DNA of 64,000 nucleotides from Candidatus Arsenophonus lipoptenae (GTDB taxonomy: Bacteria > Pseudomonadota > Gammaproteobacteria > Enterobacterales > Enterobacteriaceae): NCBI RefSeq assembly GCF_001534665.1, contig NZ_CP013920.1:756501-820500 (forward strand), in the 5' to 3' direction. Positions 1 to 64,000 of this stretch are shown piece by piece. Within the stretch, counting starts at the first letter, position 1; each line of letters starts with the position of its first letter. The notes below the pieces were generated by a model. It worked only from the letters and a program-made list of their open reading frames with translations, was not told the DNA's origin and made no database searches. The position numbers were made by a program, and so were the translations under genes.

Positions 1-33
1 TATTTTACTATATTAATTAAAGGAAAATGAAAT

Positions 34-483
34 ATGCAAATTATTCTATTAGACAAGGTAGAAAATTTAGGTGATTTAGGTGATTATGTTAATGCTAATG
101 CTGGTTATGTCAGGAATTATTTAATTCCACGTGGAAAAGCTATGCTTGCAACTAAAAAAAATATTGATTTTTTTGAAGCACGTCGTGTTGAATTAGAAAA
201 TAAATTAGCAAATATTTTAGATATTGCAAAAGACAAAGCTAATAAAATTAATTTATTAACAGTGTTAACAATTTCTTCTAAAGCTGGTGAGGGTGGTAAA
301 TTATTTGGTTCTATAGGTGCTCGTGATATAGTACAGAGCCTTGTTAAGCATGGTATTAATATAAATAAAAATGAAGTTCGGTTACCTAATGGTTTATTAC
401 GTAATACTGGTGAATATGAAATACATTTTCAATTGCATAGAGAGGTTTTTGTAAAACTACAAGTTAATATTATTGCTGAATAA
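34..483 (+). CDS. rplI: 50S ribosomal protein L9
   Basis: L9 binds 23S rRNA near the base of the L1 stalk and helps keep reading frame. The product has 149 residues, the same length as the E. coli protein, and aligns throughout. The N-terminal rRNA-binding domain carries [13 protein letters not shown] at residues 24-36, followed by the long connecting helix and the C-terminal domain ending in NIIAE. A purine-rich ribosome site (aaagg) lies just upstream of the ATG. In relatives the gene ends the rpsF-priB-rpsR-rplI operon, and the window opens just before it, so the upstream genes are not visible. No defect is seen. Confidence 0.97.
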
Positions 484-1493
484 CTATCTTTTTCTTTTTG
501 TTTAGAATTATATAAAGTAAAATATCATAAAATATTGTGTAAAGATAATTACATTTATATATTTTATAATTCTAATAATTAATATAAATATAAATAAATT
601 TTATTTATTATTGTATAATAAGTGATTAAAAATAATTAAAATAATTATAAGATATAAATTAAATCTTAGATATATAATAATGATAATTATAGATAATTAA
701 TTAAAGAAATTTTAATTAATTAAGTTCTCTATAGTTTATTTAATATTTGGTAATTGTTTCATTAAAAAAATAATTTATTTTAAATAATTTTATAATTCGT
801 AATTCAGATTATTATTAATAATATAGTTGTCTATATAAAATAATTAAATGCTGATAAGTTCAAAACTATGATGCTTTATGAGTTAAAAATAATAAGATAT
901 ATTATCTTATTATTAATAGATAATAAAGGTAATAAGATGAGAAATTATAAACTGTTAGTGTGATGATAATAATCATTTATTTTTTGATTAATGTTTTATT
1001 ATCATAAACTAAAAAGTTATTAAAAATCATGGGTAAATTTTTTGAGTTATTATTAATATTAGATAATAATTAGTTAAATAGTAAATATTAAGTGAATAAA
1101 GATAAAGATCTTTTGTAAATAAGAGTGTGATATGTAGCATTAATTCATTGCTGTAGTAACTGCTATAAGATGTTACTCTATTAATTAATATCGCAAATAT
1201 ATTTGATAATATATATCTATAATTTAAAGATTATTGGATCTACTTAATTAGTTATTATAATAATATATATAAATTAAAATAAATATTAATATCATTATAA
1301 GTTGTTTTTTGCTTGTTAAAAATAAATAAATAATTTAATTATATATTTTATTTCTTAAAGTGCTTTATCATATCATATTAAGCATATTATTGTTAAATTT
1401 AGTTCATTTAAACGATATGTATTATGAAAAGTAAAAAAATATTTTTTTACACTAATAACTTTTTATTGAATTTGCATAAGCCAAAAATATTTT
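484..1493. other. Gene-free A+T-rich spacer between rplI and ppa
   Basis: About 1 kb with no open frame resembling a known protein. Stops occur in all frames. I looked for remnants of genes found near rplI or ppa in E. coli (fklB, tamB, ytfP) and saw none. The only structures are a perfect hairpin at 888-914 and a 20-base A/T palindrome at 1431-1450. It is probably an eroded gene region. Confidence 0.6.
888..914. repeat. Perfect 12-bp inverted repeat with 3-base loop
   Basis: The arm aataataagata at 888-899 is repeated exactly in reverse complement at 903-914, with loop tat. It lies about 400 bases after the rplI stop. No T-run follows on either strand, so it is not a classical terminator. 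Some 12-bp arms are expected by chance in DNA this rich in A+T. Confidence 0.4.
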
Positions 1494-2021
1494 TTATTTA
1501 GATGCACGTTCAAAAGCAGAAATAATTTCTGATTTTGCTACATTAATATCCCCCCAATTTTCAATTTTTACCCATTTTTTTTGTTCTAAATTCTTATAGT
1601 GTTCAAAAAAATGTTGAATTTGAGATTTTAATAATTTAGGCAAATCTTGAATATCTTTAATGTCATTATATTCTTTAGTCAATTTAAAATGGGGTACAGC
1701 GATTAATTTTACATCTTCACCTGATTCATCTTTCATTTTTAATACACCTATTGGACGACAACGAATTACTATTCCTGTTTGTAGAGGATAAGGTGTTGGC
1801 ACTAATACATCAACTGGATCTCCATCAAGCGAAAGTGTATGATTTATATATCCATAATTACATGGATAGAACATAGTGGTAGATATAAATCGATCTACAA
1901 ATATATTGCCAGTATTTTTGTCTACTTCATATTTTATTGGATTAGTATTTGCTGGAATTTCTATAATGACATATATATCTTCAGGTAAATTTTTTCCAGC
2001 TGGAACATTATTTAAGCTCAT
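1494..2021 (-). CDS. ppa: Inorganic pyrophosphatase
   Basis: Soluble family I pyrophosphatase that hydrolyses PPi to two phosphates and so pulls nucleotide and aminoacyl-tRNA synthesis forward. The product has 175 residues against 176 in E. coli. The metal-binding signature DGDPVDVLV has its three aspartates at residues 66, 68 and 71. A further conserved Asp at 103 lies in the ESGEDVKL segment. [14 protein letters not shown] precedes the signature as in the family. The start shares the [10 protein letters not shown] opening with homologues. The gene stands alone between two gene-poor spacers. Confidence 0.97.
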
Positions 2022-2619
2022 AAAATATCCTTTTAAAAATTAAATATTTATTATATATATGTACATTATAGATATTTGTAAATCAAAGAAGTAATTATTA
2101 ATTATAATTTATTTTATAATAAAAATGTTTTTCTGAAAAGGAAAATAAAATAATAATTTATAAAAGTATATTTCATATATTTTAGTATATTGTTAACATT
2201 AAATATATTTTAACAATATTTTTAAAATTATTAAAGTTTAATATATTTTAAATAATATATATTTTTACTGTAAAATTACATTATTAATCTTTATAATACA
2301 TTATAAAGATAAAATTTATTTTTATAAAAATTAAGTTTTTTAAAATATAAAAAAATAATTTCAGTAATTTTGTTTATAATAATAATTAATAGTAAATTAA
2401 TAATTAGCAGTAAAATACTAATATATATTCAGAATTATTAATTATTAATCTATTTGTAATTTTTAATTATAATTAATTAATATTTTATGTAAGTATTATA
2501 ATACTTTGCTTTTATGATTATTTTTGAATAAATAAAATTTAATTTATTATATGGAATTGTTTTTAATTTTAGTTGTTTTCAAAAAAAATTAGCATAAAGT
2601 ATATAAAGGAGTATTAAGT
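2022..2619. other. Divergent gene-free region between ppa and mdh
   Basis: About 600 bases, nearly all A and T, between genes facing away from each other, so it should hold both promoters. In E. coli argR lies next to mdh, but I could not recognise any argR sequence here. An 11-bp inverted repeat (arms atctttataat and attataaagat at 2287-2310) sits near the middle. No open frame is convincing. Confidence 0.55.
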
Positions 2620-3564
2620 ATGAAAGTTGTTATTCTTGGAGCAGCTGGTGGCGTGGGGCAAGTGCTTGCATTACTTCTTAAAAATCAGCTACCAGCAGGA
2701 ACAGATCTTTCTCTTTATGATATTTCTTCTGTAATTATTGGTATCGCTAAAGATTTAGATCATATTCCAACTGATGTAAATGTGATTGGCTATACTAGTA
2801 TAAATTATGTATCTGCACTTCAAAATGCTAATATAGTATTAATTGCAGCTGGTATTACAAGACAACCTAATATGAATCGTTCAGATTTATTTAATACTAA
2901 TGCTATTATTATTTTTAATTTGATCAAAAAAATTGCTTATAACTGTCCTAAGGCATTAATTGGAATTATTACTAACCCCATTAATGCAATGGTCCCTTTG
3001 GCAGCTAAAGTATTAAAAAAAAATGGGGTTTACAATAGAGATAGATTATTCGGTATAACAACATTAGATGTTATCCGTTCTAATATTTTTGTTGCTAAAT
3101 TAAAAGGCAAAAAAGCTCAAGATATTGAAGTAGTAGTTATTGGTGGTCATTCTAAAATGACTATTTTACCATTACTATCTCATATTCCAGATATTAGTTT
3201 TAATCTTAAAGAAATAGAATACTTAACTAGTTGTATACAGAATGCTGGTACTACAATTGTTGAAGCAAAATTAGGTTGTGGATCAGCTACATTATCTATG
3301 GGTTATGCTGCTACTCGTTTTTGTTTATCTTTAATCCAAGGTTTATATGGTAAAGAAAATGTAATCGAGTGTGCTTATATAGAAAGTGATATTGGATACA
3401 CTAGTTTTTTTGCTCATCAAATCAGTTTAGGTATAAATGGTATAAAGGATAGATTCCCTATTGGTATTATTAGCAAATTTGAAAAAAAATTGCTAGAAAA
3501 TATGTTAGATGAACTTAATAAAGATATTAAGTTAGGTGAATATTTTGTTGAAAACATGATATAA
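2620..3564 (+). CDS. mdh: Malate dehydrogenase (NAD)
   Basis: Interconverts malate and oxaloacetate with NAD in the cytoplasm. The product has 314 residues (312 in E. coli). The dinucleotide loop GAAGGVGQ is at residues 7-14. The substrate-binding and catalytic residues are all present: Arg81, Arg87, Asn119, Asp150, Arg153 and His177 (in IGGHSK). An aaaggag ribosome site precedes the ATG. The sequence is less conserved than its neighbours: NPVNTT of E. coli reads NPINAM, and the region after [10 protein letters not shown] is divergent. The active site is nevertheless complete, so I read it as functional. No other TCA-cycle gene is in the window. Confidence 0.96.
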
Positions 3565-3713
3565 AATAAATATTAATAATAGTTATTAAAATTTTAAAAT
3601 TTTTTATATTTTATAATCTAATAATATTATAATACATAAATATTTTATATTGTATTGATTAGTACTTTAAAAGTAGAATAATCTTAAAGTGATAAATTCT
3701 AAAAAATAATATA

Positions 3714-4685
3714 TTATGATGTATGTTGAATTGAAATATATACTAAACTAATCAAAGCATCTTTATATGAGGTGTCAGATAAAATATCAAGAGCTTTAAT
3801 TGCCTTATCTGCCTCTTCTTTAGCTCTTTTTTTAGTATATTCTAGGGAACCACAACGTTTCATAGTAATCAGTATGATATCCAGTAAATTTCGGCCATTA
3901 CCTTTTTTTATTAAATTACGAATAAGTTTTGATTCTTCTTTAGTACCATTTTCCATTGCGTGAAGTAAAGGTAATGTTAGTTTACCTTCATTTAAATCAT
4001 CACCAATATTTTTCCCAAAAGTACTACTATTTGAATCATAATCCATAAGATCGTCAATCAATTGAAATGCAGTTCCAAGATAACGACCATAATTTCGTAG
4101 AGCTTGCTGTTGTGTATCATTAGCACCTGATACAATTGCTGATGCATGTGTTGTTGCTTCAAATAATCGTGCAGTTTTGCTATATATTATCTGCATATAA
4201 GTATTTTCAGTGATATTTGGATTATTACAATTTATTAATTGTAAAATTTCACCTTCAGCAATAATATTTGTTGCATCAGACATTAATTTTAGAATTGGTA
4301 GAGAATTGAGTTCTGTCATCATTTGAAAAGATTTAGTATAGATGAAATCTCCTACTAATACACTAGCTGCGTTGCCAAAAATAGCATTTGCAGTTCTTTT
4401 ACCACGTCGCAAAAGTGATTTATCAATTACATCATCATGTAGTAAAGTAGCTGTATGAATAAATTCAACTAATGCAGCTATATTAATATGGTTTTCCCCT
4501 TTATATCTAAGCGCTTTTCCGATTAAAATAGCAATCATTGGTCTAATTTTTTTACCTCCAGAACTAATAATATAGTTGCCTAATTGATTAATTAAGTGTA
4601 TATCTGAATTTAATTGATTTAAAATTATTTTATTAACTGCTTCCATATCTTTTGCAGTTAATTTTATAATTGATTTTAGATTCAT
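3714..4685 (-). CDS. ispB: Octaprenyl diphosphate synthase
   Basis: Extends farnesyl diphosphate with isopentenyl units to make the octaprenyl side chain of ubiquinone and menaquinone. The product has 323 residues, as in E. coli, and matches along its length. The first aspartate-rich motif, HDDVID, has Asp84, Asp85 and Asp88. The second, DDLMD, has Asp211, Asp212 and Asp215. GGKKIRPM at 43-50 is the conserved IPP-binding segment. It is divergent from rplU, as in E. coli. Its product is the substrate of UbiA, encoded further along, so side-chain supply for quinones is kept. Confidence 0.97.
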   Translation of the reverse strand: MNLKSIIKLTAKDMEAVNKIILNQLNSDIHLINQLGNYIISSGGKKIRPMIAILIGKALRYKGENHINIAALVEFIHTATLLHDDVIDKSLLRRGKRTANAIFGNAASVLVGDFIYTKSFQMMTELNSLPILKLMSDATNIIAEGEILQLINCNNPNITENTYMQIIYSKTARLFEATTHASAIVSGANDTQQQALRNYGRYLGTAFQLIDDLMDYDSNSSTFGKNIGDDLNEGKLTLPLLHAMENGTKEESKLIRNLIKKGNGRNLLDIILITMKRCGSLEYTKKRAKEEADKAIKALDILSDTSYKDALISLVYISIQHTS

Positions 4686-4847
4686 TTTATAAAATTTCTA
4701 TTTAAATAACATTATTGAGTAATATTGTTTTATTTTGTTTATTTTGATATTAATTGTACTGTAAAATTAATTACAAATGAATGTTTAGATATATTTTATA
4801 AGGCTGATTTTTATTATTAATTTTGTATTGTTTTAATTGGAGTTCGT

Positions 4848-5156
4848 ATGTATGCAATTTTCAAAAATGGGGGCAAGCAATATAAAATTAGAGAAGGTGA
4901 AATAATTCGTCTAGAGAAATTAAATGCTAAAACAGGTGTCATTGTTGAGTTTGATCAAATATTAATGATAGTGGATGGTAATAATATTAAAATTGGTACT
5001 CCTACTATTAAGGACGCTAAAATAACTGCTGAAGTCGTTGCTCATGGACGTGAGAAAAAAATTAAAATTATCAAGTTTAAGCGCCGTAAACATAGCCGTA
5101 AACAAAAAGGTCATCGACAATGGTTTAGTGATGTTAAAATTATTAATATTTTTTAA
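4848..5156 (+). CDS. rplU: 50S ribosomal protein L21
   Basis: L21 binds 23S rRNA domain V together with L20. The product has 102 residues (103 in E. coli) and keeps the conserved opening [12 protein letters not shown]. The basic C-terminal motif [16 protein letters not shown] is present at about residues 73-88. A ttggag ribosome site precedes the ATG. It is the first gene of the rplU-rpmA pair, followed after 22 bases by rpmA. Only one residue is missing from the C-terminal end. Confidence 0.97.
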
Positions 5157-5178
5157 TTATTACTTAGGAAATCAAGTT

Positions 5179-5436
5179 ATGGCTCATAAAAAAGCTGGAG
5201 GCTCGACGCGTAATGGTCGTGATTCTAAATCAAAGAGATTAGGTGTGAAACGTTTTGGTGGTGAATTTGTCGTTCCTGGTAGTATCATCGTTCGTCAAAG
5301 GGGCACTAAATTTCACGCTGGAAACAATGTTGGATGCGGTCGAGATTATACTTTATTCGCATTAATAGGAGGGAAAATTGAATTTGAAATTAAAGGAATT
5401 AAAAATCGTAAATATGTAAGTATTAATCCTAGCTAA
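5179..5436 (+). CDS. rpmA: 50S ribosomal protein L27
   Basis: L27 reaches towards the peptidyl transferase centre with its N-terminal tail. The product has 85 residues, the family length in E. coli. It begins [16 protein letters not shown] and contains [16 protein letters not shown] longer frame is open upstream, but it overlaps rplU out of phase. The start is set by the MAHKK alignment and by a taggaa ribosome site 8 bases upstream. There is no cleavable N-terminal extension of the Firmicutes type. It is co-transcribed with rplU and followed by a hairpin terminator. Confidence 0.97.
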
Positions 5437-5449
5437 TTATTTCTTTATA

Positions 5450-5497
5450 AATAGCATAAAAATCATAGCAAAATTTTGCTGTGCCTTTTATGCTATT
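5450..5497 (+). terminator. Nested hairpin, likely terminator after rpmA
   Basis: The outer arms aatagcataaaa (5450-5461) and ttttatgctatt (5486-5497) are perfectly complementary over 12 bp. Inside lies a self-complementary agcaaaattttgct (5467-5480). A short T-run ends the second arm. It starts 13 bases after the rpmA stop and lies 43 bases before obgE, so it probably ends or attenuates rplU-rpmA transcripts. Confidence 0.6.
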
Positions 5498-5524
5498 TTC
5501 ATAAAATGAAAATATAGTTTTTAA

Positions 5525-6586
<1,062 letters not shown>

Positions 6587-7245
6587 CGCTATATTTATAT
6601 AAGACTAATTTTTATATATAATTATATCTATTAATGTAATTTATTTAATAATAAATAAAATTTATTAAAAGTTTAAATTAAGATAATATTTTAGAAAAAT
6701 TAATTAATATTATTTTTATTTTAAAGATGCTAGAAAATAATTTATAATATGTAATATATTCTATAGTTTTATGATTATATGATAATTTTATTACTATGAT
6801 AGTATATACCTATATAGATAGATAATAGTATATTATTAGTTGATTAATACTTTACATTTAATAATGTATTGTGAAATTATAGTATTATTAGTTAGTACTA
6901 AATTTTACTGTAATTATAATACATATTATTTTTCTTACTATAAAAATACCTGAAATGTGATCATATTATTAGTTTATTTAGTCAGTAATCTATTGTTAAT
7001 ATTTTGATTTTTAAAATATAATAAGTTAAAATGCAATATTTTAAATATAAATTTAAATGACTTAGTATTAAGTATATATGATATTTTAATTCAAATAACT
7101 AATTTAAACTGTGAAATATTTGTTATAATAATGAATTAAAATCATATTTTTAGTTTTAAATTTTATTTTTTAAAAAGTAGTAATTTATTTAAATTAATAA
7201 AAATTTAATATTTCTTTAAGTTAGAAGAATCAGAGGAATTTATGA
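6587..7245. other. Gene-free spacer between obgE and greA
   Basis: About 660 bases of A+T-rich DNA with stops in every frame. In E. coli dacB lies between obgE and greA, on the opposite strand. I looked for the DacB active-site motifs and did not find them, so that gene seems erased or deleted. The greA ribosome site (agagga) is at 7232-7237. Confidence 0.55.
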
Positions 7246-7722
7246 ATGAAACGGATTCCAATGACTATACGTGGTGTAGAAAAATTACGTAAAAAATTAG
7301 AGTTTTTAAAAAACATTCGTCGTCCTGAAATAATTTCTGCCATTGCAGAAGCTCGTAAACATGGTGATTTGAAAGAAAATATAGAATATCATTCAGCTCG
7401 TGAGCAACAAGGATTCTGTGAAGGCAGTATTCAAGAAATTGAAGCAAAATTATCTAATGCACAAATTATTGACGTAACAAAAATTAAAAATGAAGGCCGA
7501 GTAATATTTGGCGCAACAATAATTTTATTTAATATCATAATAAATGAAAATGAAACTTATCGTATTGTTGGTGATGATGAATCTGATATAAAGGAGAATT
7601 TGATTTCTATTAACTCTCCTATAGCAAGAGGTTTAATTGGAAAAACTACTGGCGATGAAGTAATAATCAATACTCCTGGTGGTAATGTTAAATATAAAAT
7701 TTTAAGAGTACAGTATATTTGA
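7246..7722 (+). CDS. greA: Transcript cleavage factor GreA
   Basis: Rescues backtracked RNA polymerase by stimulating cleavage of the nascent RNA end. The product has 158 residues, as in E. coli. The N-terminal coiled coil includes [20 protein letters not shown] with the acidic tip (Asp and Glu) that coordinates catalytic magnesium. The C-terminal domain contains [11 protein letters not shown]. An overlapping ATG at 7242 is in another frame that soon stops. The start at 7246 gives [10 protein letters not shown], matching homologues, with agagga upstream. The gene stands alone and ends with a TGA stop, which shows that TGA is not reassigned. Confidence 0.97.
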
Positions 7723-8440
7723 AAATTATTTTTTTGTTTTTGCAGAAAAATTAGATAATGTTTTTGAAATGGTATAGTATTTTTTTATAGTTATAAAAGT
7801 TATCTATTTTAGATAAAGCAATATTAATATAAATACAGCAAATACAAATTTAAATTTAATTTCATGATTTTTTCATTACTTTTATTTTAAAATTTATTAT
7901 TATATGTATTATAAAAATTATTTTTTGAATAATTATATTGACTGTGTTGGTTACATGTAGTTTTTTAAAAAAAATTTAAGTATTTATTTTAAATTATTTT
8001 TTATTAAGTGTTAATATAGTATAGTTTATACAACTTTTAAACAAATTTTAGTATTTTTATTTATTTTATAAAATAAAAGTTATCATATATTATATAGCAG
8101 AGTCTTACTCTGGTTTATTATTAATACTTAAGATTAAAAATAAAAATATTGTAGAGTTATAGTTAATGTATTTAAGCTAATAAATATTTGATTAGTTAAA
8201 GTTAATTAACATTTATTATTAGTTAATTATGTATAATTTAATGATGATTTTAATATAGATTTAGTTATTTATTTAGTTATTTACTTAATTATATAAGGCA
8301 AATTATTTATATAAGTGGATATTACAATAAATGTAATTCAAGCAAGTTGTTTATAAAATTTTTCATGACGGCAGGATGTAAAATACAGTATCTTATACGT
8401 TATCTATTTAATGAATTTGCAATTAAAGAGGTTTCATCCC
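7723..8440. other. Gene-free spacer before ftsH
   Basis: About 700 bases without a credible frame. In E. coli yhbY and rlmE lie between greA and ftsH. No RlmE motif (such as the SAM-binding DLGAAPGGWSQ) can be read, so rlmE is absent here. The last 40 bases before ftsH look conserved in kind and include aaagagg at 8425-8431, the probable ftsH ribosome site. Confidence 0.55.
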
Positions 8441-10369
8441 TTGAGTGATATGGCTAAAAACCTGATTCTGTGGGTAGTTATTGCAGTAGTGCTTATATCT
8501 CTATTCCAGAATTTTGGTCCTAGCGATTCAAATAATCGCAAGGTGAATTATTCTACTTTTATAAATGAGTTAATTCAAGATCAAATTAGTGAAGTGCGGA
8601 TTTCTGATCGTGAAATTAGTGTTAAGAAAACAGACAATAGTCGTTATACGACGTACATTCCAGTAAGAGAAGACTCAAGATTATTAGATACATTACTTGA
8701 AAGACATGTCACTGTTATTGGTGAACCACCTCAAGAACAAAGTTTCTTAGCAACTATTTTTATTTCCTGGTTTCCAATGTTATTATTAATTGGAGTTTGG
8801 ATTTTTTTTATGCGCCAAATGCAAGGGGCTGGTGGTAAAGGTGCTATGTCTTTTGGCAAAAGTAAAGCTCGTATGTTAACAGAAGATCAAATCAAAACAA
8901 CTTTTGCAGATGTTGCAGGTTGTGATGAAGCTAAAGAAGAAGTTAGTGAGTTAGTTGAATATTTGCGTGAACCTGGACGGTTTCAAAAGTTAGGTGGTAA
9001 AATTCCTAAGGGCATTTTGATGGTAGGTCCTCCAGGAACGGGTAAAACATTATTAGCAAAAGCTATTGCTGGTGAAGCAAAAGTTCCTTTCTTTACTATT
9101 TCTGGTTCAGATTTTGTAGAAATGTTTGTTGGTGTGGGTGCTTCTCGTGTTAGAGATATGTTTGAACAATCAAAAAAAACTGCACCTTGTATAATTTTTA
9201 TTGATGAAATAGATGCTGTTGGTAGACAACGTGGTGCTGGTTTAGGAGGAGGACATGATGAACGTGAGCAGACACTTAATCAAATGCTGGTAGAAATGGA
9301 TGGATTCGAAGGCAATGAAGGTATTATTGTTATTGCAGCTACAAATCGCCCAGATGTTTTAGATCCGGCGTTATTACGTCCAGGACGTTTTGATCGACAA
9401 GTTATTGTAGCTTTACCTGACGTTCGTGGTCGTGAACAGATTTTAAAGATTCATATGCGTCGTGTGCCTTTAGATCTTAATGTTGATGCTTCTGTATTAG
9501 CACGAGGAACACCAGGTTTTTCTGGTGCCGATTTAGCTAATTTAGTTAATGAAGCTGCACTTTTTGCAGCTCGGTGTAATAAATCTGTTGTTGCAATGTT
9601 AGAGTTTGAAAAAGCAAAAGATAAAATAATGATGGGCGCAGAGCGTCGTTCTATGGTTATGACAGAAGCACAAAAAGAATCTACTGCTTATCATGAAGCT
9701 GGTCATGCAATTATAGGACGTATTGTTCCAGAACATGATCCTGTTCATAAAGTAACAATTATCCCTAGAGGGCGTACTTTAGGTGTAACATTTTTTTTAC
9801 CAGAGGGAGATCAAATTAGTGCAAGTAGACAAAAACTAGAAAGTCAAATTTCTACACTTTATGGTGGTCGACTAGCTGAAGAAATTATTTATGGATCAGA
9901 AAGAGTATCAACTGGTGCATCAAATGATATTAAAATAGCAACTAATCTTGCCCGTAATATGGTTACCCAATGGGGTTTTTCTGAAAAATTAGGCCCATTG
10001 CTTTATGCTGAAGAAGAAAGTGAAGTTTTTCTTGGTCGTTCATTTGCAAAAGTTAATCATATATCAGATGAAACTGCTAGGGCTATTGATAAAGAAATTA
10101 AAGCAATAATTGATCGTAATTATAAACGAGCCCATAAAATTTTAAATGATCATATGGATATTTTACATGCAATGAAGGATGCATTAATGAAATATGAAAC
10201 TATTGATGCACTTCAAATAGAAGATTTAATGAATCGGCGTCCAGTTAGAACACCAGTTGGATGGGATGATAATAATATCACTACTACTATAAAGTATCCA
10301 TTAAAAGAAAATTCAAAAAAGAACATTACTGTAACTCATGATGAAAATAGTTTACATGGACATGATTAA
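8441..10369 (+). CDS. ftsH: ATP-dependent zinc metalloprotease FtsH
   Basis: Membrane-anchored AAA+ protease that degrades LpxC, heat-shock sigma factor and misassembled membrane proteins. Two N-terminal membrane segments flank a periplasmic region. The AAA module has Walker A GPPGTGKT, Walker B IIFIDEID and the SRH segment RPGRFDRQ. The zinc site is HEAGH. Start choice: the frame is open from an ATG at 8411, but the ribosome site aaagagg (8425-8431) lies inside that extension. Nine bases after it is a TTG giving [11 protein letters not shown], matching homologues. An ATG at 8450 (MAKN) is the other option. The C-terminal tail after the protease domain is diverged but not shortened much. Confidence 0.96.
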
Positions 10370-10984
10370 TAATCATGGATATATAAATATATAAAAATAA
10401 TTATAAATTAAAAATAAAAATATAGTTTAAGTTATAATTAATTTTTTGCTGTTTAGATAAACTTAAACATTATTAAATAAGCTTAGTATTATTTGCTATA
10501 ATTCATTTAAAAATATTATTTTAATACATGAATATCATTTTTATTATTTAATTAATGCTAACTAAATTATAATTCAGTTAGTATATGAATTTGCGCTATA
10601 TTAGTAATATTTTCATTTATAAAATAAATTACTTTTTTTTAATTTTTAAAAATATTGTAAAAATTATATTTACATGTATTTTTAACTTTTAGATGTATCT
10701 TTTTAGAATATTACAAAAATCTTATTTCATAAATAATAGTTGTCATTCTAGCAATAATAAGTATTTATTTTAAATAATGAGACAAGGAATTTTATAGTTA
10801 ATTTAATTTATAAATCAGTTATAAATTAAGTATGCTTATATTCTTAACTCTTATGGTATAGCTAAAAAGTAGTTTTATATAAATTTAGTTTTATAGCCCT
10901 TCTATAATTTATGAAAAAAATATTAATTAACCTATATTGAAGATTTTTATCTTCAATTTGTATTTTATATTAAATAAGGTAATT
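10370..10984. other. Gene-free spacer between ftsH and folP
   Basis: In E. coli ftsH and folP are nearly adjacent, so these 600 bases are an expansion rather than a lost gene that I can name. A 9-bp inverted repeat (gtttaagtt at 10425 and aacttaaac at 10460) lies 55 bases after ftsH and could be a weak terminator. The folP ribosome site (aagg) is at the right edge. Otherwise I see nothing. Confidence 0.5.
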
Positions 10985-11833
10985 ATGAAAATTTCTACTA
11001 GAAATATGAATTTTAATTTTAATTCTCCTATTGTTATGGGGATATTAAATATTACTCCTGATTCTTTTTCTGATGGTGGATTATACAATTGTTATGATTA
11101 TGCAGTTAAACATGCATCTAGTATGATAAAAGATGGTGCTTCAATTATTGACATTGGTGGCGAATCGACTAGGCCTGGTGCCCATAAAGTAAGTTTACAA
11201 CAAGAACTGGAAAGGGTTATACCAATAATTAAAGCGGTTACTAAAAATTTTGATGTTTTAGTATCGGTAGATACATCTAAAGCTATTGTTATGGAAGAAG
11301 CATATAAAGCAGGAGTACATATTATTAATGATATTCGCTCATTGCATGAACCTGGTGCGTTAGAAGTTGCTTCAAAAACAGGGTTACCAATTTGTATTAT
11401 GCATATGTTAGGTAGCCAGAAAATTATGCAAAAAAATATTAATTATAAAAATATAGTATCTGAAGTAAAAAAACAATTATTAAATGAAATTAATCGCTGT
11501 GAGATAAATGGTATTAAAAAAAATCGTTTAATCATAGATCCAGGTTTTGGTTTTGGTAAAAATTTAAATCATAATTATCAATTATTAGCAAAATTACATG
11601 AATTTAATAGTTTAGGAGTCCCATTATTAGTTGGTATGTCACGTAAATCTATGATAGGTGAATTGTTGAATGTGCCAACAAATAATCGACTTGTTGGTAG
11701 TATTAGTTGTGCAGTCATTGCAGCTATGAAAGGAGCACAAATTATTCGTGTCCATGATGTAAAAGAAACCGTACAAGCTATGAAAATTGTTCATGAAATC
11801 CTTTTAATAAAGGAAATGAATAATTATGAGTAA
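10985..11833 (+). CDS. folP: Dihydropteroate synthase
   Basis: Condenses p-aminobenzoate with hydroxymethyl-dihydropterin diphosphate in folate synthesis; it is the sulfonamide target. The product has 282 residues, exactly the E. coli length. It carries [11 protein letters not shown] near the N-terminus, [17 protein letters not shown] and the closing [10 protein letters not shown]. An upstream in-frame ATG at 10937 would add 16 residues with no homology. The start at 10985 has aagg upstream and matches homologues. The last 8 bases overlap the start of glmM, so translation is probably coupled. Confidence 0.96.
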
Positions 11834-13163
11834 GCGCAAATATTTTGGTACTGATGGTATTCGTGGTAAAGTAGGAGAAAAACCTATTACTCCTGATTTT
11901 GTTTTAAAATTAGGTTGGGCTGCAGGTAAAGTATTAGCGCGCCATGGTTCTCGAAAAATAATTATAGGTAAGGATACACGTATTTCAGGTTACATGTTAG
12001 AATCTGCTTTAGAATCAGGGCTTGCGGCTGCCGGTTTATCAGCTGCATTTACAGGTCCTATGCCTACACCAGCAATTGCTTATTTAACAAGAACATTTCG
12101 TGCTGAAGCAGGAATAGTAATTTCAGCATCTCATAATCCATATTATGATAATGGAATAAAAATTTTTTCACTTAATGGAACTAAATTACCTGATGAAGTA
12201 GAAGAGGCGATAGAATTTGAGATGGAAAAACCACTTACATGTGTAAAATCTGCTGAATTAGGAAGAGCTAGTCGTATTGTTGATGCTGCTGGTAGATATA
12301 TAGAATATTGTAAAGGAACATTTCCTAGTGATCAAAGTTTAAGTGGATTAAAAATAGTTTTAGATTGTGCTAATGGTGCAACATATCACATAGCACCAAA
12401 TGTTTTAATTGAACTTGGTGCTGAGGTTATAACTATTTGTTGTGAACCAAATGGATTTAATATCAATAATGGTTGTGGTGCTACTGATGTTGTACTTTTG
12501 CAAAAATATGTTATAGCTGAAAAAGCAGATATTGGTCTTGCATTTGATGGTGATGGTGATAGAGTAATTATAGTTGATCATATGGGAAATAAAATTGATG
12601 GTGATCAAATACTTTATGTTATTGCTAGTAATGCACTTAAACAAGGCAAATTACATGGTGGTGTTGTTGGTACTTTGATGAGTAATATAGGATTAGAATT
12701 AGCATTACAAAAGTTAAATATACCTTTTATTAGAGCTAAAGTAGGTGATCGTTATGTATTAGAAACATTACAAAAACAAGGATGGCGTATTGGTGCTGAA
12801 AAATCAGGTCATATTATTTTATTAGATAAAACAACAACAGGTGATGGTATTATTGCAAGTTTACAAGTTTTAAGTGCAATCATACGAAATAATGTTAGTC
12901 TTTATGATTTTTGTCAAGATGTTGTATTAATGCCTCAAGTATTGGTTAATGTATATTTTTCAGGTAATTGTAATCCATTGGTTACAGAAGATGTTTTAAA
13001 CGCTGTAAATAAAGTAGAAAATAAATTAAATAGTAGAGGCAGAGTGTTATTACGAAAATCAGGTACTGAACCTGTAATTCGGATTATGGTGGAAGGTGAA
13101 AATGAAAAAGAAATTAATATAATGGCTCATTTTATTGCACAAGTAGTACAACATGTAAAATAA
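11826..13163 (+). CDS. glmM: Phosphoglucosamine mutase
   Basis: Converts glucosamine-6-phosphate to glucosamine-1-phosphate, feeding UDP-GlcNAc for peptidoglycan and LPS. The product has 445 residues, as in E. coli, and is strongly conserved. The phosphorylated serine is Ser102 in SASHNP. The magnesium loop DGDGDR and the sugar-binding GAEKSGH and RKSGTEP loops are intact. It overlaps folP by 8 bases (ATGAGTAA), an arrangement typical of coupled translation. Confidence 0.97.
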
Positions 13164-13306
13164 GTAAAATTTTTATATAATATTACTTATAAAAATAAAA
13201 ATTAATATTAGTAGTTTTTATATAAAAATAGTCTTGCTTATTATTTATTTTTTAGCTAATATAAAAAAGCTGCTTATTAATAATTAATTTATTGTAAGGT
13301 AATTAA

Positions 13307-13639
13307 ATGTATATTACTTTTCTAGTTATTTTCTTATTAATTTCGGTATCTTTAATTTTAATGATACTACTACAGCCTAGTAAAGGTAGTGATATTGGGA
13401 GATCTTATAGTTTAAGTACTTCTACATCATTATTTGGTTCATCAGGACCAAATAATTTTTTAACAAAAATGACAACACTGTTTACAACGTTATTTTTTGT
13501 TATTAGTTTGGTTTTAGGAAATTTAACTACGAATACTAGTGTAAAAAATAAATGGGAAAATATTGGCAAATCTGTTACAGATAGTACTCCTAAAAATTTT
13601 AATAATTCTGTATCACCAATACATGGCATTCCTAATTAG
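13307..13639 (+). CDS. secG: Protein translocase subunit SecG
   Basis: Small membrane subunit of the SecYEG channel that assists SecA-driven export. The product has 110 residues, as in E. coli. There are two hydrophobic segments, at about residues 1-22 and 52-72, with the conserved loop LFGSSGPNNFLTKMT between them. The C-terminal tail is polar and ends in IPN, as in E. coli. The order glmM-secG-tRNA-Leu(GAG) is the E. coli order. The tail has lost its proline/alanine richness, in line with base composition. Confidence 0.96.
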   Translation: MYITFLVIFLLISVSLILMILLQPSKGSDIGRSYSLSTSTSLFGSSGPNNFLTKMTTLFTTLFFVISLVLGNLTTNTSVKNKWENIGKSVTDSTPKNFNNSVSPIHGIPN

Positions 13640-13702
13640 TATTTTTACTTTTTATATTTTATTAAAAAGATTTCTTGTAGTGTTTAATTTCATTATATAA
13701 AA

Positions 13703-13789
13703 GCCGAGGTGGTGAAATTGGTATACATGCTATCTTGAGGGGGTAGTGCTCAATACAAGAGCATACGGGTTCAAGTCCCGTCCTCGGCA
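13703..13789 (+). tRNA. leuU: tRNA-Leu(GAG)
   Basis: An 87-base class II tRNA. The acceptor stem gccgagg/cctcggc is perfect and the discriminator is A. The anticodon loop ttgaggg sits on the stem ctatc/ggtag and gives anticodon GAG. A long variable arm is present, and the T arm is cgggttcaagtcccg. The 3' CCA is not encoded, so a CCA-adding enzyme is required. It sits after secG, where E. coli has leuU. Confidence 0.95.
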
Positions 13790-13850
13790 TTATTTAGAAA
13801 TGATGACTTATAATTTCTATAGATTACAAATTTTAAATTTAAAATATTAA

Positions 13851-13926
<76 letters not shown>

Positions 13927-14051
13927 CTTTTTCAAAAATAATCTATCTCAGAGGTTATCTTAATTTAATTACATCATTTTTATATTAAAAAAATGCTAAG
14001 TCAGGGATTTAAACCTCTTACTGGCAGTAATAAATATTCTCCAGTTATATG

Positions 14052-14077
14052 AAACCCCTATTTTCGGGGTTTTTTTA
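14052..14077 (+). terminator. Intrinsic terminator after metY
   Basis: The 7-bp stem aaacccc/ggggttt with a 7-base loop is followed at once by a run of T. It is one of the few GC-rich hairpins in the window. It lies 126 bases past metY and before the rimP relic, and would end tRNA transcripts or partly attenuate read-through into nusA-infB. Confidence 0.85.
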
Positions 14078-14150
14078 TTTACAATAAATTTAATGAGTTA
14101 TTTTTATATATATTTTATATTTAATTTTTTTTAAAAGGTTGAATTTATTT

Positions 14151-14600
14151 ATGATCAAACAAAAATTAAAATCAATTATTCCAGCTTCTATAAAAGGCTT
14201 GGGTTTTGCATTTATTGGTTTGTAATTTATACGATTACAAATTTTAACTTTACTAGTTTATATTGATCATAAATATAATATTACAATTAATAATTATATA
14301 GATGTTAGCCATCAAATTAGTGCTATATTAGATATTGAAGATTCTATTACAGTAATTTATAACCTTGAGATATCTTCACTAGGAATTGAACTTTTATTAT
14401 TTATTATTAGTGCTCATTATAAACGTTTTATTAGTAAAGAAGTTAACCTGACATTAAAAATAAAAATGCATAATTGTCATTAATGGAAAGAAATAATTAA
14501 ATTTATTGATGACAGAATAATTATGATTACTGTAGATGGTAAGAATTAAGTGTTTTTATTAAAAAACATATAAAAAGCCAATTTGGTACCCATCTTTTAA
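14151..14600 (+). pseudogene. rimP: rimP pseudogene with four in-frame TAA stops
   Basis: RimP is a 30S maturation factor of 150 residues in E. coli, encoded before nusA. Here 149 codons run in one frame from the ATG to the terminal TAA and align along the whole length: IDVSHQISAILDIEDSI and YNLEISSLG in the middle, KANLVPIF at the end. No net frameshift is needed. The frame is broken by TAA at codons 25 (14223), 111 (14481), 133 (14547) and 141 (14571). The usual SPGLDRPL motif is degraded to SSLGIELLL. It is most likely a non-functional gene within the nusA transcription unit. Confidence 0.9.
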
Positions 14601-14626
14601 TAATAAATTTTGATGAGGTAACTAGG

Positions 14627-16141
14627 ATGAATAAAGAAATTTTAGCTGTTGTAGAAGCTGTTTCTAATGAAAAATCACTTCCACGTGAAAAAATATTTGA
14701 AGTTCTTGAAACTGCACTAGCAACAGCTACTAAGAAAAAATACGAACAAGAAATTGACGTACGTGTCAATATTAATCGTAAAATAGGAGATTTTGACACT
14801 TTTCGTCGTTGGTTAGTAGTAGAAGAAGTCACGCAACCTACACGTGAAATTACTTTAGATGCTGCTAAATTTGAAAATTCATCTATTAAAATAGGTGATT
14901 ATATAGAAGATCAAATAGAATCTATTACATTTGATCGTATTACGACTCAAACTGCAAAACAGGTAATTGTTCAAAAGGTACGTGAAGCTGAAAGAGCAAT
15001 GGTAGTTGAACAATTTCGTAAGCAACAAGGTGAAATTATTACTGGTATAGTAAAAAAAGTAAATCGGGAAAATATTACATTAGATTTAGGTAATAATGCT
15101 GAAGGAATTATCTTGCGAGAAGATATGCTTCCTCGTGAAAATTTTCGAATAGGTGATCGTATTCGTGGCGTATTATATGATATACATCCTGAATCTAGGG
15201 GGGCTCAACTATTTATTACAAGATCTAAACCTGAAATGTTAATAGAATTATTTCGTATAGAAGTACCTGAAATTGGAGAAGAAATGATTGAAATTAAAGC
15301 TGCAGCCCGTGATCCAGGTTCTAGAGCAAAAATTGCAGTAAAAACTAACGATAAACGAATTGATCCAGTAGGTGCCTGTGTTGGAATGCGTGGCGCACGG
15401 GTACAAGCTGTATCAACTGAGCTTTGTGGTGAGCGTATTGATATTGTTTTATGGGATGATAATCCCGCACAATTTGTTATTAATGCTATGGCTCCAGCTG
15501 ATGTTGCTTCTATTGTAGTTGATGAAGATAAATGTACTATGGATGTTGCTGTCGAAAGTAATAATTTAGCTCAAGCAATTGGTCGTAATGGACAAAATAT
15601 CCGATTAGCATCCCAGTTACTAAAAAAACATCAAAGAGATGAAAAATGGGAATTAAATATCATGACTGCTGAAGAACTTGAAGCTAAGCATCAAGAAGAA
15701 GCACATACATCTATTAAAGCTTTCATTAAGTATTTAAATATTGATGAAGAATTTGCAGTTATTCTTGTTGAGAAAGGGTTTTCCACATTAGAAGAATTAG
15801 CTTATATACCAGTCAAGGAATTATTAAATATTACAGGACTTGATGAAACAACAATTAAAGTTTTGCGTCAAAGAGCAAAATCTGCATTAACAATATTAGA
15901 ATTAGCTAAAAAAGAGAGTATTAGAAATAATCAACCAACTGATAATTTATTAAATCTACCAGGTATGGATCATGCATTAGCCATGAGCTTAGCTTCTCGT
16001 AATATATGCACATTAGAAGATCTTGCTGATCAAGGAATTGATGATTTAAAAGAAGTTGAAGGATTAATAAGTGATAAACAAGCTGGTGAAATTATTATGG
16101 CTGCACGTAATATTTGTTGGTTTGGTAGCGATTCAAAATAA
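14627..16141 (+). CDS. nusA: Transcription elongation/termination factor NusA
   Basis: Binds RNA polymerase and nascent RNA and modulates pausing, termination and antitermination. Domains in order are the N-terminal polymerase-binding region, S1 (about 135-200), KH1 and KH2 (about 230-350), and two C-terminal acidic repeats ending in ARNICWFG. The product has 504 residues against 495 in E. coli. Most of the excess is a nine-residue stretch LKKHQRDEK (residues 332-340) replacing two residues between RLASQL and WELN in KH2. A gagg site precedes the ATG. It is followed by infB after 20 bases. Confidence 0.96.
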
Positions 16142-16161
16142 TTTGAGTAGGAAGAAATATA

Positions 16162-18780
16162 ATGGTAGATGAAACTGTAAAATCATTAGCGGCAGGAATT
16201 CAAACTTCAGTTGAACGTTTAGTACAGCAGTTTGCTAATGCTGGAATAAAAAAAACTGAAAATGATTCTGTTACCCATAATGAAAAAAAGACTTTGCTTG
16301 AATACTTAAATCGTGAAGATGGAACTACAAATAATCATACTGGAAAGTTAACACTACAGAGAAAAACCCGTAGCATACTTAATGTGCTGAGTACTAGTGG
16401 TAAAAGTAAATCAGTTAATATTGAAGTACGTAAAAAACGCACATATATTGACTATGAAATATTAGAAAAAATAAAAACAGAAAAGCAAGAAAGTCAAGAA
16501 AAGCAAGAAAGGCAAGATGAAAAGTATAAAGTAGTGGAAAAAAAACATGTGAAACAAAGAAAAATTAATCAAAAAATAATTAAATCTAATCGGGATTTAA
16601 ATGCTGTTACTGAAAAACAACGACGAGAAGCTGAAGTAATAGATCTTAAGCGTAAGGTTGAAAAAGAAACACTTCATAAATTTAAAATTGGAGCAAAACG
16701 AGTAGCTGATGAAGTTCGTCATATGGCAAAGGAAAATGCTAAACGTTGGAATATTAATAATCATATTGACGATAATGTAGATTATCATACTACTACTTAT
16801 CGTCATGCACGTGAAGCAGAAGATGAAAATGATGAAAAAGAAGAAGGAAAGCGAATTAAACATAGGATTATAAGGAGTATACGACAAAAAAATAATAAAA
16901 ATTTTGAAAAATTTGATCGTGAAGAGGAAAGATCGGTCGTTCGTACTAATAAAATTAAAAGCAAACAGAAAAAATTAAGTTCATTACAACAAGGTTTCAC
17001 AAAACCGATATCTGTTATTAATCGTGACGTTGTTATTGGAGAAACTATTTCAGTGTCTGAATTAGCTAATAAAATGGCAATTAAAAGTTCTCAAATTATT
17101 AAAACTATGATGAAAATGGGTGCAATGGTAACTATTAATCAGATTCTTGATCAAGAAACAGCTCAACTTGTTGCAGAAGAAATGGGTCATAAAGTTATAT
17201 TACGTCGTGAAAATGAATTAGAAAAAGCTATTTTGATTGATCGTGATATAGGTAAATCAATAATAAAACCAAGATCTCCAGTAGTAACAATTATGGGACA
17301 TGTAGATCATGGAAAAACTTCTTTGCTTGATTATATTCGTTCAACTAAAATTGCATCAATGGAAGTAGGTGGGATTACACAACATATAGGTGCTTATCAT
17401 GTTGAAACAGATAAGGGCATGATTACATTTTTAGATACACCAGGACACGCGGCATTTACTTCTATGCGCGCTCGTGGTGTTAAAGTAACTGATATTGTTG
17501 TTTTAGTTGTTGCTGCAGATGATGGAGTAATGCCTCAAACTATAGAAGCTATTCAACATGCTAAGTCTGCTGATGTGCCAATTGTAGTTGCAATTAATAA
17601 AATAGATAAAACAGGATCCGATCCTGAACGGGTTAAAAATGAATTATTAAAATATGGTATTATTGCTGAAGATTTAGGAGGGGAAAATCAATTTATTAAT
17701 GTTTCTGCAAAAACTGGATTAGGTATCGATGAATTATTGCAAGCTATTTTATTGGAAGCTGAGGTATTAGAACTAAAAGCAATTCATACTGGTATGGCAT
17801 GCGGAGTTGTTATAGAGTCTTATTTAGATAAATGTCGTGGTGTAGTTGCTACTGTTTTAGTTCAAGAGGGTATTTTGAATAAAGGTGATATTGTATTATG
17901 TGGTTTTGAGTATGGTCGTATTCGTGCAATGCGTAATGAATTAGGGAAAGAAATTCAATCTTCAGGACCATCTATTCCAGTTGAAATTTTAGGATTATCC
18001 AATATACCTTCAGCAGGAGATGAAATAATGGTTGTTCGTAATGAAAAGAAAGCACGTGAAGTTGCACTTTATCGTCAAGGCAAGTTTCGGGAAGTAAAAT
18101 TGGCAAATCAGCATAAATTAAAATTAGAAACTATGTTTTCTGATATGAAATCTGATAAGATATCTGAATTAAATATTGTATTAAAAACTGATGTACAAGG
18201 TACGTGTGAAGCTATTGCTGAGTCATTACAAAAAATATCAACTAATAAAGTAAAAGTAAAAATTATTGGTCTAGGTGTTGGTGGTATTACAGAAACTGAT
18301 GCTACATTAGCATCTGCTTCTAATGCAATTATTATTGGGTTTAATGTTCGAGCTGATTTATCTGCAAGAAAAATTATTGAAAATGAAAATTTAGATTTAC
18401 GTTATTATTCGGTAATTTATAATTTGATTGATGATATAAAGCAATCTATGAATGGTATGTTAGGCTTTGAATACGAACAGAATATCATAGGATTAGCAGA
18501 AGTACGTAATATTTTTAAATCACCTCAATTTAGTGCTATTGCAGGTTGTATGGTTATTCATGGTATAATAAAACGTAATAATCCTATTCGCATATTACGT
18601 GATAATATAGTTATTTATGAAGGTGAATTAGAATCATTACGTCGTTTTAAAGATGATATTAATGAAGTTTGTAATGGTATGGAGTGTGGTATTGGAGTGA
18701 AGGACTATAATGATATACAAGTTGGTGATATGATAGAAGTTTTTGAAGTTATTAAAATAAAACGTTCTATTGATGCTTAA
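16162..18780 (+). CDS. infB: Translation initiation factor IF-2
   Basis: GTPase that brings fMet-tRNA to the 30S subunit and promotes subunit joining. The product has 872 residues (890 in E. coli). The conserved N-terminal subdomain ([17 protein letters not shown]) is followed by a long lysine- and glutamate-rich linker at about residues 90-260, then the G domain: GHVDHGKT at 379-386, DTPGH, NKID and SAK. Domains II to IV follow, ending in the fMet-tRNA-binding C2 domain. The linker is the least conserved part. It is cotranscribed with nusA. Confidence 0.97.
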
Positions 18781-18905
18781 GTTTTTTATAATTTCGTTAA
18801 AGATTGTGTAAAATTATAGATTAAGATTGAATTAATATTATAAAAGATTTTTAATTTTTAATATAGATACTATTTGTTAATTTAACGTATATAATATTAT
18901 TGTTT

Positions 18906-18924
18906 GCTAGTATATGATACTAGC
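18906..18924 (+). repeat. 8-bp hairpin in the rbfA leader
   Basis: The arms gctagtat and atactagc are perfectly complementary with loop atg. The hairpin ends 5 bases before the rbfA ribosome site (aagga at 18930). It could influence rbfA translation or mark an RNA end after infB. The loop is short and no long T-run follows, so I do not call it a terminator. Confidence 0.4.
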
Positions 18925-18942
18925 ATTTTAAGGAATTTCTTA

Positions 18943-19356
18943 ATGAGAAAATGTTTTTATCGTACTCATCGTATTGCACAGGAAATAAAAAAAAAGATTT
19001 CTATTATTTTTCAACTAAAAATTAAAGATCCTCGTATTAATATGGTTACTATTTCAGAAGTTAAAATTTCTTCTGATTTAGTTTACGCTAAAGTATTTGT
19101 TACTTTTTTAAATATATTAGATCAAAAACATGAAGATATGATTTTTAATAATATTAAATTATTGAATAGTAATATGGCTAAATATATTCGTTTTTTATTA
19201 AGTAAAGAAATGCGGTTGCGTATCATTCCTGAATTAACTTTTTTTTATGATAATTCTTTAATTAAAGGTATACAGATATCTAATTTAGTTAGTAAGTCAG
19301 CTCCTGATAATAAAAATCATCTAGGTGCTACTAATAATTTCAAGAGTAATAAATGA
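18943..19356 (+). CDS. rbfA: 30S ribosome-binding factor RbfA
   Basis: KH-type protein that binds immature 30S subunits and helps 16S 5'-end processing. The product has 137 residues (133 in E. coli). Conserved segments are IKDPRI, the YAKVFVTFLN strand and RLRIIPELTFFYDNSL. An upstream in-frame start at 18904 would lie in a hairpin and lacks homology. The ATG at 18943 has aagga 8 bases upstream. The C-terminal tail differs from E. coli and is rich in Asn and Lys. It overlaps truB by 4 bases (ATGA). Confidence 0.95.
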   Translation: MRKCFYRTHRIAQEIKKKISIIFQLKIKDPRINMVTISEVKISSDLVYAKVFVTFLNILDQKHEDMIFNNIKLLNSNMAKYIRFLLSKEMRLRIIPELTFFYDNSLIKGIQISNLVSKSAPDNKNHLGATNNFKSNK

Positions 19357-20300
19357 GACATCAGAAAGGACGTGATATTCATGGAATATTATTATTAGAT
19401 AAACCTGTAGATATTTCATCTAATAATGCTTTACAAAAAGTAAGATATTTATTCAACGCTAAAAAAGCAGGTCATACTGGTTCACTTGATCCTTTAGCTA
19501 GTGGTATGTTGCCTATTTGTTTAGGTAATGCAACAAAATTTTCACAATATTTACTTGATTCTGATAAGAGGTATAAAGTTATTGCTCGATTAGGAGAACG
19601 TACTGATACTTTTGATATATATGGCAAATTAATTTGTCGACGTCCAATAAAAATAAATCAAACTCAACTTGAGAAAGCATTAGATACATTTCGTGGTGAT
19701 TTAATACAAATACCACCTATGTATTCTGCTATTAAATATCACGGGAAACCACTTTATAAATATATTCGCCAGGGTATTACTATAAAACGTAAAGGTAGAT
19801 TAATTAAAATTTATGATTTACAATGTGAACGTTGGCAAAAAAATGAACTAGAATTAACTATTCATTGTTCAAAAGGAACTTATATAAGAACTCTGATTGA
19901 TGATTTAGGTGAATTTTTAGGTTGTGGTGCTAATGTGATCTATTTAAGACGTTTACAGGTAGGTAGTTATTCTATTAAAAATATGGTAACAATGGATAAT
20001 TTATACACCATCAAACAAAAAACAAATGGGGGGATTTATTTAAATAAAAAATTAGATTCTTTATTATTACCTATAGATAGCGCTATTAATCATTTTTGTG
20101 AAGTAAATGTTCCATATACCATTTCTAATTTTTTTAAAAAAGGACAATCGATTATTATTCATAATAATTCTTTTTCTAAAAAAATGTTTAAAGGTATGAA
20201 AGTTAAAGTTACAGAAGGTGATATGCATAAATTCATTGGGATTGCTGAAATAAAAGAACAAAATATAATAACTCCTATCCGTTTAGTATTTGAAAATTAA
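19353..20300 (+). CDS. truB: tRNA pseudouridine-55 synthase
   Basis: Makes pseudouridine 55 in the T loop of tRNAs. The product has 315 residues (314 in E. coli). The catalytic aspartate is Asp46 in GHTGSLDPLASG. The RTDTFDIYG, MYSAIKYHG and CSKGTYIRTLIDDLG segments follow in family order, and a small C-terminal PUA-like domain is kept. It overlaps rbfA by 4 bases, so the two are probably translationally coupled. Confidence 0.96.
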   Translation: MRHQKGRDIHGILLLDKPVDISSNNALQKVRYLFNAKKAGHTGSLDPLASGMLPICLGNATKFSQYLLDSDKRYKVIARLGERTDTFDIYGKLICRRPIKINQTQLEKALDTFRGDLIQIPPMYSAIKYHGKPLYKYIRQGITIKRKGRLIKIYDLQCERWQKNELELTIHCSKGTYIRTLIDDLGEFLGCGANVIYLRRLQVGSYSIKNMVTMDNLYTIKQKTNGGIYLNKKLDSLLLPIDSAINHFCEVNVPYTISNFFKKGQSIIIHNNSFSKKMFKGMKVKVTEGDMHKFIGIAEIKEQNIITPIRLVFEN

Positions 20301-20334
20301 TATTAAAAAGTTATGGCAAAGTATTAGTTTTATC

Positions 20335-20363
20335 TTGTAATAAAAACAATTTTAGTATATAAT
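20335..20363 (+). promoter_or_regulatory. Probable sigma-70 promoter of rpsO
   Basis: TTGTAA at 20335-20340 and a perfect TATAAT at 20358-20363 are separated by 17 bases, the optimal spacing, and are followed by tgcg. The start of transcription would fall about 70 bases before the rpsO ATG. In E. coli rpsO also has its own promoter after truB. In such A+T-rich DNA a TATAAT alone is weak evidence; the pair with exact spacing and location is better. Confidence 0.5.
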
Positions 20364-20438
20364 GCGATTGGTTATTAGTTCTAATAATTATATATTAGTT
20401 TCCTTTGTTTGATTTTTATAGAAAATTTGGAGATGTTA

Positions 20439-20696
20439 ATGTATTCAAAAGCAAATATTATAGCAGAATATAGCAATAATAAAAAAGATACAGGTTCAAA
20501 TGAAGTACAAGTTGCTTTATTAACCGCAAAAATTAATCTTTTACAAAATCATTTCATTAAACACAAGAAAGATCACCATAGTCGCCGCGGTTTATTAAAA
20601 ATGGTTTCTAAACGTCGTAAGCAATTAAATTATTTGAAAATTAAAAATTTTGATAGCTATGTAAAACTTATTAATTGTTTGGAATTGCGTCATTAA
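20439..20696 (+). CDS. rpsO: 30S ribosomal protein S15
   Basis: S15 binds the 16S central domain junction and takes part in a bridge to the 50S subunit. The product has 85 residues (89 in E. coli). It carries [16 protein letters not shown] and the conserved [12 protein letters not shown] loop. Upstream in-frame starts exist (TTG at 20409, ATG at 20433). The ATG at 20439 has ttggag 6 bases upstream and gives the best fit, though the N-terminus is still four residues short. The stop codon overlaps a very long hairpin. Confidence 0.95.
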
Positions 20697-20762
20697 TCAA
20701 TCTCTTTTTAGTATAAAGGGGCCTTTTAAAATTGGCCCCTTTATACTAAAAAGAGATTGATT
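20695..20762 (+). terminator. Perfect 29-bp hairpin after rpsO
   Basis: Bases 20695-20723 and 20734-20762 are exact reverse complements over 29 bp, with loop ttttaaaatt. The stem has a GC-rich tip (aggggcc/ggcccct), and the first arm begins inside the rpsO stop codon. It is far longer than a normal intrinsic terminator stem and exceeds the roughly two-turn length that RNase III needs. In E. coli the rpsO-pnp spacer holds both the rpsO terminator and the RNase III site used in pnp autoregulation. This hairpin could serve either or both. Confidence 0.75.
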
Positions 20763-20948
20763 TGATACTTTTTTATATTATTTAGATGTTTTATATAACA
20801 AAACTTAATAATATTTAAAATAAGTGTTATGTTAATGTATTAAATAAAATTTATAGTATTTATTTAGTTTTTAATATTAAATCTATATAGTTAAAGCTAA
20901 AAATATTATTATATAAATAATTGGTAATATTTAATAAGGGTATTTAAT

Positions 20949-23048
20949 TTGCTTAATCCTATTATTCATAAATTTCAATATGGCCATCATACTGTTACTA
21001 TTGAAACTGGTATAATGGCACGTCAAGCAACTGCTTCTGTGATGATTAACATGGATGGTACAGCTGTATTTGTAACTGTAGTTGGCCAAAAGAAAATTAA
21101 AAAAGGATTAGATTTTTTTCCGTTAACAGTTAACTATCAAGAACGTTGTTATGCCGCAGGACGAATACCTGGCAGTTTTTTTAGGCGCGAAGGACGACCT
21201 AGTGAAAAAGAAATACTAACTGCTAGGCTTATTGATCGTCCAATTCGTCCTTTATTTCCAGAAGGATTTGTTAATGAAATACAAATTATTGCAACAGTAG
21301 TATCTATCAATCCACAAGTAAATCCTGATATTGTTGCTATGATTGGTGCATCTGCTGTATTATCTATATCAGGTATCCCATTTGATGGCCCAATTGGTGC
21401 TGCACGGGTTGGTTATGTTGATAATCAATATATTTTAAATCCTACAGTTGATGAATTAAAAATAAGTCACTTAGATTTAATAGTCGCTAGTACATCAAAT
21501 GCAGTAATAATGATAGAATCAAAAGCAGATTTATTAACTGAAGAACAAATATTTGGTGCAATAATTTTTGGTCATGAACAACAACAAATTGTAATTGAAA
21601 ATATTAATTCTTTAACTATAAAAATTAATAAAGAAAAATGGAATTGGCAGCCAGATTTAATTAATGAAGAATTAAATATTCATATAACTGAACTAGTTGA
21701 AAAATATTTATGTAATATTTTCAGTATTACTGAAAAACAAGAACGTTATGCTAACATTGATAAAATAAAAGAAGATCTAATTAATACTCTGTTAAAAGAA
21801 AATGCATCTTTAGATATTATAGAAATTAACAAAATTTTTTCTAAGTTAGAAAGAAAAATAGTGCGGAATCGTATATTAAAAAATGAATCAAGAATTGATG
21901 GTAGAGAAAAAGATATGATAAGATCTCTTGATGTACGTACTGGTATATTACCACGCACCCACGGTTCAGCTTTATTTACTAGAGGAGAAACACAAGCATT
22001 AGTCACAGTAACTCTAGGAACTGAACGAGATGCACAAATTATTGATGAACCTATGGGTGAGTATATAGATCGATTTTTGTTTCATTATAATTTTCCATCT
22101 TATTCAGTTGGTGAAATAAGTATGCTTGGTACTCCTAAGCGTCGTGAAATTGGTCATGGATATTTAGCAAAACGTGCCATGTTGCCAGTTATTCCTAAAC
22201 AATTAGAATTCCCTTATACTATACGTGTAGTTTCTGAAATAACTGAATCTAATGGTTCTTCTTCTATGGCTTCTATATGTGGGGCGTCATTAGCGCTAAT
22301 GGATGCTGGAGTTCCAATTAAATCAGCAATAGCAGGGATTTCTATGGGATTAGTAAAAGAAAAAAATAATTTTATTATTCTTTCTGATATCTTAGGTGAT
22401 GAAGATCATTTAGGCGATATGGATTTTAAAGTAGCAGGTAGTCGTGAAGGTATTAGTGCTTTACAAATGGATGTAAAAATTAATAGTATTACGCAAGATA
22501 TTATTCAAATTGCTCTACATCAAGCAAAAGGAGCCAGGTTGCATATTTTAAATATAATGGAAGAGGTAATTAGTAGACCTCGTGATGATATTTCTGAATT
22601 TGCGCCTAGAATTCATACTATACGAATTAATCCTATTAAAATTAAAGATGTGATAGGTAAAGGTGGTTCTGTTATTCGTGCTTTGACAGAAGAAACAGGT
22701 ACTATAATTGAGATTAATGATGATGGTACAATAAAAATTGCAGCAACTGATATTTCTAAAACCAAAGCTGCTATCAGACGTATTGAAGATATTACTGCAG
22801 AAATTGAAGTTGGTCGTATATATAATGGTAAGGTTACACGTATTGTTGATTTTGGAGCTTTTGTTTCTATAAGTAGTGGTAAAGAGGGATTAGTACATAT
22901 TTCACAAATATCAGAAAAAAGAGTAGAAAAGGTTATTGATTATTTACAGTTAGGTCAAGAAGTGACGGTTAAAGTATTAGATATTGATCGACAAAATCGT
23001 ATTAAACTCAGTATTAAAGAGGTCATTTCTAGCAAGAAACTTTTCTGA
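20949..23048 (+). CDS. pnp: Polynucleotide phosphorylase
   Basis: Phosphorolytic 3'-5' exoribonuclease of the RNA degradosome. The product has 699 residues (711 in E. coli). There are two RNase PH domains with [10 protein letters not shown], the FRREGRP loop and [15 protein letters not shown], then KH ([13 protein letters not shown]) and S1 ([15 protein letters not shown]). The start is TTG ([12 protein letters not shown]), as in E. coli, where pnp also begins with UUG; aaggg lies 8 bases upstream. The C-terminal tail after S1 is trimmed. The long hairpin upstream may be involved in its control. Confidence 0.97.
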
Positions 23049-23660
23049 ATAAAACAAGTTTTTTTTAAAATAAATATTTTATATTAAGTATGTATTAATA
23101 ATTTTTCATATACTGACTATTTAAGTCAATAATTAATTTAAAAAAGTTTTTGTAAAAAATATTACGACAGTAAATAAAATTAATTCGTATTATAGTTAAA
23201 TTATAATTCTAAAATTATTATTTATAAAAATAATTTATATATCAATTATTATAAAATGCTCATTTAATTAAAAATTATATAAGTAATTGTTTATAACAAA
23301 AAATGCAGTTTATAACTAATATTTGTAAAATATTTAATATTTCTTAAATTTAATAAAATTAAATTTTATTCTAGTTAATAAAACATCCAGTTTATATTAT
23401 ATTAATTATATAAAAAATTAATTATATAAAAATTAATATTTTTTATGTATGATTATATATTAAATTAATTAAACTTTTAACATAAAACATCAAAAAAACA
23501 TCAGTGGGACAAATAAATTATCACTATTTAGAATTTTTTATAATTTTAAAAAATATTTGTCTAGTAACATAATTTTAGCCAGTTAATATTTTAATAAGAT
23601 TAAGAGAAATTTTTATAAAGCTATCTAAACTGGCTACCATAAATACATGAGGCATTTTAC
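23049..23660 (+). other. Spacer and long leader before deaD
   Basis: In E. coli nlpI lies between pnp and deaD. I see no trace of its TPR motifs here. The last 90 bases look like a kept deaD leader: a 9-bp inverted repeat (tagccagtt at 23576, aactggcta at 23628) and a gaggcattttac segment directly before the deaD ATG. The rest is unremarkable A+T-rich DNA. Confidence 0.5.
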
Positions 23661-25490
23661 ATGACCAATGAGACTGAAATCTCTTTTGCTGATTTAGGTT
23701 TATCAACACCAATTATTTCTGCATTAAATGATTTAGGTTATGAAAAACCATCTCCTATACAAAAACAATGCATTCCTTATTTATTAGATGGTGGTGATTT
23801 ATTAGGTATAGCACAAACTGGTAGCGGGAAAACAGCAGCATTTAGTTTACCATTGTTACATAACATAGATATGTTATTAAAATTCCCCCAACTATTAATA
23901 TTAGCTCCAACTCGTGAATTAGCAGTACAAGTTTCAGAAGCAATAATTGAATTTTCTAAATATATGAGCAATATAAAAGTAGTTGCACTTTATGGTGGTC
24001 AACGTTATGACTTGCAGTTACGTGCACTTAAAAACGGTCCACAAATTGTAGTAGGAACACCTGGTCGTTTATTAGATCATTTAAGACGAGGCACTTTAAA
24101 TCTTTTTTATTTACGTGGGTTAGTTATCGATGAAGCTGATGAAATGTTACGTATGGGATTTATTGAAGACGTTGAAAATATTATGAATAAAATTCCAAAT
24201 AAACATCAAACAGCATTATTTTCTGCTACAATGAGAACAGCTATTCGTCGTATTACTTATAAATTCATGAAATCACCTAAAGAAGTTAGCATAAAATCTA
24301 ATATTAAAACTAGACCAGATATTACCCAAAGATATTGGTTTGTTTATGGTATGCGTAAACATGAAGCATTAGTTCGTTTTTTAGAGGTGGAAGATTTTGA
24401 TGCAGCAATTATTTTTGTACGTACTAAAAATGCTACATTAGAAGTTTCTGCAGCACTTGAAAGTAGTGGTTATAATAGTTCAGCATTAAATGGTGATATG
24501 AACCAAACTTTACGTGAACAAACATTAGAACGTCTAAAAGATGGACGTCTTGACATATTAATAGCTACTGATATTGCAGCAAGAGGTCTGGACGTTGAAC
24601 GTATTAGTTTGGTTATTAACTATGATATACCTATGAATGCTGAATCTTATGTTCATAGAATTGGTCGTACTGGAAGAGCTGGAAGAGCTGGTCGTGCTCT
24701 CTTGTTCGTAGATCATCGTGAACGTAGGTTCTTACGTAATATTGAACGTACTATAAAGCAATCTATTCCTGAAATTTATTTGCCTAATTCTTCTGTTTTA
24801 AGTGAACGACGACAAGCTAAATTTACTGAAAATATTTTAAAGCAATTAAAAATAGGTAATTTAGAAAAATATCGTTTATTATTGAATAAATTCAGTAATG
24901 TTAATGGGTTAGATATAGAAACTTTAGCTTCAATTTTATTAAAAATGGCACAAGGTAATCGACCATTAATATTACCACCAGATCCAGTTAATAAAAATAA
25001 ATATCAAATTAGTAAGAAAAATGAAATTTCTCCTAATAAAGTTTTTTCTAAATGTAAAAAAAGAAAACGTGAAAGGCATACTACCCATGGTGATATGCAA
25101 TTATATCGTATTGAAGTTGGTCTTAATGATGGCGTTGAAGTTAGGCATATTGTTGGTGCAATTGCTAATGAAGCAGATATTAATAGTCGTTATATTGGTA
25201 ATATTGAGTTATTTGCTTATCATTCAACGATAGAATTATTAAAAGGTATACCAAATGAAATATTTAATCATTTAACACATACACGTATTTTAAATAAACC
25301 AATTAGAATGCAATTATTAAGTAAAAAAAATTTATTTGAACATAATAATAGTACATGCTACCGTAATTATAGTGAATTTCGCAAACGAGGACGTAGATTT
25401 AGTAATGAACATGAACGTGAACACTTCAGAAATCGTAATTCTGAACATCATAATTCTATTTTACGTCGTAAGATAAATTGTAATATTTAA
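23661..25490 (+). CDS. deaD: Cold-shock DEAD-box RNA helicase
   Basis: Unwinds RNA structures in ribosome assembly and mRNA decay, especially at low temperature. The product has 609 residues (629 in E. coli). The Q-motif region with SPIQKQ is followed by Walker A AQTGSGKT at 51-58, then DEAD, SAT and [14 protein letters not shown]. The C-terminal RNA-binding domain is preserved ([33 protein letters not shown]). The Arg/Gly-rich tail is replaced by an Arg/Asn/His-rich one with little glycine. The gene stands alone with a long leader. Confidence 0.97.
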
Positions 25491-25918
25491 TATTAGGTAA
25501 AACTTAAAATTTTTCTAATAACAAAAAAATATTTAGTTGAATTTTAATTTTATCTTTATACCTTAAAATAGCATGTAAATATAAATATAATTTATAGTAC
25601 TAATATACTAAAAAAGTAATTTTTATCCTGTTGAATTAATTAATTTTAGAATTATAAAATTAATATTTTCTGAATATACATATTTTATAAAATTTTAAAT
25701 TTTAATTTTTTTTGAAAAAACTTTTATTTTTGCTAAATGGTCAAGTACTACTTATTTTTTATAATATTCTTATTATTTGAAATAATATACATAATTTTTA
25801 GAAAATATTTATAATTATAAGTTTGATTTATATGACATTTTATTATTTAAATATTAGAATTTGATATAATAATTTGGCATTCATTTTTAATCTATATAAA
25901 TTAATAATATGTGTTTAA
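25491..25918. other. Convergent gene-free spacer between deaD and pyrI
   Basis: About 430 bases between the ends of two convergent genes. No frame, tRNA or clear terminator hairpin is visible; the only runs are short A/T tracts. Confidence 0.5.
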
Positions 25919-26383
25919 CTACATATTATTAATTACCGCATTACGATTAAAGATTTGTTCACAATATTTACAAATTAAGATAACGTCATGATTTTGTTTT
26001 ATAATGTTAAAACTGCTAATAATAGGCTCATTATGACTAATGCAGTTGGTATTAGGACAAATTAGCACTTCATCAATTTGTTCTGGTATATTAATTGATA
26101 ATTTTTTTTCTACTTTATAATCTTTGATACAATTAATTGTAGCATTTGGAGCATATATTGCTAATTTATTTGCTTGTTCAGAAGTTAGAAAAGTATTTTC
26201 AATTTTAATTAAATCTTTTCTTCCTAATAAATTAGATGGTAAATTTAATCCTACTGTAATACGTTGATCAGTTTGTGTTAATTTAAATAATAAAAGCAAT
26301 TTAAAACCTATTTTAGCAGTTATATGATCTATAACGGTACCACATCTAATTGCTTCGACTTGTAATTTATGATTATTAGCCAT
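25919..26383 (-). CDS. pyrI: Aspartate carbamoyltransferase regulatory chain
   Basis: Regulatory subunit of ATCase: binds ATP, CTP and UTP and passes the signal to PyrB. The product has 154 residues (153 in E. coli). The zinc cysteines that hold it to the catalytic chain are all present: Cys109, Cys114, Cys138 and Cys141 (ICPNTNC and CKYC). The N-terminal nucleotide-binding domain ([15 protein letters not shown]) is kept. It follows pyrB after 12 bases. A kept regulatory chain means allosteric feedback on pyrimidine synthesis is probably still in use, which is less common in very small genomes. Confidence 0.96.
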
Positions 26384-26395
26384 ATTTTATATACC

Positions 26396-27331
26396 TTATA
26401 AATTAATATTTTTTTTTAAAATCATAGCTAAAATAGCTTGTCTTGCATAAATACCATTGCCAGCTTGTTGAAAATAATAAGCATGTGATGTGTGATCAAC
26501 ATCAGTAGTGATTTCATCAATACGGGGTAAAGGATGTAAAACTTTCATAGTTGGCTTAGCGTTAATTAATTCGTTAGTAGTTAAAATAAATTTATCTTTA
26601 ATATTAGCATATTCTGAAGGATCTAGGCGTTCTTTTTGTACTCTTGTGATATAGAGAATATCTAATTTTTGTAAAACTGATCCTATATTATTATGTAAAC
26701 TATAGATAATCCTTTTTTCTCTTAGTAGCTGTAAAAAATTGAATGGCATAGCCAAATCTTTTGGGGAAATAAAATAAAAAGTATTATTATCAAATTTTGA
26801 TAATGCTTGAGTTAATGAATGAACAGTTCGCCCATATTTTAAGTCACCAATCATTGCTATATGTAAATTATTTAAACTACCTTGAGTTTCTTGAATGGTA
26901 AGCAAATCAAGAAGGGTTTGTGTAGGGTGTTGATTCGCTCCATCACCAGCGTTAATTACAGGAATATTTCCTGAAAAATTAGCTGCTAAACGAGATGCTC
27001 CTTCTTGTGGATTACGGATTATAATAGCGTCAACATATTGACTAATAACCGATATTGTATCGGCCAAAGTTTCACCTTTTTTACCTAAAGATGTATGATT
27101 TCTATCAGAAAACCCTACTACAGAAGCACCTAAGCGATATATTGCTGTTTCAAAAGAAAGCCGTGTTCGTGTAGAAGCTTCAAAAAAACAACTAGCAATT
27201 ACTTTATTTTTTAAGAGATTTGGTTGAGGCTTTTTTTTTAGTGATGTAGCAACTTTAAGTATACTAATTATATCTTTACGGTTTAAATCATTAATTGAGA
27301 TTATGTCTTTAAGATATAAAGGATTAACCAT
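26396..27331 (-). CDS. pyrB: Aspartate carbamoyltransferase catalytic chain
   Basis: Makes carbamoyl-aspartate from carbamoyl phosphate and aspartate, the committed step of UMP synthesis. The product has 311 residues, the E. coli length. The carbamoyl-phosphate motif STRTR is at 53-57. The mobile loop has Ser81, Lys84 and Lys85 ([11 protein letters not shown]), and HPTQ and HPLPR are present. Upstream, a gaagga ribosome site is preceded by a leader with an attenuator-like hairpin. With pyrI it forms the standard pyrBI operon. Confidence 0.97.
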
Positions 27332-27373
27332 ATTATTATTTTCCTTCTTATGTCATACATAAAGATGTAGACT

Positions 27374-27407
27374 TTAAAAAAAATAATTAGTTATTAACTA
27401 ATTATTT
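27374..27407 (-). promoter_or_regulatory. Attenuator-like hairpin upstream of pyrB
   Basis: Read on the minus strand, the near-perfect stem aaataattagtta/taactaattattt (27381-27407) is followed immediately by eight T residues. This is the form of an intrinsic terminator, and it ends 43 bases before the pyrB ATG. Further upstream is a 7-bp hairpin followed by five T (27511-27528). A 13-codon frame MLDNKFIKIIITY lies at 27475-27434 behind aagaaaac. E. coli pyrBI is controlled by UTP-sensitive attenuation with a leader peptide, a pause site and a terminator in this order. The match is in layout, not in sequence. Confidence 0.45.
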
Positions 27408-27551
27408 ATATTTTTGATAAAAAATATTTAAGATTAATATGTTATGATAATTTTTATAAATTTATTATCCAACATGTTTTCTTAATTTTATATTAGTTTT
27501 TTATGGAAAAATCTTATCGTTATAAGATAAAAATCAATTTTTTAATAAATT

Positions 27552-27596
27552 AATAATAAAACTTAATATTATCATATAATATTAAGTTTTATTATT
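27552..27596. repeat. Perfect 20-bp inverted repeat
   Basis: Bases 27552-27571 are exactly reverse-complementary to 27577-27596, with loop tcata. The arms are almost pure A/T with one C and one G. It lies 220 bases before pyrB. No T-run follows directly on either strand. The length is hard to explain by chance even at this composition, so an RNA end or stabilising structure after valS, or part of the pyrBI leader, is possible. Confidence 0.55.
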
Positions 27597-28013
27597 CAAT
27601 AAATACATTATATCAATAAAATGATATTTTTTTATAAGTTAAATTTTTAATAAATTTTCCTAATTATTTAAATTAATTATATTTATATGATAATAAACTG
27701 CAGATTCTTATTAAAAATAAAATAAAAAATTATTCATAAATATGAATATTAATTTATTTATATCTTGGCATAATAAAAAATGTAATTAATATTTTTGTAA
27801 ATAAAATTAGTGTTATTTATATTAATTGGCTTATTTGAAGATTATTTGAATATTTTTATTTTTAATATCTTTTAATTAAATTTAATAAGAGATAATTTGA
27901 TTTTTTTAAAGTATTTAATATATTTATTTCTGTATATTATTTTTTTTGTAATAAAAATTTTTACAAATTTATTATAGAGTCATATATAAAATAATTTATT
28001 ACTAGTAATAGTA

Positions 28014-28055
28014 CAAATAACTAATAAATTATTAAAATACTTTATTAGTTATTTG
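28014..28055 (-). terminator. 15-bp hairpin downstream of valS, possible RNA end
   Basis: The arms caaataactaataaa (28014-28028) and tttattagttatttg (28041-28055) are perfectly complementary with a 12-base loop. It is the first strong structure after the valS stop, about 170 bases downstream. The trailing T-run is poor, so it may be a transcript 3' end stabiliser rather than an intrinsic terminator. Confidence 0.35.
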
Positions 28056-28222
28056 ATATAAAATAGTCATAATTTATGCTAAGATTAAGATATAAATATA
28101 CACTATAATTACATATACGAATTAATACTTTTGATTTGTCTTTTTTATTAATTAAAGTTAAGTATAAATCTATAAACTTTATAAATAATTATTTTTTGAC
28201 ATAAAATAGTGTTTCGTTAAAT

Positions 28223-31126
28223 TTATTTTAGTATATTTGATTTTTGATTAATAAGTTGTTGCTTTATTTTTAAACAGTTATTAAGTCGACTACGTTCTTT
28301 TTCTACAATAGAAAAAGGCGCCTGTTTAATAAAGTTATCATTAGATAGAATTCTTTCAATAGAAGATATTTTTTTAGTCAATTGTTTTAATTCTTTATCT
28401 ATTCGTGATAATTCGATTTTTTTATCTATTAGATTTATTATTGGAATGAATATTTCAATATCTTCTTCTATCCTTTTAGATATAGCAAGTGGTCTTGGTT
28501 GTATTTTATTTAAAATAATAATAGATTTAAGGCTAGTCATTGATTTAATAAAATGTATATTTTTTATTACACTTTGTTTAGCAGTATTATTAGTACCATT
28601 GAACATCATATAGAGTGATATATTAGATGAAATATTCATTTCTACCTTAATATGACGTATAGCGATAATAATTTTTTTTATCAATTCTAAATCAGATCTT
28701 GCTGTTTCGTTAATTTTAGTTGTTTCAAAAATTGGAAATGGTTGTAACATTATAGAATTTTGATGTATTCCTTTTATTATTTTTATATGTTGCCAAATAG
28801 TTTCAGTAATAAATGGAATAATAGGATGTGCTAATCGTAATAAACTTTCTAGTATTTCAACTAAAGTATAACGAGCTGCCCGAATATTTATTTCATTACC
28901 TTTTAAAATAATTATTTTTGATAATTCTAAATACCAATCACAAAATTGATTCCAAGTAAATTTATATAAAATATTTGCAGCAATATCAAAACGATAAGAA
29001 TCTAATGCTTCGCGATATAGTTTTATAGTTTGATTAAATTCAGCTATGATCCATTGATCTGCTAATGAAAAAGTCATTTTTCCACCATCTTGCCCACAAT
29101 CATAACCTATAGTATTAATTAGTACATAACGACTTGCATTCCACAGTTTATTACAAAAATTATGGTAACCAGTAAGTCGTCTTATATCCCAATTAATATT
29201 CTGCCCTGTGGATGCTAATGTTGCAAGAGTAAAACGTAAAGCGTCAGCACCATGTGCTTTAATGCCATATGGATACTCCTTGCGAGTGCATTGAGCAATT
29301 TTTTTGGCTAATTGTGGTTGCATCATATTACTAGTACGTTTTATTAATAAATCTTCTAAAGAGATGCCATCAATTATATCTAGTGGATCAATAACATTAC
29401 CTTTTGATTTTGACATTTTTTTTCCTTCTTCATCTCGAATTAAACCTGTCATGTAAACTATTTTAAAAGGTACTTGTCCTTTACCATTTTCATCTTTTAT
29501 GAAATACATTGTTAACATAATCATACGAGCAATCCAGAAAAAAATAATATCAAAACCACTCACTAATACATCAGTTGGATGAAATTTCTTCAGTATTTCT
29601 TTGCTTTCTTCTTCTGGCCAACCTAATGTTGAAAATGTCCATAAACTAGAAGAAAACCAAGTATCTAATACATCTTCATCTTGTTGTAACTTGGTATCTA
29701 AATTTAAATTATTTTTCTTACGAATTTCTTCTTCATTATGGCCTACATATATATTTCCTATTTCATCATACCAAGCTGGTATCCTATGCCCCCACCATAA
29801 TTGACGTGAAATACACCAATCTTTTATATTATTCATCCAGGAAAAGTATATATTTTCATATTGTTTAGGTAGAAATTTAATCCTACCTTCTTTTACAGCT
29901 GTAATTGCTTGTCTTGTTAATGGTATAGTACGAATATACCATTGATTAGTGAGCATTGGTTCAATAACAACACCACCACGATCACTATAAGGAATATTTA
30001 GGTTATGCGATTTTACTTTGATTAATAAACCTGATTTTTCTAATTCTTTAACTATAACTTTACGGGCAGCAAAACGTTCTAATCCTCGATAAGATACAGG
30101 AATTTCAATTTTTTGAATAATACAATTAGTTTCAGTTATATAAAATATTTCAGCTTGATCTAGAACATGTCCATTAAAATTAAAAATATTTATCATAGGT
30201 AAATGATGACGTTTACCTATTTCATAATCATTAAAATCATGTGCTGGAGTAATTTTTACACACCCAGTATTTTGATGCATATCAGTTTCTTTATCACCAA
30301 TAATAGGAATTATACGATTAACTAATGGAATTAAAACATGTTTACCAATTAAATTATTATAACGTGAATCAGATGGATTAACTGCTATAGCTGTATCTCC
30401 GAGTATTGTTTCTGGTCTAGTAGTAGCGATAATTAAATAATTTTTTCCTTCTACGGTTTTTATTCCTTCAGCAAGTGAATATCGCAAATACCACATAAAT
30501 CCATTTATTTCTTTATTTTCAACTTCTAAATCAGAAATAGCAGTATGAAGTTTAGGATCCCAATTGACTAATCGTTTACCTCGATAAATAAGATTATTTT
30601 GATATAGTAAAATAAATGCTTCTTTTACTGCTTTAGAAAATCCATCATCCATAGTAAATCGTTCACGGTTCCAATCAACAGAACCACCTAATCGTCTCAT
30701 TTGATAAGAAATATTATTACCTAACTCTTTTTTCCATTGCCATATTTTTTCAATAAAAGCTTTTCTACCATAATCATGTCGAGTTTTATTTTCTTCAGCA
30801 GCAATTTTATGTTCAACTATCATTTGGGTAGCAATTCCTGCATGGTCTATACCACTTTGTAAAAGAGTATTTTTCCCTTGCATGCGTTGATATCTAATTA
30901 TTATATCTATAATAGTTTGTTGAAAAGCATGCCCCATATGTAAATTTCCTGTTATATTTGGAGGTGGGATGACAATACAAAAATTGTCTTTATTATTATG
31001 AATATATGTTCTAAAAACCTCGTTTTCTTCCCAATATAAATATATTGATTTTTCTATTTCAGATGGTTGATAGATTTTATCTAGTAATATTTTAGAATGA
31101 GATCGATTTGTAAAAATTTTTTTCAT
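28223..31126 (-). CDS. valS: Valyl-tRNA synthetase
   Basis: Charges tRNA-Val and edits misactivated threonine. The product has 967 residues (951 in E. coli). The class I signatures are [13 protein letters not shown] (HIGH type) and KKMSKSKGN (KMSKS). The editing domain includes [12 protein letters not shown]. The C-terminal coiled-coil arm ends with lysine-rich heptads. The N-terminus carries about 16 extra residues before the conserved YQPSEIE segment. No internal ATG fits, so the extension seems real. It follows holC by 9 bases in the order pepA-holC-valS. Confidence 0.97.
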
Positions 31127-31135
31127 TTTTATTTT

Positions 31136-31597
31136 TTAATTATCTATGGACTTTACTGGTTGTTTTGCTATAATTAAATCATATCCCATATTGCGATATA
31201 TTTTATATCTTTCACGAGCTAATTGCTTTAAATGTTCATCAATAGGTACAAAATCTAAAATTTCATTGAACACTGTAGAAAATTGTATGAAAGTAGATTG
31301 TAAGTTTATTAATATATCTCTCATATGATTACTGCTTTTTGTTGGCCAACATAATTCAATGGGTGCTCCATATATAGGTCCTTCTCCAGTTAAATTATGC
31401 GGAATAAATTGATCAGGGTTTATTTCCCAAAGCATTTTATCTAATTTTTCAGCCTGTGATTTATTTTCACAAGCAATTAAAATACGTTTATTTATTCGCC
31501 ATAATTTACATGCTAGTTGACACGCTAATAACTCATGAATTTCTAATTTTTTTTGTAGAGATAAATTAGATATTAAATAAAAAGTTACTTTTTTCAT
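31136..31597 (-). CDS. holC: DNA polymerase III chi subunit
   Basis: Chi links the clamp loader to single-stranded-DNA-binding protein. The product has 153 residues (147 in E. coli). Recognisable segments are KRILIACENKSQAEKLD, FIPHNLTGEG, APIELCWP and LKQLARERYK. The C-terminal end adds a few Lys/Ser residues. It lies between pepA and valS, as in E. coli. Its partner psi (holD) is not in the window. Confidence 0.95.
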   Translation of the reverse strand: MKKVTFYLISNLSLQKKLEIHELLACQLACKLWRINKRILIACENKSQAEKLDKMLWEINPDQFIPHNLTGEGPIYGAPIELCWPTKSSNHMRDILINLQSTFIQFSTVFNEILDFVPIDEHLKQLARERYKIYRNMGYDLIIAKQPVKSIDN

Positions 31598-31626
31598 TTA
31601 TTTTTATTAATCCATAAGTATTATCA

Positions 31627-33141
31627 TTATTCGTTTGTTCTAGTTATATAGATTCGATTTAATAAAAATTGAGCAAGTAATGTAACTGGTCTTCCTGTTG
31701 CTCCTTTTTTTTTACCAGATTCCCAAGCTGTTCCTGCAATATCTAAATGACACCAGTGATATTTATTTGCAAATTTTTCTAAAAAACAGCCAGCAGTAAT
31801 TGCACCACCATAGTTCCCTCCTATATTAGCAAGATCAGCAACTTTTGATTCTAACTGTTCATAAAACTCTTCAGAGAGAGGCAGCCTCCATGCTTTATCA
31901 CCGGATTGGTTTCCTGCATTTAATAATTCATTTGCTAAAGAATCATGATTTGACATTAATCCATTATAATGGTTACCAAGAGCAATCATACATGCACCAG
32001 TTAAAGTTGCAACATCAATTACCACTTCAGGATTAAACCGTTCTATATAGGTTAATGTATCACAAATAACTAATCTTCCTTCTGCATCTGTATTCAATAC
32101 TTCTACAGTTTTCCCTGACATAGTAGTTAAAATATCTCCGGGACGATAAGCTTTACTGCTGGGCATATTTTCACAACCAGCTAATACAGCAATTATATTA
32201 ATAGGTAATTTTAGTTCAATAATAAAACGCATTATACCATAAGCAGTTGCAGCACCACACATATCGTATTTCATTTCATCCATATTATTGGACGATTTAA
32301 TAGATATCCCTCCAGAATCAAAAGTTAATCCTTTACCTATTATTACAATTGGTTTTTCATTTAAGTTTTTACTTCCTTTATATTCTATAATAGACATCAA
32401 TGATTCATTTTTTGATCCTTGACCAACAGCTAAATAGGCATTCATGCCGTAATCCTTCATTTGTTTTTCTCCTATTACTGTGGTCGTAATATTTTTAAAA
32501 TTATCTGCTAATTGACATGCTTTTGAAGCTAAATAAGCAGGATTACAAATATTTGGTGGTAAATTAGCTAAATCTTTTGCTGATTTAATACCTATTGATA
32601 TAGCCATGCCGTGTTGAATAGCAAGTTCTCCATTTTTTAAATCATGACATGTTGAAATATTAAAAATTATTTTATGTAATCTTTTTCGTGTTTCATTTTT
32701 ATTACTTTTGAATTTATCAAACACATATAGTGTGTCCATTACAGTTTCTACTGCTTGTCTAATTTTCCAATAATTATTACGGTTTTTCACATATAAATCA
32801 GTTAAAAAATATATTGCATTTACTGCACCAGTTTTATTTAATGTATTAATTGTTTTTTTAATAATTTGTTTATATTGACGATCATTTAGTTCAAGTTCTT
32901 TTTTACCACATCCAACTAATAGAATACGCTCTGATAATATTTTAGGGACATTATAAAGTAATAATGTTTGTCCTATTTTGCCTTCTAATTCTCCAGAACG
33001 TAATAGGTTACTAATATAACCTTCACTAATAAAATCTAGTTTTTCAGCTATAGTCGATAATTTATTAAATTCAAATACACCAATAACAATACAAGAATTG
33101 TGCTCTGTTAACAAAATATTATTTTGTATATTAAATTCCAT
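31627..33141 (-). CDS. pepA: Leucyl aminopeptidase PepA
   Basis: Two-metal M17 aminopeptidase; in E. coli it is also a DNA-binding accessory factor for Xer recombination and carAB control. The product has 504 residues (503 in E. coli). The family signature NTDAEGRL, the metal ligands in [14 protein letters not shown], and MKYDMCGA are intact. The N-terminal domain is well conserved. It is the first gene of pepA-holC-valS and is divergent from lptF across 306 bases. Confidence 0.97.
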
Positions 33142-33447
33142 TTATTCTCCTATTTTATAAATGTAGATTAATTTTATGATTAAAATTTATAAAATTATAT
33201 ATTTATTTGACAAAATATACTTTAATTTTAAATTAATTTATTTTTTAATATTTAAAACATAAAATTAGTAAAAAATGTATTTTTTGTTTTTTATTTTAAA
33301 TATTTAAATTTTTATCATTAATAATGATATATTTCCATTATTAATGATAAAATCATATAGAATTATAAAACATAAAACATATTATAATAGTATATATTAT
33401 AAGATCTATTTTAATATAAAAACAATTTATTAATTGGTATAATTAGT
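33142..33447. promoter_or_regulatory. Divergent control region between pepA and lptF
   Basis: 306 bases between divergent transcription units, so both promoters should lie here. The ribosome site of pepA (ggagaa) is at the left edge. A perfect 17-bp inverted repeat occupies 33310-33352. Many A/T hexamers resemble -10 boxes, so I do not pick a promoter. No gene is present. Confidence 0.45.
33310..33352. repeat. Perfect 17-bp inverted repeat in the pepA-lptF region
   Basis: Bases 33310-33326 (ttttatcattaataatg) are exactly reverse-complementary to 33336-33352, with the 9-base loop atatatttc. It ends 95 bases before the lptF start. Being between divergent genes, it cannot be a normal terminator for either. 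An operator, a leader hairpin for lptF, or a relic terminator of a deleted gene are possible. Confidence 0.55.
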
Positions 33448-34545
33448 ATGATTATAATTAGATCTTTAGTTAAAGAAACACTAAAAAGTCAGATTTCAAT
33501 ACTTTTTATTCTTATTTTAATTTTTTTTAGTCAAAAAACTATCAATATATTAAGTTCAGCTGTTCAAGGAAATATCCCTTCTGATTTAATTTTTGTTCTT
33601 TTGGGGTATGGTATTCCTCAAATGGCACAATTAATTTTGCCATTAAGTTTATTTTTTGGATTATTAATGACTTATAGTAAACTTTATATTAATAGTGAAA
33701 TTACTGTTATGCATGCATGTGGTTTTGGCAAGAAAATATTAGTTATATCTGCTTTAATTTTAGTGCTATTCACAACTTTTATTGCTACATTAAATGTAGC
33801 ATTGTTATTGCCTTTATCAGAAAAGTATCAAGAGCAAGCTTTAGCTAATGCTAAAGCTAATCCTAGCTTAGCTAATATAGTTGAGGGTCAATTTAAAACA
33901 TCTAAAAATCAAAATTTTGTACTTTATATTAATGAAGTAAATAGTAAAAAATTTAACGATATCTTTATCGCAAAATTACGTAAGGATAATCATCAATATC
34001 CTTCTGTAATTATTGCAAAAAGTGGTCATATTCATGAGGATATTGATGGTAATCAAATTATTATATTGGATAAAGGAATACATTATGAAGGTAGAGCACT
34101 GCTAAATAATTTTCGTATAACTAATTTTAAAGATTATCAATCTATAATAGATCACAAAGAAACTACAGTTATAAGTAATAAAATTGAACAGAAAAATATG
34201 TTTCAATTATGGCATTCTACAGATATTGCATCAAAAATTGAGTTTCACTGGCGTTTAACATTAGTATTATCTGTATTGATTATGGCATTAATAGCTGTTC
34301 CTTTAAGTAAAGTAAATCCAAGGCAAGGACGAGTATTAAGTATTTTACCAGCTATGTTACTTTATTTATTTTTCTTTTTATTGCAAAGTACTCTGCACTC
34401 TAATGCAAAAAAAGGTGTAATTGATCCTATAATTACGATATGGTTAGTCAACGTGGCTTTTTTATTATTATCAATTATATTAAATATTTGGGATATTATT
34501 TTTATTCGTAAATTACGATTTTTATTATATAGGATACTGTCTTAA
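33448..34545 (+). CDS. lptF: LPS export permease LptF
   Basis: Membrane subunit of the LptB2FG transporter that extracts LPS from the inner membrane. The product has 365 residues (366 in E. coli). Membrane segments are grouped near residues 15-120 and 270-360, around a periplasmic beta domain. It opens IIIRSLVKETLKSQ, and NPRQGRVLSILPAML is near the end. The stop and the lptG start share one base. It is one of the genes showing that an LPS layer is still made. Confidence 0.96.
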   Translation: MIIIRSLVKETLKSQISILFILILIFFSQKTINILSSAVQGNIPSDLIFVLLGYGIPQMAQLILPLSLFFGLLMTYSKLYINSEITVMHACGFGKKILVISALILVLFTTFIATLNVALLLPLSEKYQEQALANAKANPSLANIVEGQFKTSKNQNFVLYINEVNSKKFNDIFIAKLRKDNHQYPSVIIAKSGHIHEDIDGNQIIILDKGIHYEGRALLNNFRITNFKDYQSIIDHKETTVISNKIEQKNMFQLWHSTDIASKIEFHWRLTLVLSVLIMALIAVPLSKVNPRQGRVLSILPAMLLYLFFFLLQSTLHSNAKKGVIDPIITIWLVNVAFLLLSIILNIWDIIFIRKLRFLLYRILS

Positions 34546-35621
34546 TGTTTAATTTAATAGAGAAATATATTGGACGTACTATTATTTACTCAATCCTTAT
34601 GACCCTCCTAATATTAATTTCATTATCTGGTATTATTAAATTTGTTGAGCAATTAAAAAAGATAGGTGATGGGAAATATACCATTTGTCATGCCGGGTTC
34701 TTTACTATATTAACTATTCCTAGAGATATAGAAGTATTTTTCCCTATGGCTGTGTTATTAGGAGCATTGCTAGGATTAGGAAGTTTAGCATCTTGTAGTG
34801 AATTAGTAGTAATGCAGGTTGCAGGTTTTTCGCGGTTACAAATTGCGATATCAGTGATGAAAACTACAATACCTTTAGTTATCTTAACTATATTTATTGG
34901 TGAATGGATTACTCCTTCAGCAGAACAATGGGCACGTAATTATCGTGCTAAAAAAATTATTGGGCAACCACTAATGGTTACTGATCGTGGTTTATGGGCA
35001 AAAGATAGCAATTTTTTTATTCACATTCGAAGAGTGATTGATAAATATAACATAAAAGAAATTTCTATTTATCAATTTGATATAGAAAAAAAATTGCAAG
35101 CAATTTTTTTTGCTTCTTCAGGTGAATATAATTCCCATACTCATGTATGGAAATTATCAAAAGTTGATCAATTATTTATTAATAATGAAAATGAAGTTAT
35201 TGGTTCACATAGTTTATTTATGGATTGGAAAACTAATTTAAACCCAGAAAAATTAGGAATGATTTCTTTAGAACCTGATTCTTTGTCAATTAGAGGTTTA
35301 TATAAATATATTAGATATCTTAAGGATAGTAAACAAGATGCGCCTATTTATCAATTAAGTATATGGAAAAAAATTTTATCACCTTTTTCTATAACTGTTA
35401 TGATGTTATTAGCTTTATCATTTATTTTTGGGTCACTGAGAAATGTTGTAATGGGTATTAGGATATTAATTGGTATTTTTGGTGGATTTATTTTTTACTT
35501 ATTAAATGAAGGGTTTGCTAATTTAAGTTTAGTTTATGGTATGCCTCCAATTATAGCAGCAGTATTACCTAATATATTTTTTTTTGTATTTAGTATATTT
35601 TTATTAATTAAATCGCAATAA
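34545..35621 (+). CDS. lptG: LPS export permease LptG
   Basis: Second membrane subunit of the LPS extractor. The product has 358 residues (360 in E. coli). Six membrane segments flank a periplasmic domain. Conserved segments are EKYIGRTI at the start, EVFFPMAVLLGALLGLG, and the C-terminal helices. It overlaps lptF by one base, so synthesis of the two permeases in equal amounts is likely. LptB, LptA and LptC are not in the window. Confidence 0.96.
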   Translation: MFNLIEKYIGRTIIYSILMTLLILISLSGIIKFVEQLKKIGDGKYTICHAGFFTILTIPRDIEVFFPMAVLLGALLGLGSLASCSELVVMQVAGFSRLQIAISVMKTTIPLVILTIFIGEWITPSAEQWARNYRAKKIIGQPLMVTDRGLWAKDSNFFIHIRRVIDKYNIKEISIYQFDIEKKLQAIFFASSGEYNSHTHVWKLSKVDQLFINNENEVIGSHSLFMDWKTNLNPEKLGMISLEPDSLSIRGLYKYIRYLKDSKQDAPIYQLSIWKKILSPFSITVMMLLALSFIFGSLRNVVMGIRILIGIFGGFIFYLLNEGFANLSLVYGMPPIIAAVLPNIFFFVFSIFLLIKSQ

Positions 35622-35864
35622 TAAATTTTTATATAATATTTATTATTTAATTTTAAAAATCAATTGATTCTTAAAATTATTAAACTAATTTAAAATAATA
35701 ATAATTATTATGGATTTTTATTAATAATAAATACTAATTAAGCTAATATTTATTATGGTATTTAAATATTATTATTTAATATTGTAAAATTAATTATAAT
35801 TAATAAATTAGAATCTTATAGTATTATTATTTGTAAATATATATTTTTAATAGAGAGTAATTTG

Positions 35865-37517
35865 ATGGAAAAAATTAATCCCAAGTTAACGAAAGCATGG
35901 CATGAATTAGAAAAACATTATCAACAAGTAAAAAGTGTCCATTTACGTGATCTTTTTATTAATGACGTCAACCGTTTTGTTAAATTTTCACTGACTTTTA
36001 ATAATCAAATTTTAGTAGATTTTTCTAAAAATAGAATCACTGATAATACATTAAATAAATTACTTAATTTAGCAAAAGAAACAAAGTTAAGTCATGCAAT
36101 TAATAGTATGTTTTCTGGAGCTAAAATTAATAAAACAGAAGATCGGCCAGTGCTACATATCGCTTTACGTAATCGTAGTAATACTCCTATAAAACTTGAT
36201 GGTATTGATGTTATGCCTCAAATTAATGCAGTTTTAGATAAAATGCGTTGTTTTAGCGAACTAGTTATTAATGGCAACTGGAAAGGTTATACTGGTAAAG
36301 CAATAACAGATATAGTTAATATTGGAATTGGTGGTTCTGATCTTGGTCCATATATGGTAACAGAAGCATTAAAGCCTTATAAAAATCATTTAAATATGCA
36401 TTTTGTTTCTAATGTAGACGGTAGCCATATTGCTGAAATATTTAAAAAAATTAAACCTGAGACAACATTATTTTTAATTGCATCTAAAACTTTTACTACC
36501 CAAGAAACTATGACTAATGCCATGACTTCTAGAAAATTTTTTTTAGATAGTGCTATTGATGAAACTCAGATTGCAAAACATTTTATTGCTTTATCAAGTA
36601 ATGTTCAACAAGTAGCTAAATTTGGAATAGATACGAAAAATATGTTTGAATTTTGGGATTGGGTTGGGGGGCGCTATTCATTATGGTCAGCTATTGGACT
36701 CTCTATTATATTATCTATTGGTTTTGATAATTTTGAATGTTTATTAAGTGGTGCTCATGCAATGGATCAACATTTTTTAAAAATGTCGTTTAGGAATAAT
36801 GTTCCGGTAATATTGGCTCTAGTTGGAATTTGGTATAATAATTTTTTTGCTACTGAGACTGAAGCTATTTTACCTTATGATCAATATTTGCATAAATTTG
36901 CAGCTTATTTACAACAAAGTAATATGGAATCAAATGGTAAATACGTTGATCGTAATGGTAAAGAAGTGAATTATCAAACAGGTCCTATTATTTGGGGAGA
37001 ACCAGGAACTAATGGCCAACATGCTTTTTATCAATTAATACATCAGGGTACAAAACTGATTCCGTGTGATTTTATCGCACCTGCAATTAGTCATAATCCA
37101 TTAAATGATCATCACGATAAACTAATGTCTAATTTTTTTGCTCAAACAGAAGCATTAGCATTTGGTAAAAATAGAATTGAGGTATTAAAAGAATTAAAAG
37201 ATTCTGGTCAAAATTTAGATTTGATTAATAATTATACTTCTCATTATAAAATTTTTCCAGGTAATCGGCCAACTAATTCAATTCTTATTAATAAAGTTAC
37301 ACCTTATACATTAGGAGCTTTAATTGCAATGTATGAACATAAAATTTTTGTACAGGGTGCTATATTGAATATTTTTAGTTTTGATCAATGGGGTGTTGAA
37401 TTAGGCAAAGAATTAGCAGGACGTATCTTGCCTGAATTACTAATTCAGGATAAAATTTGTAATCATGATAGTTCAACTAATGGATTAATTAATTGTTTTA
37501 AAGCTTGGAGAAAGTAA
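35865..37517 (+). CDS. pgi: Glucose-6-phosphate isomerase
   Basis: Interconverts glucose-6-phosphate and fructose-6-phosphate. The product has 550 residues (549 in E. coli). Signatures are [20 protein letters not shown], the catalytic-region [14 protein letters not shown], and the C-terminal [14 protein letters not shown] directly upstream could also start the frame. I prefer the ATG at 35865, since homologues begin M-K/E-x-I-N-P and gagag lies upstream at proper distance. It links sugar uptake to glycolysis and to amino-sugar synthesis through GlmM. Confidence 0.96.
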
Positions 37518-37932
37518 TTTTTATCTACACTAAATTTTGCTAATATAGATATTTTAGAAATCTGATCTACAAATTTATAGTTAATATATTAAATTATTTT
37601 TAATTTTTTATAAAACACTTAACTTGTTATTTAATAATTTATCAATTTTACTTTGTGCTAAAAACTAGTTTAGTTATGTCTTCTTATTAATTACAATTTC
37701 TTTAACATTATATTTATATTTAAATAAATATTAATTTGTTTTTGAAATAAAAAATATAATTTTGGATATTATGTTCTTTTTTGATATATATTTATAATAA
37801 AATCAATAATATTTAAAATAAATTATAGCATTAATAAATAAATTTAGATAAAATAAATCATCAAAAAAATATCCTCTAAAATATATAATTTAATTATTAT
37901 AAACAATTTTATTTAATTAATTTAGCGTAGCT
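37518..37932. other. Gene-free spacer between pgi and ubiA
   Basis: 415 bases without a credible frame. E. coli carries ubiC directly before ubiA. I searched for its conserved arginine and glycine-rich segments and saw none, so ubiC is absent here. No terminator hairpin is clear. Confidence 0.5.
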
Positions 37933-38799
37933 ATGACAAGAAATATTATTTTTAATAAAATTTTTTATTATTTCAATTTAATGCGGTTTAATAAACCTAT
38001 TGGTATTTTTTTATTACTATGGCCTACTTATTGGTCATTGTGGTTAGCTAGCAAGGGGTTGCCGGATCTTTTTATTTTATTAGTATTTACTATTGGTGTT
38101 TTTTTAATGCGTACAGCAGGATGTGTTATTAATGATATTATAGATAGAAATATAGATAGTTATGTATTTAGAACAAGAGATAGACCAATTGCAAATGGTG
38201 ATGTAACAGAAAAAGAAGCTAAAATATTATTTTTTTTATTAATTTTTCTTTCTTTTATGTTAGTCTTAATTTTAAATAAAATGGTTATTTTTTTATCATT
38301 TATTGGTTTTTTATTAACTTTAATATATCCATTTATTAAAAGATTTAGTTATTTTCCACAAGTTATATTAGGTATAACTTGTGGCTGGTCGGTTCCTATG
38401 GCATATATGGCTGTCAATCAGTCTTTTTCTGTAGAATGTTGGTTATTATTTTTAGTAAATATTATTTGGTCTATTATTTATGATACAGAGTATGCCATGA
38501 TTGATCGCAATGATGATATAAAGATTGGAATAAAATCGACTGCTATTATTTTTTCTAAATTTGATAAATTGATTATTTGTTTTTTACAAATAATTATGGT
38601 GTTATTATTAGTTTATATAGGATATTATCTAAATTTAGAATTACCTTATTTTATTAGTTTAATATTAGTGTCTATTTTATTTATCTACCAACAAAAACTA
38701 ATTTCTAATTGTCAACCATCATTATATTTTAAGGCATTTATGAATAATAATTATGTTGGTTTTATTTTGTTTATTGGTATTTTATTAAATTATTTTTAG
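37933..38799 (+). CDS. ubiA: 4-hydroxybenzoate octaprenyltransferase
   Basis: Inner-membrane enzyme joining 4-hydroxybenzoate and octaprenyl diphosphate in ubiquinone synthesis. The product has 288 residues (290 in E. coli). The two aspartate-rich motifs are NDIIDRNID and [12 protein letters not shown]. About eight hydrophobic segments are seen. It ends with [10 protein letters not shown] as in E. coli. No strong ribosome site precedes the ATG. It converges on plsB, as in E. coli. UbiC, the source of its substrate, is missing next to it. Confidence 0.96.
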
Positions 38800-38943
38800 A
38801 TTCACACTAATTAAATTAGTAGTAATAATTGCTATTATTAAGTGTTTATATTAATTTTAATTTTTATTAAATCAAATTTTGATGTTATTTAATAATATTA
38901 ATTAAATTAAGATAATTTATTTGAATAAAAATATCTTTTATTG

Positions 38944-41397
38944 TTATAAATTTATGTGTATAAATTTTTTAATACTTTCAATAGTTAGATAAACTTTATG
39001 AGATATTAATTTAATTATAATTAGATATAATTTTTTTATATCTAATTTATAAATTTTATTTCCTTCTATATTAATATAATCTTCTTGTTTTAAAGTATTT
39101 ATCAATTTAGAAAAAACTGCTTTATCAAAAAATTCAGGGCTATTAATACTATGAATAATGGCAGATAAACGTTGAGCTAATATAACACTTTTTTTTTCTA
39201 AAAAATTTTTGTTTATTTCAGGTATAGTATTAAGTAAAGAAAGTGTAATTGTATAACGATATAGAGTTTCTTTAATATTATTAGCTAAAAGTTTAAGAGA
39301 GTAAATCCGATTTGGATTAATTTTTACAATATCTCCTGACAATAATATTATTAGTTGTTGATTATGTAGTTCATTTAATATCATACCAATACATTTTGGT
39401 AATTCTTCTATTTTATATTTCATAAATAATTCTGATTTTAAGAAAGGATAAATAATTGTGACTTGGTAATTAATTTCTTGGCGTTGAAGTTTTTTATAAT
39501 AAAATATAATATTAGCTATTAAAGATGGTAGTATTAATAAGTGTATGATATTATTTCTATAGTAAGTCATTAATGAAACGTTTTTACTAGGCAAAAATAT
39601 TATTTTATCTGAAAAATCACATCTTTCCTTAAATTTATCTAAATTTAAAGCTTCTTCTAATAAGAGTTCTGCTGTTTTATTTGGCACAGTGCTATCATCA
39701 CTGTAAGGGATATTTATTAGTAGTTTAAGATAACATTTCATTTGTTCAATCAAATGTTCTCTAGTTAATTTATGTTGATTTGATGCTAATAATATTACTG
39801 AACATAAATTAACTCCATTAATTGCTCCAGCATTATTAATTTTTATCATAATATTTTGTGCTAAATGGTTTACAATTGAATTTAGCCATATAGGTCGTAT
39901 TGGTTTATTAATATATTTTCTCCATTCAGGAACATATTTATTTAAATATTTTGTTAATATAATTGGTTGACTAAAATTAACATAACTATGTCCTAATTTT
40001 CTTAATTTTCTTAAGCCTTTTAACATAGATAAAAAATTTTCTTTTTCCTTAACTGCACCTTTTAATTCTTTAGTATATTCAGTAATTTCTAATACATGTT
40101 CATAACCAATATAAATTGGAATAATGGCAACCTGACGGGAGTAATTCCGTAGCATTGCTTGTATGGTCATTGAAAGTGTTCCAGTTTTTGGTTCTAGTAA
40201 TTTTCCTGTTCTAGATCTGCCACCCTCAATAAAAAATTCAATTGGATATCCGCGATCAAATAATTCATTTAAATATTCGCGAAATATAGTTGAATAAAGT
40301 TTATTTCTTTTAAAGGAACGACGAATAAAAAAAGCACCTAAATACCGAAAAATTGTCCCAAGCGGCCAAAAATTAAGATTAATACCTGCGGCAATATGAG
40401 GAAGAACTAATCCTTGATGATAAAGTACGTAAGAAAGTAATACATAATCCATGTGACTACGATGAGACGGTATATAAACAATTTCATAACCATTTTGAGC
40501 TAATTTACGTACACGTTCAATATGCTTAACATTTATTTCTTGATATAATCGGTTCCATATCCAACTTAATAAGCGATCGGTAAGTCGAATTGCTTCATAA
40601 GAAAAATCAGTGGCTATTTCTTTCATAATGGTAATAGCGTTACAGTTTGCTTTTTTAAATGAGATTTTTTTTGTTTTAGCTTCATTTTCTATTGCTTTTT
40701 TGATTAAATTTGAAGCTAATAGTTTATTAAATAGATTTTGGCGTACAGGAAGTTTAGGACCAATTGTCGCTAATCGTTCTCTTGAATAGTGAATACGAGC
40801 AATTCTAGCAAGTTTGGTGGTAATCATTTCATCATTATGATATTTAACAGCAATTTTACGTAAAGAAATAGGTGCAAAAATACGAATAAAACTATCACGA
40901 CCTAACCAGATAATAGTGAAAATTTTTTGAATTATATTAACCAAGTGTAATGTAGTTTTTGCTGAATCACTTTCTTTACCAGGATATCTACCAAACATGA
41001 TTAATACTGGTAAAATTTGAATATTTAATTCAGGATGATGATGATAGAGATCAATATAAGATTGAAATATTTTTGCAGAATCGTTATTATCATATGATAG
41101 ATTGTATCGAAATATAGATAAATCTTTATTTGTAAAGTTATCTATGAAAATATAAGAAGGTAATTTTATTTTATCTATCATGATGGGATTCATTGGATCA
41201 GGTAATCCAATAGCACGACATTTTTGACGTAATGTTAATAGATCTATTTTAGAATTAAAAGGTAGTATATATAAAGAGGGAAGTTTAATATCAAGATGTA
41301 ATTCGTTAATTGTATTTTTTGGGATAAGTTGACTGTTTATCAAAAATTTTACTGATAAATTCAATAAATAATAATAAATCTTATGCCAAGATGACAT
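38944..41397 (-). CDS. plsB: Glycerol-3-phosphate acyltransferase PlsB
   Basis: Acylates position 1 of glycerol-3-phosphate, starting membrane phospholipid synthesis. The product has 817 residues (about 807 in E. coli). The HX4D catalytic box HRSHMD lies in VYIPSHRSHMDYVLLS, followed by GAFFIRRSF and the FIEGGRSRTGK substrate-binding block. The frame is open to 41421, but homology begins at MSSWHKIYY, so I set the start at 41397, with aagga a little far upstream. The C-terminal third is weaker but complete. Next to it on the other strand is a probable dgkA relic, as expected from E. coli. Confidence 0.95.
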   Translation of the reverse strand: MSSWHKIYYYLLNLSVKFLINSQLIPKNTINELHLDIKLPSLYILPFNSKIDLLTLRQKCRAIGLPDPMNPIMIDKIKLPSYIFIDNFTNKDLSIFRYNLSYDNNDSAKIFQSYIDLYHHHPELNIQILPVLIMFGRYPGKESDSAKTTLHLVNIIQKIFTIIWLGRDSFIRIFAPISLRKIAVKYHNDEMITTKLARIARIHYSRERLATIGPKLPVRQNLFNKLLASNLIKKAIENEAKTKKISFKKANCNAITIMKEIATDFSYEAIRLTDRLLSWIWNRLYQEINVKHIERVRKLAQNGYEIVYIPSHRSHMDYVLLSYVLYHQGLVLPHIAAGINLNFWPLGTIFRYLGAFFIRRSFKRNKLYSTIFREYLNELFDRGYPIEFFIEGGRSRTGKLLEPKTGTLSMTIQAMLRNYSRQVAIIPIYIGYEHVLEITEYTKELKGAVKEKENFLSMLKGLRKLRKLGHSYVNFSQPIILTKYLNKYVPEWRKYINKPIRPIWLNSIVNHLAQNIMIKINNAGAINGVNLCSVILLASNQHKLTREHLIEQMKCYLKLLINIPYSDDSTVPNKTAELLLEEALNLDKFKERCDFSDKIIFLPSKNVSLMTYYRNNIIHLLILPSLIANIIFYYKKLQRQEINYQVTIIYPFLKSELFMKYKIEELPKCIGMILNELHNQQLIILLSGDIVKINPNRIYSLKLLANNIKETLYRYTITLSLLNTIPEINKNFLEKKSVILAQRLSAIIHSINSPEFFDKAVFSKLINTLKQEDYINIEGNKIYKLDIKKLYLIIIKLISHKVYLTIESIKKFIHINL

Positions 41398-42333
41398 ATA
41401 TAATAGATATCCTTTTATCAAAATAATTTTATTTATAACTTCGTGTACATTATATCTTCAATGTAAATTTCATGTTAATAAAAACAAAATTAACTATGTT
41501 AGTTAACATGATTATTATATAAGAAATTGAAATATTTATTAAATACTAATTTAAATACTAATTATTGTTTAATTATAGTTAATTTTTTATATTTTTATTT
41601 TTAATATTTTAATCATGGCTAATAAGTTTTGTTAATAGCATTAAATAACTATAACGGTTAGTCTAATAAAATTATTATACTTTTAATGTTAAAATTATTT
41701 AAATACATTATCATATATATCACATATTAAATACCATTAAAGTATAAAATCATTGAGATATTATAAATATCTGCACATGGAGATAAATTATAGAACAGGA
41801 ATATTGACTAATTGTATTTCAGGTATAAATTAATTTATTCAAAAAATTAGTAATTAAAAAGTAGATTTTTATAAAAAAAGTTTTGACTATAATTTAGTTT
41901 AGTTAATTGTATTAATAATATTAATGTAATATATATATATCATAGAATATATATTCTTTTATTTGATCAAAGAGCTACATTTAGTATCTATTCTAGTATC
42001 TATGTACTATTTTAGTACAATTGCTATTGTTATTTATAGATGTATATAAAATATATAATTTAACTTAAATAATTTTATATTTTTAAAATGATTAATCACA
42101 ATAAAAATTATTTTATTTAATTTTCTTCATAAAAATTATTTTTATATACCATATAAATAGTAATCATAGAAATAAAAATATCAGAAAAAACAAAGCACCT
42201 TGTATAGCTTTTTAAATAATGAATATTAAATAAATTTACTGTAAAATACATATAATATAATTATAATTATTTACTAATCTGTTATTTAACAATATTTAAC
42301 AACCTATTAATATTAACCTATTTTTATTTTTTA
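41398..42333. other. Gene-poor region between plsB and tRNA-Pro
   Basis: About 930 bases with no intact gene. The part at 41615-41830 is a probable dgkA relic. I saw nothing of lexA, which follows dgkA in E. coli. Other visible structure is a 10-base direct repeat tagtatctat near 41981 and 41994, and an inverted catgttaa/ttaacatg pair (41471, 41503). Confidence 0.5.
41615..41830 (+). pseudogene. dgkA: Probable dgkA (diacylglycerol kinase) relic
   Basis: E. coli dgkA starts divergently from plsB, and this stretch has the same place and strand. It begins atggctaataa (MAN, as in MANNTTGF). After a frameshift it reads S-F-V-N-S-I-K against G-F-T-R-I-I-K. At 41752 it reads IIEIL-stop, then S-A, against IVEILNSA, followed by D-K and E-Q-E-Y against D-R and G-S-E-Y. 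Several stops and frameshifts are needed, and about 60-70 bases between the two blocks are missing. Similarity is short, so position carries much of the argument. Confidence 0.4.
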
Positions 42334-42407
42334 TCGGCGAGAGAGGATTTGAACCTCCGACCCACTGGTCCCAAACCAGTTGCGCTACCAAGCTGCGCTA
42401 CTCGCCG
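42334..42407 (-). tRNA. proM: tRNA-Pro(UGG)
   Basis: A 74-base tRNA. The acceptor stem cggcgag/ctcgccg is perfect and the discriminator is A. The anticodon loop tttggga on ctggt/accag gives UGG. The T arm is ggaggttcgaatcctc-like, as seen in reverse on the plus strand. CCA is not encoded. It matches E. coli proM closely. UGG tRNA-Pro is a substrate of the CmoA/CmoB wobble modification in E. coli, and both genes lie in this window. Confidence 0.95.
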
Positions 42408-42482
42408 AAAAATAATTTAAAATTTATTTTATTAATATAATTTAATTGCTACTAAAAGTAATTATTAGTAAAAGTAATAATG

Positions 42483-42556
42483 GGTGGCTAATGGGATTCG
42501 AACCCACGACAACCGGAATCACAATCCGAGGCTCTACCATCTGAGCTATAGCCACC
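42483..42556 (-). tRNA. hisR: tRNA-His(GUG)
   Basis: A 74-base tRNA including the extra 5' G (G-1) facing C73, the identity pair read by HisRS. The anticodon loop ttgtgat gives GUG. The T arm is intact. The encoded 3' end after C73 is ca rather than CCA. It is in the same order as E. coli argX-hisR. The leuT gene that follows hisR in E. coli is missing from the 75-base gap before tRNA-Pro. Confidence 0.95.
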
Positions 42557-42611
42557 ACCATAAAGCTTTTAACTTAAAAAATATTTTAAGAATAAATATA
42601 TTTTAAAATAA

Positions 42612-42685
<74 letters not shown>

Positions 42686-42848
42686 TTAATATCATTATAT
42701 TGTGATATTACGAATTTAAAATTATACTGTCCACTAATTTTTAAAATAAAAAACCCATCATTATTATAAAATAAAGTGTAATCTTTATATTTTTAAAGTT
42801 TATCATTATTTTTAATTTGTTTAAATATAGATTATTTAATTATTTTCG

Positions 42849-44216
42849 TTACTTTTTTATAAAAAAATAATTAATAAAATAAATTATAGAAATCATTACT
42901 AAAAATCCACCACCAATAATTAATGATAACCTAGTATCTGGATTTATTGCCATACCTACTAAAACACATACAAAAAAAAGCACTGTTAAATAATTTGCAT
43001 AAGGAAAAAATACTGATTTAAAATTATGTGTAGCTAATTTTTGTTTATGTATTTTTCGAAAACGTATTTGACTTAATAAAATAACGAACCACGGTACCAT
43101 CCCAGGTAGTATACTCATACTATAAACATAGATGAAAAAAGTTTGTGGATTAGGTACAATATAGTTAAGGCACGAACCAATAGTAAGACATACGATTGTT
43201 AATATAATACATCCGGCTGGAACCCCGTTTTCTGTCACTTTTAGTAAAAATTTTGGTAATTGACCATTTTGTGCTAAAGCATAAATCATCCGCCCTCCAC
43301 TATAAATACCGCTATTACAACCTGATAATGCTGCTGTAAATACCACAAAATTAATTACTGCAGCTGCTGATACAATACCTACTTTAGTAAACATTATTAC
43401 AAATGGACTACCTATTTGATCAAATTGAGTCCATGGAAATAATGTTACAATAATAAAGATAGCACCTACATAAAATATTAATATACGCCATAAAATGTTA
43501 TTAATTGCTTTTTTCAAAGTAACTTGTGGATTTTTTGCTTCTCCTGCAGTAATACCAATTAATTCAATACCTTGATAAGAAGCGACTACAATACAGAGTG
43601 CATATAGAAATCCCTTACTACCGCCAATAAAAAACTGGCCATGATTAATCAAATTAGTTAAGCCTACTGGCTTAAAATTATTACCAATTCCAATAAAAAT
43701 TAATCCTAATCCAATTAAAATTATTATGATAATTGTGATTACTTTTATCATAGCAAACCAAAATTCTAATTCACCATATAACCGTACTGTGGCTAAATTA
43801 GCTAATGCAACTAATACAATAGAAATAAATACAAAAAACCATTGTGGTGTATCAGGGAACCAAAATTTAGCATATACTCCAATTGCTGTGATCTCTGATA
43901 TTCCAATAGTTACCCACATAAACCAATATCCCCAGGCTGTTAAATATCCCCAATAAGGACTTAAATATTTATAACCAAAAATGGCAAATGATCCAGTAAC
44001 TGGTTCAAGAAATAACATTTCTCCCATTGAGCGCATAGTAAAAAACACAAATAATCCGGCAATAAGATATGCCAATAATACAGAAGGTCCTGCCCATTTT
44101 AATGTACTGGCAGATCCCATAAATAAACCAACACCAATTGTTCCACCTAATGCAATAAGTTCAATATGCCTTGTTTCAAGAACACGATTTAGTTCTTTTC
44201 CTTTTTTTTCTATCAT
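42849..44216 (-). CDS. yifK: Amino-acid permease YifK/ThrP (APC family)
   Basis: Inner-membrane amino-acid importer; the E. coli protein is reported as a threonine/serine transporter (ThrP). The product has 455 residues (461 in E. coli) with about 12 hydrophobic segments. It opens [20 protein letters not shown], with [20 protein letters not shown] and the [14 protein letters not shown] loop, all close to YifK. The location beside argX-hisR-proM is also that of yifK. It differs from AroP and ProY at these blocks, so I prefer YifK. Retention suggests uptake of host amino acids. Confidence 0.93.
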
Positions 44217-44416
44217 AATATAAATTTACTCCATTATTTTTTAGTAATAATTAATATCATATTATTTTTTTATGAACAAAACTATAGACAAATAATACTT
44301 ATTCCTATTACAATGAATTATTTCAGTAATGAAATAATTTTAAGTATAAATATAGATAAATGGCATATAAAAATAAGTACTGATTATTTAAGTTTTGTTA
44401 TATGTTATGTAGGTAA

Positions 44417-45477
44417 TTATATTTTATTATTTAAAAAAATTATTTGAACTTTTTGTTGCTTTTTTATCTTAAGATTAAAAAACATGGGTAATCTAACTAA
44501 ACGAACGGTTTCTTTAGTTGTATAACAATCATTTCCATAAAAAATACTATATTTTATACTCCAAACTTTTTATACTCTAAACTACTAAACTACTATGTCT
44601 CCCATATGGAGTATTTTATGGAGTAGTTAGGAGATAATAAAATGCTGAAATATTAACTGATTGTGTATGTTTTTATTAAACAATTTTTTTATTTAATATC
44701 TTATAATTTTAAAATATAGGCGTTATATGTGACTGATATAGTTGATAATTATAATTTGTTTATTTTAGAACTAGTGGTTTTAATTTTTGATAGTATAGTA
44801 AGTAATGTTTTATAATCTTGATTGTTAATTCTATTTGTTATATTTATCTGCTTAAGTTGCATCTATAAGTAAGCTTCTTGCAAATCTGATATTAAATATT
44901 TTCAACCAATATTTATTAATTAGGTGTATTATTAATTATTTAAAAATAAACTAATTATATTTATGTATTTTTCTTTTAAAATTTTTGCACTTTCAATAAG
45001 TAGATGATTATCGATCATAGTATCGCATCATCTTCTCCATTAGTAAAATAATTTTTTAGGTTCATTAAAACTATACAACCAGTATGTCTTATTTTTTTTA
45101 AGTAGTTTACTTTATAAGTAACATAATTTTTATGTCAAGCATCTTCAATTTTGTTTTCATCTATATTAATAGTATTATGTCTTATATCGATAAATATAAT
45201 AGTTATACATCTTAAGATAAAAATATTATCTACGTTGTAAATATAAAACTTGTCATGTTCATTTCATTATCTGGTTTTATATCAAATAAAATTATTGTTA
45301 TTTTTACAGATATTGTACAGTAAAGAGTTAGAAGAAGAACTTCTGGGTATTAAAATTTTCTATTTAACTTTTATAAAGTTGAAAAAATATATATTATCAC
45401 ATAACTTACTATTATTTATGACTTTTTATATAAATCGGTTTAGTATTTATAATTGATTGTTTATTAAATGAAATTAT
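44417..45477 (-). pseudogene. wecE: wecE (rffA) pseudogene, TDP-4-keto-6-deoxyhexose transaminase
   Basis: WecE makes TDP-Fuc4N for enterobacterial common antigen. Pieces of the 376-residue protein follow in order on the minus strand: IISFN at the start (ATG now ATA, 45477), SKLC, KILIP, LFDIKPDNEM (45280s), TINIDENKIEDA, KNYFTNGEDDA, MIDNHLLIESAKILKEK (45018-44968), YLISDLQEAYL, YNAYILKL, TTKETVRLVRLPMFFNL (44521-44471), ending with a stop at 44417. Many stops and frameshifts separate the pieces, and roughly 45 codons are deleted in the middle. It lies between wecA and yifK, as in the E. coli wec cluster. Confidence 0.88.
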
Positions 45478-45988
45478 GATATTTTTATATCAAGCAGTTT
45501 ATTTTAATTTTTATTCTAATTCATGAATAAAAATAAATAATGAATAAATAATATTATTATTACAGTGAATAATTCACTAATACTTGTTAAATAATGAAAA
45601 TATCTAATTTAATTGTTTTTATATTAATAAAATAATCATATTTTATAAAATAAAAGATTTTATTTTTACTAGTATCCAGTTTAATATACTTTTCTGAAGT
45701 AAATGTTAATTAACATATATTATAATTATTTTTAAATTAATAATATAGATATTATCTATAATAGATATATCGGAATAATATTAAAATATTTACAGTTAAA
45801 AATAATTCTTGTTTAATTAAATAATGATATAATAATATTAATGAAATTTAGTAATTTTGTTGAATATTAAATAAATGATGATATTTAATCGATGATTAAA
45901 ATAATGTAAATTTAAATTTATTTGTTTTGAAACATTTAGATTATTGATCCTAGGATTTATTTTATTATTTATATTACTACAAAAAATT
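45478..45988 (-). other. Decayed wec-cluster DNA between wecE relic and wecA
   Basis: In E. coli wzzE, wecB, wecC, rffG, rffH and wecD lie here. Only about 510 bases remain, with no intact frame. Just before the wecE relic the minus strand reads T-A, stop, Y-K, which may be the end of wecD (STAYWLYR in E. coli), but that is only a few residues. A 60-codon frame near 45838-46020 looks like chance. The other wec genes are deleted. Confidence 0.45.
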
Positions 45989-47077
45989 TTAATATTTATT
46001 TTGATTGTGTTTTGCCACAATATTTAATTTTTTTATAAAATGAGCTATTTTCCAAATACGTTTAATAACGTATACATAAATAAAAAAGGTGAATATAAAT
46101 AACATAAACATAATCCATTCAGGAATAAATTTAGATTGTTCACCTAGCATGCCTATTGCTGCTAAAATAGTTGCTGCTAGAGTAATCAAGATTAAAGCTT
46201 GATTTTCTGTAAAACCTGAGCGCATAATTAAATGATGAATATGTTGTCTATCTGGAGAAAATGGACTGATTCCTTTACGCAATCTTCTGTACATAGTTGT
46301 AATCATATCCATTAAAGGAATGGCTATAGTCCATAGGGCAGTAACAGGTTTAATTGTATATTTGGCATCTTGAGTAGACATCAAAAGCAACCAAATAATG
46401 GTAAACCCAATTAATGTGCTACCTGAATCTCCCATAAAAACTTTATAGCGACTCCCTAATAAGCCTAAATTTAAGAAAATATAAGGAATAATGGCTGCAA
46501 TAACAGAAAAACACCAAAAAGTTAATGCCATATTACCGTTTTGATAAAATAAAATACCTAAACTAGTGAAAGATACACAAGATACACCACCAAGAAGACC
46601 ATCAATACCATCAATCATGTTAAAAGCATTAACTATTCCTAAAACAGCGAATAAAGTCGTAAAATAGCTTAAATAACCCAATGTTATTTGATATGGACCT
46701 AAAGCATAACCTAAATTATTTAGTTTTAGTTCAGCAAAAAAAATCATGATAAAAGTAATGATTACTTGAATTATCGCTCTAAATTTTACACTAATATCAA
46801 AACGATCATCTAATATTCCAATAAATACTAAGATACCAGCGCAAAATAAATATAACCATTTTCTTGGAATATATTCATTTGTAATTATAAATGCTAAATT
46901 GATACTAAAAAAAATAACAATACCACCAACTAACGGAATTTCTCCATGATGTTTTTTACGATGATTAGGTTCATCTACTAAACCAAATTTTTTAGCTAAT
47001 TTTCTAGTAATAAATAAAATGTTTACAGAAAACAAAAAAACTAAAAAAATATCTGCAACTATATTTAGTATATACAC
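45989..47077 (-). CDS. wecA: Undecaprenyl-phosphate GlcNAc-1-phosphate transferase WecA
   Basis: Inner-membrane enzyme that puts GlcNAc-1-phosphate on undecaprenyl phosphate, starting common-antigen and many O-antigen chains. The product has 362 residues (367 in E. coli). Motifs are LDDRFDI, NAFNMIDGIDGLLGG, FMGDSGSTLIGF and RQHIHHLIMR. The frame is open to an ATG at 47116. A GTG at 47077 aligns exactly with the E. coli N-terminus (V-Y-I-L-N-I-V-A-D against M-N-L-L-T-V-S-T-D) and has aaaagaga 7 bases upstream, so I use it. The C-terminal tail is shorter and Lys/Asn-rich. It is kept although the rest of the pathway is gone. Confidence 0.95.
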   Translation of the reverse strand: MYILNIVADIFLVFLFSVNILFITRKLAKKFGLVDEPNHRKKHHGEIPLVGGIVIFFSINLAFIITNEYIPRKWLYLFCAGILVFIGILDDRFDISVKFRAIIQVIITFIMIFFAELKLNNLGYALGPYQITLGYLSYFTTLFAVLGIVNAFNMIDGIDGLLGGVSCVSFTSLGILFYQNGNMALTFWCFSVIAAIIPYIFLNLGLLGSRYKVFMGDSGSTLIGFTIIWLLLMSTQDAKYTIKPVTALWTIAIPLMDMITTMYRRLRKGISPFSPDRQHIHHLIMRSGFTENQALILITLAATILAAIGMLGEQSKFIPEWIMFMLFIFTFFIYVYVIKRIWKIAHFIKKLNIVAKHNQNKY

Positions 47078-47236
47078 TATATTATCTCTTTTAATTTTTA
47101 TAAAAATCTCATGCATTGATTTATATGCATATATTATAATTTTTATTAAGTTAACGTATATTATTAAGATAACTTATTACATAAGTAATCAACTATTTAA
47201 TATTTGAAAATTAAATAACATTAAGAAAATCTAATT

Positions 47237-47272
47237 AAAAAAATAAAACGTCACTTTATATGACGTTTTATT
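47237..47272 (-). terminator. Intrinsic terminator of rho
   Basis: On the minus strand a 12-bp perfect stem (aataaaacgtca/tgacgttttatt, loop of 7) runs straight into a T-rich tract. It starts 21 bases after the rho stop codon. The hairpin has a GC-containing core, unlike most A/T hairpins here. Confidence 0.8.
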
Positions 47273-47293
47273 GTTAATAAAATGAATACTTAT

Positions 47294-48553
47294 TTAAGAC
47301 CTTTTCATAAATTCAAAAAATTCATCATTTCTTTTAGTCATAGCTAATTTATTAATTAAAAATTCCATTGCATCAATATCCCCCATAGGATGAATAATTT
47401 TACGTAATATCCACATTTTTTGTAATTCATCTGGCAATGTTAATAATTCTTCTTTACGAGTACCTGAACGGTTATAATCAATTGCAGGGAAAACACGTTT
47501 TTCAGCTATTTTACGTGATAAATGTAATTCCATATTACCAGTACCTTTAAATTCTTCGTATATAACTTCATCCATTTTTGAACCTGTATCAACTAATGCC
47601 GTAGCAATTATTGTAAGGCTACCACCTTCTTCTACATTACGTGCAGCACCAAAAAACCGTTTTGGGCGATGCAATGCATTTGCATCTACTCCACCAGTTA
47701 ATACTTTTCCAGAAGAAGGAACTACTGTATTGTACGCACGTGCAAGACGTGTAATAGAATCCAATAAGATTATTACATCTTTTTTATGTTCCACTAATCT
47801 TTTTGCTTTTTCTATTACCATTTCAGACACTTGGACATGACGAGATGCAGGTTCATCAAATGTTGATGCAATAACTTCCCCTTTAACTAAGCGCTGCATT
47901 TCTGTTACTTCTTCTGGACGTTCATCAATTAATAATACCATTAATACGCAATCTGGGTAATTATTCGTAACATTAGCTGCAATATTTTGCAATAACATTG
48001 TTTTACCTGCTTTTGGTGGTGCTACAATTAAACCTCTTTGTCCTCGTCCAATAGGTGCTGATAAATCTAAGACCCTAGCTGTTAAATCTTCAGTAGATCC
48101 ATTACCCCTCTCCATACGTAAACGATTATTAGCATGTAGTGGGGTTAGATTTTCAAATAATATTTTATTGCGTGCATTTTCAGGTTTATCAAAATTCACT
48201 TCATTTACCTTTAATAGTGCAAAGTATCGTTCTCCTTCTTTAGGGGGGCGAATTTTTCCTGATATAGTATCTCCAGTACGTAAATTAAACCTCCTAATTT
48301 GACTAGGAGAAACATAAATATCATCAGGACCTGCTAGATAAGAGCTATCAGCAGAACGTAAAAATCCAAATCCATCCTGCAAAATTTCTAGCACGCCATC
48401 TCCAAAAATATCTTCTCCACTTTTCGCATGTTGTTTTAAAATTGAAAAGATAATATCTTGTTTTCTCATTCGTGCTAAGTTTTCTAACCCCATACTTTCG
48501 CCAAGAATTATTAACTCAGATACTAGCGTATTTTTAAATTTGGTAAGATTCAT
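47294..48553 (-). CDS. rho: Transcription termination factor Rho
   Basis: Hexameric RNA helicase that ends transcription at rut sites. The product has 419 residues, the E. coli length, and is highly conserved. The N-terminal RNA-binding domain includes GFGFLRS. The ATPase has Walker A APPKAGKT and Walker [11 protein letters not shown]. The Q-loop and R-loop regions ([22 protein letters not shown]) are intact. It is preceded by a long non-coding leader as in E. coli, where rho is autoregulated. It is followed by a strong terminator. Confidence 0.97.
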
Positions 48554-49102
48554 AATGGTGGGTTCTTAAACTAGAATTATATTTTGACTATACAAACAAA
48601 CAGTAATAATAAAGTATTATATTAAATATAATAACAACACATTAACTATTTTTAATAAAACATTTAATTTTATTAAAACATATATCTATATAAAAAATCA
48701 ATTTTTATCATATTAATTTAAATAATATTGCTATGCAGTAAAAATGCAAAAATCAGAGATTTATTTCTAATGATAATTTAGGTAATTTTTATTTGTAAAT
48801 GTTTTCTAAAAAACATAAGTAACATCACTAGAAATAAATAAACATAATTATTTGAAATATTATATATTTGAATTTAAGTAATATAAATCATTATATTCAT
48901 ATAGCATAGATTGTATACTAAATAATATATATATACAACATAACAAAATATATTACTAATTAAAATTAGTATATGTATTAATTATTGTAATTTATCATGA
49001 TTAGAAGGACTCGTCTAGTTATAAATTAGATAAAATAGATGTTTGAATAAATCGTATAAATCTAAAGCATTAAACGTCTATTATTTATACTTTGTAAGTA
49101 AA
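48554..49102 (-). other. Long leader region between trxA and rho
   Basis: About 550 bases on the trxA-rho strand. E. coli also has a long rho leader here with a small rhoL frame. I found no frame similar to rhoL. Base composition is extreme A+T except near 49000, where a short mixed segment reads gaaggactcgtctag. The rho ATG has no evident Shine-Dalgarno sequence. Confidence 0.45.
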
Positions 49103-49429
49103 TTAAATATTTTTATCTAAAAATTCTTTTAGTTGTGTTTTAGATAGAAGACCAACTTGTCTACTAATTTCTTCAGAGTTTTTAAAAAGTATTAGTGTAG
49201 GAATACTACGAATATTATATTTAGTTGCTGTTTTAGGATTTTTATCTATATTTAATTTTCCAACTATTAATTGAGATTTATATTCATCAGCAATTTCGCT
49301 TAAAATAGGGGTAATCATTTTACAAGGATTACACCATTCTGCCCAAAAATCAATTAATATTGGTTTTGTTTCATTCAAGATTTTTATATTAAAATCTTCA
49401 TCAGAAAAGTGAATAATTTTATTGTTCAT
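49103..49429 (-). CDS. trxA: Thioredoxin 1, with WCNPC active site
   Basis: Disulfide reductant for ribonucleotide reductase, PAPS reductase and others. The product has 108 residues from the ATG at 49429, which has ggag upstream; a TTG further upstream would add six residues without homology. The active site at residues 32-36 reads W-C-N-P-C, where E. coli and nearly all thioredoxins have W-C-G-P-C. Cys33 and Cys36, Asp27, Lys58-region residues and the cis-proline segment SIPTL are present. TrxB is also encoded in the window. Confidence 0.95.
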
Positions 49430-49811
49430 AGCAAATTCTCCAAACAAAAATTTTATGGTATATATTAAAAATATTTAGTTAATTGTAATTTGTTTTAATT
49501 TAAAACATAATTTTTAATAAAACAATATTTCAATGTAATTTAAATATTTCTATTAAGTTAATATCAAAATATTAATAACTTAAATTTAATTAAGTTATAA
49601 TATTTAATGTAGATTTTAAAGATATTTAAAATTGCTAAAATAATTTATTTTATTTAGATTTAAATTATATATAAAAATCAGTACATATTTTGTAATTTAG
49701 AATGAGTATAGTAAATATAATTATATAAATTAGTTTAAAATCATTTAAAAATTATATTTTTATAATTTTGTTTAATCTTAGTTATATAAAATTAATACAT
49801 TAATTAATGAA
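49430..49811. other. Gene-free spacer between argS and trxA
   Basis: About 380 bases upstream of trxA and downstream of argS (both on the minus strand). It should include the trxA promoter. No frame, hairpin or repeat stands out. Confidence 0.5.
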
Positions 49812-51542
49812 TTACATTCTTTCTATTGTATTTATGCCTAATAATTTTAAACCAATTTTTAATGTTTTTTTAGTTAAAATCGCAAGTTTTAAGCGACTAC
49901 ATTTTAATATATTATTTTCAGCATTTAAGATTGGACAATATTCATAAAAACTAGAAAATAATCCAGCTAACTTATATAAATAAGAACACATAATATGTGG
50001 TAACCCTTCGCAAGCAACAGTTAGTATTGTTTCTTCAAATTGTAATAAACGTATAGCTAATTTTTTTTCATATTCATTTGTTAAAACAATTGATTCATTT
50101 ATGTCAATTAAATTAATTTTTTCTTTTTTTAAAAGTGAGACAATTCTAGTATAAGCATATTGTATATAAGGAGCGGTATTGCCTTCAAAAGATAACATTT
50201 TATCCCAATCAAAAATATAATTAGTTGTACGTTTTTTTGATAAATCAGCATATTTTATCGCCCCAACAGCAATCGATTGGATTATCAATTGTAATTTATT
50301 TTCTGGCATAGATAGATTTTTAGATCTAATAAGTTTACTTGCTCTATCAACTGCTTCATCAAGCAAATCTATTAATCTAATTGTACCTCCATCACGTGTT
50401 TTAAAAGGCTTACCATTTTTATCTAACATCATACCTAACATATGATGTTCTAATGATACTTTTTCAGGGATATAACCTGCTTTACGCACAATAGCCCAAA
50501 CTTGCATAAGGTGTTGATGTTGTCTTGAATCTGTATAATATATTATACGATCAGCATGTAATGTTTCATAACGATATTTTGCACAAGCAATATCTGTTGT
50601 TGTATATAAATATCCTCCATCTTTTTTTTTAATAATTACACCCATGGCATCACCATTTTTGTTTTTAAATTCATTTAGATATACAACAATAGCACCATTA
50701 TTATTAATTGCTAATCCTTTACTCATTAAATCAGTTACAATATCTGGTAACATATGATTATAAAAACTCTCACTCATTATATCTTTTTTAGTTAATGTGA
50801 CATTTAAACGATGATAAATTTGTTGATTTTTATTTATGCTAATATTGACTAATTTACGCCATATTTCTTTACAGTGTTTATCCCCGGATTGTAATTTAAC
50901 TACATAATGACGAGATAGTTTTGCAAAATCCTCATCCTCATCGTAATGTTTTTTAGCTTGACGATAAAATGTTTCAATATCAGATAAAATTATATCACTT
51001 GTGTAGTTTTTTTTATTTTTTTCTAAATATGCAATTAACATACCAAAATGAGTCCCCCAATCCCCGATGTGGTTGGCACGTATTACTTTATGGCCTAAAA
51101 ACTCTAATATTCTTGCAATAGAATCACCAATTATAGTAGAACGTAAATGGCCGACATGCATTTGTTTTGCAATATTAGGAGCTGAATAATCAATGATAAT
51201 GGTTTTTGGATTCATTTGTTTAATAACTAATTGTTCATTTTTTAAAATGAATTCAATTTGTTTAGATATCCATTGTTTATTTAAAAAAATATTAATAAAA
51301 CCAGCTCCTGATAATTCAATTTTACTAGCAATATCTGTTAATTTTAACAATGGTAATATTTTTTTACTTAATTCACGTGGAGAAATTCCAATGCTTTTTG
51401 CTATAGATATAATACCATTAACTTGATAATCACCAAATTCAGCTCTTCTTGCAGTGCTTACTTGCCATTTAGTATTTTTAGGGGCTCCTACGGTAATTAA
51501 TGCATTACTAACTTTTTGTGAAATAAAATCTTGAATATTCAC
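49812..51542 (-). CDS. argS: Arginyl-tRNA synthetase
   Basis: Charges tRNA-Arg, including the tRNA-Arg(CCG) in this window. The product has 576 residues (577 in E. coli). The class I HIGH-type motif is [17 protein letters not shown]. The KMSKS loop is degenerate, as in many ArgRS. The anticodon-binding C-terminal domain with [13 protein letters not shown] is intact. The N-terminal Add1 domain ([11 protein letters not shown]) is kept. An inverted repeat lies 58 bases upstream of the start. Confidence 0.97.
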
Positions 51543-52078
51543 TTAAATACCTTCATGATATATATAATATTAATATACTATTTATTATATTTAAAATAAA
51601 TCAAATAGTTATTAACTATTTGATAGTTGTATTTTTATACATAAAAAAACAACTAAATAACTTTTTTCAAATTTATTTTATAAAAATTTTATGTATATAA
51701 AAGAGTTATCTGATAGCATCTTTATGCTAAAAAATAATATTAATTCATAAATTAAAAATACAAACTAAATTAATACTGCTTAGTTTTTTTAAAAAAATTG
51801 ATATTTATATGATATAATTATTAGTAATATTAAGATATCTATTAAGAATAATTAAAACTTATAATAAAAAACAATATTTAATCTAAAATACACTAAATAT
51901 TTTATTATATGAATAATAACTTTATATAAAATTATTTTAAAATATCAAAATACTATAATTATAAGGATATTTATAATATATATTATTAAAAATAATATAT
52001 ATTAGAGTTTATGATTAATAATCTTTCTGAATTTAATTTAAAAGTAACAGTAATATTTGTATAATTTCATGTATTATA
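51543..52078. other. Gene-free spacer between cmoB and argS
   Basis: About 540 bases of almost pure A/T downstream of cmoB and upstream of argS. In E. coli other genes (cutC, yecM region) lie nearby; nothing of them is readable here. The one structure is the 12-bp inverted repeat at 51600-51624. Confidence 0.5.
51600..51624. repeat. 12-bp inverted repeat upstream of argS
   Basis: The arms atcaaatagtta and taactatttgat flank one T. The central 13 bases, tagttattaacta, are identical to the core of the pyrB leader hairpin at 27388-27400. Both sit about 45-85 bases before a minus-strand start codon. No T-run follows it on the minus strand. Confidence 0.4.
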
Positions 52079-53050
52079 TTATTTATTTTTTGCAATTAAA
52101 ACTGCACGTAAAGGAGCTGGATATCCTTCAATTGTAAAGTTAATATTATTAGGATTAAGAAAATTTTCTAATGATTCACCTTCCATCCATGTTGTTTTTC
52201 TTTGTTCTTGTATTGTTGTTACTGTTTGATCAATTATACACACATCGTAAAAGCCACATTTTTCTAACCATAATTTAATCATTTCTGCTGATGGAATAAA
52301 ATAAATATTACGCATTTTAGCATAACTATTATGTGGTATTAGACATTGACTTTCATTTCCTAAAATAACTAAACTTTCAAGTACTAATTCTCCACCTGAT
52401 ATTAATTGATTTTTTAATTGACAAATATGATCTAATGGTGAACGACAATGATATAATACGCCCATTGAAAATACAGTATCAAAAGCACTTAATTTTGGTA
52501 ATTGTTCAATTTTTAGTGGTAATAAATGTAATTTTTGATTATTTCCAATTAATTTTCGTATTGCCTCAAATTGATGCAAAAATAATTGTGAAGGATCTAT
52601 ACCAATAACTATTTTTGCTCCTTCACCAATCATTCTCCACATAAAATAACCATTACCACATCCTACATCAAGTACTTTTTTATTCATTAATGGTGATATA
52701 TGAGGGGAAATACGGTTCCATTTCCAATCAGAACGCCATTCACAATCAATATTGATATCATAAATATCAAATGGTCCTTTACGCCATGGTGTTAATTTTT
52801 TTAACAATTGGATAATCCATTGCTTTTTTTTTATAAATTGGTTATTCATATTTTTAGCAATAACTCCAGTTTTTAAATCTAAATTACTTGGCGTTATGCA
52901 TGGTAAATTTTGCACTATTTTTTGCCAATTTTTGAATTGGTGGCATTTGGTATTTTTTTTCCATTGCTTAATTTGATTTGGTAAGACTTCTAACCAATTA
53001 CTTAATGAGCTAACTGCAATTTGTTTGTAGAAATAATTAAAATCTATCAT
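52079..53050 (-). CDS. cmoB: tRNA U34 carboxymethyltransferase CmoB
   Basis: Transfers the carboxymethyl group of carboxy-SAM to 5-hydroxyuridine-34, making cmo5U in tRNAs such as tRNA-Pro(UGG). The product has 323 residues, as in E. coli. The methyltransferase fold motif is [15 protein letters not shown], followed by [14 protein letters not shown] and FSMGVLYH. The N-terminal helical region has WRKGPF. It lies 6 bases after cmoA. Both enzymes of the last two steps are therefore kept. Confidence 0.96.
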
Positions 53051-53056
53051 TTTTAT

Positions 53057-53803
53057 TTAATCCTTAATAGCTATTAATGAACCAAAGTTAAAACATTGAA
53101 ACCATAAATCATAATTATTAAAACCTGCTGTTTTGAAGCGTAATTTATGAGTATCAATTGAATCAGGTAACATGATATTTTTTAACATATTATATTTTTG
53201 ATGAATTTCCAATTCACTATATCCATTGGCACGTTTGAAATTATAATGCATTTTAAAAAGTAATGAATTAATCTTTTGATTTTCAAAATTAAATTTTTCA
53301 GATAGCATTAAAATGCCTCCTGGATTCATGCCTTGATAAATACGATTAATTAATTGTTGTCTAAGTGATGGAGAAATAAATTGCAGTGTAAAATTTAATA
53401 TCACCATTGAGGCATTTTCTATGTTAATATCTATTAAATTGCCTTTAATAATTTCAACTGTAGTATTTATTCCAGAAGTATTTTTTCTATATTTATTAAT
53501 AAATCTCTTACAATGCTTAATCATTGCAGCTGAATTATCAATTGCAATAATTTTACAATTATTTACTCTAATATTACGTAGTATGGATAAAGTAACTGTA
53601 CCTAATGAACAACCTAAATCATAAATAATGCTGTTAGGTGTAACATATTGAGTTACTAAAATACCAATCATAGTAATTATATTTGAATAACCAGGAATAG
53701 ATCTTCTAATCATATCGGGAAAAACTTCAACAACTTTTTTATCAAATTGCCAGTCGCCTAAATTAATTATTGGTTTGGTTAATAACCTATCTTTCAAAAA
53801 CAT
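53057..53803 (-). CDS. cmoA: Carboxy-SAM synthase CmoA
   Basis: Makes carboxy-S-adenosylmethionine from SAM and prephenate for CmoB. The product has 248 residues (247 in E. coli) from the ATG at 53803; a TTG two codons upstream is possible. Segments are [14 protein letters not shown], the SAM loop YDLGCSLGT and [11 protein letters not shown] at the end. No clear ribosome site is seen. It is first in the cmoA-cmoB pair. The need for prephenate implies that the shikimate pathway is present elsewhere or that prephenate is supplied. Confidence 0.96.
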
Positions 53804-54180
53804 ATTCAATTATATATAAATGTAAAATATACTAAATTGATTAATTAAAATATTATAATAGGAGATAAGTATCTATAATATTAGATTTATAGTTATTATA
53901 ATTAATTACATTAATAGCTATATAGGAATATATTTAAATAGTACTTACGTGAATTAAATATTTTATATTGTAATTAATAAAAATTATTAGAAGATTAATG
54001 TTAAAATATTTTAATAAATTTAAATTTGCAAAAATAATTATTTATTTATATTAAACTGTGTATTTAATATACAAAAATATTTATATAAAAAGAAATAAAA
54101 TTTAATTAATAAATATTAAACTATAAATATTTATAAACTATGTTTATCAATGTAGTATTATAAATAAAAGGATATAAATT
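53804..54180. other. Divergent spacer between cmoA and aspS
   Basis: 377 bases between divergent genes; both promoters should lie here. No readable frame, repeat or RNA gene. The aspS ribosome site (aaagga) is at the right edge. Confidence 0.5.
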
Positions 54181-55932
54181 ATGCGAACATGTTATTGTGG
54201 GCAATTAAGTATTATGCATGTTAAACGAAAAGTGACTCTTTGTGGATGGGTTAATAGTTATCGTAATTTAGGAAAAATAATTTTTATAGATATGAGAGAT
54301 CGTGAAGGTTTAGTGCAAGTTGTATTTATGCGAGAATTACATGCTGAACTTTTTATTCAGGCTTCACAGTTACGCAATGAATTTTGTATCCAAATAAGAG
54401 GTGTAGTACAAAAACGAAAACAAATAAATAAAGAAATAACCACAGGTTATATTGAAGTTATTGCAGATAAATTAAAGATTATTAATAGTTCTAAACCATT
54501 ACCTATAGACAGTCATCAACAAAATTCTGATGAAATCAGATTAAAGTATCGTTATCTTGATTTAAGAAATGAAAAAATGATAAATTGTTTAAAACAACGA
54601 GCAAAAATTACTAGTTTTATACGTCGTTTTATGGATTCTGAAGGTTTTATTGACATTGAAACTCCGATATTAACTAAAGCAACACCAGAAGGAGCTCGTG
54701 ATTATCTTATTCCAAGTCGTATTCATAATGGCAAATGTTTTGCTCTTCCACAATCACCTCAAATTTTTAAACAATTATTAATGATTGCTGGTTTTGATCG
54801 TTATTATCAAATAGTAAAGTGTTTTCGTGATGAAGATTTACGCCTTGATCGTCAACCTGAATTTACGCAAGTAGATGTAGAAACATCTTTTATGACTGCA
54901 ATACAAGTTCGTGAATTGATGGAGCGTTTAATTTGTAATTTGTGGAAAGAAAATAAAGGAGTTCATTTAGGTACTTTTCCAATAATGACTTTTTCTAAAG
55001 CTATGCAATATTATGGATCAGACAAGCCAGATTTACGTAATCCATTAAAATTAATTGATATTGCCGATTTAGTGAACTCAGTTCCATTTACAGTATTTTC
55101 TGATCCTGCTAATGATCCTAAAGGACGAGTAGTTGCACTTTGTGTGCCAGGTGGGGCAAAATTAACAAGTAAACAATTGGATATTTATGCTAAATTTGTT
55201 ACTAATTATGGCATAAAAGAATTTTATTGGATGAAAATTAATTCGTTAATTAAAGGTTATATTGATACTTATAGTCCAATTGCTAAAGTTTTACCACAAC
55301 AAGTAATTGATCATTTATTAATACGTACGAAAGCTAAATCAGGTGATATTTTATTATTTGGTTCAGGTAAACAAAATATCATTAATAATATGATGGGAGC
55401 ATTACGTTTAAAAGTAGGTCAAGATTTAGCTATTACACAAAATAATTCTTGGAAACCATTATGGATAATTGATTTTCCAATGTTTAAAGAAAATGAAAAT
55501 GGTGAGCTTCAGGCTTTTCATCATCCTTTTACTGCTCCAAAAAATTTAAATTTTAAACAATTACAAGATAATCCTTTAAATGCTATTGCTAATTCTTATG
55601 ATATAATAATAAATGGTTGTGAAATTGGTGGTGGATCAGTTCGTATTCATAATAATAAAATACAACAAACTATTTTTGAAATTCTTAATATTAGTAAATC
55701 AGAACAGGAAGAAAAATTCGGCTTCTTATTAGAAGCATTACAATATGGAACACCACCTCATGCTGGTTTAGCTTTTGGTTTAGATAGAATAGTAATGTTG
55801 CTAACAGAAACAGAAAATATTCGTGATGTCATTGCTTTTCCTAAAACTAATACTGCATCATGTTTAATGACTAATGCACCAAATATAATTAATTCTAATA
55901 CATTACAAGAATTAGGAGTAACTTTTATTTAA
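54181..55932 (+). CDS. aspS: Aspartyl-tRNA synthetase
   Basis: Class II synthetase for tRNA-Asp. The product has 583 residues (590 in E. coli). The N-terminal OB fold ([20 protein letters not shown]) is followed by motif 2 ([22 protein letters not shown] region), the bacterial GAD insertion, and motif 3 ([13 protein letters not shown]). The C-terminal tail is shorter by a few residues. It is followed by nudB after 10 bases, as in E. coli aspS-nudB-yebC. Confidence 0.97.
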
Positions 55933-55942
55933 GTTAAGTAAT

Positions 55943-56380
55943 ATGAAATATAAAAAAGCAGAATCAGTATTAGTGATAATTTATATTAAATCAAGTAAAC
56001 AAGTATTATTATTGCAAAGATTTGATGATATTTATTTTTGGCAATCAGTTACTGGTAGTCTTGAGGATAATGAAACACCAAGAGAAGCAGCATTACGTGA
56101 AGTAAAAGAAGAAATAGGTATTGATATTATAAAACAAAATTTAATATTAGTTGATTTACAGAGAAGTATTTATTTTGATATATTTTTTTATAATCTTTAT
56201 CGTTATGCTCCTGGTATAACTAAATGTAAGGAATATTGGTTTTCTTTATCATTACCATATAAACAAAAAATTTCTTTGAAAGAGCATCTAAAATTTTGTT
56301 GGTTACCTGCCTATCAGGCGGCTGCATTGACTAAGTCTTGGAGTAATAGTCAAGCAATTAAAGAGTTTATTATGAAATAA
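55943..56380 (+). CDS. nudB: Dihydroneopterin triphosphate diphosphatase NudB
   Basis: Nudix hydrolase that removes pyrophosphate from dihydroneopterin triphosphate, an early folate step feeding FolP. The product has 145 residues (150 in E. coli). The Nudix box runs from GSLEDNETPREAALREV to KEEIGI, with its Glu residues intact. FWQSVTGS precedes it and ALTKSWSNSQAI follows near the end. It lies between aspS and yebC. With folP, a route to folate is partly seen in this window. Confidence 0.94.
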   Translation: MKYKKAESVLVIIYIKSSKQVLLLQRFDDIYFWQSVTGSLEDNETPREAALREVKEEIGIDIIKQNLILVDLQRSIYFDIFFYNLYRYAPGITKCKEYWFSLSLPYKQKISLKEHLKFCWLPAYQAAALTKSWSNSQAIKEFIMK

Positions 56381-56410
56381 TTTTAAGATATATATTTTAG
56401 GGGATATTTC

Positions 56411-57127
56411 ATGTCTGGTCATAGTAAATGGACTAATATTAAACATCGTAAAGCTGCACAGGATAATAAACGAGGTAAAGTTTTTACTAAAATTATTCGT
56501 GAACTAGTAATAGCCGCTCGGTTAGGTGGTAGTGATTCCGCATCAAATCCAAGATTAAGATCAGCAATTGATAGAGCATTATCTAATAATATACCTAGAT
56601 ATACTTTAAATAGAGCAATTTCTCGTGGTATCGGTAATGATGGAAATGATAATCTTGAGACTATTATTTACGAAGGATATGGACCAGGTGGAACAGCTAT
56701 TATTGTTGAATGTTTAAGTGATAATCGCAATCGTACAGTTTCTAATATACGTTATTCTTTTACTAAATATGGAGGTAATTTAGGAACTAATGGTTCAGTT
56801 TCTTATTTATTTGTTAAATGTGGTGTAATATCATACAAAGATATTTACGAAGATAAATTAATAGATGGGGCATTAAATGCTAATGCAGAAGATGTTAAAT
56901 CTTATGATAATGGTTTAGTGGATGTATATACTAAATTTGAAACATTTAGTAGTATATTACAAAAATTAGATTTATTAGGTTTTCATGCTATATCTACAAA
57001 ATTGACTATGATTCCATTAATTAAAATAAATTTAAATACTAATATTGTAGATAATTTTTTACGTTTAATAGATACGCTAGAAAATTTTGATGATGTACAA
57101 TATGTTTATCATAATGGAAATATATAA
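56411..57127 (+). CDS. yebC: YebC/PmpR-family protein
   Basis: Widely conserved protein; family members have been described as DNA-binding regulators and, more recently, as factors that relieve ribosome stalling. The product has 238 residues (246 in E. coli). It opens [18 protein letters not shown], with the GYGPGG and ALLV-type segments, here [17 protein letters not shown] gggga-like site precedes the ATG. It ends the aspS-nudB-yebC group; ruvC, which follows in E. coli, is absent. Confidence 0.95.
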
Positions 57128-57165
57128 AACATAAATTTAATAGTATTTATATCTATAATGAAATT

Positions 57166-57206
57166 AAGTTATTTAAATAATGAAAAAGTAAAATATTAAA
57201 TAACTT
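57166..57206 (+). terminator. Possible terminator between yebC and serS
   Basis: The arms aagttatttaa (57166-57176) and ttaaataactt (57196-57206) are perfectly complementary over 11 bp, with a 19-base loop and a T-rich tail (ttct). It lies 39 bases after the yebC stop, between convergent genes, so it could end either transcript. The large loop and A/T-only stem limit confidence. Confidence 0.4.
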
Positions 57207-57283
57207 TTCTTAAATTAAAATTTATCCTAATGATATTTATACAATTTAAATATTAGAAAATATTTAAATTGTATTTTATAATA

Positions 57284-58579
57284 TTAACTAATATATTTTA
57301 AGCCATTCATATATGGATGCAAAACTTTAGGAATTTTAATTCTACCATCTATTTGTTGATAATTTTCCATAATAGCTACTAGAGTACGACCAACAGCTAA
57401 ACCTGAACCATTTAAAGTATGTACAAATTGTGGTTTTTTGTTATTTTTATAATTCCGAAAACGAGTTTGCATGCGACGTGCTTGAAAATCACAGGTATTT
57501 GAACATGAAGAAACCTCACGATAACTTTTTTGTGATGGCAACCATACCTCTAGATCATATGTTTTACAAGATGCAAATCCCATATCACCAGTACATAAAA
57601 CCATTTTCCTATAAGGAAGTTTTAATAATTGTAATACTTTTTCTGCATGACCTGTTAATTCTTCTAGTGCAGACATTGATTTTGTTGGTTCTACTATTTG
57701 TATTAATTCAACTTTATCAAATTGATGCATACGAATTAAACCTCGTGTGTCACGTCCATAAGCACCTGCTTCTGAACGAAAACATGAGGTATGTGCTGTT
57801 AGGCGTATTGGCAGTCTTTCAATTGCTAAAATTTCATTACGAAATAAATTAATGAGTGGTACTTCAGCTGTTGGTATCAATGCATATTGTTGATTTATTA
57901 ATTGTTCTTTTATATTTTGAACATAGAAAAGTTCTTCACTAAATTTTGGTAATTGCCCAGTTCCATATAATGTAGTGTTATTTACTAAATAAGGAACATA
58001 AGTTTCTGTATAACCATTATATTCTGTGTGTAAATTTAACATAAATTGTATTAAAGCACGATGTAACCGTGCAATTTGTCCTTTCATTATTACAAAACGA
58101 GATCCTGTAATTTTTACAGCAGAAGGAAAATCTAGACCATTAACGAATTCACCTAATTCTACATGATCTTTAATATCAAAATTAAATTGATATGGTTCGC
58201 CCCAACGACTTATTTCAATATTATTATTTTCATCTTTTCCTATAGGTACACTTTCATCTGGTAAATTAGGTAATTTTACAGATATATTAAATATATTATT
58301 TTGTATTCTTATCAATTCATTTTCAATTTTATGTAATTCATCAGTTAATTGATTAACTTCTTTGCGTAATATATTAATATTTTCACCGTGTGCTTTTAAA
58401 TCACGAATTATTTTCGAATATGAGTTTCTTTTTGCTTTCAAGGATTCTGTTTTAATTTGTAAATATTTTCTTTCCTTTTCTAATTTACATAAGTAATTAG
58501 AATCAAAAATGAAACCTCTATGAGCTAGCTTTTGTATAATAAAACTTAATTTATTACGTAGTAATTTTGGGTCTAACAT
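57284..58579 (-). CDS. serS: Seryl-tRNA synthetase
   Basis: Class II synthetase for tRNA-Ser. The product has 431 residues (430 in E. coli). The N-terminal antiparallel coiled coil that grips the long variable arm spans about residues 30-110. Motif 2 ([24 protein letters not shown] region) and motif 3 ([18 protein letters not shown]) are intact, with the SSCSN segment between them. rarA and ftsK, which flank serS-lolA in E. coli, are missing. Confidence 0.97.
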
Positions 58580-59006
58580 TTTGACCTAATATTTATTAGT
58601 ATTGTTTTTATTAAATGTTTTAAAATAAAATAATAGAGAAAATAATTTTTTTTCATTTTCTTGTGTTTAAATTTAATAGTGTTTATTCAATATAAAATGC
58701 GTAATTAATAGTATTTATAATATAAATTAATAGTATTTATAATATAATTAGATATAGTTTTTATGAAAAATATGCTTTATTTTTTCATATGAAAAATATA
58801 ATAGCAACTGAAAATCTATAAAATATTAATTATTTTTTTATATTAAGAGTTATTATAAATTATTAATAATATAGTTAATTGTAATATTCATTATATTTTT
58901 TATAACTAAGTCAGTCTCTGATTAATTTAATTAGTGATTAATATAGATAATATTTAGTGTTTAGCATAAAAAAGTATATATAAAATAATATATTATTTAT
59001 TACTTT
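58580..59006. other. Gene-free spacer between lolA and serS
   Basis: About 430 bases where E. coli carries rarA. No Walker motif or other RarA segment can be read. Direct repeats of attaatagtatttataatataa occur near 58700-58750 in part. Nothing else is seen. Confidence 0.5.
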
Positions 59007-59618
59007 TTACTTTTGATTATCAATAGATACATTATTTGGTGGAATAAATTTAAATTTATTATCATTGATATAACTTGATAAATGGGTTTTTAGTTGAAAA
59101 AAATTTATTTGACCATACTGTTCTGTCATTATAAACTTCTGAATAGTTCCATTTGGTTCGATAGTAATTGAAAAATCTTTTAAATTTCCTTTGTTTTCTT
59201 TATCTATCAATAAAAAATTATCCCCGTTTTGACTAATTTGATAACGTTTCCAATCTTCTTTATTATTACGGATTATCAATATAAAAGGAGTATTAGTTAT
59301 TGCTGAACTTAAACAAGTTACAGTAACTTGTTTAATTGAAGGATTATAAAACCATAGATTAGTACCATCAGAAATTAACCAATACTTATCTGGTGAAAAT
59401 ATATGCCAATTAAATAAATTTGGGCGTTTCAACCATAAATGACCTTTGCTTTGATTAATTAAATCACCATCAATACTTATTACTTTTTGTATAAAAGTTG
59501 CGTAAAAACTATTAATTTTATTTAATCGTTTTTGAAGTTCAACAGAAGCAGTTAAGGCAGATACTTGTGTAGTAAAAAAACTTATTATTAATAATATTAA
59601 TATTATTATTTTTTTCAT
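59007..59618 (-). CDS. lolA: Outer-membrane lipoprotein carrier protein LolA
   Basis: Periplasmic chaperone that moves lipoproteins from LolCDE to LolB. The product has 203 residues, as in E. coli. A signal peptide (MKKIIILILLIISFF then TTQVSA) is cleaved most likely after Ala21 or so. The mature protein has the FYATFIQKV, GHLWLKRPNLFNW and PDKYWLISDGTNLWFYNP blocks of the family. It indicates that lipoproteins and an outer membrane are still assembled. Divergent from trxB after the loss of ftsK and lrp. Confidence 0.95.
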   Translation of the reverse strand: MKKIIILILLIISFFTTQVSALTASVELQKRLNKINSFYATFIQKVISIDGDLINQSKGHLWLKRPNLFNWHIFSPDKYWLISDGTNLWFYNPSIKQVTVTCLSSAITNTPFILIIRNNKEDWKRYQISQNGDNFLLIDKENKGNLKDFSITIEPNGTIQKFIMTEQYGQINFFQLKTHLSSYINDNKFKFIPPNNVSIDNQK

Positions 59619-59965
59619 TAATCAATTATCCTTATTTTTATAATATTTATTGTTAAAATTAAAGGTATATATAATGAAATTATCTAACAATTCTATAACT
59701 ATAAATTCCATTTTTCAGAATTTTTTATAGTAAATTATAATTATATGAATACTAAATATTATTAATATAATATTATTATCAAATAATTAATATTACAAAT
59801 TATTTCTTAATGCCATATACTTATATTATTAAAATATTAATATTAATTAAAGTTAATAACTTAAAAAATATTTTTTTTGAAAACACATGTTTTACTAATT
59901 ACAATTATTAATAAATATATTAATTATTAATAAATATATTAATATTCTAATTATATGGAGAATAA
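59619..59965. other. Divergent spacer between lolA and trxB
   Basis: About 350 bases. E. coli has ftsK and lrp here; no remnant of either (for example the FtsK DNA-translocase motifs) is readable. The two promoters should lie in it. A short tandem repeat ttattaataaatata occurs close to the trxB ribosome site (ggag). Confidence 0.5.
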
Positions 59966-60943
<978 letters not shown>

Positions 60944-61006
60944 GTTATATAATAATTTTTATTATTTTTAATAATTTTGCTAATTACTTAAAATATAGAA
61001 TGATTA

Positions 61007-62779
61007 ATGAATAAACAAAAACAAATTAAATTAATTAAATGGCTAAAACAACAATCAATAATAGTAAAAAAATGGATATATTTATCTGTTTTATTAGGAA
61101 TAATTAGTGGTATATTAATTGTTGCCCAAGTGTGGGTTTTAGCTGATATTTTACAATCATTGATCGTATATAATCAATCAAGAGAACAATTATTAATTCA
61201 ATTTATATTATTAATTTGTGTATTTATTTTTAGATCTATAATATATTTTATACGAGAAAGAGTTGGATTTATTTGTGGTAAAATTATTCGAAAAAATATT
61301 CGTAGTGTAGTTTTAAATAAGTTTGATGAATTAGGTCCTATTTGGGTTAAACATAAACCTAGTGGTAGTTGGTCAACAATTATATTAGAGCAAATTGATG
61401 ATATACAAGATTATTATGCACGATATTTACCTCAAATGTACTTAGCCATAATAATACCAATTATTATTTTAGTTGGCATTATTCCAATTAATTGGGTAGC
61501 TGGGGTAATTTTATTTATAACAGCACCTTTGATTCCATTGTTTATGATATTAATTGGGATGGGGGCTGCTGATATTAATCATAAAAATTTTATTATATTA
61601 TCTAGATTAGGTGGTAGATTTCTTGATCGGTTACGTGGTCTAGATACTTTAAGAATTTTTTTTCGTGCTGAAAAAGAAATACTAGATATTAAAAAAGTTA
61701 CAGAAGAGTTTCGTAAAAAAAATATGGATGTTTTACGAATTGCTTTTCTTTCTTCAGCAGTATTGGAATTTTTTACATCTATTTCAATAGCGTTAGTTGC
61801 TGTTTATTTTAGTTTTTCTTATTTAGGTAAATTACATTTTGGCAGTTATGGAATGCCAATTACGCTTTTTTCTGGTTTTTTAGTATTAATATTAGCACCT
61901 GAATTTTTTAAACCACTACGTGATTTGGGTATTTATTATCATGCTAAAGCAACAGCAATTGGTGCAGCAGATACTTTATTTACATTATTAACCAGTGTAG
62001 AAAAAAAATTACCTAATGCGCAAATCATTCAAAAAATTCCTATGATACAATCATTAATGATTGTTGCAAAAAATTTAGAAATTTTTTCTCATGATAATGT
62101 TCATTTAGTTGGTCCATTAAATTTTACTATATTACCAAATCAACGTATTGCTATAGTAGGACATAGTGGTTCTGGAAAAAGTTCACTATTAAATGTTCTA
62201 TTGGGATTTTTACCTTATATTGGTTCATTGACAGTTAATGGAATTGAACTAAGAAATATAGATATAATTAATTGGCGAGAACAACTTAGTTGGATAGGAC
62301 AAAATCCTAATTTACCTGAAAAAACTATTATTGATAATATATGTCTTTCTTCATCAAAAGCATCATCACTTGCAATAAATACTGTTATAGAAAATGCCTA
62401 TATTACTGAATTTACTAAATATCTATCAGAAGGTATTAATACTGAAATTGGAGAAAATGCTACCTACTTGTCTGTAGGTCAGGTTCAAAAAATTGCTATT
62501 GCCCGTGCACTGCTAAAACCATGTCATTTGCTTTTATTAGATGAACCTGTGGCAAGCCTTGATATGAAAAGTGAACAAAGTATTATGAATGTAATTAATA
62601 AACAAGCTACTAAACAAACAACATTAATGATTACCCATTTATTAGATGAAGTAAATAAATATGATCAAATATGGGTTATGTCTAATGGCTTGATTATTGA
62701 ACAGGGTGATTATAATACTTTGATTCAAAGTAAAGGATTATTTAATCAATTACTTAATTATTATTTTAGGGAGGTATAA
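61007..62779 (+). CDS. cydD: Heterodimeric ABC exporter subunit CydD
   Basis: With CydC it exports cysteine and glutathione and is needed for cytochrome bd assembly. The product has 590 residues (588 in E. coli). Six membrane segments are followed by an ATPase domain with Walker A GHSGSGKSS. The signature reads SVGQVQK, as E. coli CydD has a non-canonical VGQAQR. Walker B is LLLLDEPVASLD. The stop shares a base with the cydC start, so the two are translationally coupled. Confidence 0.96.
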   Translation: MNKQKQIKLIKWLKQQSIIVKKWIYLSVLLGIISGILIVAQVWVLADILQSLIVYNQSREQLLIQFILLICVFIFRSIIYFIRERVGFICGKIIRKNIRSVVLNKFDELGPIWVKHKPSGSWSTIILEQIDDIQDYYARYLPQMYLAIIIPIIILVGIIPINWVAGVILFITAPLIPLFMILIGMGAADINHKNFIILSRLGGRFLDRLRGLDTLRIFFRAEKEILDIKKVTEEFRKKNMDVLRIAFLSSAVLEFFTSISIALVAVYFSFSYLGKLHFGSYGMPITLFSGFLVLILAPEFFKPLRDLGIYYHAKATAIGAADTLFTLLTSVEKKLPNAQIIQKIPMIQSLMIVAKNLEIFSHDNVHLVGPLNFTILPNQRIAIVGHSGSGKSSLLNVLLGFLPYIGSLTVNGIELRNIDIINWREQLSWIGQNPNLPEKTIIDNICLSSSKASSLAINTVIENAYITEFTKYLSEGINTEIGENATYLSVGQVQKIAIARALLKPCHLLLLDEPVASLDMKSEQSIMNVINKQATKQTTLMITHLLDEVNKYDQIWVMSNGLIIEQGDYNTLIQSKGLFNQLLNYYFREV

Positions 62780-64000
62780 TGGTTATACTAGTTCCTTTTG
62801 TTATGATGTATTCTCGTCACTGGATAAGACTTAATATTGGAATAATATTAAATATTATAACTACATTGGCTAATATAATACTATTGATCATATCAGGTTG
62901 GTTATTAATTGGAACAGCACTAATTGGCCCCAGTGGGCTATATACCTTTAATTATATGTTACCCGCAGCCGGTATTCGTGGTTTATCTATTATACGTACA
63001 ACTAGTCGTTATGCTGAACGAATAATTAATCATGATACAACTTTTCGAATATTAACATATTTAAGAATTTTTATATTTCAAAATTTATTGCAGTTATCAT
63101 CTAGTGGTATTTCATATTATGATAAAGGAGATATTTTTAATCGTTTAGTAACTGATGTCAAAGTTATTGATCATTTATATTTACGGGTATTTTCTCCAAT
63201 ATTAAGCAATTTCATTATTATTATTCTTTTTACTTTTTTTTTAAGTAGATTAAATATGCTTTTAACTTTTATATTAAGCATAATTATGCTTTGTTTGATT
63301 ATTCATTTACCTATATTTTTTTATAATTTAGGAAAATCTATTGGTTACGATTTAACTATATTACGTAGTAAATATCGTACTTGCTTAATTAATATTATTC
63401 AATCACAAGCAGAGTTAACTATTTTTGGTGCATTTAATCGTTTTCGAAAAATATTAACTAATTTGGAATACAATTTATTGAAAAGACAAGAACAGCAATT
63501 TAACTTAACTACATTAGCTCAATCTATTATGATTTTTTTTTCTGGTTTTTCTATAATTTTAGTAATTTGGATAGGAGCAGATGCGTTTGATAATCAAAAT
63601 CAATTTAAATCACTTATAGCACTATTTATTTTTTCTGTTTTAGCTATATTTGAAGTTTTAGGATCATTTGCTATTGCTTTTCAATATTTAGGGGAAGTAA
63701 TTACTTCTATAAATAGATTAATGGAATTAATTAATCAAAAACCAATCATTAGATTTCCAATTGCAGAACAAATAATAAGTAATAAAGTAGAAATCAAAAT
63801 ACAAAAAATATATTTTAGCTATCCTAAACAAATAAAACCAGCATTACAAAATATATCTTTTACAATCAAAATTGGTGAACATATTGCACTATTAGGTAAA
63901 ACTGGTTGCGGTAAATCTACGTTATTACAATTATTAACTCGTGCATGGGATGTTAATTCTGGTAAAATTTTGATCAATGATATTCCAATTCAGCTTTATG
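62779..64000 (+). CDS. cydC: Heterodimeric ABC exporter subunit CydC (partial)
   Basis: Partner of CydD. The frame stays open for 407 codons and is cut by the window edge; E. coli CydC has 573 residues. The N-terminal part aligns well: LYTFNYMLPAAGIRG, DHLYLRVFSPIL and AELTIFGA. Walker A is GKTGCGKSTLLQLLTRAW. The rest of the ATPase domain is outside. The start overlaps the cydD stop (TAATG). No stop or frameshift is seen in the visible part. Confidence 0.95.
   Translation, partial: MVILVPFVMMYSRHWIRLNIGIILNIITTLANIILLIISGWLLIGTALIGPSGLYTFNYMLPAAGIRGLSIIRTTSRYAERIINHDTTFRILTYLRIFIFQNLLQLSSSGISYYDKGDIFNRLVTDVKVIDHLYLRVFSPILSNFIIIILFTFFLSRLNMLLTFILSIIMLCLIIHLPIFFYNLGKSIGYDLTILRSKYRTCLINIIQSQAELTIFGAFNRFRKILTNLEYNLLKRQEQQFNLTTLAQSIMIFFSGFSIILVIWIGADAFDNQNQFKSLIALFIFSVLAIFEVLGSFAIAFQYLGEVITSINRLMELINQKPIIRFPIAEQIISNKVEIKIQKIYFSYPKQIKPALQNISFTIKIGEHIALLGKTGCGKSTLLQLLTRAWDVNSGKILINDIPIQLY

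Follow-up and report, generated by a model that had tools for sequence, protein, structure and literature searches.

The rimP gene of Candidatus Arsenophonus lipoptenae, a symbiont that lives in deer keds (Lipoptena cervi; PMC5027103) and whose genome is a single contig of 836,724 bp, is very probably a pseudogene in mid-decay, one that yields no protein and has been changing neutrally since a fairly recent lapse of selection. We analyzed the gene within a stretch of 64,000 nucleotides of that contig (the window, in whose coordinates all positions are given).

A full-length rimP frame with four in-frame stops

The rimP frame at 14151-14600 (+) has its terminal TAA at codon 150; the four further TAA codons reported in the original prediction, at codons 25, 111, 133 and 141, were read directly in this frame. 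With these stops written as X, the frame matched the NCBIfam RimP equivalog over residues 2-149 (140.7 bits, E 3.8e-41, a score that falls under the model's cut-off of 162 bits), exceeded the cut-off for both Pfam RimP domains (PF02576 and PF17384) and matched E. coli RimP (7afi_X) end to end (E 5.4e-42). The profile matches and the 7afi_X alignment thus bear out the predicted similarity to RimP from start to end, and a frameshift-tolerant alignment, with four stops and zero frameshifts, agrees that no net frameshift is needed. The gene order secG, tRNA-Leu, tRNA-Met, rimP, nusA, infB is that of genome G005, in which rimP is intact. Searches of the whole A. lipoptenae genome with each of the two RimP domains returned no second rimP, and the intact copy for which the original prediction had proposed to look was found by neither domain.

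The original prediction further described decay without visible indels and a frame that had kept its length. The first description does not hold: in the alignment with other Arsenophonus one codon is inserted at ~14409-14411, and the rimP stop is followed by an additional TAA triplet. The ATG at 14151 would correspond to the third rimP codon of relatives, and the ancestral TTG start seems to have been lost. The near-equal length of 149 against 150 codons is correct as a count; it is a coincidence and not a kept length, because the inserted codon and the shifted start offset each other.

Constraint was assessed at hard-core columns, defined as those invariant in 86 larger-genome Enterobacterales loci and in three reduced symbionts with an intact rimP. 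In the window, 10 of 36 such residues are replaced in RimP, against 10/257 in NusA, 21/349 in InfB, 2/54 in TruB, 0/30 in RbfA and 2/36 in RpsO; the figure for RbfA confirms that its gene is intact, as had been stated. When the intact symbiont rimP genes were scored by leave-one-out, they gave 2/38, 6/42 and 10/46 core changes. The missense changes in the relic include radical ones within the conserved SSPGLERPLF, here SSLGIELLLF, where the SSPG-RP motif is hit. The GC content of its first and second codon positions (0.309 and 0.208) is also nearer to that of intergenic DNA (0.152) than is that of the window genes (0.396 and 0.314). In all, the relic retains the two-domain similarity of a functional RimP and lacks the open frame and the family-invariant residues, and it shows the homology and synteny, the disabling changes and the constraint weaker than in its neighbours that mark a pseudogene.

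Both RimP domains are still recognisable and the codon-position bias of the relic is only partly gone, as would be seen if fragments or a read-through product, arising by leaky TAA codons or internal initiation, still supplied RimP activity. Such a product would have to contend with four TAA codons and with the replacement of ten core residues, including those of the SSPG-RP motif. Moreover, the 85-codon open stretch between the stops at codons 25 and 111 contains no ATG, GTG or TTG before codon 106, which argues against the earlier suggestion that some fragments may be made, and we consider residual activity very improbable. The gene would be recognisable because its loss is recent. Error in sequencing or assembly is an equally poor prospect. 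The genome comes from one published Illumina assembly of ~40x coverage (PMC5027103), but that assembly was Pilon-checked (PMC5027103), and errors would have had to produce four stops by substitution, insert a codon in frame and replace ten core residues, all inside 450 bases and beside a clean nusA, infB and rbfA. That each of the four stops is a TAA standing where relatives have Glu, Lys or Gln might instead point to TAA being read as sense in this genome, a possibility that we regard as negligible: the stops take the place of three different residues, no TAA lies inside conserved genes such as nusA and infB, and 36 of the 42 main window genes end in TAA at homologous ends; TAA is therefore not recoded. 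We accordingly retain the reading of rimP as a decaying pseudogene.

Table 1. Features of the rimP-nusA region and the wecE relic, in window coordinates
Feature	Position	Strand	Evidence or remarks
Eroded leader of rimP (RF01770), retaining first hairpin and T run but lacking AGGGUCCAGU element and second hairpin (terminator)	14023..14104	+	profile score, alignment
Presumed position of relatives' TTG start, TTA here	14145..14147	+	inferred from colinear alignment
rimP pseudogene, full length	14151..14600	+	in-frame stops; RimP profile and sequence matches, alignment
In-frame TAA, codon 25 (relatives: Glu)	14223..14225	+	frame reading, alignment
Inserted codon, in no other aligned RimP; placement within ATTATTAGT run ambiguous	~14409..14411	+	alignment
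In-frame TAA, codon 111 (relatives: Lys)	14481..14483	+	frame reading, alignment
In-frame TAA, codon 133 (relatives: Glu)	14547..14549	+	frame reading, alignment
In-frame TAA, codon 141 (most relatives: Gln)	14571..14573	+	frame reading, alignment
Predicted hairpin, 5' arm UUUGGU	14582..14587	+	folding, arm-pairing test
nusA Shine-Dalgarno GAGG, partly paired in predicted hairpin	14615..14618	+	alignment, folding
Predicted hairpin, 3' arm ACUAGG, directly 5' of nusA ATG	14621..14626	+	folding, arm-pairing test
nusA, intact	14627..16141	+	homology, core residues
wecE relic (enterobacterial common antigen transaminase), heavily decayed	44447..45564	-	13 stops, 9 frameshifts, internal deletions

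Neutral decay and the loss of rimP in relatives

The original prediction held decay by nonsense changes alone to be unusual. In a neutral simulation, intact rimP genes from three other symbionts were drifted toward 15% GC, conditioned on 9-10 core changes. At the level of damage seen in the window, ~33-83 substitutions had elapsed and 3.0-4.2 stops had arisen on average, with a probability of 0.35-0.61 for four or more; four stops are thus the neutral expectation. About 70% of simulated stops were TAA, and all four were TAA in 22-24% of cases (P ~0.23 for the observed composition). Other pseudogenes were surveyed within the window and a small neighbourhood, and besides rimP, wecE was the sole relic that could be recognised in the window; 16 pseudogenes have been counted in the genome (PMC5027103). 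The probability of finding no frameshift beside four stops was 0.12 from wecE alone and 0.21 when pooled with the rimP relic of a second Arsenophonus (G004, below), a comparison that draws on two relics and so on a small sample. No special cause is called for to explain decay by stops alone in this AT-biased genome. The suggestion that the loss may be recent fared better, since the protein is recognisable throughout and the ~33-83 neutral changes suffice. Outside the window but in the same genome, at L155:12384-13541, the N-terminal half of cyaA (class I adenylate cyclase; ~390 of 862 residues) is open and well conserved and is followed by ~1 kb of AT-rich sequence; its catalytic half may have been retained alone.

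Among 295 sampled genomes of the family to which A. lipoptenae belongs, rimP was undetected in 84, those listed being mainly of 0.4-1.4 Mb. In the Arsenophonus of the whitefly Aleurodicus dispersus (G004; locus L121) the gene is a relic with six stops and zero frameshifts. Only the last 20 rimP codons are recognisable upstream of nusA in G021, a relative of 1.1 Mb, and in six genomes of 0.5-0.6 Mb no recognisable rimP was found upstream of nusA. At the G021 locus (L162:7344-7903) these last codons beside nusA and the leader hairpins are all that is still well conserved and G+C-rich. Deletion of rimP in E. coli is viable, with slow and temperature-sensitive growth (PMC9032327), and loss of the gene is therefore tolerable. 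In Mollicutes, RbfA is kept while RimM and RimP occur in only a few (PMC4014445). A. lipoptenae has RimM, RbfA, Era and Rho; RsgA (YjeQ) was not found in its whole genome or in that of the Arsenophonus of the aphid Ceratovacuna japonica (G002). In G004, RsgA is broken into fragments with TAA and TAG, and five larger Arsenophonus genomes have it.

Based on these results we propose that rimP, whose role in 30S assembly is dispensable, escaped selection fairly recently in this lineage and that roughly 30-80 unselected changes, with a strong AT bias, would then have accrued in the gene. The core missense changes, the four TAA codons, the inserted codon and the loss of the old start would all be consequences of unselected change, and the absence so far of a frameshift would be ordinary chance. 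RimP protein would not be made, RimM, RbfA and Era would carry on ribosome assembly, and nusA would rely on its own conserved Shine-Dalgarno sequence. The relic is an ordinary pseudogene caught early, a clean early snapshot of how a 30S-assembly factor is lost, a loss that many of the family's reduced genomes seem to have undergone.

The rimP leader and the junction with nusA

The original prediction had also raised the possibility that the DNA is kept as a leader for nusA-infB. Upstream of the gene, the rimP leader (RF01770) scores 31.3 bits in the window, under the gathering cut-off of 47 bits and with one of the two hairpins, against 59-92 bits in other Arsenophonus, where the AGGGUCCAGU element is kept or nearly so. 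The second terminator hairpin, described for the gammaproteobacterial rimP leader (PMC2965389), is gone in the window, in L121 and in L120; its loss does not go along with the death of rimP, because L120 has an intact rimP. A sigma-70 scan gave fewer hits than in shuffled sequences. We rejected retention of the rimP body as a nusA leader, given the erosion of the leader elements and the neutral behaviour of the body; the idea may yet hold for the final ~20 bases, which are predicted to pair with the nusA initiation site.

RNAalifold found no consensus structure at the rimP-nusA junction. An arm-pairing test made afterwards set a six-base stretch within the Asn-Leu-Val codons close to the end of rimP against the six bases before the nusA ATG. 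These arms formed a mean of 5.16 of six pairs over 44 distinct sequences and at most 3.14 when slid, with a permutation P of 0.0009-0.002 from a test that was post hoc and ignores kinship among the sequences. Changes on both sides of the helix occur in several taxa, a sign of covariation in part of the family. All six pairs can form in the window, three of them G-U, and the hairpin has a predicted stability of -9.5 kcal/mol (-8.5 kcal/mol in intact Arsenophonus). The arms also persist in the other two rimP relics examined, with six Watson-Crick pairs in L121 and five of six pairs in L162, where nearly all of the remaining rimP is gone. Furthermore, synonymous diversity among 86 intact rimP genes drops over the last 20 codons to 0.47 of expected, against 0.72 elsewhere. 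It is also low at the start of rimP, and a second low patch lies at codons 37-54 (0.37-0.45 of expected in the same 86 loci, L032-L111 and the Arsenophonus loci).

Together, the pairing, the two-sided changes, the persistence in all three relics and the low synonymous diversity at the 3' end raise a possibility that we hold only tentatively: although the rimP frame is dead, selection may still preserve its final ~20 bases, which would form the 5' arm of a hairpin around the nusA Shine-Dalgarno sequence. Several results weigh the other way. Neutral change would leave the window with as much pairing in 10-15% of trials, two of the four stops fall within the last 17 rimP codons, the E. coli/Klebsiella-type group lacks the helix, the pairing does not rise above control in other families, and the lack of an RNAalifold consensus and the limits of the permutation test count against it as well. 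Were the hairpin selected, ribosomes finishing rimP in intact relatives might melt the helix, and the window might hold an uncoupled structured nusA leader, an extension that we likewise think doubtful. More broadly, we speculate, at odds that we would put on the unlikely side, that the end of rimP serves many family members as a hairpin arm coupling NusA synthesis to RimP translation, and that the arm outlives a dead rimP because nusA needs it. A selected 3' arm is compatible with neutral decay of the remainder of rimP. A search of one literature library returned no paper on rimP-nusA pairing, an absence that is no proof. The pairing is a modest, testable lead: as an apparently covarying contact that joins the rimP end to the nusA start, it offers a testable reason for the survival of a dead gene's last bases and, if true, it would tie NusA synthesis to 30S assembly.

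Relation to known systems

The relic resembles the 30S ribosome maturation factor RimP of E. coli (7afi_X) in sequence across both domains and over its whole length; unlike that gene, it cannot encode the protein, having four stops and lost core residues. The leader shares its position, first hairpin and T run with the rimP leader attenuator (Rfam RF01770; PMC2965389) and differs in its score under the cut-off and in lacking the second GGGC/GCCC terminator and the AGGGUCCAGU element. Coupling of genes by RNA unfolding is a known and reviewed analogue of the junction (PMC12548453), the likeness being a predicted hairpin between the end of an upstream gene and a downstream ribosome-binding site. 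The rimP-nusA hairpin, however, is a prediction, and coupling could not act in the window because the upstream rimP frame is broken.

The rimP relic of G004 is the same gene in the same place before nusA, with stops and no frameshift in its remaining part; it differs from that of the window in that ~200 bases of its middle are deleted and the AGGGUCCAGU leader element is still intact. With the pseudogenes of reducing insect endosymbionts the window relic shares a once-functional, dispensable gene in synteny, stops, missense changes at conserved sites and AT drift. Compared with the wecE relic, it stands at an earlier stage of this decay, still free of frameshifts.
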